Below, piece by piece: positions 1 through 54,993 of a stretch of 54,993 nt of DNA. The stretch's first letter is position 1, and every line of letters begins with the position of its first letter. The stretch spans positions 1 to 54,993 of the forward strand of contig QHNQ01000031.1 in NCBI GenBank assembly GCA_003218135.1, read 5' to 3'. A program made the position numbers and the translations under genes. The notes under the pieces were generated by a model that did no database searches, was not told the origin of the DNA, and saw only the letters and a list, made by a program, of their open reading frames with translations. The stretch comes from Verrucomicrobiota bacterium. GTDB lineage: Bacteria > Verrucomicrobiota > Verrucomicrobiia > Chthoniobacterales > UBA10450.

Positions 1-290
1 TAACGAAGCACCGCGATATTCCGGGCGTGCTCGCGCAGCCGCTCGATATATCGCTCTGCTTTTTCTCCGAAACCCTCGAGAAATAGCCGGCAATAATGCT
101 CCGGCGTCAGAATCTGCGGGCGTTCGGCGTGAATTTTTCCGTTCCGAATCCGGACCTGATCGACCCGGTCCATCATTTCCGAAATTAAATAAAAATTGAA
201 ACTAGTGCTGCCGAACGTCGCGATTTGTCGCTCCGGCGCGACGATCACATGCGTGTTTTCAATTGCGTAGTCGAAGTCGTCTCTGGTCAT
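1..290 (-). CDS. Conserved hypothetical protein, C-terminus cut by window edge
   Basis: The reading frame starts at ATG 290 and runs off the left edge, so only about 96 N-terminal residues are visible. The sequence begins MTRDDFDYAIENTHVIVAPE and continues with a well-structured mixed alpha/beta composition, for example FNFYLISEMMDRVDQVR, with no signal peptide or membrane segment. It looks like a conserved small protein, but I do not recognise a named family or function. It is followed on the same strand, upstream, by msrB. The frame is open throughout and codon use matches the neighbours, so the coding call is fairly safe while the function is unknown. Confidence 0.65.
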   Translation of the reverse strand, partial: MTRDDFDYAIENTHVIVAPERQIATFGSTSFNFYLISEMMDRVDQVRIRNGKIHAERPQILTPEHYCRLFLEGFGEKAERYIERLREHARNIAVLR

Positions 291-396
291 GACTTACGTT
301 AAGTTATGGTGGCCCCTCGCGCTTTTCAAAGGACACTAAGAGACAACAAGGACGAATAAAGGACGATCACGCGTGCCAGGCGTACTAACCTCGCAA

Positions 397-1017
397 CTAC
401 TTTTTGGCCTGCGATTGCTCACCGCCTGCTTGCTGCTGTGATTGAAAGAGCGAGAGATATTCGCCGTATCCTTCTTCCTTAAGTTTCTCCATCGGTATGA
501 ACTTCAACGCGGCGGAATTGACGCAGAAACGCTGACCGGTCGGAGCCGGGCCATCGTCGAAAACGTGGCCGAGATGCGAATCGCTTGTTTTCCCGCGAAC
601 TTCAGTGCGCTCCATTCCGTAAGAACTATCGCGCTTTTCCGTTACGTTCTCTGACTTGATCGGCTTCGTAAAACTTGGCCAACCCGTGCCACTGTCGAAT
701 TTGTCCAGCGAACTGAACAACGGCACGCCTGTGATAATATCGACGTAAATTCCGGGCTTATGATTGTCCCAGTAGGCGTTGTGAAACGGCGTTTCTGTGC
801 CGCATTCGCGCGTCACCTTGTACTGGTCCTTCGTCAATTGTTTTCGCAATTCGGCGTCGCTTGGAACTTCTTTCGTTGGATTCATTTTCTCCGCTTCTTT
901 TTTCTGCGTTTGAGCATGACTAAACAAAATCGAGCCGACAATTACGACCAGTGCGCCGGCCACGCCGAACCACAGAGTTTTGTACGAATGTTTGTAAGTG
1001 AGTTGTGTTCGGTTCAT
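397..1017 (-). CDS. msrB: Membrane-anchored peptide-methionine (R)-S-oxide reductase MsrB
   Basis: Reduces methionine-R-sulfoxide in oxidised proteins. The MsrB signature is clear: [26 protein letters not shown] and the catalytic-cysteine motif [11 protein letters not shown]. Start chosen at ATG 1017 (MNRTQLTY), because the 26 residues upstream look non-coding. From there residues about 15-35 form one hydrophobic segment ([18 protein letters not shown]), so the enzyme is probably exported or anchored facing the periplasm. The two CxxC zinc-binding pairs of many MsrB proteins are missing (GIYVDIITG and EVRGKTSDS occupy those places), so this is the zinc-free form. A Cys in ECGTET may serve as resolving residue (inference). 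It stands alone, divergent from the SpmAB-like gene. Confidence 0.93.
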
Positions 1018-1361
1018 CGCTATCCCCTGATTTCTCGCGTGAGATTGCCCGTTTTGGCAGCGATCTAATATACGCGCAACCGCGTTCTCCAGCAAATTTT
1101 GGCAGAGCTTTCCCTTTTAATTAGATTCGTAAGCCCGCCAAAGATTGGTCGGCGACACTTTGCTCCAGGATTGAAATCTGATCCCGACCGTCTCGCCGAA
1201 TTTCGCTAGTCGATGTCCTGCCGCCCAGCTTCGGGAACACGAACGTAACGTCGAAAGACAATTAGTCCCACTGGCGCGATTCAGTTTTTGGCTTGCTGCG
1301 AATCGAGCGTACTGCTTTAAGTGCAATGGTGACGCGATTTCAGCCCGTGAACTAGCTTCAA
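1018..1361. other. Intergenic region between divergent msrB and spmAB-like genes
   Basis: This 344-bp gap must hold the promoters of both divergent genes. A 69-codon frame on the minus strand (1117-1326) is low-complexity Arg/Ser-rich and not convincing. I see no strong hairpin, repeat or recognisable operator here. Confidence 0.5.
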
Positions 1362-2813
1362 ATGGCGTTAAGCAGATTTTGGGTCGCTCTCTTTCTCTGT
1401 TCGATTGCCTATCTCCTCATCCAGCTCTTCAGCGGCCGATTCTATAGCATCGAATTCGCCGTGAGTGGCAAGAAGGACGATCCACTCCTACAGCGTGAGT
1501 ATTACATCGATAAGCTGCCGCCTGAATTGCAGAGCAGCTTGCAAAGCGCGCCCGATCACAAAGTCACGGTCGGCAAAGAGCAGTACGCAATCGACAACGG
1601 CGTCGTGAAGGTCTACGCCGGCAAACAGGCTGCTGACGGCGTCGTGCCGCAATGCAAAAATACGCTCTTTGATACCCTATTGCCGCTGATTGCGTACCTG
1701 GCGTTCTTCAGCGGTCTCATGCAATTGCTGATCGACAGCGGCGCTGCCGAACGCGTCGCAAAACTACTCAGTCCGATTTTCGTCCACGTTTTTCCAGAGG
1801 TACCGCGCGGTCATCCGTCGATCTCCTACATGACCTTGAATTTTGCAGCGAATTTCCTCGGACTCGACAGCGCGGCGACACCGTTCGGGTTAAAGGCGAT
1901 GAAGAGCCTCCAGGAGCTGAACGAGCAAAAGGACCGGGCGAGCAACCCGCAGATCATGTTCATGTGTTTGCACGCGGCCGGGCTGACGCTCCTCCCGACT
2001 TCGATTATCGGTTATCGCGCGGCGGCGCATGCCAGGAACCCGGCAGATGTGATGCTGCCGTGCATTATCACGTCATTCATCGGCACGGTTGCGGCCCTCG
2101 TAATCGTCGGCATTCGCCAGCGGATCAATTTGTTTAAGGCCGGACTTGTGATCGCAATTGGCGGAATCGCTGCCGTTATTGCCGTGTTGCTTGTTTATAT
2201 CACGCGGCTGGATCTGATCGGCAAAAGCTATTTCACGGGCAACCTCTCGAGCGCGGTGCTGCTCGGCCTTATCTTTGCGATTTTCGGTTACAGCTTGTTG
2301 CGCGAGAAGCAATTCGCCGCAAAGGACACCACGATCTTCAAGTCGTTCGTCGAAGGCGCATACAACGGGCTGGAAGTCGGGCGCATTATTTTCCCGTATA
2401 TCCTCGGCATGCTTGTCGCGATCTCGCTTTTCCGAAATAGTGGACTGTTTGAGATGTTCTCCGCCGCGCTGGCGAGGACGTTTCGGGCCGTCCACGTGAG
2501 TGATCAGATCGTGAATGCGCTGCCAATCGCAATTCTTCGGCCATTCAACTCGGCCGGCAGCCGCGGATTCCTGCTCGACGCGATGTCTACGTACGGCGCG
2601 GACTCCTTCGCCGGTCGCCTCGGCTGCGTCTTTCAATGCGCAGCGGAGACGACGTTCTACGTCCTCGCCATGTACTTCGGGAGTGTGCAGATCAAGAATA
2701 CCCGCTACGCGCTGAGCACCATGTTACTCGTCGACCTGATCTGTGTGTTTGCGGCGGTCTTTGTCAGCCTGGCGTTTTTCCCATTGGCGGCATCTGTTCC
2801 TGCCGCGCATTAG
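1362..2813 (+). CDS. SpmA-SpmB fusion, nucleoside-recognition (Gate) domain membrane protein
   Basis: A 483-residue polytopic membrane protein with two Gate/nucleoside-recognition domains in tandem, matching a fusion of spore maturation proteins SpmA and SpmB. The SpmA-like half (about residues 100-270) carries the typical LNFAANFLGLDSAATPFGLK and MFMCLHAAGLTLLPTS stretches. The SpmB-like half (about 325-475) has FILR-type and DSFAGRLGCVFQCAAETTFY segments (seen as PIAILRPFNSAGSRG then GADSFAGRLG). An N-terminal hydrophobic anchor precedes an approximately 70-residue soluble stretch. In Bacillus SpmA/B act in spore dehydration; in a Gram-negative the substrate is unknown, probably a small-molecule or ion flux role. 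No partner gene is nearby. Confidence 0.85.
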   Translation: MALSRFWVALFLCSIAYLLIQLFSGRFYSIEFAVSGKKDDPLLQREYYIDKLPPELQSSLQSAPDHKVTVGKEQYAIDNGVVKVYAGKQAADGVVPQCKNTLFDTLLPLIAYLAFFSGLMQLLIDSGAAERVAKLLSPIFVHVFPEVPRGHPSISYMTLNFAANFLGLDSAATPFGLKAMKSLQELNEQKDRASNPQIMFMCLHAAGLTLLPTSIIGYRAAAHARNPADVMLPCIITSFIGTVAALVIVGIRQRINLFKAGLVIAIGGIAAVIAVLLVYITRLDLIGKSYFTGNLSSAVLLGLIFAIFGYSLLREKQFAAKDTTIFKSFVEGAYNGLEVGRIIFPYILGMLVAISLFRNSGLFEMFSAALARTFRAVHVSDQIVNALPIAILRPFNSAGSRGFLLDAMSTYGADSFAGRLGCVFQCAAETTFYVLAMYFGSVQIKNTRYALSTMLLVDLICVFAAVFVSLAFFPLAASVPAAH

Positions 2814-2935
2814 CTACGCTGCAGCGGCCCGGTGAAGTCTGGATAGCCGATCTCGGGATCGCGGCGAAGACTCGGCCAGTCATGATCCTTTCGACTCCGC
2901 TTCACTCGCTCAAGACGTCGTTCAGTCGGCTGCAT

Positions 2936-3868
2936 CTAGACCAAATTCTCGATATATTTTTGCCGGTCGAACGGCGCAAAGTCGTCGATGTTTTCGCCAG
3001 TGCCGACAAAACGCGTTGGAATTCCAAGTTCATCCTGGATCGCGACGACGATTCCGCCTTTGCCGCTGCCATCGAGTTTCGTGACAATCAGGCCGGTGAG
3101 TCCAAGCGCGTTGTGGAATTCGCGGGCCTGACTGAGTGCGTTACCGCCGGTGGTCGCATCGACGACAAGCAACGTTTCTTGCGGGGCGTTCGGATCGAGT
3201 TTGCCGAGCGCGCGTTTCACTTTTTGCAACTCGGCCATGAGGTTCGTTTTGGTATGTTGGCGACCAGCAGTGTCACAAAGCAACCAGTCGATTTCGTGCT
3301 TCACTGCCGTCTGGTACGCTTCGTAACAAAGTGCGGCTGGATCGGCGCCGTACTGCCCGCGAATCATCTCAACGCCAAGCCTTTCGGCCCAAACGCCTAA
3401 CTGCTCGATCGCTGCGGCGCGAAAAGTATCGGCCGCGGCGAGCATGACACGGGGAGCGCACGCATCCTTCGTGCAGCGTTCGGCATCCTGCCGAGCGCTC
3501 CGTGTTCGCGGCAGGATGCCGCGAACCGCAGGCTGGAAGCGTGCGCTCCCCAAATAACGCGCGAGTTTTGCTGTGGATGTCGTTTTGCCGGTTCCGTTCA
3601 CACCGACGATGAGAATTACGGTTGGCTTGCCCTTCGCTTGGCGAATGAGCGTGGGCTCGATCGGCAAAATTTGTGCGATCTCGTCGCGAACGGCTTTAAT
3701 TGCGTCGCCGATTCCAAGCACAGACCAAGCCTCGCGCTCCTGTAGCGTTTTGATAATGCGCGTTGTGATCGGCACACCGAGATCGGCTCGGATAAGCCCT
3801 TCTTCGAGCTCGTCCCAATCAATCGGTTTGCCGGCAAATTGCTGAGCGAGCGATTCTAGAAATTTCAT
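2936..3868 (-). CDS. ftsY: Signal recognition particle receptor FtsY with an in-frame palindrome insertion
   Basis: SRP receptor GTPase that docks the SRP-ribosome complex at the inner membrane. The NG domain is complete: P-loop GVNGTGKTTSTAKLA, DTFRAAAIEQL, CDTAGRQHT, VVDATTGGNA, TKLDGSGKGG and a C-terminal GTGENIDDFAPF. Start set at ATG 3868 (MKFLESLAQQF); the preceding in-frame codons are encoded by a REP element. The acidic A domain of E. coli FtsY is absent, as in many bacteria. Oddity: about 34 residues between RYL and VMLAAADTFRAAA, coded by an inverted-repeat element (3451-3551), are inserted in frame in the loop after the P-loop helix. It is the last gene of ribBA-ribH-nusB-ftsY. The family call is certain; whether the insertion is tolerated is inference. 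Confidence 0.95.
   Translation of the reverse strand: MKFLESLAQQFAGKPIDWDELEEGLIRADLGVPITTRIIKTLQEREAWSVLGIGDAIKAVRDEIAQILPIEPTLIRQAKGKPTVILIVGVNGTGKTTSTAKLARYLGSARFQPAVRGILPRTRSARQDAERCTKDACAPRVMLAAADTFRAAAIEQLGVWAERLGVEMIRGQYGADPAALCYEAYQTAVKHEIDWLLCDTAGRQHTKTNLMAELQKVKRALGKLDPNAPQETLLVVDATTGGNALSQAREFHNALGLTGLIVTKLDGSGKGGIVVAIQDELGIPTRFVGTGENIDDFAPFDRQKYIENLV
3451..3551. repeat. Palindromic element inserted in frame within ftsY
   Basis: A 101-bp element whose ends form a 13-bp perfect inverted repeat (GGGGAGCGCACGC and its complement). Between them are two smaller hairpins built on CGGCATCCTGCCG and GCGGCAGGATGCCGC. It is read through as part of FtsY without a stop. Ends begin with GGAG rather than the GTAG of most other palindromes here. 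A related GGGGAGCGC end occurs at 24046. Confidence 0.85.
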
Positions 3869-3882
3869 GTCGATCTTTTGTT

Positions 3883-3934
3883 GTAGGGCAGGCGCATCGC
3901 CTGCCCTTTTCGGCAACCGGAGCGGTTGCCCTAC
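3883..3934. repeat. REP/BIME-like double hairpin with GTAG/CTAC ends (nusB-ftsY junction)
   Basis: GTAG at 3883 is followed by hairpin GGGCAGGCG-CAT-CGCCTGCCC, a short spacer, hairpin GGCAACCG-GAG-CGGTTGCC and CTAC at 3931-3934. Two inverted units with outer GTAG feet is the layout known for REP/BIME elements of RAYT transposases. The CTAC end supplies the TAG stop codon of nusB. Confidence 0.85.
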
Positions 3935-4368
3935 AATTCCTTCTTCACAGCTTCCCGCGCCGGCCGGTCCAAGTCCTTTCGCACTCGATCGAGAATCCCA
4001 TTTACAAAACGACCTGACTCTGTGCCGCCGTAAGTTTTCGCCAGCTCAATCGCTTCATTGATCGAAACAACTGGCGGAATGTCGTCGCGATAAAGCATCT
4101 CGTAGATCGCCAACCGCAAAATATTGCGATCTACCGCTGAGATACGGCGAAATTCGTAATTCTCGCAATAGCGGCAAATGCGTTCGTCGATCTCCGGGAG
4201 ATGCGCCACCATTCCTTCAATGAGTGGCTGCGCAAATTCGCGTACCCGCGGCTTGGCCGGGCAAAATTCCCAGAACTCATCGATCTTCTCAGGCCCTTCG
4301 CCCCGCTGGAGGTCACGCCAGAAATGATATTGGATTGCCGCTTCTCGCGCTCGCCGTCGTTTACCCAT
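3931..4368 (-). CDS. nusB: Transcription antitermination factor NusB
   Basis: All-helical RNA-binding protein that with NusE/S10 binds boxA and suppresses Rho-dependent termination in rRNA operons. Typical opening GKRRRAREAAIQ, and the conserved C-terminal block ISAVDRNILRLAIYEML, VVSINEAIELAKTYG and SGRFVNGILDRV. Length 145 residues, normal for the family. Start chosen at ATG 4368 (MGKRRRARE), which overlaps the end of ribH by 8 bp, so the two are probably translationally coupled. The ribH-nusB pairing is widespread. The stop codon TAG is part of the GTAG foot of the palindrome at 3883-3934, so the last residues (KKEL) abut a repeat. Confidence 0.96.
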   Translation of the reverse strand: MGKRRRAREAAIQYHFWRDLQRGEGPEKIDEFWEFCPAKPRVREFAQPLIEGMVAHLPEIDERICRYCENYEFRRISAVDRNILRLAIYEMLYRDDIPPVVSINEAIELAKTYGGTESGRFVNGILDRVRKDLDRPAREAVKKEL

Positions 4369-4876
4369 CGTGCCTCGGCGGTTTTGAAACCGCCGCTTCC
4401 TGGTTGCTGCAAAGCTCCGATAGAACATTTGCGATTTCCACCGCCGCCCGAGCGGCTTCGGTGCCGCGATTAATTTTATTTTCGAGACAACGCGCACGGG
4501 CTTGATCTTCGGTATCGAAACTGAGCACCACGTTGATCACAGGCACTGCTTCTTGCACTGCGATGCGTTGAAGCGCATCGGTGACGGAGCGGCTCAGATT
4601 TTGTGCGTGATTGGTTTCGCCTTGCAAAATCACCCCGCAAGCGATGATTGCGTCAGCGCTTTCCCGTGAGGCCAGTTCGCCCACGACCACGGGAATTTCG
4701 AATGCGCCCGGCACACGATGTAGAGAAACCGTCGCGTCCGGCGCAAGCGCATGCAGCTCTTTCGTCGCGTGATCGACAAGCGCGTCCACGTATTGCGCAT
4801 TAAACCGGCTCGCAACGATGTGGAAGATGCGTTTCGCCTTCGCGGTTCGTAGACGAGATGGCGCGGCCTTCGGCAT
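4361..4876 (-). CDS. ribH: 6,7-dimethyl-8-ribityllumazine synthase
   Basis: Penultimate step of riboflavin synthesis: condenses 5-amino-6-ribitylamino-uracil with 3,4-dihydroxy-2-butanone 4-phosphate. Family motifs are visible: SRFNAQYVDALVDHA (substrate-binding Phe/Asn), VPGAFEIPVVV, CGVILQGETNHAQNLS with the catalytic His, and VLSFDTEDQARAR. At 171 residues it carries a slightly longer basic N-terminus and a C-terminal tail that overlaps nusB. It sits directly downstream of ribBA, which supplies the butanone phosphate, separated by a repeat-filled spacer of about 125 bp. No FMN riboswitch is evident upstream. Confidence 0.96.
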   Translation of the reverse strand: MPKAAPSRLRTAKAKRIFHIVASRFNAQYVDALVDHATKELHALAPDATVSLHRVPGAFEIPVVVGELASRESADAIIACGVILQGETNHAQNLSRSVTDALQRIAVQEAVPVINVVLSFDTEDQARARCLENKINRGTEAARAAVEIANVLSELCSNQEAAVSKPPRHDG

Positions 4877-4878
4877 CT

Positions 4879-5002
4879 AAAAATGACGAATGGCGAATGA
4901 CGAATGACGAATTAATGACGAAGCACGAATAACGAATGACTGATCGCGCGTAGTTTTGGACTTCGTCATTCCTTCGAGCTTCGGCATTCGAGCTTCTTCA
5001 TT
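4879..5002. repeat. ATGACGAATGACGAA spacer repeat, ribH-ribBA gap
   Basis: The spacer is largely made of near-repeated ATGACGA/AATGACGAA units on the left and their complement (TTCGTCATTC) on the right, so it could fold into an imperfect long hairpin. The same unit fills other spacers at 13266, 15226, 15798, 17050 and 22608. Confidence 0.75.
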
Positions 5003-6220
5003 CTACAGCAGATGGCCCAGCTTCGTCCTTTTCGTTTCAAGATATTTGGCGTTATGCGGGTTCGCCTCAGTACGAATCGGCACCTGCTCGATCATTTCGA
5101 GCCCATAGCCCTCAAGACCGACAACTTTCTTCGGATTATTTGTGAGGAACCGGAACTGCCGCACGCCGAGATCGAAAAGGATTTGCGCCCCCAATCCGTA
5201 ATCGCGCAGGTCGCTCGGATAACCAAGTTTAACGTTGGCCTCCACGGTATCGAGGCCCTCCTCCTGCAACTTGTACGCGTGGATTTTGGCTGCCAATCCG
5301 ATTCCGCGTCCTTCCTGACGCATGTAAACCAACACGCCGTTGCCTTCCTCTGCGATTTGTCGGAGCGCGGCGTGCAACTGATTTCCGCAATCGCATCGGC
5401 GCGAAGCAAAAACGTCGCCGGTAAGACACTGACTGTGCACGCGCACGAGCGTCGGCTTCTTCTTGTCAATTTTGCCTTTGACTAGTGCAAGGTGATGCTG
5501 CCCATCCAGTTTTGAGCGATACAAATGCAGATCGAAATCGCCGTAGTCGGTCGGCATTTTCACGATTTGCTCCAGCTCGACGAGTTTTTCGCGAACACGA
5601 CGATAAGCGATCAGGCTTTGGATGGTGCAAATGCGCAAGCCGTGCTTTTTCCGGAACTCCATCAGTTCGGGCAAACGCGCCATGGTGCCGTCATCGTGCA
5701 AAATTTCGCAAAGCACTCCCGCCGGCTGCAGGCCAGCCATTCTTGCCAGATCGACCGCCGCCTCAGTGTGCCCCGCGCGCCGCAGCACCCCGCCGTCCTT
5801 CGCGCGCAACGGGAATACGTGGCCTGGTTGGTTTAAGTCTTCCGGCGATGATTTCGGGTTGCCAATGGCAAGAATGGTTGTAGCTCGATCGTAGGCACTG
5901 ATGCCAGTTGTGACGCCCCGCGCCGCATCCACCGAAACGGTGAAATCGGTGCGATGTTTTTCGCGGTTTTGCGGAACCATTCGCTGCAAGCCAAGTTGGT
6001 CCGCGCGCTCATTCGAAATAGGCACACAGATTAAGCCACGCCCATGGGTGGCCATGAAATTGACTGCCTCAGGCGTGACCTTCTCCGCCGCCATCACCAG
6101 ATCGCCTTCATTCTCACGATCGGCATCGTCGGTCACAATGACCATGCGTCCTTTCGCGATGTCACTCAGCACATCGTCAATCGCGTCAAATTGAAATGCT
6201 TCTGCCGGCTTCGCGATCAT
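5003..6220 (-). CDS. ribBA: Bifunctional 3,4-dihydroxy-2-butanone 4-phosphate synthase / GTP cyclohydrolase II
   Basis: A 405-residue fusion that makes both riboflavin precursors. N-terminal RibB domain (about 1-205): [16 protein letters not shown] (metal and substrate acids), [10 protein letters not shown] and [17 protein letters not shown]-terminal RibA domain (about 210-405): [19 protein letters not shown] with the zinc-binding cysteines, [19 protein letters not shown] and the closing [16 protein letters not shown]. Start at ATG 6220 ([11 protein letters not shown]), a good fit to the family length. First gene of a probable ribBA-ribH-nusB-ftsY transcript. Active residues appear intact in both halves, so it is expected to be functional. 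Confidence 0.97.
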
Positions 6221-6326
6221 CGAAACAATACCATTACGTCCGGCGCGCGTTGGGGCAACTCATACTCCTGCTCGTGCTCGTAATCGAATCATTTCGCGAT
6301 GGGCGAGGAACCTCACGCACACGCTC

Positions 6327-6788
6327 CTAGACTTCTCTGTGCATCACAACAGCGTTCGGCTGTGCCTTCACCACTTTGAAGCCGAACCGCTCGTATAGCC
6401 GCAAGACCGGTTTACCGGCGACGAAGCTTAGCAAGATCGTTGACTCCTCAGGGTTCGCGCGAACCAATTGCGTCAGGAGCGCCGTGCCGATCCCGTGCCT
6501 GCGGTGCTCCGGTGTTACCACCAAGGCAAGCTCAGGCGGTGAATCAGTTTTGCCGATCATCTTGCGCAACCAAACGGCGCCAAGCAATGTTCCATCCTTC
6601 TTGTTGTGCGCGACGAAACCCGTGTCGCCAGCGCGGCCCCAGTCTTCCACGTAATGCGCAAACTCCGGGCGATGCACGATGTCGCGTGCAGGCAGCTCTT
6701 TTTTCCCAGGTGACGCCAGTCCCTGATATAACATCTCCCAGAGAATGGGTTCATCCTTGGCTGTGAGCTGGCGTATCGCGTAGTCCAT
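6327..6788 (-). CDS. GNAT family N-acetyltransferase
   Basis: A 153-residue single-domain GCN5-related acetyltransferase. The acetyl-CoA binding motif A is seen as LALVVTPEHRRHGIGTALL (R-x-x-G-x-G/A type loop), followed by TILLSFVAGKPVLRLYERFG, the typical beta5-alpha4 segment ending in YERFGF. The start MDYAIRQLTAKDE is typical for the fold. The substrate cannot be told from sequence. It lies upstream of ribBA on the same strand, with about 105 bp between them, and may or may not be co-transcribed. Confidence 0.88.
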   Translation of the reverse strand: MDYAIRQLTAKDEPILWEMLYQGLASPGKKELPARDIVHRPEFAHYVEDWGRAGDTGFVAHNKKDGTLLGAVWLRKMIGKTDSPPELALVVTPEHRRHGIGTALLTQLVRANPEESTILLSFVAGKPVLRLYERFGFKVVKAQPNAVVMHREV

Positions 6789-6887
6789 GACGATGACTCA
6801 TGATAGCCGAACGAGAGTGATTTCAAATGGCTGGCCGTGATTTCACTGCACGATCATCAATGTGAACTCATGATCTAATTCGTCGAT

Positions 6888-7000
6888 CACATTAACACTG
6901 CGGCTTCAGCCCGGTGTTTCTGCGCGGCAATAACCGGAACCGTTTAAACCGTTTCAGAGATGGCACCATTGACACCGCGCTGAAGCGCGGTGTTAATGTG
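6888..7000. repeat. 113-bp element with 11-bp perfect terminal inverted repeats
   Basis: Starts CACATTAACAC and ends GTGTTAATGTG, exact reverse complements. Inner hairpins include GACACCGCGCTGAAGCGCGGTGT. It ends 4 bp before the stop codon of the M13 peptidase, a place where it could act as a 3'-end hairpin. A related ACCGGCTTAAAAGCCGGTGT motif occurs at about 36596. Confidence 0.75.
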
Positions 7001-7004
7001 ATTT

Positions 7005-9053
7005 TCACCAGATCTTCACGCGCTTATCAGCGTGGCGAACCATCGGCGAGCTATCGGGAATGTTGAACGCTTTCTGAAACTCCGGCATGTTGGACAACGG
7101 CCCATTCACGCGAAACTGCGCGGGCGAATGCGGATCGGTGTTGAGTCGTAGTTTTTGCTCTTCATCGCGAATCTTTGACCGCCAGATGGCTGCAAAGGAG
7201 AGGAAGAAACGTTGCTCCGGCGTGAGACCGTCGATCTTCTTCGTGCGTTCCTCCGGATGTTTGTCGAGCGCCTTTTGCAACGCGGCGAAGGCGAGTTTGA
7301 CTCCGCCGATGTCTGCGATGTTTTCGCCCTGCGTGAGCTCGCCGTTCACATGCAGGCCCGGGAGCGGCTGATACTCGGAATACTGATCGACAACGGCTTT
7401 GCGGCGCTTGTCGTATTCGGCTGCTGATTGTTTTGACCACCAGTCGCGCAGGTTTCCTACGGCATCAAACTGCCGCCCCTGATCGTCAAACCCGTGCGTC
7501 ATTTCATGGCCGATCACGGCGCCAATCGCGCCGTAGTTCACCGCGTCGTCGGCATTTTGGTAGAAAAACGGCGGCTGCAAAATGCCGGCTGGAAACACGA
7601 TCTCATTCATGTTTGGGTTGTAATACGCGTTCACGGTCGGTGGGGTCATGCCCCAGTCGGTGCGATCGACCGGCTTGCCGATCTTCTGGAGATCGCGGTC
7701 GGCTTCAAACTTTCCGGCGCGCACTGCGTTCAACACGTACGGGCCGCGGTCGATCTGTAGCAGCGAATAATCGAGCCATTTGTCGGGATAGCCGATCTTG
7801 ACGTTCATCGCGGCAAGTTTCTTGAGCGCTTCTTTTTTTGTCGGCTCGTCCATCCAATCGAGCGTTTTGATTCTATCGGCCAGCGCTTCCTTCAAATTGT
7901 TTACCAGCTCGAGCGCGCGCGCCTTGGCTTCCGGTGGGAAATAAAAACCGACGTACAATTTGCCGAGCGCTTCGCCGATCTCGTCATCCTCGGACGTGAT
8001 CACCCGTTTCCAACGCGGTTTGATTTGCTGCGTGCCGCGCAGGGTCCGGTCATTGAAATCGAATTCTTCGTCGACGAAATCCTTGGAAAGATATGGCCCG
8101 GTCGCATTAATCAGGTGCCAGCGCAGGTACGCCTTCCAATCGTCAATCGGCGTCGATTTAAATAAGTTGTTGGCGCCTTTGAAAAACTCCGGCTGATGCA
8201 CATTGATGTCGCCGGGCTCGAGCAGATTGATCTTGTTGAAGTAATCGCTCCATTTCCAATCTGGGGTCAGGTCCTGCAGCTGTCGCACCCCCATCTTGTT
8301 GTAATTTTTGATCGGGTCGCGCAGTTGCACGCGCGTGCGCGACGCTTCGGCCAACTTTGTCTCCAACGCCATGATCTTTTTCGCATCGTCGGCGGCCTTC
8401 TCGGCGGGCTCGCCCACGAGCGTCAGCATCTTTGTGACGTGCGCGACGTACTTCTCGCGCTTCTGCTTCATATCGGCGTCCTGTTTCGTGTAGTAATCAC
8501 GATCGGGCATGCCGAGTCCGCCCTGTACGGCCTGGGCGATGTCGCGCGTGCTGTCCTTCGCGTCCTGACCGGCGCCAAAGTCAAAAAATGCATTAATGCC
8601 GATGCTGTGTAGGTGTGCGATCTCCGCGAGCACATCCTGTTGATCTTTGATCGCCTCGATGCGATCCAACTCGCCTTGCAACGGCTTGGTGCGCATTGCT
8701 TCGATTGACTGTTCGTCCATTCCGCTCACGTAATAATCGCCAACTTTCTGTGTCTCCGGCGCGAGCTTAGGGTCGAGTTGCGTTTGGGTCGCCTTTTCAG
8801 CAATCGCGTGTAGTGCGTCGTTGTTGCGCTCGATCAGCTCATTGAACGCGCCCCATCGGGAATATTCCGGCGGGATCTCAGTCCGCTTGATCCAGGCGCC
8901 GTTGGCATAACGGAAAAAATCACCACCGGGCTTGACTGATGTATCCATATTGTTGGGATCGAGCGGTGGCGCGCTTTGTTCACTCTGCGGCTGCTGAGCA
9001 TGCAAGCCGAGCGGAGCAATAAGCGAAATAATAATGGGGATGAATAACTTCAT
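7005..9053 (-). CDS. M13 family metallopeptidase (neprilysin/PepO-like), exported
   Basis: A 682-residue zinc endopeptidase. Signal peptide MKLFIPIIISLIAPLGLHA. N-terminal M13 domain opens with GGDFFRYANGAWIKRTEIP, the standard family start, followed by a helical cap. The catalytic C-terminal part carries NAYYNPNMNEIVFPAGILQ, the zinc motif HEMTH within GAVIGHEMTHGFDDQG, the third zinc ligand in GENIADIGG, and the closing CxxW-replaced tail RHADKRVKIW. Length and motifs match bacterial PepO-type enzymes. It is probably periplasmic or secreted and degrades peptides. Monocistronic as far as can be seen. Confidence 0.95.
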   Translation of the reverse strand: MKLFIPIIISLIAPLGLHAQQPQSEQSAPPLDPNNMDTSVKPGGDFFRYANGAWIKRTEIPPEYSRWGAFNELIERNNDALHAIAEKATQTQLDPKLAPETQKVGDYYVSGMDEQSIEAMRTKPLQGELDRIEAIKDQQDVLAEIAHLHSIGINAFFDFGAGQDAKDSTRDIAQAVQGGLGMPDRDYYTKQDADMKQKREKYVAHVTKMLTLVGEPAEKAADDAKKIMALETKLAEASRTRVQLRDPIKNYNKMGVRQLQDLTPDWKWSDYFNKINLLEPGDINVHQPEFFKGANNLFKSTPIDDWKAYLRWHLINATGPYLSKDFVDEEFDFNDRTLRGTQQIKPRWKRVITSEDDEIGEALGKLYVGFYFPPEAKARALELVNNLKEALADRIKTLDWMDEPTKKEALKKLAAMNVKIGYPDKWLDYSLLQIDRGPYVLNAVRAGKFEADRDLQKIGKPVDRTDWGMTPPTVNAYYNPNMNEIVFPAGILQPPFFYQNADDAVNYGAIGAVIGHEMTHGFDDQGRQFDAVGNLRDWWSKQSAAEYDKRRKAVVDQYSEYQPLPGLHVNGELTQGENIADIGGVKLAFAALQKALDKHPEERTKKIDGLTPEQRFFLSFAAIWRSKIRDEEQKLRLNTDPHSPAQFRVNGPLSNMPEFQKAFNIPDSSPMVRHADKRVKIW

Positions 9054-9154
9054 AGTTTTGGAAGCTGGTGAATGGCGGGGGATTGTTTAATGCGAATTAG
9101 ACCTTTTAAGCGCGGTTCCGTTGAAAGAGTGCTCGCTGCCAGCGCTGGCATTCG

Positions 9155-9227
9155 TTATAGCCGCGCTCCTATGAGCGCCGTCGCTATAAGGAAGTCCGTC
9201 TCGTCGGCGGTCACAGACCGCCGCTAC
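9155..9227. repeat. Palindromic REP-like element downstream of the TraB gene
   Basis: Contains hairpins TTATAGC...GCTATAA and CGGCGGTCACAGACCGCCG, ending in CTAC at 9224. It begins a few bases beyond the TAA stop of the TraB/GumN gene (reading on the minus strand), a typical 3'-end position. Confidence 0.7.
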
Positions 9228-9230
9228 AGC

Positions 9231-10160
9231 TTACAGCTGCTCGATGGTGTAGCCGCGTTTTTGCAACAACGCAATCACGCTGCGCGGACCGGAGAAATGA
9301 AGCGCACCTGCAACAATTGCTGTCGGTTTCCCGGTTTTCAGTTCGGCTTCGATCCGCGGAACCCATTTCACATTACGGTTTTCGACGAGGCGGGCCGCAA
9401 TGCTCGGTGCTTCTTTGCGCAGTCGCGCGTCGCCTGCCCAAAGCGCGTCGGTGTCACCGCGGCGCCATGCTTTGTACATCCTGCTGGATTCCTTTGCTCC
9501 GTCCCCAGGCTGACTGAGCGCATCGCGCAGCATGAATTCGCCGTCGCGATCCGACATTCCGCCCATCACCGCCACGTGCTCATCAACCGACTCAAGTCCT
9601 GCTATTTCTTTTCGTGCTATTCTCGCGTGGTCCACAAAGTAATTGTCCAGACCATGTGATGCGGAACTTTTGCTGTAGCTAGCCGGAGCAGCAAGATGCT
9701 GCGCAATCCACCAAGGCTTATAGCGGAGTTCGCTGTCGAAACCTGCAACTCGCGGATGCTTTTCGCGGGGAGAATCCGGCTGTACGGTTAAAATATTTTG
9801 ACGAAGCCAACTCAGGAGCGTTGGATCGATCTTTGAGCCGATGTCCTGTCCCCGCGGATACTTGGCGGCTGCTTCAAATTTCTTTTCGAATTCGTCGGCC
9901 CGCGTCGGATCAAATTCAAAAACAAATCGCGTGCTGTCCTTTACCGCCAGGTCGTATGGCCCTGGCAATGGATAATCCTTGTTGCTGAGCGCATGAATCG
10001 AGCCCACAAGATAGAAGGGCGCTTCAGAATTCACGACGCGCCAGACGCAGCACTTTGGAAATTTGTGAGCAGGGGAAACTGCGATTGCGGATAACGGCAT
10101 CAAACCCAGCAAGACTAATGCAATCCAGATGCCGCAGCTACGTCGAGTAGGCAAAAACAT
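9231..10160 (-). CDS. TraB/GumN family protein
   Basis: A 309-residue exported protein of the TraB/PrgY/GumN (ChaN-like) family. N-terminal hydrophobic segment WIALVLLGLMPLSAIAVSP looks like a signal peptide. The family opener FYLVGSIHALSNKDYPLP is clear, then FEFDPTRADEF, a central helical region, GLESVDEHVAVMGGMSD, and a C-terminal GKPTAIVAGALHFSG that matches the conserved 'vGagHl.G' end motif. A metal-dependent protease function has been proposed for eukaryotic relatives; the bacterial role is not established. It lies downstream of the M13 peptidase promoter region and is separated by a REP-like element. It could start at ATG 10160; the alternative starts are further in. Confidence 0.85.
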   Translation of the reverse strand: MFLPTRRSCGIWIALVLLGLMPLSAIAVSPAHKFPKCCVWRVVNSEAPFYLVGSIHALSNKDYPLPGPYDLAVKDSTRFVFEFDPTRADEFEKKFEAAAKYPRGQDIGSKIDPTLLSWLRQNILTVQPDSPREKHPRVAGFDSELRYKPWWIAQHLAAPASYSKSSASHGLDNYFVDHARIARKEIAGLESVDEHVAVMGGMSDRDGEFMLRDALSQPGDGAKESSRMYKAWRRGDTDALWAGDARLRKEAPSIAARLVENRNVKWVPRIEAELKTGKPTAIVAGALHFSGPRSVIALLQKRGYTIEQL

Positions 10161-10322
10161 TTGCGGTTTCTACCAGAAAAACCTACCGAGTCAAATTATC
10201 TCTGAGCGCGTTCGTAAATTCATCATGCCTCGAGTCGCGCGCACATGCGGGCAGGTCCCCACCTTAGGAGCTGCGCCAGAGCGCGATTCTCTGGAAGCGG
10301 TTTCGGGATTCACAGAAACGCC

Positions 10323-11786
10323 CTACAAGTTTTTCAAGGCATCCAAAATCGACCGTGGATAAATGCCCAGCCAAATCGTCGCAATGATCAGCACGCTGAG
10401 TGCGAGGCGTGACAACCCGCTTACGGGAATCGTGTCGATCCTATCTCCAGACTGCCCGCCTGCAACGCTATACGAAGCAGTGGGGGCAGGCCAATACATC
10501 GCACGAACGACTTTAAGATAGTAGTAGAAGCCGCAGCCAACGGCGATCACGCCAACAGCGATTAGCGCGATCTGACGCTGCAAAACCGCTGCGTAGAAGA
10601 TGAAAAATTTCCCAAAAAATCCTGCCGTGAACGGTAAACCGGCGAGCGACAGCATTCCGATCAACATCGCGAATGCGAGAAATGGTGAGCGCTTGCCCAA
10701 GCCGTCAAAATCGGAAATCTCTTCACCGGTTTGCTGAGCAACGATTATTAACACGGCAAAGCTTAACAGCGTCATCAGCAGGTATGCGACGAGGTAAAAA
10801 CTCACGGCCTGCCCGTCGAAACACACTACACCGATCAAGAGATAGCCAGCATGCGCGATGCTGGAGTAAGCGAGCAATCGTTTTAGATTTGTCTGCGGCA
10901 ACGCCGCGAGATTGCCGTAGATCAATGTGAGCACGGCGATTAACACAATTAGCCGTTGCGCCTGTGGAAGCGTCGCAAAGGCTTGCAACACGCGCAGCAG
11001 CACGACGAACCCCGCTGCCTTTGAACCAACCGAAAGATACGCCGTCACGGGCGTGGGCGCGCCTTGGTAAACATCTGGCACCCAGATTTGAAACGGAACG
11101 GCCGCGATTTTGAAACCAAGCGCGACCAGGACGAACACCATGCCCAGCAGCGCCGCGCCGCGATCAGTGCTCGGATTCTCCAATGCCTCTGCGATTCGTT
11201 GCAGATTTGTCTGGCCGGTGACGCCGAAGATCCAGGCGATTCCATACACAATAAACGCCGTCGAGAGCGCGCTAAGTACGAGATATTTCGCGCCTGCTTC
11301 CAGAGTCACCGGATTGCGCCGCGTAAAGCTGACCAGCACATAAAAGGATATCGTAACTAGCTCGAGCGAAACGAAGATGAATACGAAATCGATCGCCGAC
11401 ACCAGATACATGAGTCCGGCACATGTAAAGATAGGCAGCGCGAAAAATTCGCCCAGTCCGTCTTGCGAAGTGGGAAAGGAACTCCGCACGACCGGCGCGT
11501 AGTCGATCATCATGATCACAACGAAAATTGTCGTTACCAACGCGAATTGCTTGAAGAAGATCGACAGGCGATCTGCGCTATAAAAACTCCAGAAACCAGT
11601 CGCTTGATTTTGCGGGGGAAATGGAGCGACGAAGAAGCTGGCGAGAAAAACTATCGCCAGACCGGCGATTGCAGCGAAGGCCAGAGTTCGCTTGTCGATT
11701 TTTGTTACAAACGCTTCGACCATCAGGATCGCCATCCCCAGCACCAGCACCGCAATCTCAAGTTCTGGCGCTGTGATCCTCATCAT
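10323..11786 (-). CDS. nuoN: NADH-quinone oxidoreductase subunit N
   Basis: Antiporter-like proton-pumping subunit of complex I, about 487 residues with some 13-14 predicted membrane helices. Start at ATG 11786 (MMRITAPELEIAVLVLG), which overlaps the nuoM stop as ATGA; longer upstream codons are nuoM in another frame. Conserved NuoN features: FVSLELVTISFYVLVSF (functional Glu in TM5), LVLSALSTAFIVYG, FKIAAVPFQIWVPDVYQGAP with the key Lys, and KRLLAYSSIAHAGYLLIG. It ends the minus-strand nuo run, followed by a gap and the divergent/convergent neighbours. No frameshift seen. Confidence 0.96.
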   Translation of the reverse strand: MMRITAPELEIAVLVLGMAILMVEAFVTKIDKRTLAFAAIAGLAIVFLASFFVAPFPPQNQATGFWSFYSADRLSIFFKQFALVTTIFVVIMMIDYAPVVRSSFPTSQDGLGEFFALPIFTCAGLMYLVSAIDFVFIFVSLELVTISFYVLVSFTRRNPVTLEAGAKYLVLSALSTAFIVYGIAWIFGVTGQTNLQRIAEALENPSTDRGAALLGMVFVLVALGFKIAAVPFQIWVPDVYQGAPTPVTAYLSVGSKAAGFVVLLRVLQAFATLPQAQRLIVLIAVLTLIYGNLAALPQTNLKRLLAYSSIAHAGYLLIGVVCFDGQAVSFYLVAYLLMTLLSFAVLIIVAQQTGEEISDFDGLGKRSPFLAFAMLIGMLSLAGLPFTAGFFGKFFIFYAAVLQRQIALIAVGVIAVGCGFYYYLKVVRAMYWPAPTASYSVAGGQSGDRIDTIPVSGLSRLALSVLIIATIWLGIYPRSILDALKNL

Positions 11787-13264
11787 CTGTTCACGGTGAG
11801 ATAAGTGCGGAAAGTGGGCACCACCATTCGCACAAAGGATTGCGGAAAAAATCCGTAGCAAAGAAGCGCGCCCACCAGCAGCGTCACCGGCACACGCAAC
11901 GCCGGGCGAAGATCGGCAAGATCTTTCCACTGTTCGGGCATCGTGCCCATGAACGTCTTGCGATAGGCTCGCAGCATATAAACCGTCGAGATCACTACTC
12001 CCCAAAGGGCCAGCACCGTCGCAATTTGAAAACTGTGAAAGCCTTCCATTTTCCATCCATGTTTGAATGCGCCAAAGAAGATCATGATTTCGCCCGCAAA
12101 GTTTGCGAACCCGGGAAGACCGATCGCTGCGAATACGCCAAATCCAAACGCAAGGCCAGCGAACGGCATGAGCCTGGAAAGACCGCCAAGTTCATCAAAA
12201 ACCAACGTGCCTGTCCTTCGGCGTAATTCACCTGCTAGGGCAAATAGCAATGCAATTGACAGACCGTGAGCGAACATCAGCACCGCCGCGCCGGTCACAC
12301 CAAGAATGCCAGCGCTGGCGATACCAAGAAAGATGTAGCCCATGTGCATGACACTCGAATAACCCAGCATCCAATCGAGACGCTTCTGGGCAATCGTAAC
12401 CAGTCCGATGTAAATGATGTTCCCCAGCAGAAGAATCATGAGCAGGTTGCTCCAGTGTCGAGCGCCTTCCGGCAGCAGAGGAATAGCGAGGCGCAAAAAC
12501 CCGTATACCCCGAATTTTTTCAGCACGCCGGCATGCAACATTGCGGCCGGCGCCGGAGCGGATGCATAAGCTTCCGGCGCCCACGTGTGAAACGGAAAAA
12601 GCGAAACGAGAATTCCAAACCCGATAAGCAACAACAGGTAAATGTGACGCTGCGCCTCCGCTCCGATTTGTCCCATACTGGCGGCAGCCTGCAAGGCGCG
12701 TATGTCAAAGCTGCGTGAACTGGGTTCAACGCTTTGGTAAAGCAGGATCAGGCCAAGCAGCAGAATGAAGCTGCCTATCGCCAGATAGATTGTGATTTTC
12801 CATGCTGCCGCGACCCGATTTCCGGTGCCCCAAATCCCAATCAGGAAAAAGGTGGGAATAAGTGCAAGCTCATGAAATGCGTAGAAGAAAAACAAATCAA
12901 TCGAAACAAATGCTCCGATTGCGCCGCCGGAAATGAACAAGAGACACGCATAGAATGCATTTTCATATTTCTCGATCGCGCCTGCGAACCAAACCGCCGC
13001 GAGTGTAATGATTGTAGCAAGCAGCACCATTATCAGGCTCAAGCCATCGACACCCGTCGTGAAGCTCAGTCGCCAGTCGGGCGATATCGTGAACGAGGTG
13101 ACGTGTTGGAAATCGCGTTGGCCATATCCAAAAGAACCAAACAGAAACAGGGCCGCCGCAAACATCAGTGCGGACGCGGCTAATGCCGTCTTGCGCGCAG
13201 GCGCCCCGACCAGGATTAAAACGGCCGCGGCGATCGGGCAGAAAATGACGAATAAAACCATCAA
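11783..13264 (-). CDS. nuoM: NADH-quinone oxidoreductase subunit M
   Basis: Antiporter-like subunit of complex I, 493 residues, about 14 membrane helices. Conserved motifs: YAFHELALIPTFFLIG (functional Glu), FPFHTWAPEAYASAPAP, GVLKKFGVYGFLRL, KRLDWMLGYSSVMHMGYI and GLPGFANFAGE. Length fits E. coli NuoM (about 509). The stop overlaps the nuoN start by 4 bp, indicating translational coupling. Upstream, a spacer of about 150 bp filled by AATGACGA-type repeats separates it from nuoL. Start at ATG 13264 (MMVLFVIFCPIAAAV) puts the first membrane helix right at the N-terminus. Confidence 0.96.
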   Translation of the reverse strand: MMVLFVIFCPIAAAVLILVGAPARKTALAASALMFAAALFLFGSFGYGQRDFQHVTSFTISPDWRLSFTTGVDGLSLIMVLLATIITLAAVWFAGAIEKYENAFYACLLFISGGAIGAFVSIDLFFFYAFHELALIPTFFLIGIWGTGNRVAAAWKITIYLAIGSFILLLGLILLYQSVEPSSRSFDIRALQAAASMGQIGAEAQRHIYLLLLIGFGILVSLFPFHTWAPEAYASAPAPAAMLHAGVLKKFGVYGFLRLAIPLLPEGARHWSNLLMILLLGNIIYIGLVTIAQKRLDWMLGYSSVMHMGYIFLGIASAGILGVTGAAVLMFAHGLSIALLFALAGELRRRTGTLVFDELGGLSRLMPFAGLAFGFGVFAAIGLPGFANFAGEIMIFFGAFKHGWKMEGFHSFQIATVLALWGVVISTVYMLRAYRKTFMGTMPEQWKDLADLRPALRVPVTLLVGALLCYGFFPQSFVRMVVPTFRTYLTVNR

Positions 13265-13265
13265 G

Positions 13266-13406
13266 GAAAATGACGAAATCCTAATGACAAATGACGAAGG
13301 AATGACGAAGCACTAACGACGAAGCGCCACGGCAACGCATTGCCGTTTCGAGTTTCATTATTCGAGCTTAATTCGATATTCGTCATTCGGATTTCGTCAT
13401 TGCCGT
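13266..13406. repeat. ATGACGAATGACGAA-type repeat in the nuoM-nuoL spacer
   Basis: Left arm with AAATGACGAAGGAATGACGA and right arm with ATTCGTCATTCGGATTTCGT, roughly mirror images around a CGAAGCGCCACGG centre. It occupies essentially the whole spacer between two cotranscribed genes. Confidence 0.75.
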
Positions 13407-13415
13407 TTACCTTTC

Positions 13416-15215
13416 TCAGGAGCGGAAAAGCGCGAAATAAATCAGCGCGACAACACCAAGGCCGAACAAAAATGCGTAACCTTGAAGATTGCCGACTTGA
13501 AGCAATCGCAAGAGCGCACCGACGCCCCACATTCCGCGGCTGCCTCCGCCCACCGCGCCTGCATCAATGATCCATCGATCAACGAAAGCTGCGACGCGCG
13601 CGAGGAGCTCCTGAGTCCAGTGAATCAGCCAGCTGTAAAACTCGTCGAAATAAAACTTGTGACGTAACAGCTTGACGTCGACGGGATCGGTTTCCTGCTG
13701 GCGGTAAATCGCAACCGCCAGTCCGCTTCCCGCAATCAACGCGATGACTGCAAGCGCGGGAACGACGCTTGCGATGTGGTTCTCAACCGGGAGTGCGAGA
13801 AAGTTTCGCGCGAAAAACCCAAATCCGCCGAGCATCGCCAGGAGCGCGAGCAAAATTAGCGGCATGATCATCACCGGAAGCGATTCGCGGCTTTCACGCG
13901 CGATGTCGCTCCGCGGATTTCCGAAGAAGGCGATGACCAGCATGCGGATGACGTAGAACGCGGTGAGAAATGCTGTGAACAGCGCGATCGCGAAAATGGG
14001 CGTGTTGTGCTCATACGCGAGCGCGAGAATTGCGTCCTTGCTAAAAAAGCCACTGAACGGAGGGCAGCCGATCAACGCGAGCGCGCCAACACCGAAAGTC
14101 ACGAATGTGATCGGTAGTTTTTTGGAAAGCCCTCCCATTTTCCAGATGTTCTGCTCATGATGCAGCATAACGATCACCGAGCCGGCGGCGAGAAAGAGGA
14201 GCGCTTTGAAGAACGCATGCGTAAACAAGTGGAACATGGCTGCTTCACTCGATGCGAGCCCCACGGCCATGATCATGTAACCAAGTTGCGAGAGCGTGGA
14301 GTAAGCGAGGATCCGTTTGATGTCGTCTTGCTGCGTTGCGATTAGCGCGGCCATGACCGCCGTGAGGGTGCCGATCCAGGCAACGATCACAAGAGCCGTC
14401 TGTGAAGCCTGAATGATAAACGCAACGCGCACCAGCATATAAACACCAGCCGCGACCATCGTGGCAGCGTGAATCAATGCGGAAATTGGCGTTGGACCTT
14501 CCATCGCGTCAGGCAACCACACGTGAAGGGGAAACTGCGCCGACTTGCCGACTGCTCCACAGAAGATTAAAAGCGCGACGATCATCAGAAACGTGGGATA
14601 ACTCGTCAGGCCCGACATCCGGGGCGCGATCTCGGCGAAGACGATTGAGCCGGTCGACGTCCAAATCATTAAAATTCCGATCATGAAGCCGAAGTCGCCA
14701 ATTCGTGTCGTGATGAATGCTTTGTTGGCCGCGTCTGCCGCGGCGTCGCGATAGAACCAATGACCAATCAACACATAGGAAGTAAAACCGACCAGTTCCC
14801 AGAAGATGAAAAGCATCACGAAATTGCTCGCGAGCACGATACCGAGCATCGCAAACATGAAGAGCGACAGTGCCGCGAAATAGCGCGATTTCCCCTGGTC
14901 ATCTCGCATGTAGCCCAGCGAATAGATGTGAATGAGTGCGCCGACCCCGGAAACCAGAAGAACCATCGTCCTGCTCAGCGCGTCCAGCGTCAGGGCCATA
15001 GGCACTTTGAGTGCGCCGGCGACGTCGATCCACGTGATCTGGGCCGCATAGCTGGCCGAGTGCGCGAAAACCAAACAACTACAGATAAAACTCACGAGCA
15101 CTGCGACGACTGAAATCGTACTGCTCAACGCCTTCCATCGAAGGGTAAACAGCGTGATGACTATGGCGCTCACCAGCGGCGCGATCAGGATTAGCCAGGG
15201 AACAAGCGAGCTCAT
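13416..15215 (-). CDS. nuoL: NADH-quinone oxidoreductase subunit L
   Basis: Largest proton-pumping subunit of complex I, 599 residues with about 15-16 membrane helices and a C-terminal lateral helix. Signature segments: FIFWELVGFTSYVLIGHWF (functional Glu), GKSAQFPLHVWLPDAMEGPT, ALIHAATMVAAGVYML, QDDIKRILAYSTLSQLGYM and FTHAFFKALLFLAAGSVI. The C-terminal part KFYFDEFYSWLIHW followed by a helix near LLARVAAFVDRWIIDA matches the lateral arm. Start at ATG 15215 (MSSLVPWLILIAPLV). Flanked on both sides by repeat-rich spacers. Intact. Confidence 0.97.
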   Translation of the reverse strand: MSSLVPWLILIAPLVSAIVITLFTLRWKALSSTISVVAVLVSFICSCLVFAHSASYAAQITWIDVAGALKVPMALTLDALSRTMVLLVSGVGALIHIYSLGYMRDDQGKSRYFAALSLFMFAMLGIVLASNFVMLFIFWELVGFTSYVLIGHWFYRDAAADAANKAFITTRIGDFGFMIGILMIWTSTGSIVFAEIAPRMSGLTSYPTFLMIVALLIFCGAVGKSAQFPLHVWLPDAMEGPTPISALIHAATMVAAGVYMLVRVAFIIQASQTALVIVAWIGTLTAVMAALIATQQDDIKRILAYSTLSQLGYMIMAVGLASSEAAMFHLFTHAFFKALLFLAAGSVIVMLHHEQNIWKMGGLSKKLPITFVTFGVGALALIGCPPFSGFFSKDAILALAYEHNTPIFAIALFTAFLTAFYVIRMLVIAFFGNPRSDIARESRESLPVMIMPLILLALLAMLGGFGFFARNFLALPVENHIASVVPALAVIALIAGSGLAVAIYRQQETDPVDVKLLRHKFYFDEFYSWLIHWTQELLARVAAFVDRWIIDAGAVGGGSRGMWGVGALLRLLQVGNLQGYAFLFGLGVVALIYFALFRS

Positions 15216-15225
15216 CGTATTTGAA

Positions 15226-15313
15226 ATGACGAAGGAATGACGAAGCCCGAATAACGAATACGCTCCCAGCGGGAACGCACTTTTTCGTCATTCGTCATTT
15301 GAAATTGCTTTGC
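15226..15313. repeat. ATGACGAATGACGAA-type repeat upstream of nuoL
   Basis: AAATGACGAAGGAATGACGA on the left and TTTTTCGTCATTCGTCATTT on the right form arms of an imperfect inverted repeat around GCTCCCAGCGGGAACGC. Part of the nuoL-nuoK spacer. Confidence 0.75.
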
Positions 15314-15334
15314 CATTGCGTCATTAGACGTGGT

Positions 15335-15404
15335 GTAGCGTGCGCTGTCCTCAGCGCATAACTCCCACGCATTTTAAAAGTCCGCTGAGGACAGCGGACA
15401 CTAT
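15335..15404. repeat. REP/BIME-like element, nuoL-nuoK spacer
   Basis: GTAG at 15335 followed by hairpin TGCGCTG-TCCT-CAGCGCA, then hairpin TCCGCTGAGGACAGCGGA and CACTAT. A second copy of the same sequence family lies at 22254-22330 in the same nuo cluster, with its two halves in the opposite order. Confidence 0.8.
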
Positions 15405-15469
15405 AGCAACACCGTGATTTGCGTTTCGTTCGTCATTCGACATTCGTCGTTCTCTCCGCGTTTCGTGGG

Positions 15470-15790
15470 TTAAAATCTCAAACTGCTAATATCATTCACG
15501 TCCGTCGTCTGCCTTGCGCGAAACAGAGCGACGAGGATCGCAAGGCCCACCGCGACCTCGGCTGCTGCGACCGTGATGATGAAAAACACGAATACCTGCG
15601 CGTTGTAATTCGGCAGGCCGTTTGGATCGAGACGGAATCGAGAGAAAGCAACGAGCGATAAGTTTGCCGCATTGAACATCAACTCCAATGACATGAGAAT
15701 GATGATCAGGTTGCGTCGCAACATCACCCCGGCAAAGCCGATGGAAAAAAGAATGCCGCTTACGAGCAGATAATCGCCCAGGGTGATCAT
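15470..15790 (-). CDS. nuoK: NADH-quinone oxidoreductase subunit K
   Basis: Small membrane subunit of complex I, 106 residues with three membrane helices, normal length. Conserved [20 protein letters not shown] carries the key Glu of helix 2, and the third helix has the family's [17 protein letters not shown] with the second conserved Glu. Start at ATG 15790 ([18 protein letters not shown]). Flanked by repeats on both sides: 15798-15919 upstream and 15226-15404 downstream. Confidence 0.96.
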
Positions 15791-15797
15791 GCGACTC

Positions 15798-15919
15798 TGA
15801 AATGACGAATGACGAATGACGGAATGATGAACGAAACCGAAATGCCAAATGCCGAAAAAGCGATGCGCGTGCTGGATCGATTTGTCATTCGGGCTTCATC
15901 ATTCATTCGACATTCGTGA
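15798..15919. repeat. ATGACGAATGACGAA-type repeat, nuoK-nuoJ spacer
   Basis: Contains GAAATGACGAATGACGAATG at the left and TTCATTCGACATTCG at the right. It fills the spacer between two complex I genes. Confidence 0.75.
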
Positions 15920-16429
15920 TTAACTCCGTGGTTCCCGTTTGCTTAAAAGCACGACGCCAATAGTTGCCACAAGCACGAGAACACCGACCAGTTGAAACGG
16001 CAGATTGTAATTCGTGAAAAGCGCCGCGCCGACATTTCGAACGTCGTCGATGGGCGATGAAGGCAGCGGTGGGAAGGTTTTCGCAGCAAGGTGAAACCGG
16101 GTGATCACCAGAAAAGTCTGGATCAAAAACGCGAGTGCGACGGCAATGCCGGCCGCCGAAGTGACCCAGTTGATCCGCCGCCTCTCTTCTGCCCGTATAT
16201 TGAGCAGCATGATGATGAAGAGAAAAAGAACCATCACGGCGCCCGCATAAACGAGCACCTGAATGATTCCGAGAAAGTAAGCGTCGAGCGACATGAATAG
16301 CGCAGCCAATCCAAGAAACGAAACAACAAGGCTCAGCGCGCTTGCCACGGGATTACGATTAATTACGACGGCGGCGCCGAACACCAGCATGAGCGATGCG
16401 AAAGTCCAAAATAGGAACGGAGACATCAT
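15920..16429 (-). CDS. nuoJ: NADH-quinone oxidoreductase subunit J
   Basis: Membrane subunit of complex I, about 169 residues, five predicted helices. The conserved helix-3 region is ALFMSLDAYFLGIIQVLVYA followed by GAVMVLFLFIIMLLN, with the pi-bulge glycine/tyrosine region typical of NuoJ. Start set at ATG 16429 (MMSPFLFWTF); 17 extra in-frame codons upstream (MFRSSFFPQSAIRNPQS) are encoded by a GGATTGCGGATTGCGGA repeat and are unlikely to be protein. Alternative start at 16426. Intact. Confidence 0.94.
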   Translation of the reverse strand: MMSPFLFWTFASLMLVFGAAVVINRNPVASALSLVVSFLGLAALFMSLDAYFLGIIQVLVYAGAVMVLFLFIIMLLNIRAEERRRINWVTSAAGIAVALAFLIQTFLVITRFHLAAKTFPPLPSSPIDDVRNVGAALFTNYNLPFQLVGVLVLVATIGVVLLSKREPRS

Positions 16430-16510
16430 CGATTGTGGATTTCGGATTGCGGATTGCGGAAAGAACGACGATCGGAACAATTAGCGATTGGGAATCGGCA
16501 ATTGACAATG
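16430..16510. repeat. Short direct repeat (GGATTGCGGATTGCGGA) in the nuoJ-nuoI spacer
   Basis: Direct repetition of GGATTGC near 16445-16460 and GATTGGGAATCGGCAATTG beyond it. A different repeat type from the ATGACGAA family, but also confined to a nuo spacer. Confidence 0.55.
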
Positions 16511-16514
16511 CTGC

Positions 16515-17045
16515 TCACTTTCTTTCGTTCCATTTCAAGACGACGCCATGCATGATTCCGCCGATTTCGAGCAGTTTCTCCTTGTCATGCACCATGTCCG
16601 CGCGCGTGAAGCCGGTGATGGCATAATCCTTGCGCAGAAAGATCGCCTGCTCCGGGCAAACCTCCTCGCACATACCGCAGAAAATGCAGCGGATCATGTC
16701 GATATCGAATTGCTCCGGATATTTCTCGACTTTGGCGAAGCGATCTGCGGTGGGGATTTCGCCGGGAATGATTTTGATCGCACGTGGAGGACAGATGAAT
16801 TCGCAGAGCTGACACGCCACGCAACGGACGCGGCCGTCTTCATCCCGCACTAGAGCGGGCGCGCCGCGGTAATGATCGGGCAGACTGCTGTCCCATTTTT
16901 GCTCGGGATATTGCATGGTGACCTTGGTGCGGCCGAGCAGCATGTTCTTGAAGTGCTTAAAGGTAATGGCCAAGCCAGCAACGATAGCGGGCAGATACAA
17001 TCGCTCGCGCCAGTTCAGTCTCGGTCGTGGAACGGTAATGGCCAT
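16515..17045 (-). CDS. nuoI: NADH-quinone oxidoreductase subunit I
   Basis: Peripheral-arm ferredoxin-like subunit carrying clusters N6a and N6b. Both 4Fe-4S motifs are seen: CVACQLCEFICPP and CIFCGMCEEVCPE. The N-terminal LPAIVAGLAITFKHFKN amphipathic region attaches it to the membrane arm, and YPEQKWDSSLPDHYRGAP is a conserved stretch. Start at ATG 17045 (MAITVPRPRLNWRE); 25 in-frame codons upstream derive from the repeat spacer. 176 residues, normal length. Intact even though the adjacent nuoH is broken. Confidence 0.96.
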   Translation of the reverse strand: MAITVPRPRLNWRERLYLPAIVAGLAITFKHFKNMLLGRTKVTMQYPEQKWDSSLPDHYRGAPALVRDEDGRVRCVACQLCEFICPPRAIKIIPGEIPTADRFAKVEKYPEQFDIDMIRCIFCGMCEEVCPEQAIFLRKDYAITGFTRADMVHDKEKLLEIGGIMHGVVLKWNERK

Positions 17046-17049
17046 GGTT

Positions 17050-17165
17050 AGAATGACGAGTGACAAATGACGAATGACGAAACATTGACCAAACGTGAAT
17101 GACGAAAGTTGCCCCACCATTGATCGCTCTTTCGGGTTTCGGTATTCGGATTTCCTTCGGCCTTC
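17050..17165. repeat. ATGACGAATGACGAA-type repeat, nuoI-nuoH spacer
   Basis: GAATGACGAGTGACAAATGA and AATGACGAAACATTGACC on the left; TTCGGTATTCGGATTTCC and TTCATTCGGGTTTCG on the right. Confidence 0.7.
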
Positions 17166-17183
17166 TTCATTCGGGTTTCGTGC

Positions 17184-18063
17184 TTACTTTGGCAGAAGCG
17201 CCATTAGACCCGCCACAATAAAGATATTCACAAGCGCAATCTCGAAAAAAAAGAGCCAGCCCAGTCGCATAAGCTGGTCCCAGCGAAAACGCGGCAGCGT
17301 CCAACGCACCCACATGAAAACAAAAATCATGACAGCAACTTTTGCGAAAAAGACTGCGACGTTGATGAGGCCGAAAATCCACCCCCGGGACCCGTCCGGA
17401 ATTCCCGGGAAATGCCAGCCTCCGAAGAACAATGTGACAATGACTGCCGATCCGGTAATCATCGCGGCGTATTCGCCGAGAAAATACAAGGCGAATTTCA
17501 TCGAGCTGTATTCGATGTTGTAACCGCCGGCAAGTTCCTGCTCCGCTTCCGGCAGATCGAAGGGTAGGGATTACCGCGAGCCCGAGCGAAAGCTCGTACG
17601 AAAGCATCTGCGCGCTGGAACGGATGCCGCCAAGGAATGGATATTTGGAGTTTGATGCCCAGCCGCCAATGACGATTCCGTAAACGCCAAGCGAGGCAAT
17701 GGCGAATACAAAGAGAATTCCTACGTTCACATCAGCGATTACCATCGGAACACCGAAGAGCGTACTGCCGAACGGTACCACCGCGATCGTGATAATGGCC
17801 GGCATCACAGCCAAACACGGCGCGAGCCAGTAATAAAATGTGTTCACACTGCGCGGCGTGTAATCCTCTTTCAGCAGCAACTTGAACATGTCGGCAATCG
17901 GCTGAAGAAGACCGGCAGGTCCAACACGATTCGGGCCGAGCCTGTCTTGAATAAACGCGCTTACTCGGCGCTCGGCGTACACGGCATAGGAAACCATCGT
18001 CAAAATCACAGCCAAAATGCCGACGATTTTCAGCAGCGAGGTGATGATGAAAAAAGAACCCAT
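17184..18063 (-). pseudogene. nuoH: NADH-quinone oxidoreductase subunit H, internal deletion plus frameshift
   Basis: Membrane subunit at the quinone site of complex I. The N-terminal part, from ATG 18063, is normal to about residue 166: ERRVSAFIQDRLGPNRVG, MLSYELSLGLAVIP. Then the frame shifts near 17566-17571. The next recognisable NuoH sequence, PFDLPEAEQELAGGYNIEY, lies one frame over and directly abuts GLAVIP, whereas NuoH normally has roughly 40-45 residues between these motifs. The rest in the second frame is complete: MKFALYFLGEYAAMI to the stop at 17184. So about 130 bp are missing and the frame is lost. Either a real inactivating deletion or an assembly error; the intact neighbouring nuo genes favour checking the reads first. 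Confidence 0.9.
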
Positions 18064-18078
18064 CTGGACCTCTCAGCC

Positions 18079-19854
18079 CTAATGCGATTCGAGAGCTGCA
18101 GCTTTTCGCGCCTCAACAACTTGTTGCCGGACGGCCTGGCGTCTTGCTTGAATGGCAACCGCTAGTTCGATCTTTTCTTCGTCGCTGGGATGCGTCGGCG
18201 GTAGCTCTTCAATGTCCAGAATGTGCACACCCAAGTCTCCGATTTTGCTCAAACTCAACCCGGCAAAGTGCGCAACTGTTTCGCTGATCTGGCGAAACAC
18301 ATCATCTATCGAGAGTAGTGAGTCACCTCCGGCGACCGCCTGAAGCAGATCACGCAAAATCTCCCAATCATCGCGCGCGCTGCCGGGGGGCCGCACAGCG
18401 CGGTTCAACCGCTGCAATCGGCCTCTACCATTAATCATCGAACCGCGTTTTTCGGAGAAACCGCACGCTGGAAGAACGACGGTCGCTATCTCGGTCGCCT
18501 CGTTAGGCAAAACATTCATCGTGATGAATACTGGGAGTTGAGTGAGTCGTTGGACGGGTATCCCCAAATGCATCGTGTTTTCTTTGAAGACCGCCAGCGC
18601 CTTGATTTGTCCGGATTTCACCGCGTCAGCAATCGCCAGCAGGTTTGCGCCTGGTTCGGATGTCGATGCAAGAATGACCCGTGCGCCATTGGTATTTGGG
18701 TTGCGGTCTTTGCTTAGCAAAATGTGGTCACCGGGGCCACGCCGCGGAACGATATCGATCATTTGCGTGCCTAACGATTTCGCCAACTGCGACGTCAGCC
18801 AAAGCTCCTCGTTCGTCATTCTGCCGGAAGCAATGATGGCAATTTCAGCACCGGAGAATTGTTTCAGCTGGAGCGCCGCTTGCGCGATCGCTGTCGGCCA
18901 ATTTACGGCGACGAGTTTTCCTTCGAAACGAACTTGCGGCTCCAGCAAACGGTCTTCGGCTTCAAGATATTTGAAGTTGAGTCTGCCGTAATCGCACATC
19001 CATGCGGAATTGACGTGATCGTTCTCGCGCGGTGTTTGCCGATAGATCACGTCCTCGCGGGTCCCGATGATCGTGTTACACCCGGTGGCACAGCTCGTGC
19101 AGATACTTTTTGTTTCTTTCAAAAACCAGACGCGCATTTTGAATCGAAAGTCCGACGAGGTCAGCGCGCCAACTGGACAAATATCGACAGTGTTGAGGGA
19201 GTAATTGTTTTCGAGCCGCTTGCCAGGATGCGCCGTGAGCACGGTGTGACTGCCGCGATCGACAAATCCGAGGACGTCGTCGTCCGCAATTTCTTGGCAA
19301 AAACGGATGCAACGTGAGCAGAGGATGCAGCGTTCGTCATCAAGTGTAACTCGCGGACCGATCTGCACATTTTTCGGTTTCTTGACTTTGTTCTCGAGAA
19401 ACCGCGACTTGGAATCGCCGAAATCGACACTGAACTCCTGCAAACGGCATTCCCCGGCCTGATCACAGATTGGGCAATCGAGTGGATGATTGATTAAGAG
19501 AAATTCCATGACGCCACGCTGACATTCCTTCACCAGCGGCGAGTTGGTGCGAACGGCCATGCCTTCGGAAATATCCTGTGCGCAGGAAATTTGCGGACGC
19601 GGGATCCAATTGATGATCGGTTTCCCATCGGCGCCCAGCTCAGGCTTGCGATCCGGGCCGGGCCTCGGGAACCCCATCTCGATCAAACACATTCTGCAAT
19701 TTCCCGGCGAGCTGAGCTTTTTGTGATAGCAATAACGCGGCACATAAATGCCAACCTGCTCGCACGCCTCGATCACACGCGTGCCCTTCGGAACCTGATG
19801 CCATACGCCATCAATCTGGACGTTGAACAGTGGAACTGATGAGTCGTTAGGCAC
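18079..19854 (-). CDS. nuoG: NADH-quinone oxidoreductase subunit G
   Basis: Iron-sulfur subunit of the NADH-oxidising arm, 591 residues. N-terminal 2Fe-2S domain: VPRYCYHKKLSSPGNCRMC. Then the His-Cys 4Fe-4S motif HPLDCPICDQAGECRLQ, a second 4Fe-4S motif CILCSRCIRFCQE, and a molybdopterin-oxidoreductase-like domain starting CTSCATGCNTIIG with a further cluster. The C-terminal part is shorter than in E. coli NuoG (about 900 residues), a form common in other phyla. Start at ATG 19854 (MPNDSSVPLFNVQIDG). Separated by 15 bp from nuoH; an incomplete GxxExxY gene lies upstream, between nuoG and nuoEF. Confidence 0.95.
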   Translation of the reverse strand: MPNDSSVPLFNVQIDGVWHQVPKGTRVIEACEQVGIYVPRYCYHKKLSSPGNCRMCLIEMGFPRPGPDRKPELGADGKPIINWIPRPQISCAQDISEGMAVRTNSPLVKECQRGVMEFLLINHPLDCPICDQAGECRLQEFSVDFGDSKSRFLENKVKKPKNVQIGPRVTLDDERCILCSRCIRFCQEIADDDVLGFVDRGSHTVLTAHPGKRLENNYSLNTVDICPVGALTSSDFRFKMRVWFLKETKSICTSCATGCNTIIGTREDVIYRQTPRENDHVNSAWMCDYGRLNFKYLEAEDRLLEPQVRFEGKLVAVNWPTAIAQAALQLKQFSGAEIAIIASGRMTNEELWLTSQLAKSLGTQMIDIVPRRGPGDHILLSKDRNPNTNGARVILASTSEPGANLLAIADAVKSGQIKALAVFKENTMHLGIPVQRLTQLPVFITMNVLPNEATEIATVVLPACGFSEKRGSMINGRGRLQRLNRAVRPPGSARDDWEILRDLLQAVAGGDSLLSIDDVFRQISETVAHFAGLSLSKIGDLGVHILDIEELPPTHPSDEEKIELAVAIQARRQAVRQQVVEARKAAALESH

Positions 19855-19886
19855 GGTTGAATCTGGAATCCAGGAAGCCAGGAATT

Positions 19887-20204
19887 TTAGAGAATAACAT
19901 CTTCGCTTTTGTTCATTGGATGGTATTCGCGACCGACGCGCTTCACAGTCAGCCGGGTGCTTGCGAAGTTTAGCAACAGCGCATCATCCAAGTTTGCTGC
20001 TTTGAGATACGAGCGAACAATCGCAAAGTAGATGTCTTCGAGCGCGCTAATCGCTTTAAGTTCTAAGATGACCTTCTGCTCGACGAGAAAATCGAGTCGG
20101 TGTTCGCCAATCAGGTGTTCACGATAGAACACCGGCAGCAGCTTTTGTCTTTCAAAACTAATACCAGCCGCAGCCAATTCGATAGCCAAAGCCTCTTCGT
20201 ACAT
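19887..20204 (-). pseudogene. GxxExxY protein, N-terminally truncated
   Basis: A 105-residue protein with the core of the GxxExxY family (PD-(D/E)XK nuclease-like fold): MYEEALAIELAAAGISFERQ, EHRLDFLVEQKVILELKAIS, and TRLTVKRVGREY. The usual N-terminal 20-30 residues with the LGPGLLES motif that gives the family its name are missing; upstream codons read RSRES and then belong to nuoF in another frame. It overlaps the end of the nuoEF frame by 94 bp. Most likely a cut remnant that recombined onto the 3' end of nuoF. Family function is not established; it is often found as a solitary gene in repeat-rich genomes. Confidence 0.75.
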
Positions 20205-22201
20205 CGACTCGCGGGATCGTGCGCCATTGGAACTGTAGGGATCGATTCTTCCTGGATTAATTCTTCCGGCGTATATTCAGGCGGCAAGGGTGGGGGGAGT
20301 GGTTTCCGGGCACGCGCCGCAAATTCCTCTCGAAATTTCTCGACAAAACTTTGCGTCGGCCACGCGCATGCTTCGCCAAAAGCGCAAATCGTGCGTCCGG
20401 CAATGTTGTCGCCAATGGTCTTGAGTGTTTTTGGGTCCTCAACAACTCCACCGCCGCGCAACATGCGGTCGGTAATTTTCTTCATCCAAAGCGAACCTTC
20501 CCGGCAAGGAGTGCATTGGCCGCAGCTCTCGTGCGCATAGAACTCGTTGATGTTGTTCAGTACCCAGACCATGTCGCGGGAATCATCCAGCACGATCACG
20601 CCGCCGGACCCGGCCATGGAACCTGTCCCCGCCAGTGAATCGAAATCCATCGGGATCTCATCAATCGACATTTCTCGTTCAATCATTGATCCGTCGGATT
20701 GTCTCTGCCTGAGCTTAAATCGTTCGTCGGCGCGCAGGACTTTTGCGGAACTTCCACCCGGAATGACTGCCTTTAACTTCCGGCCTGGCCGTAATCCGCC
20801 AGCCATCTCGTAGATCAACTGCCCCATCGTCACTGCGCCGACCTCAATTTCGAAGTAGCCCGGTCGCTGGACGTCACCGCTGACGCAGACAATGCGTGTT
20901 CCGGTGTTGTTAGGCCGGCCGAGGCGCGCGTATTCCGCGCCGCCCATCGCAATGATGTGTTTCACGGCACAGAGCGTTTCGACGTTATTGACGATCGTCG
21001 GGCACATATAAAGACCGAGCACTGCTGGGAAGTAAGGTGGTTTGATGCGCGGATACCCGCGCTTGCCTTCGAGAGATTCGATAAGCCCGGTTTCTTCTCC
21101 GCAGATGTAAGCGCCCGCGCCGCGATGAACATAAAGCTCCACGTCGAGTCCCGAACCGAGAACATTTTTGCCGAGAAAGTTGTGTTGCCGCGCTTCTTCG
21201 ATGGCGCGCTCGAGGATTTTCGCGCCTTCGGGAAATTCTCCGCGTATGTAGATGTACGCCGTCCTGGCGTTGAGCGCGTAACACGAAATCAGCATGCCTT
21301 CGAGCAGTTGGTGCGGATCTTCATGAATGATGTAGCGATCCTTGAACGTGCCCGGCTCGGATTCATCGGCGTTACAAATCAGATAGACCGGCCGTTTTTC
21401 GTCCGGCTTGATAAAGCTCCATTTCAAGCCGCAGGAAAACCCGGCCCCACCGCGACCGCGCAGCCCGGAGTTTTTCACTTTGTTGACAATGTCCTCGCGC
21501 GACAGAGTTAGCGCCTGCTTCAACTGTTCGTAACCACCATCACGCAAATAACAATCGATATCAGTCGTCCAATCCGGGCGCCCGATGTTTTTGTAAATTA
21601 GACGGTGTTCGAGAGGGTGGGGGGATGATTTCCAAGGAGCGGCGGTCTCCAGTCCCCAGTTGCTGCGTGGGCGGTCTGGAGATCGTCCCTCCTTGAGAAG
21701 GTCTGCAATCGAGTTTGCATCGACATTTTCACGCAGCTCCTCTCCAACCATGCACACCGGGGCGGTGTGGCAACTCGCCAGGCACTCGACAAACTCGACG
21801 CTGTAATTTCCGTCGGGACTCACCGAAATAGGATTGTGCGTCCCAGCGTCTTCGAGCGGGCGTTGAATACCAAAACTCGTGCATAGATTTTCCATCAGTT
21901 CAAAGCTGCCGGCCATCGCGCAACTGAGGGTGCGGCAAAGGCGAATATGAGTTTTGCCGGCAGGCTGCTCGCGAAACATCGGGTAAAAAGTGACAAGCTC
22001 GAGAATATTGATGGGTTGTAAGCCGAGCTTTTCTGCGATCCAGAGCACGGCGTTGTCGCTGATGAACCCGAAATGTTCCTGCCACAAGTGCAACAGAGGC
22101 ATGGCCGCGCTTCTCCGGTGCTCGTGCGGATAGCGCGCAATTGCCTCGTCCATTTTTCGCTCCAACTCGTTGGGGACGGAGGCGTTTGTCGAGTTTGCCA
22201 T
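20111..22201 (-). CDS. nuoEF: NADH-quinone oxidoreductase subunits E and F fused
   Basis: A 696-residue fusion of the 2Fe-2S subunit NuoE and the NADH/FMN-binding NuoF. NuoE part (about 1-175): ELVTFYPMFREQPAGKTHIR, cluster cysteines in CRTLSC and CLASCHTAPVC. NuoF part (about 205-665): GLRGRGGAGFSCGLKWSF (FMN/NADH loop), CNADESEPGTFKDR, GAGAYICGEETGLIESLEG, and 4Fe-4S motif SCGQCTPCREG. The last 40 or so residues, after TPEELIQEESIPTVPMAHD, read across the truncated GxxExxY gene in another frame (ending CCRCSIVNT) and are not NuoF-like, so the native stop has been lost. Start at ATG 22201 (MANSTNASVPNELERK). Confidence 0.94.
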   Translation of the reverse strand: MANSTNASVPNELERKMDEAIARYPHEHRRSAAMPLLHLWQEHFGFISDNAVLWIAEKLGLQPINILELVTFYPMFREQPAGKTHIRLCRTLSCAMAGSFELMENLCTSFGIQRPLEDAGTHNPISVSPDGNYSVEFVECLASCHTAPVCMVGEELRENVDANSIADLLKEGRSPDRPRSNWGLETAAPWKSSPHPLEHRLIYKNIGRPDWTTDIDCYLRDGGYEQLKQALTLSREDIVNKVKNSGLRGRGGAGFSCGLKWSFIKPDEKRPVYLICNADESEPGTFKDRYIIHEDPHQLLEGMLISCYALNARTAYIYIRGEFPEGAKILERAIEEARQHNFLGKNVLGSGLDVELYVHRGAGAYICGEETGLIESLEGKRGYPRIKPPYFPAVLGLYMCPTIVNNVETLCAVKHIIAMGGAEYARLGRPNNTGTRIVCVSGDVQRPGYFEIEVGAVTMGQLIYEMAGGLRPGRKLKAVIPGGSSAKVLRADERFKLRQRQSDGSMIEREMSIDEIPMDFDSLAGTGSMAGSGGVIVLDDSRDMVWVLNNINEFYAHESCGQCTPCREGSLWMKKITDRMLRGGGVVEDPKTLKTIGDNIAGRTICAFGEACAWPTQSFVEKFREEFAARARKPLPPPLPPEYTPEELIQEESIPTVPMAHDPASRCTKRLWLSNWLRLVLVLKDKSCCRCSIVNT

Positions 22202-22253
22202 TTGCGAACGTAACCCCGCGCGGTGCTGCGCGGCAAATCGCGTTTGCTGCTGC

Positions 22254-22330
22254 AGTGTCCGCTGTCCTCAGCGGAGAATCACGGTGGGTTGTTGCGCGCG
22301 AACCAGTGCGCTGAAGACAGCGCACGCTAC
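22254..22330. repeat. REP/BIME-like element between nuoEF and the BamE-like gene
   Basis: AGTGTCCGCTGTCCTCAGCGG at one end and GCGCTGAAGACAGCGCACGCTAC at the other, each a hairpin. Same sequence family as 15335-15404. It ends 5 bp beyond the TAA stop of the BamE-like lipoprotein gene. Confidence 0.8.
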
Positions 22331-22335
22331 AGCAG

Positions 22336-22722
22336 TTAATCAGACAGGGTGCTGTCTTTCGACTGCACTTTATCGTCTTTGAAAACGATTGTGACGGTGT
22401 CTTTCCCCTGACGGTAAACGTATGTCGTTTTTTTTGTGATCACGAAATCCTCGTTCTTAAGCGACGTTGGCGGGCCCAGAATTGATTCCACCTGCTTTTT
22501 GGACATTCCCTCTGTTACCTGATCGACGTTTGCTTTGGCGATGCGTTTGCTGGAACAGGAAAGGGAGAGGGCGATCAGAAGCACGAGGGCGAACCGAGCG
22601 GCTGTAAAAATGACGAATGACGGACGAGGCCCGAATAGCGAAATGCCGCGGAAAAGCCCTCTGGACTTTTCGTCATTCGTCACTTGGATTTCCTTCGTCA
22701 TTCGAAATTCGTCATTCGTCAT
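22336..22722 (-). CDS. Small BamE/SmpA-like lipoprotein between nuoD and nuoEF
   Basis: The mature part resembles the BamE/SmpA fold: NVDQVTEGMSKKQVESILGP, then KTTYVYRQGKDTVTIVF. Residues 44-56 of the longest frame form a lipoprotein signal, FALVLLIALSLSC, with Cys 56 as the lipidation site. The start is uncertain: the first 40 codons (MTNDEFRMTK...) are encoded by the spacer repeat at 22608-22727, and no ATG lies between the repeat and the signal peptide. Either a non-ATG start inside the repeat is used or the repeat has displaced the original start. Function in outer-membrane assembly or elsewhere is inference; the position inside a complex I cluster is unusual. Confidence 0.65.
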   Translation of the reverse strand: MTNDEFRMTKEIQVTNDEKSRGLFRGISLFGPRPSFVIFTAARFALVLLIALSLSCSSKRIAKANVDQVTEGMSKKQVESILGPPTSLKNEDFVITKKTTYVYRQGKDTVTIVFKDDKVQSKDSTLSD

Positions 22723-22727
22723 TACCC
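22608..22727. repeat. ATGACGAATGACGAA-type repeat, nuoD-lipoprotein spacer
   Basis: AAAATGACGAATGACGGACG on the left, TTTCGTCATTCGTCA and TTCGTCATTCGAAATTCGTC on the right. Reading it as protein gives the spurious MTNDEFRMTKE start of the lipoprotein frame. Confidence 0.75.
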
Positions 22728-22729
22728 GC

Positions 22730-23989
22730 TCATCTATCGCATTCGCCCATTACGAAGTCTAGACTGCCCAGCACGGCTGGCACGTCGCTTACGAGGCAGC
22801 CTGGCAGGAGCTCGGGCAGGATACTGAGGTTCACAAAGGATGGCGCGCGAATTTTTAGCCGATACGGCACGCCGCCTCCTTTGCTGTTGATGTAAAAGCC
22901 AAGTTCGCCTTTGGGATTTTCGGCTGCGAAATATACTTCTCCGCTAGGTGCATCGAGTCCTTCGGTCACCACGATGAAATGATGGATCAGCTCTTCCATC
23001 TTTGTCATCACGTGCGATTTCGGAGGATACATGTTTTTCCAGTCCGCGACATTGATCGGTCCGCCGGGAAGTTTGTCGATCACCTGCTGCAGGATTCGGA
23101 CGCTTTGCCGCATCTCCTCGATCCGCACCAGGTAACGATCGTAACAATCGCCCGCGCTGCCGATCACTACGTCGAAATCGTAGTTGTCGTAATCCAGGTA
23201 GGGATGTTTACGCCGCAAGTCGTGCTCGATGCCGCTCCCACGCAGGTTAGGCCCCGAAAGGGCGTACGCAATCGCGCGATCCTTTGATATGACGCCGATG
23301 TCTTTAGTTCGATCGACAAAAATCTTGTTCCGGGTCAGTAATCGGTCGCACTCATTTAAGCTCGGCCCGAAATCGTCGAGGAATTTTTCGAGTTGTGGAA
23401 TAAAGCGCTCAGGCAGATCGCGAATCTGGCCGCCGACGCGCGTGTATGATGTGGTAAAACGCGCGCCTGTCAGCAGCTCGAAAAGATCATACAGTTTTTC
23501 GCGCTCGGTGAACGTGTAGAGAAACACCGTCATCGCACCAAGGTCGAGCGCCATTGCGCCAATACCCATCAGGTGTGAGGAGATCCGAGACGTTTCACAG
23601 CAAATGGTGCGGATCGCTTTGCCACGCGGTGGAACTTCCCAGCCCATCAATTTTTCTACTGCAAGCGCGTAGGCGACGTTATTCGAAAGCGGCGCGAGGT
23701 AATCGAGCCGGTCAGTGTAAGGGACAAACTGATTGTACTGCATGTTCTCGGCGATTTTCTCGTCGCCGCGATGTAAGAACCCAATGTCTGGCGTTGCTTT
23801 GGTAATGATTTCGCCATCGAGCTCCAGCACCAGCCGCAAAACGCCGTGTGTGGCCGGATGCGATGGCCCCATGTTGAGCACCATTTTTTCGCCGATGTCA
23901 TGGTCAATCGGCTGTCGCAATGCTGCATCCGCTGCGGCTACTCGCGTGACCGGGTCGGGCGATTCAATTTCGCGCACCGTAAATGGCAT
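22730..23989 (-). CDS. nuoD: NADH-quinone oxidoreductase subunit D
   Basis: The 49-kDa subunit that forms most of the quinone pocket, 419 residues. Conserved segments: LNMGPSHPATHGVLRLVLEL (quinone-binding His), EKIAENMQYNQFVPYTDRLD (Tyr of the pocket), RGSGIEHDLRRKHPYLDY and the closing LDFVMGECDR. Start at ATG 23989 (MPFTVREIESPDPVTR). It is the first nuo gene on this strand; nuoA, B and C, which usually precede it, are not in the window. The promoter of the cluster is expected in 23990-24045, next to a palindromic element. Confidence 0.96.
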   Translation of the reverse strand: MPFTVREIESPDPVTRVAAADAALRQPIDHDIGEKMVLNMGPSHPATHGVLRLVLELDGEIITKATPDIGFLHRGDEKIAENMQYNQFVPYTDRLDYLAPLSNNVAYALAVEKLMGWEVPPRGKAIRTICCETSRISSHLMGIGAMALDLGAMTVFLYTFTEREKLYDLFELLTGARFTTSYTRVGGQIRDLPERFIPQLEKFLDDFGPSLNECDRLLTRNKIFVDRTKDIGVISKDRAIAYALSGPNLRGSGIEHDLRRKHPYLDYDNYDFDVVIGSAGDCYDRYLVRIEEMRQSVRILQQVIDKLPGGPINVADWKNMYPPKSHVMTKMEELIHHFIVVTEGLDAPSGEVYFAAENPKGELGFYINSKGGGVPYRLKIRAPSFVNLSILPELLPGCLVSDVPAVLGSLDFVMGECDR

Positions 23990-24045
23990 GGCTCAATAAC
24001 GTTAATTCATGCTGGCGAGTGCGAGTTCGCGCGCAAGATAATTCT

Positions 24046-24184
24046 GGGGAGCGCAGGCTTGCAGCGTGCTGGCGATGGCATTGTGCCATCGCGAACTTGT
24101 AGTCAGCGCTCAAAATGAGTTGAGATGGTGGAAAGTTCGTTGCGGCAGAATGCCGCAACCAGCACGCCGCAGACGTGCGCTACC
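24046..24184. repeat. Composite palindromic element between nuoD and fabD
   Basis: Starts GGGGAGCGCAGGC like the element inside ftsY, holds hairpin GCGATGGCA-TTG-TGCCATCGC, and ends with hairpin GTTGCGGCAGAATGCCGCAAC plus GCACG...CGTGCGCTAC. Two elements may be stacked. It lies in the divergent promoter region. Confidence 0.7.
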
Positions 24185-24231
24185 CGGAACTTCCGCTCGC
24201 AACAGAAAAGAATGCGCGTTAACTAAACCAC

Positions 24232-25161
24232 GTGATGGAAAGAAAAATCGCACTGCTGTTCGCGGGGCAAGGCGCGCAATGTGTCGGGATGGGACGCGAT
24301 CTGGCCGAACACTTTCCTGTCGCGGCCGATTTGTTTGGTCAGGCCGACGAAATTCTTGGTCGAAACTTGAGCAATATCGCGTGGAACGGTCCAATCGAGG
24401 AGCTAACGAAGACGAGCAATTGTCAGCCCGCGCTGTATGTTCACTCGCTGGTGGCTCTGGCAATCTTGCGGGAGATCGCAGGCGATTTTCCCGTCGTCGG
24501 TGCGGCTGGTCTGTCGCTTGGGGAAATAACCGCGCACGCAGCCGGTGGCACATTGGATTTTGGAACAGGCTTAGAGCTTGTGCAGCGGCGCGCCGAATTC
24601 ATGGATCAAGCGTGCGCGGCCACGCTGGGCGGCATGGCGGCGATGATCGGTGGGCTGGAAAACGACGTGCGCCAGCTCGCTGCTGATGAAGATGTCGACA
24701 TTGCCAATGTTAATGCACCCGACCAAATCGTAATCTCGGGTGAGCTGGCAAAAGTCGAGGCGGCCGTCGGCGTAGCGAAGGAGTATGGCATTCGCCGTGC
24801 GATGATGCTTAATGTTGCGGGCGCATATCACTCGCGGTTGATGGAGAGCGCGTACGAGAAACTTGGTGCCGTGCTTCAGGACGTTCCAATAGCATCGCCG
24901 CGTTTTCCTGTAATGAGCAACGTGACCGGAATGGAGGTGACAACGCCTGCTGAAATCCGTCGCGCATTGCAGGATCAAGTCACAGGGACTGTGCGGTGGT
25001 TCGATTGCGTGAAGCGGCTGATCGATCTTGGTTGCAATTATTTTATCGAACTTGGACCAGGGAGCGTGCTGGCGGCTTTGTTGCGGCGGGCTCGCAAAGA
25101 AGTGGATGTGATTTCTGTAGGCGCCGTCGAATCCGTTCGTGAGTGCGCGGCTCGAATGTAG
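24232..25161 (+). CDS. fabD: Malonyl-CoA:ACP transacylase
   Basis: Transfers malonate from CoA to acyl carrier protein for fatty-acid synthesis. 309 residues. Motifs: LLFAGQGAQCVGMG (oxyanion region), active-site Ser in GLSLGEITAHAAGG (the usual GHSLGE reads GLSLGE, so the second position is Leu instead of His), GGMAAMIGG, NAPDQIVISG, and catalytic His in VAGAYHSRLM. The start is GTG 24232 or ATG 24235, directly adjacent; ATG 24235 (MERKIALLF) is the better candidate. The stop TAG lies just before a REP-like element at 25172. No other fab gene is next to it. Confidence 0.93.
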   Translation: MMERKIALLFAGQGAQCVGMGRDLAEHFPVAADLFGQADEILGRNLSNIAWNGPIEELTKTSNCQPALYVHSLVALAILREIAGDFPVVGAAGLSLGEITAHAAGGTLDFGTGLELVQRRAEFMDQACAATLGGMAAMIGGLENDVRQLAADEDVDIANVNAPDQIVISGELAKVEAAVGVAKEYGIRRAMMLNVAGAYHSRLMESAYEKLGAVLQDVPIASPRFPVMSNVTGMEVTTPAEIRRALQDQVTGTVRWFDCVKRLIDLGCNYFIELGPGSVLAALLRRARKEVDVISVGAVESVRECAARM

Positions 25162-25171
25162 CTGAGAACCT

Positions 25172-25221
25172 GTAGCCGCTTCGCTGGGCGAAGCGGGCGT
25201 CGCCCCCGGGGCGACGGCTAC
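25172..25221. repeat. REP/BIME-like double hairpin after fabD
   Basis: GTAG, hairpin CCGCTTCG-CTGG-GCGAAGCGG, hairpin CGTCGCCCC-CGG-GGCGACG, then CTAC at 25218. Located 10 bp past the fabD stop codon, where it could serve as a terminator-like 3' end. Confidence 0.8.
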
Positions 25222-25257
25222 AGATCGACAATTACGTTTGGCTACGTAGTTTGGCGC

Positions 25258-25710
25258 ATGAGCATTATCGAACGCGTCGATTCGGATCTTAAGGAAGCGA
25301 TGCGCGCCAAAGACACCACTAAGCTGGGGGTTCTGCGCATGTTAAAATCGGCGCTGAAGTACGCCGCGATCGCAAAATCAGATGCGGATGCTGAGCTGAG
25401 CGACGCCGAAGCTGCACAGGTAATTCGCAAACAAGCAAAACAACGCCAGGATTCAATCGAGAGCTTTGAAAAAGGCGGCCGCGTTGAGCTTGCTGACAAG
25501 GAGAAACAGGAATTATCGATCCTTAATGCGTATTTACCGCAGGCGATGAGCGCCGATGAAATTTCGAAACTCGTCCGGGAAACAATTGCTGAGGTTGGCG
25601 CTAAGTCGAAAGCTCAGATGGGCGCGGTGATGAAAGCGTTGCAGGGGAAAGTCGGTGGTCGCGCCGACGGCAAAACACTGAGCGCGGAAGTGCAAAAGCA
25701 ATTGTCGTGA
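25258..25710 (+). CDS. GatB/YqeY domain-containing protein
   Basis: A 150-residue stand-alone YqeY domain protein, all-helical and related to the tail domain of the amidotransferase subunit GatB. Typical opener MSIIERVDSDLKEAMRAKDT followed by KLGVLRMLKSALKYA, then EAAQVIRKQAKQRQDSIESF and the C-terminal LSAEVQKQLS. The conserved GRADGKTLSAEV end matches the family. Its exact role is not established; a tRNA-related function is inferred from the GatB relation. Downstream, 100 bp separate it from ispD on the same strand. Confidence 0.93.
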   Translation: MSIIERVDSDLKEAMRAKDTTKLGVLRMLKSALKYAAIAKSDADAELSDAEAAQVIRKQAKQRQDSIESFEKGGRVELADKEKQELSILNAYLPQAMSADEISKLVRETIAEVGAKSKAQMGAVMKALQGKVGGRADGKTLSAEVQKQLS

Positions 25711-25813
25711 AGCAAACGCCCAACGTCCAACATCGAATGCTCAACGTCGAATTTACAGAGCTACCGTTCGGGATTGGATGTCCGACGTTCGATGTTCGGC
25801 GTTTTTGATTCCA

Positions 25814-26506
25814 ATGCTGACAGGCATCCTCGTCGCGGCCGGTGACAGCCGCCGCATGGGCTTCGACAAATTGTTTGCAGTAATAGCAGGGAAAACGGTC
25901 ATCGCGCGCACGATAAGCGCATTTGAGGATGCCAAGTGCGTCGATGGAATCATCGTCGTTGCCCACGCAGATCGACATGACGAAATCAAAAAGATCGTTC
26001 GCGAAGAAAATTTTGAGAAGATTCGGTCGATCATCCCGGGTGGCGAACGCCGGCAGGATTCCGTGCGCACCGGCTTGGATCATCTCGACTCATTCACAAA
26101 ATATGTCGCGGTGCACGATGCCGCGCGGCCGCTAGTTATTCCCGAACAGATCGAGCGCGTGTTTCAGCAATGCGTAAATCATGGTGCCGCCGCTTTGGCT
26201 GAACCAATTAACGACACATTAAAACGAGCAGACACCGACTTCCTGGTCAGCGGCTCAGTTGATCGACATCAGCTTTACGCAATGCAAACACCGCAGATTT
26301 TCGAGCGACAGCTGATCGAAGAGGCGTATCGCGCGGTTTACGCAGAAAATCTTTTCGTGACGGACGAAGTTTCAGCGGTCGAGCGACTCGGTCGCAAGGT
26401 GGTTCTCGTTCTGAACGACGAGTTCAATTTCAAAATTACTTATCCGCGGGATTTGCCACTTGCGGAGTTTGTGGTGAGACGACGGAGGGATCCTGCCGCC
26501 AATTGA
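25814..26506 (+). CDS. ispD: 2-C-methyl-D-erythritol 4-phosphate cytidylyltransferase
   Basis: Third step of the MEP isoprenoid pathway: makes CDP-methylerythritol. 230 residues from ATG 25814 (MLTGILVAAGDSRRMG), the standard start with the CTP-binding LVAAG-S-RM loop. Further motifs: PGGERRQDSVRTGL, VAVHDAARPLV (catalytic Arg and Asp) and QTPQIFERQLIEEAY, then TDEVSAVERLG. Twelve codons upstream in frame are not part of the family. IspF, often adjacent, is not found here. It converges with the phosphoesterase gene, with 26 bp between the stops. Confidence 0.95.
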   Translation: MLTGILVAAGDSRRMGFDKLFAVIAGKTVIARTISAFEDAKCVDGIIVVAHADRHDEIKKIVREENFEKIRSIIPGGERRQDSVRTGLDHLDSFTKYVAVHDAARPLVIPEQIERVFQQCVNHGAAALAEPINDTLKRADTDFLVSGSVDRHQLYAMQTPQIFERQLIEEAYRAVYAENLFVTDEVSAVERLGRKVVLVLNDEFNFKITYPRDLPLAEFVVRRRRDPAAN

Positions 26507-26532
26507 CGCTTTCGTGTGCAAACGGCGAAGCG

Positions 26533-27255
26533 TCAACGGCCAAGTGCGAGCCGCTCGGCGAGGAGCTGCGGCAGACCGGCTTTGGAAATCTTCTTTTGCG
26601 CGTTGGCCACGTCGTATTTTACGCGCACGAGTTCCACCAGTTTATTTTCGACATCGTAAATGCAATATGCTGCGTGCCAATTTCCGTCGCGCGGTTGTCC
26701 TACGCTGCCTGCATTGATGAAGTACTTCTTGCCCGGCTCGATGCGGACGTGTTCGATTCTCTCCTGCCGGACACCCTGGTCGCGAACGAACACCATCGGC
26801 ACGTGGGTATGGCCGAAAAAACAGACGGCAGTGCGCTGGTAGGTGAAACTTGCGACAGCGTCGAGATTGCTGAAGACATAGCCCCATTGGCCGGGCGTAT
26901 CGAGTGTCGCGTGCACGATCGTGAAATCATGTACTCGCTTTTGTAAAGGCAACTTGCGCAGCCATTCCTTATCCGGATCCGTTAAGGTGTCACGGGTCCA
27001 TTGAATGGCGCGCTCGGCCAACTCGTTGAAATGTTCCGAGGAAGCGGAAAGTGTTACCTCCTCATCGTGATTGCCTTTTACCACGGGGCAATCCAGTTCC
27101 CGGACAAGGTCAAGGCATTCTCGCGGGTTGGCGTTATAACCGACCACGTCTCCTAAACAAATAAAGTGGGTACATCTGCGGCCGCGTGCATCCGCGAGCA
27201 CTGCTTCGAGCGCTTCGAGATTAGCGTGGATATCACTCAAAATTGCGAACCGCAT
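26533..27255 (-). CDS. YfcE-like metallophosphoesterase
   Basis: Calcineurin-type phosphoesterase of the single-domain YfcE/MJ0936 group, about 240 residues. Metal-binding motifs are complete: ILSDIHANLEALEAVL, GDVVGYNANP, VVKGNHDEE, a histidine in IVHATLDTPGQWGYVF, FGHTHVPMVF, and NAGSVGQPRDGN. Start at ATG 27255 (MRFAILSDIHAN); ten codons upstream are weak. Substrate unknown; members hydrolyse phosphodiesters or nucleotides. Stands alone on the minus strand. Confidence 0.92.
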   Translation of the reverse strand: MRFAILSDIHANLEALEAVLADARGRRCTHFICLGDVVGYNANPRECLDLVRELDCPVVKGNHDEEVTLSASSEHFNELAERAIQWTRDTLTDPDKEWLRKLPLQKRVHDFTIVHATLDTPGQWGYVFSNLDAVASFTYQRTAVCFFGHTHVPMVFVRDQGVRQERIEHVRIEPGKKYFINAGSVGQPRDGNWHAAYCIYDVENKLVELVRVKYDVANAQKKISKAGLPQLLAERLALGR

Positions 27256-27374
27256 TGTCAAAAAATTAAACCCGCGAGCGGTCAAAACGTTACAGCGTTA
27301 CAGCGTGACGACAATCGCTTGCTCGCCAAAATGTTAACGTCAACTCCGAACCAGTCTGCGATCAGGCGAGTTAA

Positions 27375-28145
27375 CTATTTAGCCGTTTTGTTCGGCTTGT
27401 CTGGAATTCGTTGTTCCTGCGGGATTCCAAGTTTGTCTTCGAGGAATTTCAGCCGTGCGATCAACGTAGGCAGCCGCTCCTGCGGACCCTCGTCATACAA
27501 GTGGCGGAGGCGCTCATATGCCTCGCGTTCGCGCCCTTCGCAGTAAGAAAGCTCATAGGCCGAGAAGCGCTTGTCGAACGGCCGCGCCCCAGGCAAGGCC
27601 GCGGCGTTCGCGTAAAATTCGGAAGCGCGCTCGTGATCTTTATATTTCTCCTTATAAAGCCGGGCAAGCGCTTCGTAGAGATCGGGGCGATCCGGATTAT
27701 TCTTTATTCCGCGTTCGAGGAAATCCTTGCCCAAGCCAAAATATTCACGCTGCGCTTTGACTCGCAGCGCAAGGCGCGGTTGGTTTTGATCGTTCATCGC
27801 GGCAACGCTGGCGTTCCATGCCATGTGCCAGGCTGCCGTATCCCAAAACAGCATCACCCGTGGTTGCAGCGTCGTGATGTGCCGGAACAATAACAGCATG
27901 CGCCCCCATTCTGTGTTTTCCCACGCTGTATATGCCTGAAGAAAAAGGCCATCCGCCACAATCGCTCGAAACCCGCTCAACGCCGCGACGAAACCGAGTT
28001 GCCCGAGTTTTTCACGAAGATCGAGGTTAAATTCGACGCCCCGAAAATGTTCCTGTCGATGCAGCTCCGCCAGGTTGCGTTCGATTGGTAACTTCAAGAA
28101 GCCGAGCCCGATCAACACTGCCAGCACGATGATTGTCCGCATCAC
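27375..28145 (-). CDS. Membrane-anchored TPR-like protein, partner of the ABC transporter
   Basis: A 256-residue protein with an N-terminal membrane segment (MMRTIIVLAVLIGLGFLKLP) and a helical body reading like tetratricopeptide repeats: LFRHITTLQPRVMLFWDTAA, LERGIKNNPDRPDLYEALAR, RASEFYANAAALPGAR. It has no catalytic motif I recognise. Its start overlaps the stop of the ABC permease gene by 4 bp (ATGA), so the two are translationally coupled, and a role together with the exporter is likely (inference). It resembles the unnamed last gene of ABC-2 operons in this lineage. Confidence 0.8.
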   Translation of the reverse strand: MMRTIIVLAVLIGLGFLKLPIERNLAELHRQEHFRGVEFNLDLREKLGQLGFVAALSGFRAIVADGLFLQAYTAWENTEWGRMLLLFRHITTLQPRVMLFWDTAAWHMAWNASVAAMNDQNQPRLALRVKAQREYFGLGKDFLERGIKNNPDRPDLYEALARLYKEKYKDHERASEFYANAAALPGARPFDKRFSAYELSYCEGREREAYERLRHLYDEGPQERLPTLIARLKFLEDKLGIPQEQRIPDKPNKTAK

Positions 28146-29077
28146 AGTTCTTTCCCGTAAAATACAAACGTGGCCAGCAGCGTGTAGATGGTAGTGTAGA
28201 AAACTCCGAGCAAAGCAGTCTTGGCAAAGACGCTGAGAGAAATTGCGGTGCCGGCGATAATGTCATCAACTAAATTGAAGGCCTGCAGGTCCGGGAACAA
28301 CAATGCCACTATCGCGAGAAAAATGCGGCTAACCAGTCCACTGCTGTGTTCGTGCAGCCAATATTCGCGGGCGGTCGCTTGCAGGTGCCCGATGAAATAA
28401 ATGAAAGCCATCACAACGATGGTGAAGATATTTGACGTGGCGAATGTGGAAACGAACAGGGTGAGCGCTGCGAGGAGGCACGCCTTCAGGTAAATGATCA
28501 CAATTCCTGGAAAAATGTCGATGTTGAACGCGGACGATTGGATGATGCGGATGGCATCAGCGACTTGATCCCGGGGCGCATTGGACATTTGTTGCAATGT
28601 CGCGTGCACAACAGCCTGTTCGCGGATGTACAATACGAGCAGAAACGCTGCCCCCATCACCAGCGTGCTAATCGCCAACAACAGAAGCACTCCAGCAATT
28701 TTTCCCAGAATGTATTCGAAGCGCGGTACTGGTTTCGCAAGAATCGTGTAAAGTATCCGGTCATCGAGGTCTTGTGGCAGGAGTCGCGCAGTGGCAACGA
28801 TCGCCAGAAGGGATGTAAAAATCGAGATCGCCCCGAGCGAAACGTCTTTCAAGATTTGAAATTCCTGCTGAAAAGAGAACTGCGCCATGAAGATCGAGCT
28901 GCCGATCAAAAGAAGTCCAAAGATCAGGAGCACATAAAAGACCTTCAGGCGTGTCAGTTCGGTAACAGTGTTGATTGTGATCGCGTAAATGCGAGAGAAA
29001 GAGAAGGGTCGATACCGCTTCGCGGATGTTGAAGTGTTAAACTGCTGAAGCGTTGAAGCGGTTTCGCCGTTACTCAT
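28142..29077 (-). CDS. ABC-2 type transporter permease
   Basis: A 311-residue integral membrane protein with about six helices, of the ABC-2 family (NosY-like). Residues about 30-70, YAITINTVTELTRLKVFYVL, form the amphipathic entry, followed by TM segments and SIFTSLLAIVATARLLPQDL, RILYTILAKPVPRFEYILGK, the family's typical coupling region. The N-terminal twenty residues (TASTLQQFNTSTSAKRYRPF) derive from a TTCAACGCTTCAGC-type dispersed repeat and may not be native. Its start overlaps the ATPase gene by 4 bp. It would move an unknown substrate outward with the ATPase at 29074. Confidence 0.9.
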   Translation of the reverse strand: MSNGETASTLQQFNTSTSAKRYRPFSFSRIYAITINTVTELTRLKVFYVLLIFGLLLIGSSIFMAQFSFQQEFQILKDVSLGAISIFTSLLAIVATARLLPQDLDDRILYTILAKPVPRFEYILGKIAGVLLLLAISTLVMGAAFLLVLYIREQAVVHATLQQMSNAPRDQVADAIRIIQSSAFNIDIFPGIVIIYLKACLLAALTLFVSTFATSNIFTIVVMAFIYFIGHLQATAREYWLHEHSSGLVSRIFLAIVALLFPDLQAFNLVDDIIAGTAISLSVFAKTALLGVFYTTIYTLLATFVFYGKEL

Positions 29078-29961
29078 TTTTCGTTCCGCGCCTCTTCGTT
29101 GCTCTGCATTTTGGTTTCGTCGGCTCTGGTGGCCTCGAGGAATAATCTTTCCAGTGTGGTCGTAGATTTGCGCCGCTCGATCAGTTTCCCGTTTGAGCGG
29201 GCAACGGTCGATTCGATCTCACGGATCAGCTCTTCGGAGGCGTCCGTGATAACTAGCTCGGTTTGATTTTCGATCGCGATCAGTTCCTGCAAGTGCCCTT
29301 CGCGCACCAGCACACCATTGGCCAGAATGCCGATACGATCGCAGATTTCCTGTGCTTGCGCGAGCAAGTGCGAAGAGAGAAGCACAGTGATTCCGCGGCC
29401 TTTCAGCTCGAGGATTAGATCGCGAATGTCGCGCGACCCTGCCGGATCGACACCAGCAGTGGGTTCATCCAACACCAGCAGCCTGGGGTCATGAATCAGC
29501 GCTTGAGCAAGACCGATGCGCTGCAACATTCCCTTGGAATAAGTGCCAAGCCGGCGGTTGCGCGCTTTGGTTAAGCCGACAAGATCCAGCAATTCGTTGA
29601 CTCGATTCTTTAATGCGGCGCCTCGCAGCCCGCAGAGACGCCCAAAGAAACGCAACGTTTCTTTTCCGGTAAGATACTTGTAGAAATACGGATTCTCCGG
29701 AAGGAAACCGACTGCTTCCCGGCTTTCGACAAGACGACTATCGCATCCAAAAATTTCCGTGCCACCGCGCGTAGGAGACACCAAACCGAGAATAATTTTC
29801 AAGGTCGTGCTTTTACCGGAACCATTCGGTCCGAGCAGGCCGTACACCTCGCCGGGTTCGATGCGCAGGTTGAGGTCCTTCACCGCGACAACCGATTGTC
29901 GATGAAACGGCACCGGGAAAATTTTGGTCAGTCCGTGAACTGCGACCGCCGAGTTAGTCAT
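29074..29961 (-). CDS. ABC transporter ATP-binding protein
   Basis: Nucleotide-binding subunit of an ABC-2 exporter, about 295 residues. Walker A GPNGSGKST, Q-loop region, signature TYSKGMLQRIGLAQAL, Walker B RLLVLDEPTAGVDP and switch His in VLLSSHLLAQ are present, with a C-terminal extension of about 80 residues typical of the CcmA/NatA group. Start at ATG 29961 (MTNSAVAVHGLTKIF); MTFA just upstream is also possible. It overlaps acylphosphatase at its 5' end and the permease at its 3' end, so the four genes acyP-like, ATPase, permease and TPR protein form one tight operon. Confidence 0.95.
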   Translation of the reverse strand: MTNSAVAVHGLTKIFPVPFHRQSVVAVKDLNLRIEPGEVYGLLGPNGSGKSTTLKIILGLVSPTRGGTEIFGCDSRLVESREAVGFLPENPYFYKYLTGKETLRFFGRLCGLRGAALKNRVNELLDLVGLTKARNRRLGTYSKGMLQRIGLAQALIHDPRLLVLDEPTAGVDPAGSRDIRDLILELKGRGITVLLSSHLLAQAQEICDRIGILANGVLVREGHLQELIAIENQTELVITDASEELIREIESTVARSNGKLIERRKSTTTLERLFLEATRADETKMQSNEEARNEK

Positions 29962-30229
29962 GGCGAATGTCAAAACCGCGGGCAGTGACAGGTTTGTCCA
30001 GCTTATTTTCGGTTTGCTTGTGAATCAGGGAATGCAGTTCGCCTTGCCTGATGCCATCGAGGAATGCGCGCACTTCATCGTCGTCACCTGTAACGTGAAG
30101 TTCGACGCGGCCATCCGCCAGGTTGCGCACCCAGCCGGTTACATCAAATCCTTTAGCTACATCGCGCACAGACCAGCGGAAGCCGACGCCTTGCACATGT
30201 CCCTCGTAGAAAACCTGGAGCGAAATCAT
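29954..30229 (-). CDS. acyP: Acylphosphatase
   Basis: Small enzyme that hydrolyses carboxyl-phosphate bonds of acyl phosphates. 91 residues from ATG 30229 (MISLQVFYEGHVQGVGF). The catalytic Arg lies in QGVGFRWSVRDVA and the Asn in GWVRNLADGRVEL; HVTGDDDEVRAFLDGI is the usual helix. Six upstream codons (MSTPAT) are also in frame. The stop lies inside the start region of the ABC ATPase gene, so they are co-translated. Confidence 0.94.
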   Translation of the reverse strand: MISLQVFYEGHVQGVGFRWSVRDVAKGFDVTGWVRNLADGRVELHVTGDDDEVRAFLDGIRQGELHSLIHKQTENKLDKPVTARGFDIRHD

Positions 30230-30318
30230 GGTCGCTGGCGTTGACAACTTGCTACCTTTTAGACTGCGGACGTTGCACTACGAATCGACAAGCTCGTTTC
30301 GCTTCATCGTTTAACTTG

Positions 30319-30753
30319 TCACTTGTACGAATAGACGAGACAGAAGCTGCCTTCGCCGCCTTCGACTACATCGACCGAGACAACGTACTGACCGCTGTTA
30401 GCCGGGGAAAATCCAGCCGCGGCTTTGTCCCCGTTGTCGTAGTTTTCCGTCGTCACCTGTTTCCCGGTTTCATCATAAACGCTGACGGCAATTTGTTTCA
30501 CCGGTTCCGTGGCGCCAACGGAGAACCAGTACTGATTTCCCGCGTAAAGATTCACAGCGACGAGCGCGTGTTCGTGTGGCTTGACAACCCCGCACCAATG
30601 TCCGTCGCGGATCTTGAAGCCATCGTTTGAAAATGCTCCGGCAACGTCCAGCGCGTCTTTGCGCGCGTTCACCTCGGCATCCGTTTCAGCGCGGACGGCA
30701 ATGTTGGTACCCAACACCAAAAACCAAACAATAAACGGCAGACAGCGTTTCAT
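30319..30753 (-). CDS. Exported hypothetical protein, beta-rich
   Basis: A 144-residue protein with signal peptide MKRCLPFIVWFLVLGTNIAVRA. The mature part is beta-rich (HALVAVNLYAGNQYWFSVGA, KQIAVSVYDETGKQVT, SGQYVVSVDVVEG) and ends in SFCLVYSYK. Two cysteines (HWCGVV and SFCLV) may form a disulfide. The layout recalls pre-peptidase C-terminal-like domains but is not diagnostic. Its start overlaps the stop of the next gene upstream (30750-31565) by 4 bp, so the two exported proteins are one transcription unit. Function unknown. Confidence 0.75.
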   Translation of the reverse strand: MKRCLPFIVWFLVLGTNIAVRAETDAEVNARKDALDVAGAFSNDGFKIRDGHWCGVVKPHEHALVAVNLYAGNQYWFSVGATEPVKQIAVSVYDETGKQVTTENYDNGDKAAAGFSPANSGQYVVSVDVVEGGEGSFCLVYSYK

Positions 30754-31565
30754 TTCGGTAAGTCTTTGCTCTCTATTTCTGTTATTGCCTTGCCAACCGA
30801 TTTGTTGACTTTCCGTACATCATCTACCGTTGGCGCTTTCCCCGATGGAAACGAAACTAGCTTCTCGATTTCCCCGAGCTGTTCGCTCACATTCTTGACC
30901 AGGGGTTCCCCGCGTAATTCGGGCGAGATTTCATTAATTTTTGACTGCATGAAGCGGACCAGCGCTGGTTGCCGCAGCACCTTTGCGCTGTCTTCATTGT
31001 AGTCCTGCATGATCGCTGCAGTGACGACCTGGGTGCCGCGAATCCAGCCACCGAGAGTCACCAGGATTACGAGGTCCTGGTCGGCATGCGTTTGCATTGA
31101 AGATTTCACCTCGTTTTCCGTCGCTTCTAGTTCTTCCTGTACCGTGTCCCATTCGCTGTGCTCGGCGAACTCATTGATGCTATTGCCGCGGGCAAGTAGC
31201 TTTTCACTCACTCCCAGCGCCTTTGCCAGCTTGATGATGTCCGATCCGATGTTTTTAACCTGCTGACCGTCCTTCGCTTCGACAGCAATAAAACCGTCGG
31301 CGATTAAACCGCCCAGGTTCAGCGCGATCTGCGCGCGGTTGCGGTACGTCGCCGGGATCGGGCCGCGGTACTGCCCTGCCCAGTTCGTCTTTCCCGACTT
31401 TCCAAGCGCGGCAAAAAGTTCGCCCGGTGTCGGGATGCTGATCGAATCGCTTTTTGCCGCTTTTGACAGTTGATCGGACGACAGACGTCCGGTCTCCGCG
31501 GCGCCCGCCGTTGCGAAAACGCTCGCCACTAACGCAAGCCTCCCCAGTTTGGCTAAGTGAATCAT
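30750..31565 (-). CDS. Exported hypothetical protein, helical
   Basis: A 271-residue protein with an N-terminal signal peptide (HLAKLGRLALVASVFATAGAA) and a mostly helical mature region. It includes PTPGELFAALGKSGKTNWAG, NRAQIALNLGGLIADGFIAV, LVILVTLGGWIRGTQVVTAA and a C-terminal coiled-coil-like stretch VDDVRKVNKSVGKAITEIES. I do not recognise the family. It forms an operon with the smaller exported protein downstream (ATGA overlap) and is divergent from the DivIC-like gene, with only about 36 bp between starts. Confidence 0.78.
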   Translation of the reverse strand: MIHLAKLGRLALVASVFATAGAAETGRLSSDQLSKAAKSDSISIPTPGELFAALGKSGKTNWAGQYRGPIPATYRNRAQIALNLGGLIADGFIAVEAKDGQQVKNIGSDIIKLAKALGVSEKLLARGNSINEFAEHSEWDTVQEELEATENEVKSSMQTHADQDLVILVTLGGWIRGTQVVTAAIMQDYNEDSAKVLRQPALVRFMQSKINEISPELRGEPLVKNVSEQLGEIEKLVSFPSGKAPTVDDVRKVNKSVGKAITEIESKDLPK

Positions 31566-31601
31566 CGCGCTCAGATTATCCGCGCCTCCGACAAATTGCC
31601 A

Positions 31602-32087
31602 ATGGGAATCTCACGGCCCTCAGACGAGCTCAACGGCAAGCTCCTTTCGGCGCTTTCGATCCCTGTGCCGGAGCCAGCGGAGGAACTTGGTGACAAAGCT
31701 GTGTATGGCGTTACACTGGGCAAAGTGGATCACCCCTACGGCGATTTCCGCGCGCGTCGCGAAGCTTCCGTTTGGCAGCGACTGAACCGGATTCTTCTCG
31801 TCTTGCTGATCATTGCGATCTGGCTCGTGATCGTGAGCTTGTTTGTGCCGCCGTACAAGAAGCTTATGCAGAGCCGCGCGGAGATCGACAACCTCCAACA
31901 AAAGGTCAATGAACAGCAAACCTTGCTCGCACGTCAGACGCGCGAGGTGAATTTGCTTAAGACGGACGTGACGTATCTCGAAACGATTGCGCGCGATCGC
32001 CTCGACCTGATGAAACAGGGCGAAACAATTTTCCGCCTCGAGACCGCGCGCGCCAAACCGAAGCCGAACGATTCCGCGCGCCGTTGA
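31602..32087 (+). CDS. Septum formation initiator (DivIC/FtsB-like) protein
   Basis: About 161 residues from ATG 31602 (MGISRPSDELNGKLLS). A cytoplasmic N-terminal stretch precedes one membrane helix (ILLVLLIIAIWLVIVSLFV), a coiled coil (QSRAEIDNLQQKVNEQQTLL) and the family end ETIARDRLDLMKQGETIFRL. This is the DivIC/FtsB plan: a bitopic division protein interacting with FtsL/FtsQ. The cytoplasmic part is longer than in E. coli FtsB. It ends just before a REP-like element, then prfB on the same strand. Confidence 0.88.
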   Translation: MGISRPSDELNGKLLSALSIPVPEPAEELGDKAVYGVTLGKVDHPYGDFRARREASVWQRLNRILLVLLIIAIWLVIVSLFVPPYKKLMQSRAEIDNLQQKVNEQQTLLARQTREVNLLKTDVTYLETIARDRLDLMKQGETIFRLETARAKPKPNDSARR

Positions 32088-32089
32088 GT

Positions 32090-32156
32090 GTAGAGGCGCT
32101 TGTGCCAAGCGCCTTTCAACTCCGACTCCCCCGGCGTTTGATACAAATGCCGCTAC
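32090..32156. repeat. REP/BIME-like element, 5' side of prfB
   Basis: GTAG plus hairpin AGGCGCTTG-TGC-CAAGCGCCT, then GGCGTTTG-ATA-CAAATGCC and CTAC. Nearly identical to the copy at 33330-33385, so prfB is flanked by two direct copies. Confidence 0.85.
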
Positions 32157-32195
32157 AAGCTTTGCGCTTCGTTGCGATTTCAATTACCTTTTTCC

Positions 32196-33333
32196 ATGCC
32201 AACGGAAATCTCCATTCCAGATGCTGAGGATCTGAAATCGCGCGTACGCGAGCTGCGGAGGTTTCTTTGACGTTGCGAGGCTGCGAAAAGATTTAGCTGC
32301 AATTGAAGGGCGCATGGCCGCGTCGGATTTCTGGTCGAACCGCGAGCGCGCTCAGGCAGATGTCGAGGAAGTTTCTCGATTGCGCTCGCTGATTAATCCG
32401 TTCGAGGAACTGGAGCGCGAGATTGAGGATTTTAGCGCATTGCAACAGCTGGCTGCGGAAGAACCCGACGCGGCGCACCGCGCGCACGCCGAGAAAGAAG
32501 TCGCGGCGGAACATGATCGGCTGCTTCACAAACTGCAAGAATTCGAACTGCGACAGTTTTTTTCCGGTGAGAACGACGGTGCGAATGCATTTGTCACGAT
32601 TCATTCGGGAGCGGGCGGCACCGAGTCATGCGACTGGGCCGACATGCTGTTGCGGATGTACCAGCGCTGGATTGAGCGAAGCGGGTTCAAATCGCAGACG
32701 GTGGACATTCAACAGGGGGAAGAAGTGGGCATCAAATCGGTCACTTTGCTCGTGACCGGCGAATATGCCTACGGACATCTGCAAACAGAGCGTGGCGTAC
32801 ACCGGCTCGTGCGCATTTCGCCGTTCGATGCGAACAAACGGCGGCATACTTCGTTCGCGAGCGTCGATGTTGTTCCTGAAATTGGCGATGCCGCGCCGAT
32901 TGAAATTAATCCAGCCGATCTGGAGATCGACACGTTTCGCAGCGGCGGCAAAGGCGGGCAAAACGTCAACAAAGTCGAGACTGCGGTGCGCATCCTGCAT
33001 AAGCCGACAGGAATTGTGGTCGCGTGCCAGGCCGAACGCAGCCAGGGACGTAACCGTGAGCTGGCGATGAAAATGTTAAAAGCAAAACTTTACCAGCTTG
33101 AGGAAGACAAGAAGCGTGCCGAGATGGAGCGGCAATACGGCGAAAAGGGCGAGATCGCGTGGGGAAATCAGATTCGCTCGTACGTTTTTCAGCCGTATCA
33201 AATGGTGAAAGATCACCGCACAGGTGCAGAAACGAGCAACGTGCAAGCTGTGATGGATGGCGAGATCGACATGTTCATCCAGGCGAAATTGCGCGGAGAG
33301 AAAAATGTTAAGACGGAAGACAAAGCATTGTAG
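32196..33333 (+). CDS. prfB: Peptide chain release factor 2, programmed +1 frameshift
   Basis: Release factor recognising UGA and UAA. Starts at ATG 32196 ([20 protein letters not shown]). The zero frame stops at TGA 32268-32270 within TTT-CTT-TGA-C; a +1 shift at CTT gives GAC and the frame continues as [16 protein letters not shown] to 33333. A Shine-Dalgarno-like GGAGG (32257-32261) sits 3 nt before CTT, the classical RF2 autoregulatory arrangement. Stop-codon tripeptide SPF in [15 protein letters not shown] and the GGQ motif in [15 protein letters not shown] are intact. The final stop TAG is part of the GTAG foot of the following REP element. Total about 379 residues including the shifted part. 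Confidence 0.97.
32257..32271 (+). promoter_or_regulatory. RF2 programmed frameshift site
   Basis: GGAGG at 32257-32261, slippery CTT at 32265-32267 and in-frame TGA at 32268-32270 followed by C. When RF2 is scarce the ribosome shifts +1 and completes RF2, a well-established feedback. Spacing between the internal SD and CTT matches the known signal. Confidence 0.93.
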
Positions 33334-33385
33334 AGGCGCTTGTGCCAAGCGCCTGTAATTCGGCGTTTGACACAAACGCCACTAC
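33330..33385. repeat. REP/BIME-like element between convergent prfB and SprT-like genes
   Basis: GTAG at 33330, hairpin AGGCGCTTG-TGC-CAAGCGCCT, hairpin GGCGTTTG-ACA-CAAACGCC, CTAC at 33382-33385. Both feet lie inside stop codons: TAG of prfB (33331-33333) and TAG of the SprT-like gene (complement of 33382-33384). Both genes therefore read TTG-TAG at their ends. Confidence 0.87.
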
Positions 33386-34035
33386 AATCTCACCAGCTTT
33401 AGTCGAAACCGCGCGTCGAATTCTCCGCCGTTATGCGCGCGGCAACAGGCAAGACATGCGACAGCGCGCATAATCCGACGGACCCGGGGAAAATCGCGCT
33501 GGCATTGCGGACATTTGTACACGTACCGCCGAGCGCTTTCGCTGACCTTGAAAGGAAGATTGTGGCAGCGCTTCTCGTCGGCGATTCCCAAATCGCAGCA
33601 AGCCTGCCGCCATTCGGCTCCGTGTGGCAGGACGCGGCGCCGGCCAGCGCGAAACTGAGCGAGAATATGAGCGAGTTCGTGTCGCAGAGTGCGATCGATT
33701 TCAGCGGGATGTTCAAATAGCTGCGGGTTTAGCGAAATGAGTTTCTGACAATAATCGGCGCGACCAGCGGTTGTTTTCTGACGGGAATTCCATTCGACAC
33801 GGAGTTCGCGCGCGATTCGATCCGCGCCGTGAGCGCGTAAAAGTTCGCGCGCTGTTTGTAGTAGCACGGCCGTCCCGGCTGTGGGGCCGGTGGGCATCTT
33901 GCCTGGCACGGGATGGACTAGCTGGGGCGAGCCTTCCTGCTCGATTACCAACTCGCCAGGCGAGACGCCCGGTTGCCCCACAGGCAGGATGCCCGTGCTA
34001 CGGAACGCGAATTCAAGTTGCCTAAGCAACGGCAT
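33382..34035 (-). CDS. SprT-like zinc metalloprotease with in-frame REP insertion
   Basis: A SprT-family protein of about 217 residues. Zinc protease motif HELAH in RTLRHELAHILAQFRAG, with the preceding KLISLNPQLFEHP stretch typical of the family, and a C-terminal zinc ribbon (YKCPQCQR ... ACLACCRA). Start at ATG 34035 (MPLLRQLEFAFR), overlapping the cysteine desulfurase stop by 14 bp. Residues about 12-59 are encoded by a complete REP element of 141 bp (33861-34001, 47 codons in frame) and read TGILPVGQPGV, GKMPTGPTAG. The stop codon lies in another REP foot. SprT proteins bind DNA/proteins; the eukaryotic SPRTN relation suggests repair of crosslinks, unproven here. Confidence 0.85.
   Translation of the reverse strand: MPLLRQLEFAFRSTGILPVGQPGVSPGELVIEQEGSPQLVHPVPGKMPTGPTAGTAVLLQTARELLRAHGADRIARELRVEWNSRQKTTAGRADYCQKLISLNPQLFEHPAEIDRTLRHELAHILAQFRAGRRRVLPHGAEWRQACCDLGIADEKRCHNLPFKVSESARRYVYKCPQCQRDFPRVRRIMRAVACLACCRAHNGGEFDARFRLKLVRL
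33861..34001. repeat. 141-bp REP element inside the SprT-like gene
   Basis: Starts GTAGCACGGCCGTCCCGGC and ends GGCAGGATGCCCGTGCTAC, ends mutually complementary, with inner palindromes around GGGGCCGGTGGGCATC and GAGACGCCCGGTTGCCCCAC. 141 bp is exactly 47 codons and contains no stop in the SprT frame. Encodes the 'TGILPV' peptide known to recur in many Verrucomicrobia proteins. Confidence 0.85.
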
Positions 34036-35206
34036 ACGCGCTCTTTCGCGTGTGCAAACGTTCGACAATTTTCTGCACAGCGTCTCCAGCCTCTTTGATT
34101 TCATCAGCAGTCGTCCATTTGCCGAGCGAAAAACGTACAGCGGAGCGCGCGCGCTCGACCGGTAAGCCCATCGCGAGCAAGACATGCGACGCCACGACAG
34201 AACCGACCATGCATGCAGAGCCGCTGGACGCGCAGACGCCTTCCAGATCGAGCGCAATTAAGAGCATCTCGGAATCGAGTCCGAGCAAGCTGACGTTCAA
34301 AGTGTTGGCCAGCCGTGGCGCGCCTTCGCCGTTCTGTTTCGCGGCGGGAATGTTCTGCGAGATTCGCATCCACAGTTCGTCGCGGAGGCGGGCTTCACGC
34401 TCCTGTTCGCGTGCGAGATCGCGCTGTGTCCATTCGGCTGCTGCCGCCGCCATTCCGGCGATTGCGGCAACGTTTTCCGTGCCGGGGCGTCGTTCGTTTT
34501 CGTGCGCGCCACCAAACATGATCGGTTGGATGGACAACCCGCTTCGCAGGAATAGAAATCCCGCGCCCTTCGGCCCATAAAACTTGTGTGCGGCGAAACT
34601 GGCGGCATCGACCAGCGAAAGATCGACATCGATTTTGCCGAACGCCTGGACCATATCGCTGTGCAGAAGGACGCCGCGCTCGCGGCAAATCTGCGAGATT
34701 TCGCGCAGCGGCTGAATCACGCCGGTCTCATTGTTTGCAGTCATAATCGACACGAGCCGCGTCTCAGGGCGGATTGACTTTGCGAGTTGATCAACATCGA
34801 CGATTCCGTCACGCGAAACATCGAGCCATGTCACTTCGACCGCTTCATGCTTTTCCAAGTGCTCGATAGCATTGAGCACTGCGTGATGTTCGGTTTTGGC
34901 CGAGATGATATGACCCGCCTTCGCTAAGGCTGCGGCGGGCAGGCCGCCCGCTGGTCGAGAGCGCGCCAGGCCAAGCACAGCCAGATTGCACGACTCCGTT
35001 CCGCCGCCGGTGAAAATAATTTCATGCGGTTTGATACGTAGTAACGCCGCCAACTTATCGCGTGCATTATCGATCGCTGCGCGCGCTTCGCGACCGGCTG
35101 CATGTACGCTCGACGGGTTGCCGAAACACCGGTCAAGGTACGGCATCATCGCCTCGCGCGCTGCGTCACATAATGGCGTCGTCGCGTTGTAATCAAGGTA
35201 GATCAT
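34022..35206 (-). CDS. Cysteine desulfurase (IscS/NifS family)
   Basis: PLP enzyme that takes sulfur from cysteine for Fe-S cluster and tRNA thiolation. 394 residues from ATG 35206 (MIYLDYNATTPLCDAAREAM). PLP lysine in FAAHKFYGPKGAGFLF, conserved His in KTEHHAVLNAIEHLE, and the persulfide Cys in GVCASSGSACMVGSVV. Length is normal. A short Ala/Pro-rich insertion, ARSRPAGGLPAAALAKAGH, sits in the loop after NLAVLGL. No isc/suf genes adjoin; it is followed by a SprT-like gene and preceded by serine acetyltransferase, which makes a cysteine-metabolism pairing (cysE then desulfurase). Confidence 0.95.
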   Translation of the reverse strand: MIYLDYNATTPLCDAAREAMMPYLDRCFGNPSSVHAAGREARAAIDNARDKLAALLRIKPHEIIFTGGGTESCNLAVLGLARSRPAGGLPAAALAKAGHIISAKTEHHAVLNAIEHLEKHEAVEVTWLDVSRDGIVDVDQLAKSIRPETRLVSIMTANNETGVIQPLREISQICRERGVLLHSDMVQAFGKIDVDLSLVDAASFAAHKFYGPKGAGFLFLRSGLSIQPIMFGGAHENERRPGTENVAAIAGMAAAAAEWTQRDLAREQEREARLRDELWMRISQNIPAAKQNGEGAPRLANTLNVSLLGLDSEMLLIALDLEGVCASSGSACMVGSVVASHVLLAMGLPVERARSAVRFSLGKWTTADEIKEAGDAVQKIVERLHTRKSAYAVA

Positions 35207-35263
35207 CCAGTCTTCCTCTTCCGCTTAATCCTAATCTTACTCTTGCTCATCCTCGTACCTCTG

Positions 35264-35313
35264 GTAGGGACGCTGCGCTGCGGCGTCCGGTCGGCGCAGC
35301 GCGCCAACACTAC
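35264..35313. repeat. REP/BIME-like element between cysE and the cysteine desulfurase
   Basis: GTAG, hairpin GGACGCTGCGCTGCGGCGTCC, then CGGCGCAGCGCGCC and CTAC at 35310. It lies after the serine acetyltransferase stop (35323) on the minus strand. Confidence 0.75.
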
Positions 35314-35322
35314 CTGCTATCT

Positions 35323-36306
35323 TCATTCGCGAAATTCATCATCCGTGGTTGAGGGCCGCTTCTCTCGCTTTCGCACAATTGCAACTTCTTTCTCCTCGTA
35401 ATAGACGAGAGAGTTCGGTGGAACGCTCTTTGTCAGAAAAACATTCGCGCCGATGGTGGAATTGGCGCCGATCACAGTATCGCCACCCATGATCGTGGTT
35501 CCGGCATAAATGCAAACACCGTCTTCAATCGTTGGGTGGCGTTTTTTTCCCCGCAACGCCTTACCTGCTGAGAGCGAGCGGGCAATAAATGACACGCCCT
35601 GATAAAGTTTCACGTGCGATCCGATTTTGGTGGTCTCGCCAACGACCACGCCGGTTCCGTGATCAATGAAGAAGTGCGAGCCGATCTCCGCCCCGGGATG
35701 AATATCAATCCCCGTCCGGCTGTGCGCCCATTCGGTCATGATACGCGGGATCAGCGGCACTTTGTCGTAAAGCAAATGGGCCATTCGATAAATCGCGATT
35801 GCCTCCAGTGCCGGGTAAGCGAGAATGATTTCCTCGTAACTTTTCGCAGCCGGATCACCTTCGTAAGCGGCGTCGATGTCCGTCCAAAGCAGGCGACGCA
35901 CGGCGGGCAATTCCTTCAGGAAGACACTCAAAACTTCTTCCGCCTTAGCTTCGGTTTCCTCGTCAGGCGGAATTTTTCCAAGGCTTCTGCAAATTTCCGT
36001 TTTCAATCGTGCGTGCAAATTCCTGATGCGAGTGCGCGTTGTATCGACCAGGTCTTCGGAGCTCACCAGCGCCTGACTGCGGAAACCGGGAAACATCAAG
36101 CTCATCAGCTCCGTGCACGCCGCTTCGATGGCGAGACGTGAAGGCAGCGTGGCGGCGGCGGCGAGATAGTTTATGCCGCCGGTTTCGCCATAGGTCTGAA
36201 GCAGTTCCTCCACCGCGTCGCGGTTCATTGCATCCATCACGGGAAATATGCGCCCGGTCGCGGGTGAACAAAAGTGAAACTCTGGAGGCAGCCGAGTAAC
36301 CACCAT
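35323..36306 (-). CDS. cysE: Serine O-acetyltransferase
   Basis: First step of cysteine synthesis: acetylates serine. About 327 residues from ATG 36306 (MVVTRLPPEFHFCSP), the long form with a helical N-terminal region; alternative starts exist at 36387 and at MDAMNRD further in. The C-terminal left-handed beta-helix carries hexapeptide repeats: HPGAEIGSHFFIDHG, VVVGETTKIGSHVKLYQGVS, HPTIEDGVCIYAGTTIMGGD. Catalytic Asp/His lie in FFIDHGTGV. Located upstream of the cysteine desulfurase, with a REP element between. The C-terminal tail KREKRPSTTDDEFRE is Lys/Glu-rich. Confidence 0.92.
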   Translation of the reverse strand: MVVTRLPPEFHFCSPATGRIFPVMDAMNRDAVEELLQTYGETGGINYLAAAATLPSRLAIEAACTELMSLMFPGFRSQALVSSEDLVDTTRTRIRNLHARLKTEICRSLGKIPPDEETEAKAEEVLSVFLKELPAVRRLLWTDIDAAYEGDPAAKSYEEIILAYPALEAIAIYRMAHLLYDKVPLIPRIMTEWAHSRTGIDIHPGAEIGSHFFIDHGTGVVVGETTKIGSHVKLYQGVSFIARSLSAGKALRGKKRHPTIEDGVCIYAGTTIMGGDTVIGANSTIGANVFLTKSVPPNSLVYYEEKEVAIVRKREKRPSTTDDEFRE

Positions 36307-36344
36307 TCGATGCCTCTTGCGACACGAGAGATCAACGCACCATC

Positions 36345-36705
36345 TGTTTAGCGCCAAAGGCGCTGTCTCATTCCTAGCCTGGGGCATCGCCCCAGGGCTC
36401 AGATTATCCAGTTATGTAGCGCTGAAAGCGCGATTCAGCTGACCATCACGTTGCTTAGCGATTGGGGCATACGCCAATGGTGGACGAAGTAGGGCTGAAA
36501 GTGAATCGCGCTTTCAGCGCTCGCGCCCTTTGGATTTCACATTTCCTGGGGCGATGCCCCAGGGGTTTGAAGCAGCGCCATTGGCGCTCAGCAGAAACCG
36601 GCTTAAAAGCCGGTGTTAATGAGATGATGAAAGCCGTTAGAAACGGCTTTGTCACGGCAGAATGCGCGATCCACCGGCTGAAGGCTGGTGTGAGTGAGAC
36701 GGGGT
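36345..36705. repeat. Block of several palindromic repeats between cysE and the response regulator
   Basis: About 360 bp with no convincing gene but stacked hairpins: GCGCCAAAGGCGC, CCTGGGGCATCGCCCCAGG (and again near 36545 as CCTGGGGCGATGCCCCAGG), AGCGCTGAAAGCGC, AACCGGCTTAAAAGCCGG, GCCGTTAGAAACGGC, CCGGCTGAAGGCTGG. At least four units appear to be inserted side by side. An open frame on the plus strand through here (36462-37328) is not real. Confidence 0.75.
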
Positions 36706-36713
36706 CCGACCCA

Positions 36714-37457
36714 TCACGTGTCGCGTGCGTCGAGCCATTGCAGGGCAAAGCGTGCGACTTCGCGCGAATTTTTCAGATCCAGTTTGTCTTTGATGTGGGC
36801 TCGGTGGGTTTCCACCGTCTTGGGGCTCAGATGCAGCAGCTTTGCAATCTGACGGACTTCGTGGCCTTTGCCGATCAGTTCCAGGACTTCCAGTTCGCGA
36901 TCGCTCAGTCTCTCCACGGCATCGGTCTCGCCTTCGGCCTGACGATGGGCGAATTTTGTTATCACCTGCGCCGCCATGGCCGGGCTGAGATAAGGGTGTC
37001 CGTTAAAAACTTCGCGGATTGCGTTGATCACATTGCCCATTGCTTCGTGTTTCATAACGTAACCGTCCGCTCCGGCACGCAGCGCGCGCACTGCGTAGAG
37101 CGATTCATCATGCATCGAGAGCACGAGAATTGGCAGCCTCGGAAATTCTGCGCGGATGTTTTTGATAAGCTCAATCCCATTAGCGCCCGGCAAACTGAGA
37201 TCGACAATCGCCATATCGGGAGCCAGTTTGCGAATGATCTGCATGGCTTCCGCGGCGTTCCCTGCTTCGCCGCAGACGGCGAAGGTCCCATCGGAATGAA
37301 TCATTTCCTGGAGTCCCTTTCGAAATAGCGGGTGATCATCCACGATCACGATGCGTTTTGCCTCCGGTGGATCGCATCGGGGATTCTTCTTTGACGCGCG
37401 CGCAACGTTGGTTTGAGCTGTGGGCGGTTCGGCTGGCGTTGTCGCACTGCGAGTCAT
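36714..37457 (-). CDS. Response regulator, NarL/FixJ type with LuxR HTH
   Basis: A 247-residue DNA-binding response regulator. Receiver domain from about residue 34: RIVIVDDHPLFRKGLQEMI, phosphoacceptor Asp in DMAIVDLSLPGANGIEL, switch Ser/Lys region LVLSMHDE and GADGYVMKHEAMG. C-terminal LuxR helix-turn-helix: LSDRELEVLELIGKG then EVRQIAKLLHLSPKTVETHR. The N-terminal 33 residues are a disordered Pro/Thr/Ala leader. It lies 61 bp downstream of the histidine kinase gene on the same strand and is its probable partner; target genes are unknown. Confidence 0.94.
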   Translation of the reverse strand: MTRSATTPAEPPTAQTNVARASKKNPRCDPPEAKRIVIVDDHPLFRKGLQEMIHSDGTFAVCGEAGNAAEAMQIIRKLAPDMAIVDLSLPGANGIELIKNIRAEFPRLPILVLSMHDESLYAVRALRAGADGYVMKHEAMGNVINAIREVFNGHPYLSPAMAAQVITKFAHRQAEGETDAVERLSDRELEVLELIGKGHEVRQIAKLLHLSPKTVETHRAHIKDKLDLKNSREVARFALQWLDARDT

Positions 37458-37518
37458 GAGTTTTCCTCTAGTTCTCTTTAGCGATTCGCCGCTCGGCGGC
37501 TCGCCCGATGTAGGAAAT

Positions 37519-39624
37519 TTAGATCAAGGCCGCCAAAGCGTTTGCGATTTTCCCTGGGAGCCCTGACCTGGCGTTTTCTTTCTTGCGCGATTGTAATGCC
37601 TTATTCGGTAAATAACAGGACACGCGCGTGCCGCCTCGTTTTGGGGAGTCGATTTCCAAACGGCCGCCCATCAATTGAGCGCGGTAATTCATGATGTGAA
37701 AACCGAGGCCTCGTCTCAGTTCCGCCCCATTTGAAAATCCGACACCATCATCGGTTACCCGCAAAACCATTCCCCCTGGCGATCGCTCCAAGCTGACGAC
37801 AATTTCCCGCGCTTGCGCATGCTTGCTGGCGTTAATCACTGCTTCGCGGGCGATGCGATAGAGCTGCGCCGCAACTGCGTCATCCTCAATTTGAAATGAC
37901 GGTTTGACTTCCAGCCGGCAGGGCACTCTCCAGATTTCCCGGTCAACCAAATCTTGCAATGCACCAGTCAGTCTGGGCGCGTCGATGTCGCTCCGATGCA
38001 AAGCGCGGGAAAGATTGCGCATGTCGCTCGCACCTTGGTTTACTAGCTGCGCGATTTTCTCGATATCACTTACTTCGATGACACGATGGTTCTTCAGACG
38101 CAACGCGACCGAGCGCGCCATGAATGCGACCGCGGTGAGGTGTTGGCATACTCCGTCATGTAGTTCCTGACCCAGCCGCTGTTGCTCCCGGTCGGAAACA
38201 GCAAGAATCTCTCCTTCCAGCCCCTTGCGACGCGCGATCTCTTTTTTTAATTCTGTATTTGCCGCGTCTAACTCGTGGGTTCGCTCGCGGACGCGCGCTT
38301 CCAGCAGTCTTTTCGACTCTTGCAAAGCTGATTCCGCATGTTTGCGCTCACTAATGTTACTACTGTAGACGCGCAGGCGTCTGGTTTTTGGAATGCGGAC
38401 CGCGGTCGCTGCGTAACACGATTTGCCGACGTTGATTTCAGCGTGAACGGCTTTTGTTCTGCCTTCGAGCAGCGGCTTGGCGGCTTGCATCACCCGGACA
38501 ACAAAGGGATGTCGAAGTTGCAGGCGTTGCAGGTCGGGAAATGCTTCAAAGGTGGTGGGATTCGCGTAGTAAATCGCATTCGTTTCCAAATCGAATTCCA
38601 GAATCGGGTTTGGATTATCCCGTGGATAGGCAGCAAGCCACTTCACTTTTTCTTCAGCAGCTTTGTGCTCAGTGACGTCGCGCACTGCGCCGATCGTGTA
38701 TAGCGGGGTCCCGTCGGCATGGCGCACGAGCGAGCGCAGTATTTGAACCCAGATAATCGCTCCGTCCTTTCGCACGAAACGTTTTTCAATTTCATAAAAC
38801 GGAATCTCACCTGCCACGAGTTGACGATGCAGTTTGATCTCGCGCGAATAATCTTCTTTGTGTGTTACATCTTTGATGCCGCGTTGCATCAGCTCCTCTT
38901 TTCTGTATCCCAGAATGCGGCAGAACTCTTCGTTCGCGCCAACGTATTTCCCCTCCGGTGAACATTCGGTGATGCCAATCGGCGCGCGTTCGTAAGTTGC
39001 TTGCAGTCGCTGGCTACTCTCCTGCAACGCTTCCTCTGCGCGTTTGCGCTCACTCAAATCCATGATGGCGGTTTGATAGAGCAGCGCGCCGTTTCTCGTC
39101 GTCGAAGTAATCGGCCTGCTACAAAGGAGCGCCGGAATCCGCTCGCCTTTTCTCGGCTTCAACTCTAATTCCGTTTCCACCTGTTGCTGCGACGTGCGGC
39201 AATAAAGCAAGTGCCGCATGAACGAATCCAAATCGCCCACGTAGAACGCGAACGGCCGGCCGATTAACCGATCCCGCGGCTCACCAAGCAACTCGGTCGC
39301 CGCCAGATTGGCTTCCTCAATCCGTCCGGCGCGGTCGAAGCTGACGTACGCGATCGGCGCAAAATCGTAAAGATCGATAAATCGCTGAATGGCGGCTTCC
39401 AGTTCGATTTTTGGATTCCGGAACGCTGGCACGCCCCTGGAACGAACAGGCGCGCCATTCTTCCTGACCGTCCCGGGCGTTCCTTTCGTCATTTTCGTGG
39501 CTGCTCGAATGGATTTGCGATTGCGTCGGACGGCACCATCCCGGTTTTGGCCATCACGCTTTGCCCGGTGCTTCTTATTTACGCGACGAGACATCTTTCG
39601 TCTCGCTGCCTGTTTTAGTTTCAT
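37519..39624 (-). CDS. PAS-domain sensor histidine kinase (HPK7 / HisKA_3 type)
   Basis: A 701-residue kinase without clear membrane helices. Strongly basic N-terminus (KKHRAKRDGQNRDGAVRRN), then three PAS regions: about 85-190 (FAPIAYVSFDRAGRIEEANL), about 205-330 (APIGITECSPEGKYVGANEE with a PAC end IGAVRDVTEHKAA) and about 335-430 (NPILEFDLETNAIYYANPT). A coiled coil leads to the dimerisation-phosphotransfer box EQQRLGQELHDGVCQHLTAV with the His, and the ATPase domain with AREAVINASKHAQA, DDGVGF and GLGFHIMNYRA. Start overlaps the stop of the CheB-CheR gene by 4 bp. Probably cytosolic, perhaps receiving input from the CheBR protein. Confidence 0.93.
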   Translation of the reverse strand: MKLKQAARRKMSRRVNKKHRAKRDGQNRDGAVRRNRKSIRAATKMTKGTPGTVRKNGAPVRSRGVPAFRNPKIELEAAIQRFIDLYDFAPIAYVSFDRAGRIEEANLAATELLGEPRDRLIGRPFAFYVGDLDSFMRHLLYCRTSQQQVETELELKPRKGERIPALLCSRPITSTTRNGALLYQTAIMDLSERKRAEEALQESSQRLQATYERAPIGITECSPEGKYVGANEEFCRILGYRKEELMQRGIKDVTHKEDYSREIKLHRQLVAGEIPFYEIEKRFVRKDGAIIWVQILRSLVRHADGTPLYTIGAVRDVTEHKAAEEKVKWLAAYPRDNPNPILEFDLETNAIYYANPTTFEAFPDLQRLQLRHPFVVRVMQAAKPLLEGRTKAVHAEINVGKSCYAATAVRIPKTRRLRVYSSNISERKHAESALQESKRLLEARVRERTHELDAANTELKKEIARRKGLEGEILAVSDREQQRLGQELHDGVCQHLTAVAFMARSVALRLKNHRVIEVSDIEKIAQLVNQGASDMRNLSRALHRSDIDAPRLTGALQDLVDREIWRVPCRLEVKPSFQIEDDAVAAQLYRIAREAVINASKHAQAREIVVSLERSPGGMVLRVTDDGVGFSNGAELRRGLGFHIMNYRAQLMGGRLEIDSPKRGGTRVSCYLPNKALQSRKKENARSGLPGKIANALAALI

Positions 39625-42242
39625 CGCTTTTTCTTCGTTCCATCGATATCCACGAGCGTGAGAACGGCCCCGTCGATTTTGTTGTCGGTCGTGCGATACG
39701 GCCGCACCCGAAGCGAATACTTGCGGCCGCCTTTATCGGTCACTTTGCGCTCGCGCGTGCCCAAGGTCTCGATCACTTCGCGCAAAACGTTTTCCAAATC
39801 GGGCACGTCAATGTTTGGCCGCAGCTCGCTTAGCGGACGGCCGATGTCGGTGGGCAAAATATTAAACGCCGCGCGCGCGGCAGGCGTTGCCCGCCGCACC
39901 GTCAACGCATTGTCCACCATCACGATCGGCATTTGAATGCTGGCCAGCAGATTGTTCAGCTCGTTGGTCAGCTCCATCATCTCGAGGTTTCGATTGCTCA
40001 GCTCTTCGTTCAGCGTGGTCAGCTCTTCGTTGGTCGATTGCAATTCTTCCTTCGACGTCTCGAGTTCTTCGTTGGTCGATTGCAGTTCTTCATTGCTCGA
40101 CTCAATTTCTTCGTTGGCCGACTTCAGTTCTTCATTGGTCGCCTCCTGCTCTTCGATGATGGTTTGCAACGACTCTTTGGAAGCGGCCAATTCCCGGTGC
40201 AGCTCAGCCACGTCGCGTTGCGCAGCCGTTTTCCCCAGCGCCCGCGGCACTTTCGCCAGCTTGGTTCCTTTGGTGGTCTCGTCAAAAATGACCAGCAGCC
40301 ACGATTTGTCGGAGCCTGGGATTTTGAATGGCACAGCCTGAATATTTATTTCGTAGCTTCTGCCCTTGAGCTTAATTCTCGCTCGCTCTTTCCGCGCGGG
40401 TTTGTCCGTCTTGATGGCGTGCTTAATCGTGGCGCGCAGGTCTGCTACCAGAGTCGGTCGCGCAAGCTGGAGGAGATTGAATGTCGCCGGACCGGGCGCG
40501 TGTTCGAGAAACAACTCCGTCCGGCCGCGGAATTGTTGCACGTGCATATCTTGATCGATCACGACCGCCGCCGGCGCGTAGGCACCGAGCATGATGCGGT
40601 CGGCCACTTTCAAAAGATCGCCCCCGAAATTTGCGCCAGCACCGGCTGTCGATCTTGTCCCGAAGCGCGCGAGTTCAAGGCCAAGCTGCGGGATGAGGTC
40701 CATCGTGTGCGGCGTGGTCACGGCTGCTTTCACGTAAATTTTATTTTTCTTGTCCGCCAATTTGAAAAGCTCGTCGTACAGGCCCACCGATTCGGCCGGC
40801 CCGAGAATCAAGTAGCCGCCGGAATTGAGAGCGTAATGAAACTGCGGGATGCAGCGCTTGTGCAGTTCCGGGCTCAAATAAATGAGGACGTTGCGGCAAC
40901 TGATCAGGTCCAGCCGGGAAAAGGGCGGGTCGACACAGATGTTTTGCCGCGCGAACGTGCAGATGTCGCGCACGTTGCGATGAATTTGGTAACTGCCGTC
41001 CCGCTTCACGAAAAATCGTTTCAATCGCGCGGACGACACGTCCTTTTCGATCGCGCTGGAATAAATTCCCAGCCGCGCATGTTCGATCACCGACTCGCTC
41101 AGATCGGTGCCGAAAATCTGGATGCGCATTTTGGATAGACCGCTGCCGAGCGTTTCCAGAATGCAAATGGCGAGCGAATACACTTCTTCGCCAGTCGCGC
41201 AACCCGGTATCCACGCGCGCAACTCAGGTTGTCGATCTTTGCTTTTGTTTTTGAGCAGAGCCGGCAGGAAACGTTTCTTTAACGCACGGAACAGTGCTTG
41301 GTCCCGAAAAAAGCGCGTCACGTTAATGAGCAAATCGTCAAAGAGCGCTTCGATTTCCTTTTTGTTGTCGCGCAGGAACCGCGCGTATTGACTTATCTTT
41401 TCGATCCGGTGCAGCGCCATTCGCCGTTGGATCCGCCGGATCAGCGTGCTTTCCTTGTAGGCGCTGAAATCGACACCCATTTGCTTTTTCAGCGACAAAA
41501 AGATGCGGCCCAGATCGTCCGCCTGGCGATAGGCGGCTTTTTCGATTTCCTCCGGATCGCTCAGTCCCCGCCGGATATAGGGATGATTGGCGACGCGCTC
41601 GATTTCGCGCGCAATTTCGCGCGGCGTCAGAACAAGATCGACAAAGCCTGCGCGGATCGCGCTCCGCGGCATCGCGTCGAACTTCGCGCTCTCTTGATTT
41701 TGGGCGAACGTCAAACCGCCGGCCGCTTTGATCGCGCGCAGACCGGCTGTGCCGTCGCTGCCGGTTCCGGAGAGGACGATGCCGATGGCGCGCGATCCAC
41801 ATTCTTCGGCGAGCGATTCAAAAAAGTGGTCGATTGCAACGTTGAGCCGCTCCTCACGCTGAACCACTGTGAGCGTGCCATCCTTGGCGATGACACATTT
41901 GTTCGGCGGCTGCACGTAAACCGTGTTCGGTTTTGGCGTCGTCGTTTGTGTGACTTCGCTCACTGGCATCGCCGTCACTTTGCCGAGCAAATTAGGAAGC
42001 CGGCTGGCATGATGCGGATCGAGATGTTGCACGATCACAAACGCCATGCCGGTTCTCGACGGCAAATTGCGCAACAGTTCCATTGCCGCTTCAAACCCGC
42101 CGGCTGAGCCGCCGATACCGACTATTGGGCAGGCAGGGGATTTGTTTGCCGTTGTCCTGCTCTTGGACGCACGTGGCGCTTTGGCCGCCATCACAGCCCG
42201 CCGCTGCGCCCGGGGCTTTTTTGTTTTTGCTTTAGAGGGCAC
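39621..42242 (-). CDS. CheB-CheR-PAS fusion protein
   Basis: An 873-residue multidomain protein. Basic N-terminus, then a CheB methylesterase domain (about 38-220): GIGGSAGGFEAAMELLRNLP with the catalytic Ser, VIVQHLDPHHASRL with the His, LSGTGSDGTAGLRAIK with the Asp. CheR methyltransferase domain (about 245-510): SLKKQMGVDFSAYKESTLIR, WIPGCATGEEVYSLAICI (SAM loop), FDLISCRNVLIYL-like RLDLISCRNVLIYLSP. A PAS region, a long Glu/Asn coiled coil with repeats (ELQSTNEELETS) and a final PAS domain (IQMPIVMVDNALTVRRATPA) follow. Such proteins usually feed histidine kinases, not flagellar chemotaxis. No MCP, CheA or CheW is present nearby. Overlaps the kinase start by ATGA. Confidence 0.95.
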   Translation of the reverse strand: MPSKAKTKKPRAQRRAVMAAKAPRASKSRTTANKSPACPIVGIGGSAGGFEAAMELLRNLPSRTGMAFVIVQHLDPHHASRLPNLLGKVTAMPVSEVTQTTTPKPNTVYVQPPNKCVIAKDGTLTVVQREERLNVAIDHFFESLAEECGSRAIGIVLSGTGSDGTAGLRAIKAAGGLTFAQNQESAKFDAMPRSAIRAGFVDLVLTPREIAREIERVANHPYIRRGLSDPEEIEKAAYRQADDLGRIFLSLKKQMGVDFSAYKESTLIRRIQRRMALHRIEKISQYARFLRDNKKEIEALFDDLLINVTRFFRDQALFRALKKRFLPALLKNKSKDRQPELRAWIPGCATGEEVYSLAICILETLGSGLSKMRIQIFGTDLSESVIEHARLGIYSSAIEKDVSSARLKRFFVKRDGSYQIHRNVRDICTFARQNICVDPPFSRLDLISCRNVLIYLSPELHKRCIPQFHYALNSGGYLILGPAESVGLYDELFKLADKKNKIYVKAAVTTPHTMDLIPQLGLELARFGTRSTAGAGANFGGDLLKVADRIMLGAYAPAAVVIDQDMHVQQFRGRTELFLEHAPGPATFNLLQLARPTLVADLRATIKHAIKTDKPARKERARIKLKGRSYEINIQAVPFKIPGSDKSWLLVIFDETTKGTKLAKVPRALGKTAAQRDVAELHRELAASKESLQTIIEEQEATNEELKSANEEIESSNEELQSTNEELETSKEELQSTNEELTTLNEELSNRNLEMMELTNELNNLLASIQMPIVMVDNALTVRRATPAARAAFNILPTDIGRPLSELRPNIDVPDLENVLREVIETLGTRERKVTDKGGRKYSLRVRPYRTTDNKIDGAVLTLVDIDGTKKKR

Positions 42243-42556
42243 GCCTTTCTAACAATGCCTCACGTCGAGAGATTTTTACAGATAAATCTGGAGCGAAGTA
42301 GTGTCTGGCGCGCGAAACGCCAGGAGGCCGCGAAATTTATTTGTAACCGAGAGGCGAACTCGAACTCGGGCATTCGCACGATGGCCTGCGAAACAAGGAG
42401 ACACAGAGGATCAAGCCGCGGAAGTAGCTTAGCTTTTCAGAAAAACGCTGGCCTGTGCGAGGACGGTTGCCGGAATCGATCGTATCTAACTTCGTGGCAA
42501 CAATGTCGAATTCAACCTGGTGGACAGTCGGACGCCATTTGCTCATAAAGGAACGG
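42243..42556. other. Gene-free stretch upstream of the CheB-CheR gene
   Basis: About 310 bp holding the presumed promoter of the CheBR-kinase-regulator operon. I see no conserved frame, no strong palindrome of the REP type, and no clear operator. Confidence 0.45.
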
Positions 42557-42775
42557 CTACCAACCTCTTGCTTCCCTACGCTCGTCAATTAGATCACGCT
42601 TAACCTCCCAGTACCTCAGGGCTGAGAGGAGGAGCTTATCGATGCCTTCAGCCTCGGAATATCCATTGTCACGCGGCATTTCCGGTCGCCATTGCGCCGA
42701 GGGTTTGCTCGACCTTTGCCGTGTGCGTTTCGATCTAGAGATTCTCCAGCGTCTGCGCCGTCGTGCTGCTCCCAT
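42557..42775 (-). CDS. Possible small hypothetical protein
   Basis: An open frame of about 72 codons from ATG 42775 (MGAARRRRRWRISRSKRTRQ). The first half is extremely Arg-rich and looks spurious. The second half, NGYSEAEGIDKLLLSALRYW then EVKRDLIDERREARGW, looks more like helical protein, so a shorter gene starting at MPRDNGYSEAEG (about 42676) is also possible. No family recognised and no neighbour gives a clue. Low confidence. Confidence 0.3.
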   Translation of the reverse strand: MGAARRRRRWRISRSKRTRQRSSKPSAQWRPEMPRDNGYSEAEGIDKLLLSALRYWEVKRDLIDERREARGW

Positions 42776-42917
42776 CAATATTCCCCCCTCATGAATCCTT
42801 TCTGTTGGTGTGTTCGCATCACGGTGTTGGAACGGTTGTGCCAAATCATTCGGTCGCTCGTGCTCGCATTCTTACCCGGATTAAACTCCCGAATTGCTCA
42901 AGCGATTCGAAGAATCG

Positions 42918-43235
42918 TCACGACGGTCCCGCGAAACTTGGAACCTGGCCGCGGGATTTTAGATCGAAGTTAGGGCTGCGCTGGGCACGCCGGGCTTCGG
43001 CGTTCGATCGACGCCGCGCACCGACTTTGCTCCCCGTCTCAACTGCCGGACGCAGGCCAGCCAGGTATTGCACATCGAACGCGCGCAGAGCCGCCACGAC
43101 AGTAGCCCCGATCCCGACGATGCCTTCTTCCACGCTTGGCCCAAGCACCGCGATCCAAAGTTCGCCGCGAAAGCACAACTGGGGCCGCCGCACCGCCGAC
43201 GGGCTTCCCGGACGAGCCGTGCAATAGAGCTCCAT
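42918..43235 (-). CDS. Small hypothetical protein
   Basis: About 105 residues from ATG 43235 (MELYCTARPGSPSAVRRPQL); a start at 43307 is also in frame. The middle LCFRGELWIAVLGPSVEEGI then VGIGATVVAALRAFDVQYLA looks like a real folded segment, of a kind I have seen as a short unnamed protein in Verrucomicrobia, and the termini are low-complexity. It lies convergent/antiparallel to the zinc-ribbon gene 1. Function unknown. Confidence 0.5.
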   Translation of the reverse strand: MELYCTARPGSPSAVRRPQLCFRGELWIAVLGPSVEEGIVGIGATVVAALRAFDVQYLAGLRPAVETGSKVGARRRSNAEARRAQRSPNFDLKSRGQVPSFAGPS

Positions 43236-43355
43236 TTGTTCTGTCGCTGCCGCTGCATAATCCGTGACGCGCCCTCTACCCGAAACCCGACCGCTGTTTT
43301 TCTTCATTTACGTGTAGAACGCATGCCTCGACGGAGTTGGATGTGGTTTTTAGCT

Positions 43356-43427
43356 GTAGTCGGCATCGGTGATGCCGGGTCCGTCCAAGCATTTGAATTT
43401 CTACCGGGGATCGCCGATCCCGGCTGC
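43356..43427. repeat. REP-like element upstream of zinc-ribbon gene 1
   Basis: GTAG at 43356 then hairpin CGGCATCGGTGATGCCGG, a spacer, and hairpin CCGGGGATCGCCGATCCCGG ending CTGC. Same layout as the other GTAG palindromes but with a degenerate right foot (CTGC in place of CTAC). Confidence 0.65.
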
Positions 43428-43439
43428 AGCACGCACCTG

Positions 43440-43486
43440 GTAAGATTTCGACTGATGCCACAATCCACCGCGCGCCCGATTGTGCG
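43440..43486 (+). promoter_or_regulatory. Conserved 47-bp upstream element, copy 1 (CACAATC-N12-GATTGTG dyad)
   Basis: GTAAGATTT (43440-43448), CTGAT (43452-43456), then the exact inverted repeat CACAATC (43459-43465) and GATTGTG (43478-43484) followed by CG. By my count 33 of 47 positions match copy 2 at 44024-44070, with invariant CACAATC and GATTGTGCG. It ends about 31 bp before the GTG start proposed for zinc-ribbon gene 1. Likely an operator or promoter shared by both genes. Confidence 0.7.
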
Positions 43487-43517
43487 ATTACCTGCTCCAC
43501 ACGTAATATGCCCAGTC

Positions 43518-43925
43518 GTGACGTTGTCTCCTCCAATTAAGTTGTCGGATGCAGATAAATTGGATGCGTTGCACCGGCTCGATCAGTTCCGACAGTGGCG
43601 TTCTCTGGAGGAAAAACGTTACTGCTTGGTTTGCGGCAAAATCATTACGGGCCGGCAAATCCAGGTAGAGGGCGGGACACGAGGCAATGGAGCGCTACGG
43701 GTTAGTTGTCCGACAGAACGTTGCAACTCAATTCCGATGGATTGGGTACTGCCTACGGATGAAATCCTCGCGAAGGTGGAGAGGATGCTTGCCGAAGAAC
43801 GCGAAGCTGCAGTAACGACTCCCGTTAGGCGCGGCAACGGAGGGCACGAGCCCAGCAATGGTGGACACAACGGGATCGCATCGCGATTGCGCGAGTTCGC
43901 GTTCCATTTCAAGCGACGTTGGTAA
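43518..43925 (+). CDS. Zinc-ribbon-like small protein 1
   Basis: About 135 residues if read from GTG 43518 (TLSPPIKLSDADKLDALHRL). Core: DQFRQWRSLEEKRYCLVCGK, GRQIQVEGG, VSCPTERCNSIPMDWVLPTD. The cysteines CLVC and CPTERC form a CxxC/CxxxxC zinc-ribbon pattern. It aligns with gene 2 (44104-44436) along the whole core. The C-terminal tail LREFAFHFKRRW is basic. GTG 43518 is chosen because the N-terminus then aligns with gene 2 and the dyad element lies upstream, not inside the gene; an in-frame ATG at 43455 would place the dyad in coding sequence. Function unknown, probably regulatory. Confidence 0.65.
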   Translation: MTLSPPIKLSDADKLDALHRLDQFRQWRSLEEKRYCLVCGKIITGRQIQVEGGTRGNGALRVSCPTERCNSIPMDWVLPTDEILAKVERMLAEEREAAVTTPVRRGNGGHEPSNGGHNGIASRLREFAFHFKRRW

Positions 43926-44023
43926 GGCGGTCCCCTCCAACTCCTGCGGGCCTCAGCCCTGGGCGGGCCCGCAGACTCCGCCATCAGCAATACCAGCGTT
44001 TGCTAATCGGCAGATGTGATCTC

Positions 44024-44070
44024 GTAGGATTTTATCCGATCACACAATCATCCAGCGCCCCGATTGTGCG
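44024..44070 (+). promoter_or_regulatory. Conserved 47-bp upstream element, copy 2 (CACAATC-N12-GATTGTG dyad)
   Basis: GTAGGATTT (44024-44032), CCGAT (44036-44040), CACAATC (44043-44049) and GATTGTGCG (44062-44070), with the same 12-bp spacing as copy 1. It ends 33 bp before the ATG of zinc-ribbon gene 2, and so lies before the zinc-ribbon/ECF sigma operon. Confidence 0.7.
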
Positions 44071-44103
44071 TTTTCGAAGCAATGAGCAGACTGCTTTTGC
44101 ATT

Positions 44104-44436
44104 ATGACCAGCCATTTTAAACTTGATGATCGCCTCTCGGTCTTGCGCGCCGAAGATCGATTTAGAACCTGGAGCTCGCTCGATGACGAGCGTCTTTGCA
44201 TTATCTGCAAAAGAAAATTTAATGGCCGCCAGGTGGAAATCCGCCGCTTTGGCAATCGCAAACACGAATTGCGCTGCCCAACCGAAGGTTGCAATTCAAG
44301 GCCACATCTATGGATCTACCGAACGACGCCGCTCGTGTCTCATGTGGTTGAATCGGACTGGTGGCGTGCTGCCAATGGAAAGCACGAACGCAGTGAGCCT
44401 GTGTCAGCGCTGCGGACACACGCTCAGCGCATATGA
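44104..44436 (+). CDS. Zinc-ribbon-like small protein 2, overlapping the sigma factor gene
   Basis: A 110-residue protein from ATG 44104 (MTSHFKLDDRLSVLRAEDRF). Core DRFRTWSSLDDERLCIICKR, FNGRQVEIRRFG, LRCPTEGCNSRPHLWIYRTT parallels gene 1 and keeps the CxxC...CxxxxC zinc pattern. Its stop TGA overlaps the ATG of the ECF sigma factor gene as ATGA, so they are translated together. A small metal-binding protein encoded just before an ECF sigma factor could be its regulator, but it lacks the HxxxCxxC motif of known zinc anti-sigma factors. That role is inference. Confidence 0.72.
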   Translation: MTSHFKLDDRLSVLRAEDRFRTWSSLDDERLCIICKRKFNGRQVEIRRFGNRKHELRCPTEGCNSRPHLWIYRTTPLVSHVVESDWWRAANGKHERSEPVSALRTHAQRI

Positions 44437-45032
44437 TCGATTCCACTCTTGATCAGCCCGGAGCAGGATCTGTCCCGGACGAGGTGCTCATGAAAGATAT
44501 TTCGCGCCGGCGTCACGACGCGCTCACCGAGTTATACGGCAGACACAGCAAACGTTTGCGAGCGACGATCGATGGCGTTGTTCACGAAGAGGCCGAAGCC
44601 GACGATGTTTTACAGGAAATTTTTCTTCAGGTTTGGGAAGAGGCAGGTCGCTATTCACCAAAGGCGGGCAAGCCGCTTGGCTGGATGGTGACCATTGCGC
44701 GCCGTCGCGCTATCGACCGATTGCGCCGGCGCCAGGCTTATTGTCGTGCGCGAGATCGCTACGAGAAACAAGTCATACAAGATTCGCAAACTCCGCGTCG
44801 CGATGCATCCCGAACTTTGGTTCTGAATGATCTCCATCATTTCTTGAAGAAAACCATCCGGGCATTGCCTCAATTTCAACGCGAAGCCGTGGAGTTGGCT
44901 TTCTTCAAGGGATTGAGCCACAGGGAAATTGCCGCCGCGACACACGCTCCGCTTGGAACGGTAAAGACGCGACTCGAACTGGGGTTGCAAAAACTGACTC
45001 ACGCGCTGAGACCGTTGCGGCACAAAGTGTGA
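44433..45032 (+). CDS. ECF-type RNA polymerase sigma factor
   Basis: About 199 residues (MIDSTLDQPGAGS); a shorter start at ATG 44490 is possible. Sigma region 2: LTELYGRHSKRLRATIDGVV then EADDVLQEIFLQVWEEAGRY, and TIARRRAIDRLRRRQA. Region 4: LPQFQREAVELAFFKGLSHR followed by EIAAATHAPLGTVKTRLELG. Domain order, spacing and length match group 4 (ECF) factors. Directs RNA polymerase to a specific promoter set, unknown here; the dyad elements upstream are candidates for self-regulation. Co-translated with zinc-ribbon gene 2. No anti-sigma with a membrane helix is nearby. Confidence 0.92.
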   Translation: MIDSTLDQPGAGSVPDEVLMKDISRRRHDALTELYGRHSKRLRATIDGVVHEEAEADDVLQEIFLQVWEEAGRYSPKAGKPLGWMVTIARRRAIDRLRRRQAYCRARDRYEKQVIQDSQTPRRDASRTLVLNDLHHFLKKTIRALPQFQREAVELAFFKGLSHREIAAATHAPLGTVKTRLELGLQKLTHALRPLRHKV

Positions 45033-45033
45033 C

Positions 45034-45054
45034 GCGGCCGCGAGGAGCGGCCGC
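45034..45054. terminator. Hairpin between convergent sigma and lipoprotein genes
   Basis: GCGGCCGC, spacer GAGGA, then GCGGCCGC again; each arm is its own complement, giving an 8-bp stem. No T-run follows, so at most a weak or Rho-assisted 3' end. It lies directly after the sigma factor stop (45032). Confidence 0.45.
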
Positions 45055-45079
45055 ATCGGAACGCAATTTGTAACGACGA

Positions 45080-45265
45080 CTACGGCTTGGGCGAAGTGTT
45101 CACGTTAACTTCGGTTTTCTCCTGCTTGGTCGCCGCGGCTGGAGGTTGATTGATCACTGTCGTGCTTTCTTTCTTCTCTGCGGGCGGATTAGTCACCGTA
45201 GTTTCCTTTTGTTCGCAAGCCGCCAACAGTGCCACGCCGGCAAGTAGACAGATGTATTTTTTCAT
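45080..45265 (-). CDS. Small lipoprotein
   Basis: A 61-residue protein: signal peptide with lipobox MKKYICLLAGVALLAAC, then a mature part of Thr/Pro/Lys-rich low complexity (KETTVTNPPAEKKESTTVIN). Such small lipoproteins are common in the outer membrane; no function can be assigned. It is transcribed toward the ECF sigma gene, with a hairpin between the stops. Confidence 0.8.
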   Translation of the reverse strand: MKKYICLLAGVALLAACEQKETTVTNPPAEKKESTTVINQPPAAATKQEKTEVNVNTSPKP

Positions 45266-45560
45266 ACAAACGATTCGTATTTGGGAAGATACTTTGCCGC
45301 CTTCTAGCGTTTTTTATTGCGCATAGCTCCGGGCGAACACATCCAATCACGGTTCGAGCTGATACAGCAGACGTTTGCGGAACCAAACTTAGTCGGCCGG
45401 AATTCCCATCAAGAATGTGGAGCCTCGGCCGCGACAAGTTCTGGTTTTTCCGCTGGCGGACGCTTGATTTTCATTGTGTCGTCGGGCCGGGCCACCGCGT
45501 GCATCATTTGTGTCGCAAGAGGCAACTGATTCTCGTCCGATGCACGAACTATCTGTCACT
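45266..45560. other. Gene-free stretch between lipoprotein and CsbD-like genes
   Basis: About 295 bp with divergent promoters expected for the two small genes. Open frames here are short and not convincing. No strong repeat. Confidence 0.45.
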
Positions 45561-45746
45561 ATGACGAGACTTAACTTCAAAGGCAGTTGGAACGAGGTAA
45601 AAGGCAAACTGAAACAGAAATACGGGCAACTAACCGATAACGACCTCACATTTGCTGAGGGCAAACAGGATGAGTTCCTTGGCCGTCTTCAGCAAAAACT
45701 TGGAAAATCAAAGGAAGACCTGCGAAGCGAAATTGAAAATCTCTAA
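45561..45746 (+). CDS. CsbD-like protein
   Basis: A 61-residue protein from ATG 45561 (MTRLNFKGSWNEVKGKLKQK). The family pattern GSWNEVKGKLKQKYGQLTDN then DLTFAEGKQDEFLGRLQQKL and GKSKEDLRSEIENL is nearly complete. CsbD is a small, very abundant stress protein of unknown biochemical role (sigma-B dependent in Bacillus). The longer frame from 45474 is unlikely. A rho-independent-looking terminator follows. Confidence 0.92.
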   Translation: MTRLNFKGSWNEVKGKLKQKYGQLTDNDLTFAEGKQDEFLGRLQQKLGKSKEDLRSEIENL

Positions 45747-45801
45747 TCTGTTCGCGACTTTACATTACAACTGCATAGTGGGATCTCTGAATCACTTCTC
45801 T

Positions 45802-45830
45802 GAAAGCGGCAGTCCTGCGCCGCTTTTTAT
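45802..45830 (+). terminator. Rho-independent terminator after the CsbD-like gene
   Basis: GCGGC (45806-45810), an 8-base loop and GCCGC (45819-45823) followed by TTTTT, with AAA before the stem. A classical intrinsic terminator, 60 bp beyond the stop codon. Confidence 0.85.
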
Positions 45831-45923
45831 TCTTCATTTAAGACCACGAGCAGGAGCAAGAGCAAGAGTATGAAGGCGCTGCGTAGGAGATTACAACTTC
45901 CGAAGTTGTGATATATTCTGCCG

Positions 45924-46259
45924 ATGCAAACTCCTGAGATTACCGCTTATTTAAAAACCCATTGTGGCTGGAGTGCCGGTGTCCGCGCTCTGCTGGCTAA
46001 ATACAATCTTCCATACACCGAAAAGGACATTATCCAGAATCCGGCGTTTCGCTGGGAAATGGAGACCAAAAGTGGGCAGCCACTGTCGCCGTGTGTTGAA
46101 ATCAACGGGCGCATGCTGGCCGACATTAGCGGCGAGGAAGTTGAACGATACTTGATCGACAACAAGCTCGTTCAGCCGAGCGATGCTGCCACGGATGTTC
46201 CCACCAATGCGCCTTGTGCGAACGAGCAACACGAAGGCGTGGTGAAGGTGAATTTGTAA
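45924..46259 (+). CDS. Glutaredoxin-like protein
   Basis: A 111-residue protein with the thioredoxin-fold glutaredoxin layout: ITAYLKTHCGWSAGVRALLA, PYTEKDIIQNPAFRWEMETK, then LSPCVEINGRMLADISGEEV (the cis-Pro region reads LSPCVEI) and the C-terminal helix. The active site is CGWS rather than CPYC, so it is a monothiol or atypical type. The tail ATDVPTNAPCANEQHEGVVK is Thr/Asn-rich. Substrate unknown. It is separated from the CsbD-like gene by a terminator. Confidence 0.85.
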   Translation: MQTPEITAYLKTHCGWSAGVRALLAKYNLPYTEKDIIQNPAFRWEMETKSGQPLSPCVEINGRMLADISGEEVERYLIDNKLVQPSDAATDVPTNAPCANEQHEGVVKVNL

Positions 46260-46261
46260 TT

Positions 46262-46380
46262 GGTTAAAAGGGTTACAACGTTAAATCGTTGAACCGCTGA
46301 AAGGTTAAAGAGTCAAAAGGTTAAGCCGCTTTTAATCCCGCGATGGCGGGATAACTCTTTTAACTTTTTTAACCTTTCAG
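46262..46380. repeat. GGTTAAA-type inverted repeat before the PBP gene
   Basis: GGTTAAAGAGTCAAAAGGTT on one side and TTTTAACTTTTTTAACCTTT on the other, with the inner hairpin ATCCCGCGATGGCGGGAT. The related sequence TTAAACTGCTGAAGCGTTG occurs at about 29036. It sits directly before the start codon of the next gene. Confidence 0.7.
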
Positions 46381-46382
46381 CG

Positions 46383-48357
46383 ATGCAATTCTTCGCTCGT
46401 CTCCGGTCACGAAAAAAGAAAAGCGGCAGCATTCTTTTCCGATACGGCTGGAAGATCACGCTGCTCATTCTGCTATTGGGACCAGGCTTTGCGGTTTTTC
46501 TTTTCTACGGCACATGGGCGCAAACGTTCGACATGAAGAACGTCGGCGAAATGCCGGAACGAAACACCGTTTACGATGTCGATGGAAAGATTTACAGCCG
46601 CCTCGCGGGCGCTAATCGTCTCAAGGTTTCCTTGAGCGAGGTCTCTCCGTTCTTCATCGCCGCGGTGCTGGCGCGCGAGGATACTCGCTTTTCAGCAGAT
46701 TCTCGAGCTTTACGTAAACCGCATTTATTTCGGCACTGGCTGCTATGGAGTCGAAACAGCCTCGCAACTTTATTTTGGCAAAAACGCCTCAAAGCTGAAT
46801 CTCTCCGAAGCAGCGCTCCTGGCTGGGTTAATCCGAAGCCCAAACCGGCTTTCGCCGCTCAAGAATCCCGAGGGCGCAGCGATGCAGCGAAATGCGGTTC
46901 TGGATCGGATGGTCGCATTAAAGAAAATCTCGCTGCAGCAGGCCGAAGAGGCGAAAAGGATAAAAATCGTGACGCACCCCAAGCGAATGCCCCAGATCCA
47001 GGAGAATTATGCAATGGACGCAGTCCAACGTCATTTGAATCAGTTGTTGGCGCAGGACCAGATCGATAATGGCGGGCTCTCGATCTACACGACGCTTGAT
47101 CCCACAGTGCAAAATTCCGCGCAGGACGCGCTCGAGAAGCAACTCACGAAGATCGAGCATCAGTCGAATTTCCATCATCCGCTCAAAGCAGATTACAAAC
47201 CGCCTGAGAACGGGGAAGGGGATTCGGCCATGCCTTACCTGGAAGGCGCGGTGGTTGTAATTGATAATACCAGCGGCGGCATTCGCGCGCTCGTCGGAGG
47301 TCGGGATTACGCGCAAAGCAAATTCAACCGCGCGCTGGCCCCGGCAAATCGGCAGGTTGGTTCCGCGTTCAAGCCGTTTGTTTACACCATTGCGTTTAGC
47401 CACGGTTTGTTGCCGAGTACAGCGATCAGCGATGGCCCGATTCAGCCCGGCGAAATCGACGGCGCGGGAAATTGGTCGCCGGCAAATTCCGACGGCACCT
47501 ATGGCGGCACCATGCTTTGCTCGTACGGGCTCATCCATTCACGCAACACCATGAGCGTGCGCGTTGGACAATTCGCCGGACTTGATGCCGTGCAAAAAGT
47601 CGCGAACGACCTCGGCATTTCTCAAAACGTCCCGCACGGTCCGGCCATCTACATCGGCTCATTCGAGACAGACCTGAAAGATCTCACTGCCGCGTATTCT
47701 ATTTTTCCCAACGCTGGAGTGCGAAAGCAAGCTTACATCATCGAGCGGATCGACAACCAACAGCACAAACCGATTTATCGCTCCGCACACATCTTGACAC
47801 CGGCGCTGGATCCTGGCGCAGCCTGGATGACGTCGCGGGTGATGGAAGAAGTTCTGACCGAGGGCACCGCCGCCAGCGCGCGTTCACTTGGATTCAAATT
47901 GCCTGCGGCGGGTAAGACCGGCACCACCAATGATTACAAAGATGCTTGGTTTCTCGGTTACACCAGTACGTTGACTTGTGGCGTGTGGGTCGGATTCGAT
48001 CAGCCGACAACCATTATTCCACGCGGTTACGGCGCTGCTCTCGCATTGCCGGTTTGGGTTCAAGTTATGAACAAAGCGGCACAACATTATCCAGCCGAAC
48101 CGTTGCAGCCTACCATGGCATTGCAACACACGACCGTCTGTTCGATTTCCAACCAACTTGCCACCACCGGCTGCATGGCGGCGGGGACTGCTTACGATAT
48201 TGATTTGCCCGCGGACAAGATACCCACCGCCGCCTGCCAGGTGCATGGGGGTGCGCAATGGCCGTTTGCACAACAACCGCCAGGCGTTCCGCAGCAACCA
48301 GCGACGCTCCCCGGCCGTTTCTTTCGATCATTCAGGAGACTCTTCGGCGGACGATAA
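46383..48357 (+). pseudogene. Class A penicillin-binding protein (PBP1A type), frameshifted by internal deletion
   Basis: Bifunctional peptidoglycan synthase with glycosyltransferase (GT51) and transpeptidase domains. From ATG 46383 (MQFFARLRSRKKKSG) a membrane helix and the start of GT51 are normal up to VLAREDTRF (46683-ish). Then the frame shifts: the next GT51 sequence, QQILELYVNRIYFGTGCYG, lies one frame over and follows directly, although roughly 65-75 residues including the QQLARN motif normally separate them. The transpeptidase domain in the second frame is complete: SxxK in GSAFKPFVY, SxN in IHSRNTMSV and KTGT in AAGKTGTTNDYKDAW. So about 200 bp are lost. Real or assembly-derived, as in nuoH. 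Confidence 0.88.
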
Positions 48358-48764
48358 GAGCCGAACGCCCAACGCTCACTCTTACAAAATCCACCTACGC
48401 AAAGACGAAACGGGAGTCGCTGTTTCGCCTGAGTAATGCAGTATCAAGTCAGGCGACTTCTTGCGAAGATTCGTCCAATGGCTAACCAGAATTCTACACC
48501 GCTCGCATCACGCACTGGTCGGCGTTTGCGACAAAGCTGGCAACGTGATCCAGACTCACGAACACAAGGGCGGGTTTAAACAGAGATAGATTTTTGGTGA
48601 CACGGAGCCTGCTGTGAAAGTGAGCGCAGTTAAGCGCATCCGCGACCAACCCGCTGGCCGATTTGGAGGTACAGCGAGATGAGAAAGTTCTCGGTTAGGT
48701 TGGTAAAACGGTTCACAGGAGATTTGAAGCGGCAGGACGGTCGCGCACCTACATCTGCAAAAAA
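48358..48764. other. Gene-free stretch downstream of the PBP gene
   Basis: About 400 bp. Short frames here are out of frame with any family and show no codon bias. I see no REP unit with GTAG feet and no terminator I would call. Confidence 0.4.
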
Positions 48765-49562
48765 ATGGCTTTAATTCACTGCTACGATTGCGGCAAAGAA
48801 ATTAGCTCGTTAGCAACGGCTTGTCCTTCGTGTGGGGCTCCACCACGAGCTACCATAGATACGTCATCGTTACCGACGCAAACTTCACGGGCAAAACAGT
48901 TTTTTTTTGGAACAATCGCGGTGTTAACAGGCATTGTGCTTGTCTTGGTGATTCGGGTCCTGACGTATCAACCGAAGAATCTGTCAGTGGCGACGTCGCC
49001 AACGCCCACGACTGCCGGAGCGACTCCGACGAGTTCGGCTCCTGTCGAAGTGGCCTTGCAAAGTTCACCAGATCTTGCCGCCAGGGAGACTCCGGCGGAG
49101 GAAGCGACTACGACGAGTCCACCGCCTGTCAAAGTGGTCTCGCAAAGTTCACCAAGTTTTGCTAGCACGGAGACTCCGACCGGGGAAGCGACGACGACGA
49201 GTTCGGCGCGTATCGAAACGGCCTCGCAAAGTCCACCAAGCCTTGTTAGCACGAAGACCCCGTACGCTTCTGATGTATCTGTGGCGACTGCACCGCCGCG
49301 TGGGGCTACATACCAAGTCATCGGCATCCCCCCAAGCGATTATCTCAATGTCCGCGAGGGGGCCGGGTCGGATTACGAGGTGGTGACGAAGCTTGGACCC
49401 GGCACGGGCGGTATACTACTCGGCACCAAGCGCGTCGCGAAGGGCGCGACAACATGGCAGGAGATAACGGTTAATGGACAGACTGGGTGGGTAAACGCGG
49501 CCTATATCGCTCTCGAAACGCAAGCGCCTACCTCGCCAACGGAATCGGCGACAGCCCCGTGA
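48765..49562 (+). CDS. Zinc-ribbon, membrane and SH3b-domain protein
   Basis: A 265-residue protein. N-terminal zinc ribbon MALIHCYDCGKEISSLATAC with two CxxC pairs (YDCGK, CPSCG), a membrane helix (about 46-64, FFFGTIAVLTGIVLVLVIRV), three 28-residue Ser/Thr/Pro repeats encoded by an 84-bp unit (49032-49262), and a C-terminal SH3-type domain: YQVIGIPPSDYLNVREGAGS, LGPGTGGILLGTKRV, GQTGWVNAAYIAL. Bacterial SH3b domains bind cell-wall peptides, suggesting an envelope sensor with a cytoplasmic ribbon. Followed within 6 bp by a gene that carries the same zinc ribbon. Confidence 0.8.
   Translation: MALIHCYDCGKEISSLATACPSCGAPPRATIDTSSLPTQTSRAKQFFFGTIAVLTGIVLVLVIRVLTYQPKNLSVATSPTPTTAGATPTSSAPVEVALQSSPDLAARETPAEEATTTSPPPVKVVSQSSPSFASTETPTGEATTTSSARIETASQSPPSLVSTKTPYASDVSVATAPPRGATYQVIGIPPSDYLNVREGAGSDYEVVTKLGPGTGGILLGTKRVAKGATTWQEITVNGQTGWVNAAYIALETQAPTSPTESATAP
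49032..49262 (+). repeat. Tandem 84-bp coding repeat
   Basis: Nearly three copies of an 84-bp unit (28 codons) beginning AGTTCGGCTCCTGTCGAAG; copies start near 49032, 49116 and 49200. They encode SSAPVEVALQSSPDLA-type linker repeats. Confidence 0.75.
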
Positions 49563-49567
49563 AGTCA

Positions 49568-49939
49568 ATGAACTACATCATCCAAAAACCCGGCGACAGA
49601 AAGTTCGAAACCTATTCTCTCGAGCGGCTTCGTGTTGCCGTCGCGAGTGGCGAGGTTCAATTGGATTGGCAAGCACGATACAAGGGCAAGGAAATAACGG
49701 TACGGGAAGCGCTTTCGACGTGCTACGAGTGCGGCAAAGAGATCAGTTTGGTGGATGTGGCTTGTCCATCGTGCGGGGCCCCACTTAGAGCTACGCAGCC
49801 ATCGGTGGAACCCATTCGTCCCTCAGAATCAACAGCTGACACTGAGCCCAAACTCCAACCGGCCTTGCGAAGTCTATCTGCGACGATCTCCAGTAGTTCA
49901 AGACGGCGCGCAAATAAGATTGTCAGAGTACGCAAGTAG
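49568..49939 (+). CDS. GYF-like domain protein with zinc ribbon
   Basis: A 123-residue protein from ATG 49568 (MNYIIQKPGDRKFETYSLER). The N-terminal part resembles the GYF_2-type domain (YIIQKPGDRKFETYSLERLR, ASGEVQLDWQARYKGKEIT). It is followed by a zinc ribbon CYECGKEISLVDVACPSCGA, very like the one starting the previous gene, and a disordered tail. No membrane helix. The two genes, 6 bp apart, are one transcription unit and seem to have exchanged the ribbon module. Confidence 0.78.
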   Translation: MNYIIQKPGDRKFETYSLERLRVAVASGEVQLDWQARYKGKEITVREALSTCYECGKEISLVDVACPSCGAPLRATQPSVEPIRPSESTADTEPKLQPALRSLSATISSSSRRRANKIVRVRK

Positions 49940-50007
49940 TCGCCAATCGAAGAATCCCTCTTGCCGCAGGTCAAGGACGTTTTTACCTATGAAAAAGTAC
50001 ATTTGAA

Positions 50008-50078
50008 AGCGGGTGAGGGGAATCGAACCCCCGTGTGCAGCTTGGGAAGCTGCCGTTCTGCCATTGAACTACACCCGC
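50008..50078 (-). tRNA. tRNA-Gly (CCC anticodon)
   Basis: Cloverleaf on the minus strand: acceptor GCGGGTG/CACCCGC, D arm GTTCAATGGCAGAAC, anticodon stem GCAGC/GCTGC with loop TTCCCAA (anticodon CCC), T arm GGGGGTTCGATTCCCC, discriminator T. No CCA is encoded. No interruption seen. Confidence 0.95.
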
Positions 50079-50265
50079 GGTCGAAAGAAGTGCATAGTGA
50101 TTGGTGATTAGTGAGTAGTCAAACGTTACGTCGGCGCGACGCTTGTATTTCACCGGTAATTCGGAGACCAAAGCTGCTCGACGTAACAAAACGTGCCACA
50201 TGGCTTCTGAATTAAAGCATTGACATGGATGAGGCAAAACGGCTATCAAATGCACTGAACCCCCA

Positions 50266-50799
50266 ATGCGGATGAGAACATCCCGCTGCGCTGCTTTGGC
50301 GCTGATGGCTGCGCTTTTCGCGACATCAGCAAGTGGAGCAACGCACACCGGCGGCTCGCTGAGGCCGATTCGCAATACCACCACGCAAGCCGGCTACACT
50401 ATTGACACAGTCGGCGACACTCTGGGACAGGCGCGGCCGGAAAATACGCGTTTGATCATTCGTGTGTTCGCTCCAGACAAAAAAATAATGAAACCGGCTC
50501 AGATCGCGCTTGTCGATAAGAGCGGCGCAGCAATTAAGCCGGTCTTTCGCGAAGACCGCAAGGTCGGCTACGAAGAAAACACCGGCTTGCCGATATCAGT
50601 CAGTCCGCAAGCCAGCACGAGCGGCTATAGCGGCACGGGCGTTGGTATTAATTTGAACAAGATATTTGGCCCGCACGGAAGTTATTCATACACCAAGGTC
50701 GATTGGCCAAAGGCGGTTTTCACCGCTGACAAACAACTCCAGATCGCGGTGCCGAACGGACAAACATTTCTTTTGCCCCTGACTTCACTCGCAAAATAA
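50266..50799 (+). CDS. Exported hypothetical protein (trio member 1)
   Basis: A 177-residue protein with an N-terminal signal peptide (AALALMAALFATSASGA) and a mature part that is mostly polar: TQAGYTIDTVGDTLGQARPE, TRLIIRVFAPDKKIMKPAQ, SGYSGTGVGINLNKIFGPHG and a C-terminal VPNGQTFLLPLTSLAK. Beta-rich composition. No family recognised. It is followed by two further exported proteins on the same strand (50815 and 51510), with short gaps, so they may act together. The region after the tRNA gene (50079-50265) holds the presumed promoter. Confidence 0.72.
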   Translation: MRMRTSRCAALALMAALFATSASGATHTGGSLRPIRNTTTQAGYTIDTVGDTLGQARPENTRLIIRVFAPDKKIMKPAQIALVDKSGAAIKPVFREDRKVGYEENTGLPISVSPQASTSGYSGTGVGINLNKIFGPHGSYSYTKVDWPKAVFTADKQLQIAVPNGQTFLLPLTSLAK

Positions 50800-50814
50800 A
50801 CCGGGAACCAATTG

Positions 50815-51342
50815 ATGAATAGCAAAGGTGGCGTCTTTGTTAGGGCGCGACCGCCGGGCGCGCCGAAGCTCCTTCTCTTGATCACCATTGTGATCGCCGC
50901 CCTCCTCATGGGCACCAGAGATGGGTTTGCCCAAACTTTTCCGAATCAAACACCGCCTCAGAGTAACAATACCTCGTCAAGACCGCAGCCGACCAATACC
51001 GGCGCGCCTGGCAGAACCACGGTAGGCAAAACGCAAACGACGAGAACGGAAAGACCCATCACCCAATCAAAATCTCATCAAGCAGGGAAGCAATATGGCC
51101 ACGGTCACAGCCGTGGGGGCGGAGTCGGATTCGGTGTGGGCGCAACGATTGATCTTGGCGGAATCGGCCAACGCAGAGCCGAACCCAATCCATTCGCTGT
51201 GTCGGCCCCCCCTCAACCTGTGACTGCGCGCACCGAAGAGAAACCGGTGCCGGTAAAGAAACCGCGCAAGGTCGCAACGTCTGATCCGTTTGCGAGGGTG
51301 CAATTAACCGGGCCGCAAGCGAAAGGCGAATCGAACCCGTGA
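50815..51342 (+). CDS. Exported hypothetical protein (trio member 2), low complexity
   Basis: About 175 residues from ATG 50815 (MNSKGGVFVRARPPGAPKLL). A hydrophobic segment (LLLITIVIAALLMGTRDGFA) with cleavage-like AQ end gives a likely signal peptide. The mature part is Thr/Pro/Gly/Arg-rich: NQTPPQSNNTSSRPQPTNTG, GHGHSRGGGVGFGVGATIDL, and a basic C-terminus. No fold can be named. The TTG codon at 50812 just before is also in frame. Gap of 12 bp from the previous gene, supporting one transcript. Confidence 0.68.
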   Translation: MNSKGGVFVRARPPGAPKLLLLITIVIAALLMGTRDGFAQTFPNQTPPQSNNTSSRPQPTNTGAPGRTTVGKTQTTRTERPITQSKSHQAGKQYGHGHSRGGGVGFGVGATIDLGGIGQRRAEPNPFAVSAPPQPVTARTEEKPVPVKKPRKVATSDPFARVQLTGPQAKGESNP

Positions 51343-51509
51343 ACAAGCGAAACTGTGCGTGAGACGACAAGTCTAAACAGTGGATCGATACCAAGACAGC
51401 GAAGCCGCTCACCTATGAGCAATGAATTCGGAAATTCTCTATGTTAGCCCGTTCCTGTTAACCAAGGACACATCCAAACACCAACAATTCGAATAGGAAA
51501 CCGAAACAT

Positions 51510-53513
51510 ATGAAGAACCCCCGGTGTATAAAAATAGCCGCGCTATTGCTTGCCCTATCCTTCATTGAACCACGATTGGTTTTCGCTGCAGAAGATCCAA
51601 GCGAGGCCGCGGAGAAAGCGGCCAAGGATATCGACAAAGCCTACGAGGAGGCTCAGAAAAATATCCCGGATAAAGACATCAAGGAAAAAGAGGATGCGCT
51701 GGACAAAGCGGCTCGGGATAATGACAACACGCAGGGAGATCCCGCGAAAGATCCCAAGAAAGAAGCTCAGAAGAAGGAGGACGAGGCTCGCAAAGAAGCT
51801 GACAAAGCGGAAGGTGAAGATAAGACAGGCGAGAAGTATCGAAAGGCACTCGAAAAACGGCGGGAAGCGTGCAAACGCCTAAAAAAAGCCCTGGATGATC
51901 TTCGTCAGCAACTGCAAAAGAGACGCAAACTTACGAGTGACAACTCCGATATCGAGCAGGCGATCAAGAATGCGGAGGCAGCTCGCAAGCGGCAGGAAAA
52001 AATCCCAGAAGCGCCGACGTTGAGCATGGCAGTCCCGCAAGGCGCGCCGTTTGTTGCAACATTGGTTGCATCCGGGAAAATCAAACTCGATAGCGTCGGC
52101 ACGGGTGAAACGATCGGGCACGTCGCCGATCTGAAAATCCAAAACCAAACCGATCAGCCGATCAATTGCGCTGTTGGTCCGATGGTTCTGGAATCCAAGA
52201 GCGGCAAGAACCAGGATTACGTTTGTCCGAAACCGCAGACTGTGAACATCGGTCCGCATGGTACAGCGACAGTTCCGATGGACGGTGTTTGTATTAATCG
52301 AAACAAACCTCCGGTGGCCAAAGGCGCTCCGGGTGATCTGCTTGTTAATGAGGGCAATCCGACCATCCCCCAAAATCCCAATTCACATATTCCGGTGAAC
52401 CAAGCGGGAGATTTGCTGCGCATCTGCACCGCGAAATATGATGCGGCTAATCAGTTGCAAAAAAGCGGCGCGCTAAAGAACCTCCCATACCGCGATCCGC
52501 AGAAGCAAAAAGACATCGTGGTGCAATGGAGCACCTGGTGTGATCCGCGCATTTCTCAAATCACAGGCGCGCCACCGGCGACAAAAGAGGACTTAAAGAA
52601 AGTCGTTTACAAGCAGCTCGAATCACAAAAGCCGATGTCGCCCGAGACAAAGAAGAAAGTCGATCAGGGCATCGACACCATTTTCGAGAAAGTCGAGCTG
52701 ACCACTGCGAAAGCAAAAGACTTGGAGAAACCGGAAGAAGAAACATCTGGTGGATCGACAACGGAAGAAGGACCATCACTTGGCCAGCCGGTTTACGTGA
52801 GTCAAACACGCGCCAAGCAACCGACTGCAACGCCGAAGTCGAAAGGCGGAGGTAAAACGACGAGCAAGCCTGCGCCGACGCCCAAACCAACTCCGAGTCC
52901 GACACCGACACCAAGCGGCAGCGGCCAGACTCAAGAGAAAGAAAATCCAACAGAAGAGAAACCGAAAACGCCGCCACCAGTGCCCTCATACCCGTACACG
53001 AAAGAGATCGATTGCGGCACGATAACGATTTCGATCGGAGATAGCGGCGAACTAGTTTTCGATTTCAAGAGAAACGACAAGAAATGTCCGTGCAAAGAGT
53101 TTGGTTGGATCCAGCATATTTCGCCCGCTGACCAAGACAACTGGCGTTACGACAACGGCGTGCTTCCAGGCGTTTCGACGCCAAAGAAACAGGGCGCGAA
53201 GAGCGATCCTTCGAAGCCTAAGCAGCCGACCACGCCGCCAAAAGGAACCAAGTTAGAGGATTGGGACAAGAATCCGTGGTACGGTGGCACAACGGACAAG
53301 AGCAAACCGAAAGATTTCGGAGAACATCCGACTCCCCAGACCCACATCTCGGACAAGCCCGACGCTCCGAACGTCAAGTTCATTACGCAACTAGTGTGCG
53401 TCGAGACAGGTGAAGTTCTCTTCTCATGGGAGTGGGGTCCATTTGAGAAAGGAACCGAGTCTCCCGACAAAGTTGGCGGCGGAGAAACGGAGCCGCCGCC
53501 GAAGAAGAAATAG
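51510..53513 (+). CDS. Large exported coiled-coil protein (trio member 3)
   Basis: A 667-residue protein with signal peptide MKNPRCIKIAALLLALSFIE ending around VFAAED. Residues about 25-165 are a charged coiled coil (AEKAAKDIDKAYEEAQKNIP, DEARKEADKAEGEDKTGEKY). A beta-rich domain follows (about 175-260: GKIKLDSVGTGETIGHVADL, TVNIGPHGTATVPMDGVCIN) with Cys residues in pairs (INCAVG, DYVCPK). Then a Thr/Pro linker (KPAPTPKPTPSPTPTPSGSG) and a C-terminal cysteine-containing domain (DCGTITISIGDSGELVFDFK, KKCPCKEFGW). No family recognised; an envelope or cell-surface role is inferred from export, linker and coiled coil. Next to it, convergent, is a prepilin-like gene. Confidence 0.78.
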   Translation: MKNPRCIKIAALLLALSFIEPRLVFAAEDPSEAAEKAAKDIDKAYEEAQKNIPDKDIKEKEDALDKAARDNDNTQGDPAKDPKKEAQKKEDEARKEADKAEGEDKTGEKYRKALEKRREACKRLKKALDDLRQQLQKRRKLTSDNSDIEQAIKNAEAARKRQEKIPEAPTLSMAVPQGAPFVATLVASGKIKLDSVGTGETIGHVADLKIQNQTDQPINCAVGPMVLESKSGKNQDYVCPKPQTVNIGPHGTATVPMDGVCINRNKPPVAKGAPGDLLVNEGNPTIPQNPNSHIPVNQAGDLLRICTAKYDAANQLQKSGALKNLPYRDPQKQKDIVVQWSTWCDPRISQITGAPPATKEDLKKVVYKQLESQKPMSPETKKKVDQGIDTIFEKVELTTAKAKDLEKPEEETSGGSTTEEGPSLGQPVYVSQTRAKQPTATPKSKGGGKTTSKPAPTPKPTPSPTPTPSGSGQTQEKENPTEEKPKTPPPVPSYPYTKEIDCGTITISIGDSGELVFDFKRNDKKCPCKEFGWIQHISPADQDNWRYDNGVLPGVSTPKKQGAKSDPSKPKQPTTPPKGTKLEDWDKNPWYGGTTDKSKPKDFGEHPTPQTHISDKPDAPNVKFITQLVCVETGEVLFSWEWGPFEKGTESPDKVGGGETEPPPKKK

Positions 53514-53550
53514 AGTCCGAATCGTGCGCAGCGCTACGCGCGCGGCTGCT

Positions 53551-54186
53551 TCACTGCCACGAAATCACGTCGTCGGCGGCTGTGCCAGCGTTCTTGTCGC
53601 TGGAGCCCACTCCCCCAGCTTGATCTAAACCCAAGGACAGCGCGATAACTCCAAGCTGGAGTGGATTGGCTCCGGCATTCGCAGTGTAAGGATTGGCAAC
53701 TTGATTGTTATAGTCGCCATCGATGCGAATAACGTAATTCGTGCCCCAAGGATCGAAATATTGTCCTTTGTTCGCCGCGGCTGTTCCCATACCCGAGCGC
53801 GGGCTTACACTGTTTTTGACGTCAGGCGGAGACATAAAAACAATCTGACGCGTGTTAATAGTAGCGGCAGCTTGGCATGATCCTGTTGGTGGGTTAGGGC
53901 ATGCGCGAAGCTCACTGAAAAGAGTCTCATTCGTGGTCGGGCTTCCCCCTTGACCGAACGTCACCTCTGTCGTGCCCGAAACCGGATACTTGCCGTACTC
54001 AGTGTAGAACGCATTCACGGCGTTCACGATTTGGGTCAGATCATTTTTTGCCTGGGTTTGTCTGGCTTGGTTTTGAACTGCTTTGAAAGCGGGAAAGAGG
54101 AGACCGATCAAGATAGCAATGATCGCGATGACAACCAGCAGCTCGATGAGGGTGAACGCGCGCTTGTCTTTCTGGGGTGGACGCAT
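53551..54186 (-). CDS. Prepilin-like protein with N-methylation motif
   Basis: About 211 residues from ATG 54186 (MRPPQKDKRAFTLIELLVVI). Type IV pilin / type II pseudopilin leader: basic short leader ending in RAFTLIELLVVIAIIAILIG, with the Glu at +5 and a long hydrophobic helix, then ARQTQAKNDLTQIVNAVNAF and a GspG-like segment FDPWGTNYVIRIDGDY. The C-terminus GVGSSDKNAGTAADDVISWQ resembles the calcium-binding region of GspG-type pseudopilins. Extra codons upstream of 54186 (MFRFAQHDIRGN) come from a dispersed repeat. Processed by a prepilin peptidase, not present here. No secretion operon nearby. Confidence 0.92.
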   Translation of the reverse strand: MRPPQKDKRAFTLIELLVVIAIIAILIGLLFPAFKAVQNQARQTQAKNDLTQIVNAVNAFYTEYGKYPVSGTTEVTFGQGGSPTTNETLFSELRACPNPPTGSCQAAATINTRQIVFMSPPDVKNSVSPRSGMGTAAANKGQYFDPWGTNYVIRIDGDYNNQVANPYTANAGANPLQLGVIALSLGLDQAGGVGSSDKNAGTAADDVISWQ

Positions 54187-54244
54187 GGGGCGAATCCTAG
54201 CCGCAAGTTGGGTGGCGTGCACGTTAAATTTCAAGCGGTTGAAG

Positions 54245-54375
54245 GGTTTTGAGGGGTTTCCGCGTATGTCATGTTGAGCGAAGCGAAACATCTCTGGCTG
54301 TGACGTTGACGCTGCCGAAAGGATTAATTCTGAGATTCTTTTCCCGTGACTGCGGGATCAGAATAACGATGCCGG
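54245..54375. repeat. Dispersed 'RFAQHD'-type sequence with an adjacent palindrome
   Basis: CATGTTGAGCGAAGCGAAAC near 54270 is the core of a widespread dispersed repeat; translated on the minus strand it gives RFAQHD. Around 54340, TCCCGTGACTGCGGGATCAG adds a short hairpin-like unit. Confidence 0.55.
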
Positions 54376-54407
54376 TTATAGTTCAACGCTTCAACCGTTC
54401 AAGTTTA

Positions 54408-54993
54408 TCAGCTCCACTTCCTCATCTGCTCCGGGAACGGGCACTGCGCGCAATCGGAATTGTCCTGCATACAAAAATCTTCATAGATTTGGAGCAAACC
54501 CTGCTGGTGCGCGACGGTTTTTAAAAATTCTGGTCGGCGCGAATCGTTCCCGAAGAGACGCGTCGCAGCCGTTTCAAGTCGTCTATTCGACAGCTGTGCC
54601 GGCAGCTTTGCGTATTCCGACCAAACCTCTGTACTCGCCGGGCTCGAAACCTGCGAATCGTGTGCCACCCAAAATGGAAACAGCACATTCGCCAGGATAT
54701 CGGCGACGCGGGATTCACCAATGAGCGCCATCTTCTTCGGTGACGCAGCGGCTGTGACCGTGTAATGGAAATTCCAGAATGGATGCTCGAGCGCTTGAAA
54801 AAAATCACTGGCCGCAGCAACGCTGCTCTTGCCTGAGGCGCGCTGAAGACGAGGCCAATCGCGTGCCAGAATTGCAAGCGCCGCAAGCCGGCGCTGCGGG
54901 TGATTCACCGGACGCGTGCTGCTAAGCCGCCAGGTGTTAGCGGGCAAAATGAACCTTTGCAGCTCATCACGATGTGGCCACCAGCCGTCCCAT
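54408..54993 (-). CDS. DUF2851 family protein, N-terminus cut by window edge
   Basis: C-terminal about 194 residues of a DUF2851 protein; the frame enters from the right edge with WDGWWPHRDELQRFILPANT. Typical continuation RPVNHPQRRLAALAILARDW, FWNFHYTVTAAASPKKMALI and the C-terminal cysteine cluster CMQDNSDCAQCPFPEQMRKW. Family function is not established. It lies upstream of the prepilin-like gene on the same strand with about 220 bp and a dispersed repeat between. Confidence 0.9.
   Translation of the reverse strand, partial: WDGWWPHRDELQRFILPANTWRLSSTRPVNHPQRRLAALAILARDWPRLQRASGKSSVAAASDFFQALEHPFWNFHYTVTAAASPKKMALIGESRVADILANVLFPFWVAHDSQVSSPASTEVWSEYAKLPAQLSNRRLETAATRLFGNDSRRPEFLKTVAHQQGLLQIYEDFCMQDNSDCAQCPFPEQMRKWS

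Follow-up and report, generated by a model that had tools for sequence, protein, structure and literature searches.

A bipartite promoter-like element upstream of zinc-ribbon and ECF sigma factor genes in Chthoniobacterales

We describe a 47-bp element that lies at a constant position upstream of two paralogous zinc-ribbon genes in a Verrucomicrobiota bacterium (order Chthoniobacterales). In relatives it recurs, with a fixed distance between its two blocks and in a recurring gene neighbourhood, upstream of zinc-ribbon genes, ECF sigma factor genes and some stress-type genes; because of this recurrence it looks like the on-switch of an undescribed stress circuit. Judged from its sequence, the element may be a regulated promoter that combines an activator-binding dyad with a sigma-70-like core, the likeliest activator being a NarL/FixJ-type response regulator. 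We give this reading about an even chance of being right.

Two copies of the element upstream of paralogous genes

The window, i.e. the whole stretch of 54,993 nt of contig QHNQ01000031.1 that was analysed, contains both copies of the element at the coordinates given in a preliminary description (Table 1). The copies agree at 33 of 47 positions, the same number as counted before, while 20,000 shuffles gave a mean of 11.9 and a maximum of 24; their flanks are at background identity (29/100 upstream, 7/33 downstream). Likewise, the distance of about 30 bp noted earlier between the element and the gene starts was measured as 31 bp for gene 1 and 33 bp for gene 2. The dyad CACAATC-N12-GATTGTG occurs exactly at 43459-43484 and 44043-44068, and with up to two mismatches these are its only matches in the window, where 0.27 were expected and two were reached in 3 of 100 shuffles. 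The genome-wide search proposed in the preliminary description returned the two window copies as the only exact matches in the genome of origin (2.75 Mb assembly, 87% complete). A motif search of this genome also yielded these two as its strong sites, and no further strong site was found in the window or, among the best first-look candidates scored (the best 150 or 31 per genome in this search and in the searches with models R1 and R2), in the genome. By eye, a REP-like palindrome (near CCGGGATCGCCGATCCCGGCT) is seen upstream of gene 1 at 43350-43435, and also at loci L018, L023, L007, L022 and L033.

Table 1. Positions in the window of the element copies, their parts and the neighbouring genes
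Feature	Position	Strand	Remark
NarL/FixJ-type response regulator (Response_reg + GerE), candidate activator	36714..37457	-	
PAS histidine kinase (HisKA_3, HATPase_c)	37519..39624	-	
CheB-CheR-PAS fusion, divergent from gene 1	39621..42242	-	
47-bp element copy 1, before zinc-ribbon gene 1	43440..43486	+	model R1 E 1.5e-11; copy itself part of R1
Upstream dyad box of copy 1, TAAGATTTCGACTGA; family form TARG-N7-CCTA	43441..43455	+	pairing in 40 non-genus sites
-35-like hexamer TTGTGC, copy 1	43480..43485	+	
-10-like hexamer TAATAT, copy 1	43504..43509	+	18-bp spacer; inferred transcription start 1-2 nt before GTG
Zinc-ribbon gene 1, CxxC...CPTxxC	43518..43925	+	GTG start; no Pfam match over cut-off
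47-bp element copy 2, before zinc-ribbon gene 2/ECF operon	44024..44070	+	model R1 E 1.2e-13; copy itself part of R1
Upstream dyad box of copy 2, TAGGATTTTATCCGA	44025..44039	+	pairing in non-genus sites
-35-like hexamer TTGTGC, copy 2	44064..44069	+	
-10-like hexamer CAGACT, copy 2	44087..44092	+	17-bp spacer; predicted leader ~5 nt, start inferred
Zinc-ribbon gene 2, CxxC...CPTxxC	44104..44436	+	ATG start; no Pfam match over cut-off
ECF sigma factor, start overlaps gene 2 stop	44433..45032	+	Sigma70_r2, Sigma70_r4_2

The element is widely kept in the genus. It was found upstream of 25/25 gene-1 and 26/27 gene-2 orthologues with enough upstream sequence (regions shorter than 60 bp were skipped here and in the non-genus count, and L039, whose match began only at residue 21, was left out), the single miss being the gene-2 region of L036. 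The exact dyad is present in 11 of 58 genomes including that of origin; all 11 are among the 35 genus genomes and none among the other 23. Model R1 matched with E ≤6e-8 in 33 of the 35 genus genomes and weakly in G004 and G005 when the best first-look candidates were scored, high scores of R1 and R2 being partly due to construction since both models contain sites from many of the searched genomes. Invariant bases are dispersed along the entire element (alignment A1, 49 sites). In the sister genomes L014 and L017 a 12-bp insertion splits the otherwise ungapped gene-2 element; both count among the 26 and were excluded from A1 for this insertion. L036 itself has, within a single 298-aa frame, a tandem of two gene-2-like zinc ribbons.

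As the two genes are adjacent paralogues, the similarity of their upstream regions might be no more than a relic, without function, of a recent duplication event. However, a tree of 51 proteins separates genes 1 and 2 of the genus into two branches, each with full support, and both genes have kept the element; moreover its flanks are at background identity and it recurs at unrelated genes. A recent duplication was rejected on the basis of the tree and the flanks, and we assign a relic a practically negligible probability. Thus both ways in which, according to the preliminary description, its proposal could fail, absence of the motif upstream of orthologues and similarity by segmental duplication only, were examined and neither was observed, in the genus or, as regards the motif, at the non-genus homologues described below; its central claim, that paralogous zinc-ribbon genes share an upstream cis element, finds good support.

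Symmetry, spacing and core-promoter features

For 46 non-genus homologues the best upstream 47-mer exceeded the 99% level of shuffles in 39 cases and every one of 2,300 shuffles in 32, and scored above zero in 28; these shuffles, like those of the -10 analysis below, were mononucleotide, and the sites share ancestry. Of the 39 47-mers above the 99% level, 35 are located 27-57 bp upstream of the hit. From an initial 42 non-genus sites, two of the genus type were removed; the remaining 40 have the consensus.TaaGgaTTT.aCCTA.......atc.g.cg..cgcCcGATTGc. Their best symmetry lies at centre 9 (0.74; next 0.55), with pairing of positions 2-16 in 100%, 5-13 in 97%, 3-15 in 57% and 4-14 in 42% of the sites, which were picked by a genus-trained matrix, a choice that favours certain bases of the dyad. 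The 91 genus-type sites have their best symmetry at centre 16.5 (0.71), with centre 9 second (0.63) and pair 3-15 formed in only 12%.

These data change the view of which symmetry is recognized. The perfect 7-bp dyad proposed at first is exact in both window copies, but it is partly particular to them and not the ancestral symmetry: the three outer pairs are not formed in 26, 19 and 17 of 47 distinct genus sites, so that only the AATC/GATT pairs form regularly, and these hold in 30-72% of the 40 non-genus sites. As the recognized symmetry CACAATC-N12-GATTGTG was therefore given up outside the genus, where centre 9 is best.

The family-wide pattern can be written as TARGG-NN-TTT-NN-CCTA, 20 bp, CCNATTG. 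Two bipartite patterns, composed after sites in some of the same genomes were known and allowing spacers of 18-22 bp, gave 5 matches in 197 genomes of the order and 10 in 61 genomes of the family; all 15 have exactly 20 bp between the blocks, and reversed controls gave none. The 15 matches precede ECF genes (7), zinc-ribbon genes (6), the 38-aa gene of a DUF892-type operon (1) and no recognized gene (1). In an order-wide draw, model R2 matched 24 of 25 genus members as well as nine other family genomes and two others of the order, several of these weakly (best first-look candidates scored). Partial R2 hits in L158-L160 and at locus L206 failed in the matrix scan. At L317 a family-type element was seen that is followed by neither a zinc-ribbon nor an ECF match; the next codons resemble the start of a zinc-ribbon gene.

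The downstream block carries features of a core promoter. A hexamer with A at position 2 and T at position 6 follows the -35-like TTGYGY at 16-18 bp in 79% of 117 sites, compared to 18% in shuffles (maximum 29%); other three-base offsets reach 3-32%, all in mutually related sites. Hence the elements expected of a sigma-70-type core (-35 TTG, -10 NANNNT, 16-18 bp apart) are present, though in interrelated sites, and the window copies read TTGTGC-18-TAATAT and TTGTGC-17-CAGACT. Transcripts are predicted to begin ~1-5 nt before the start codons, which would place the centre of the upstream dyad near -67. We also considered that the perfect 7-bp inverted repeats of the window copies, close to the start codons, could act post-transcriptionally as the stem of a leader RNA hairpin (CACAAUC/GAUUGUG). 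The -10-like box sits downstream of this stem, though, the frequently open outer pairs show no covariation above shuffles, and no Rfam family matched the element up to E 5. A structured RNA leader was rejected for lack of compensatory changes and of an Rfam family; we regard it as very improbable.

Genes behind the element and its candidate regulators

Besides zinc-ribbon genes, the ECF gene is the most constant target. It is the neighbour of gene 2 in 19 of the 20 genus contigs retrieved (L222 ends at the ECF gene-gene 2 region, and gene 2 of L210 was matched over residues 1-30 only) and is present in 23 of 40 short non-genus loci. At 10 of these 23 it follows gene 2 directly, with the element before gene 2 in 9; at the other 13 (L168-L175, L181, L183, L195, L198, L204) the element precedes the ECF gene itself in every case (matrix score >5). 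Together with the bipartite matches this gives good support to the link between the element and the coupled sigma factor that had been suggested from the window alone.

Other genes stand behind most of the 31 element sites that do not precede zinc-ribbon genes (L073-L097, our count and reading). Among the ORFs listed there, a GGQ-rich small protein occurs at 8 sites, a 38-aa hydrophobic protein and/or DUF892 at 7 (DUF892 in six), one DUF3309 subtype at 4 (one frame-broken), protein-kinase-like genes at two and an FHA-like gene at one; one locus has a PRC-barrel gene further on, and 8 sites have no assignable close gene behind them. Pfam confirms DUF3309, DUF892, DUF1328, BON and PRC among the proteins at such loci. 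When the families were taken as the starting point, the element was found in 1/40 DUF3309 upstream regions (from 30 loci, one of the entries being a misread frame), to which the motif search adds three DUF3309 genes (L078, L081 and the frame-broken L084), and in 6/30 DUF892 loci. These six belong to the seven loci of the HELKDLY subtype, the seventh of which has 222 bp of upstream sequence, too short for the usual distance. These counts led us to reject the element as a general marker of DUF3309 or DUF892 genes. It was absent before the neighbouring CsbD (0/10), glutaredoxin (0/9) and lipoprotein (0/14) genes tested. By eye, the different genomes of L073, L075 and L076 show closely similar stress-gene islands that carry one element type, and the element type also appears in another genus (L188); this likeness may reflect transfer of a gene together with its promoter.

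The genes next to gene 1 encode a two-component cluster (Table 1). Of 20 genus contigs, 14 carry CheBR, kinase or regulator genes, including 8 with the regulator, and 13 of 40 short non-genus loci carry a CheBR-, kinase- or regulator-like gene. At 7 of these 40 loci the gene is regulator-like (42-69% identity) and a possible orthologue. At L194, from another family of the order, the gene order is HK-RR-element-gene 2-ECF. A NarL/FixJ operator would be expected to occur with a receiver plus LuxR-type regulator encoded nearby, as is the case here, and to contain a short inverted repeat upstream of the core promoter; such a repeat is found at centre 9 in non-genus sites and, as the second-best and imperfect symmetry, in genus-type sites. 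The neighbouring regulator also gave a Sigma70_r4_2 match (E 1.2e-6, over the cut-off) that overlaps the GerE match and may reflect a shared helix-turn-helix signal. Elsewhere in the window (46250-46385), between the glutaredoxin and penicillin-binding-protein genes, an inverted repeat AAAGGTTAA/TTAACCTTT was noted by eye.

Which protein binds the element? The preliminary description proposed that the zinc-ribbon proteins do so and regulate their own genes, which are indeed among the most constant genes behind the element. The family, in which eight positions are invariant among 34 aligned members, four of them cysteines, has no NCBIfam match at E 0.1. Its predicted model (pLDDT 76.5) consists of a single short zinc ribbon plus an N-terminal helix and found no convincing fold match in the PDB (best E 1.4), which speaks against this proposal, as does L321, where an ECF gene follows the element and no zinc-ribbon gene was seen in the 3-kb locus, a homologue being encoded elsewhere in that genome. 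We consider this proposal unlikely; in our view the response regulator encoded nearby, which the preliminary description did not mention, is the better candidate binder.

The strongest rival is autoregulation by the coupled ECF factor, because, apart from the zinc-ribbon genes, no target is as constant as its gene. The factor would recognize CCGATTG plus a -10 box, and the element would be an ECF promoter under the control of its own factor, supplemented by an activator site further upstream. The ECF gene shares an operon with gene 2 behind the element in the genus contigs, it has its own element at the non-genus loci where it stands apart and at nearly half of the bipartite matches, and the -35-like block extends beyond a simple TTG. 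The CheBR (0/5), HK (0/3) and RR (0/2) genes tested lack the element, while ECF and zinc-ribbon genes usually have it, a distribution that autoregulation by these two kinds of protein would explain equally well. On the other hand, the downstream hexamer keeps mainly A2 and T6 at a spacer that varies from 16 to 18 bp, as for sigma-70, and the conserved symmetric block lies upstream, outside the region where a sigma factor is expected to bind. We therefore hold ECF autoregulation to be possible, though clearly less probable than activation by the response regulator.

Two things lead us to favour the NarL/FixJ-type regulator: the position of its gene and the similar look of boxes published for its family. 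According to this model, a dimeric activator would bind the upstream dyad TARG-N7-CCTA (TARG-N7-CYGA in the genus) and, at a fixed distance, would help RNA polymerase to use the sigma-70-like core, with TTGYG inside GATTGTG serving as the -35 and the -10 lying 16-18 bp downstream. Such an activator would act on the zinc-ribbon genes and on the ECF sigma factor coupled to them; in several relatives some of the small stress-type genes would be targets as well. A stress signal could thus pass from the PAS kinase, encoded with the CheB-CheR-PAS protein near gene 1, to the response regulator, which would switch on the zinc-ribbon proteins and the ECF factor and thereby a second wave of genes. More tentatively still, and with slightly less confidence than we grant to ECF autoregulation, the CheBR-PAS protein, kinase and NarL-type regulator, the bipartite box with its fixed phasing and the zinc-ribbon and ECF genes could constitute a family-wide system in Chthoniobacterales in which the zinc-ribbon protein is a new ECF partner or anti-sigma factor; no anti-sigma family was named among the neighbouring proteins scanned.

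Relation to known regulatory systems

A description of the motif or its regulon was not found among the titles and abstract openings listed from the open-access literature searched. The motif yields a promoter that can be tested, and it assigns a zinc-ribbon family so far without annotation to a regulatory circuit that also includes an ECF sigma factor and a two-component system. In a search of named public sequences the relatives of the ECF gene nearly all came from metagenome assemblies, mostly of Verrucomicrobia and one of them Candidatus Udaeobacter, which leaves few options for tests in culture; a regulon motif readable from the genome offers a handle on possible stress sensing in these soil bacteria.

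As given in the excerpts of the respective papers, the UvrY box reads TGTAAG-N6-CTTACA (PMC4682653) and the RcsAB box TaAGaatatTCcta (PMC4325325), and UvrY crosslinks both at an upstream repeat and near the -35 (PMC4682653). The dyad of the element resembles these UvrY/SirA and RcsAB boxes, as excerpted, in being a T..G...C..A inverted repeat of ~14-18 bp upstream of a core promoter. However, its arms are 7 bases apart rather than six, and it has a second block at a fixed distance downstream, unlike the boxes in those excerpts.

Like autoregulated ECF promoters, the element stands upstream of an ECF sigma gene and is found again at a limited set of genes. ECF promoters usually have a strict pair of -35 and -10 boxes with a fixed spacer and a strong -10. 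Measured against this general consensus, the element differs in its upstream dyad, its loose -10 and its variable spacer of 16-18 bp, while its -35-like block is strict. Finally, the neighbourhood resembles the PhyR-NepR-EcfG system of Alphaproteobacteria, in which a kinase, a response regulator and an ECF sigma factor also come together and which directs a general stress response with stress genes of similar kinds. PhyR carries an N-terminal sigma-like domain; in contrast, the regulator encoded next to the zinc-ribbon genes consists of a receiver followed by a LuxR-type domain.
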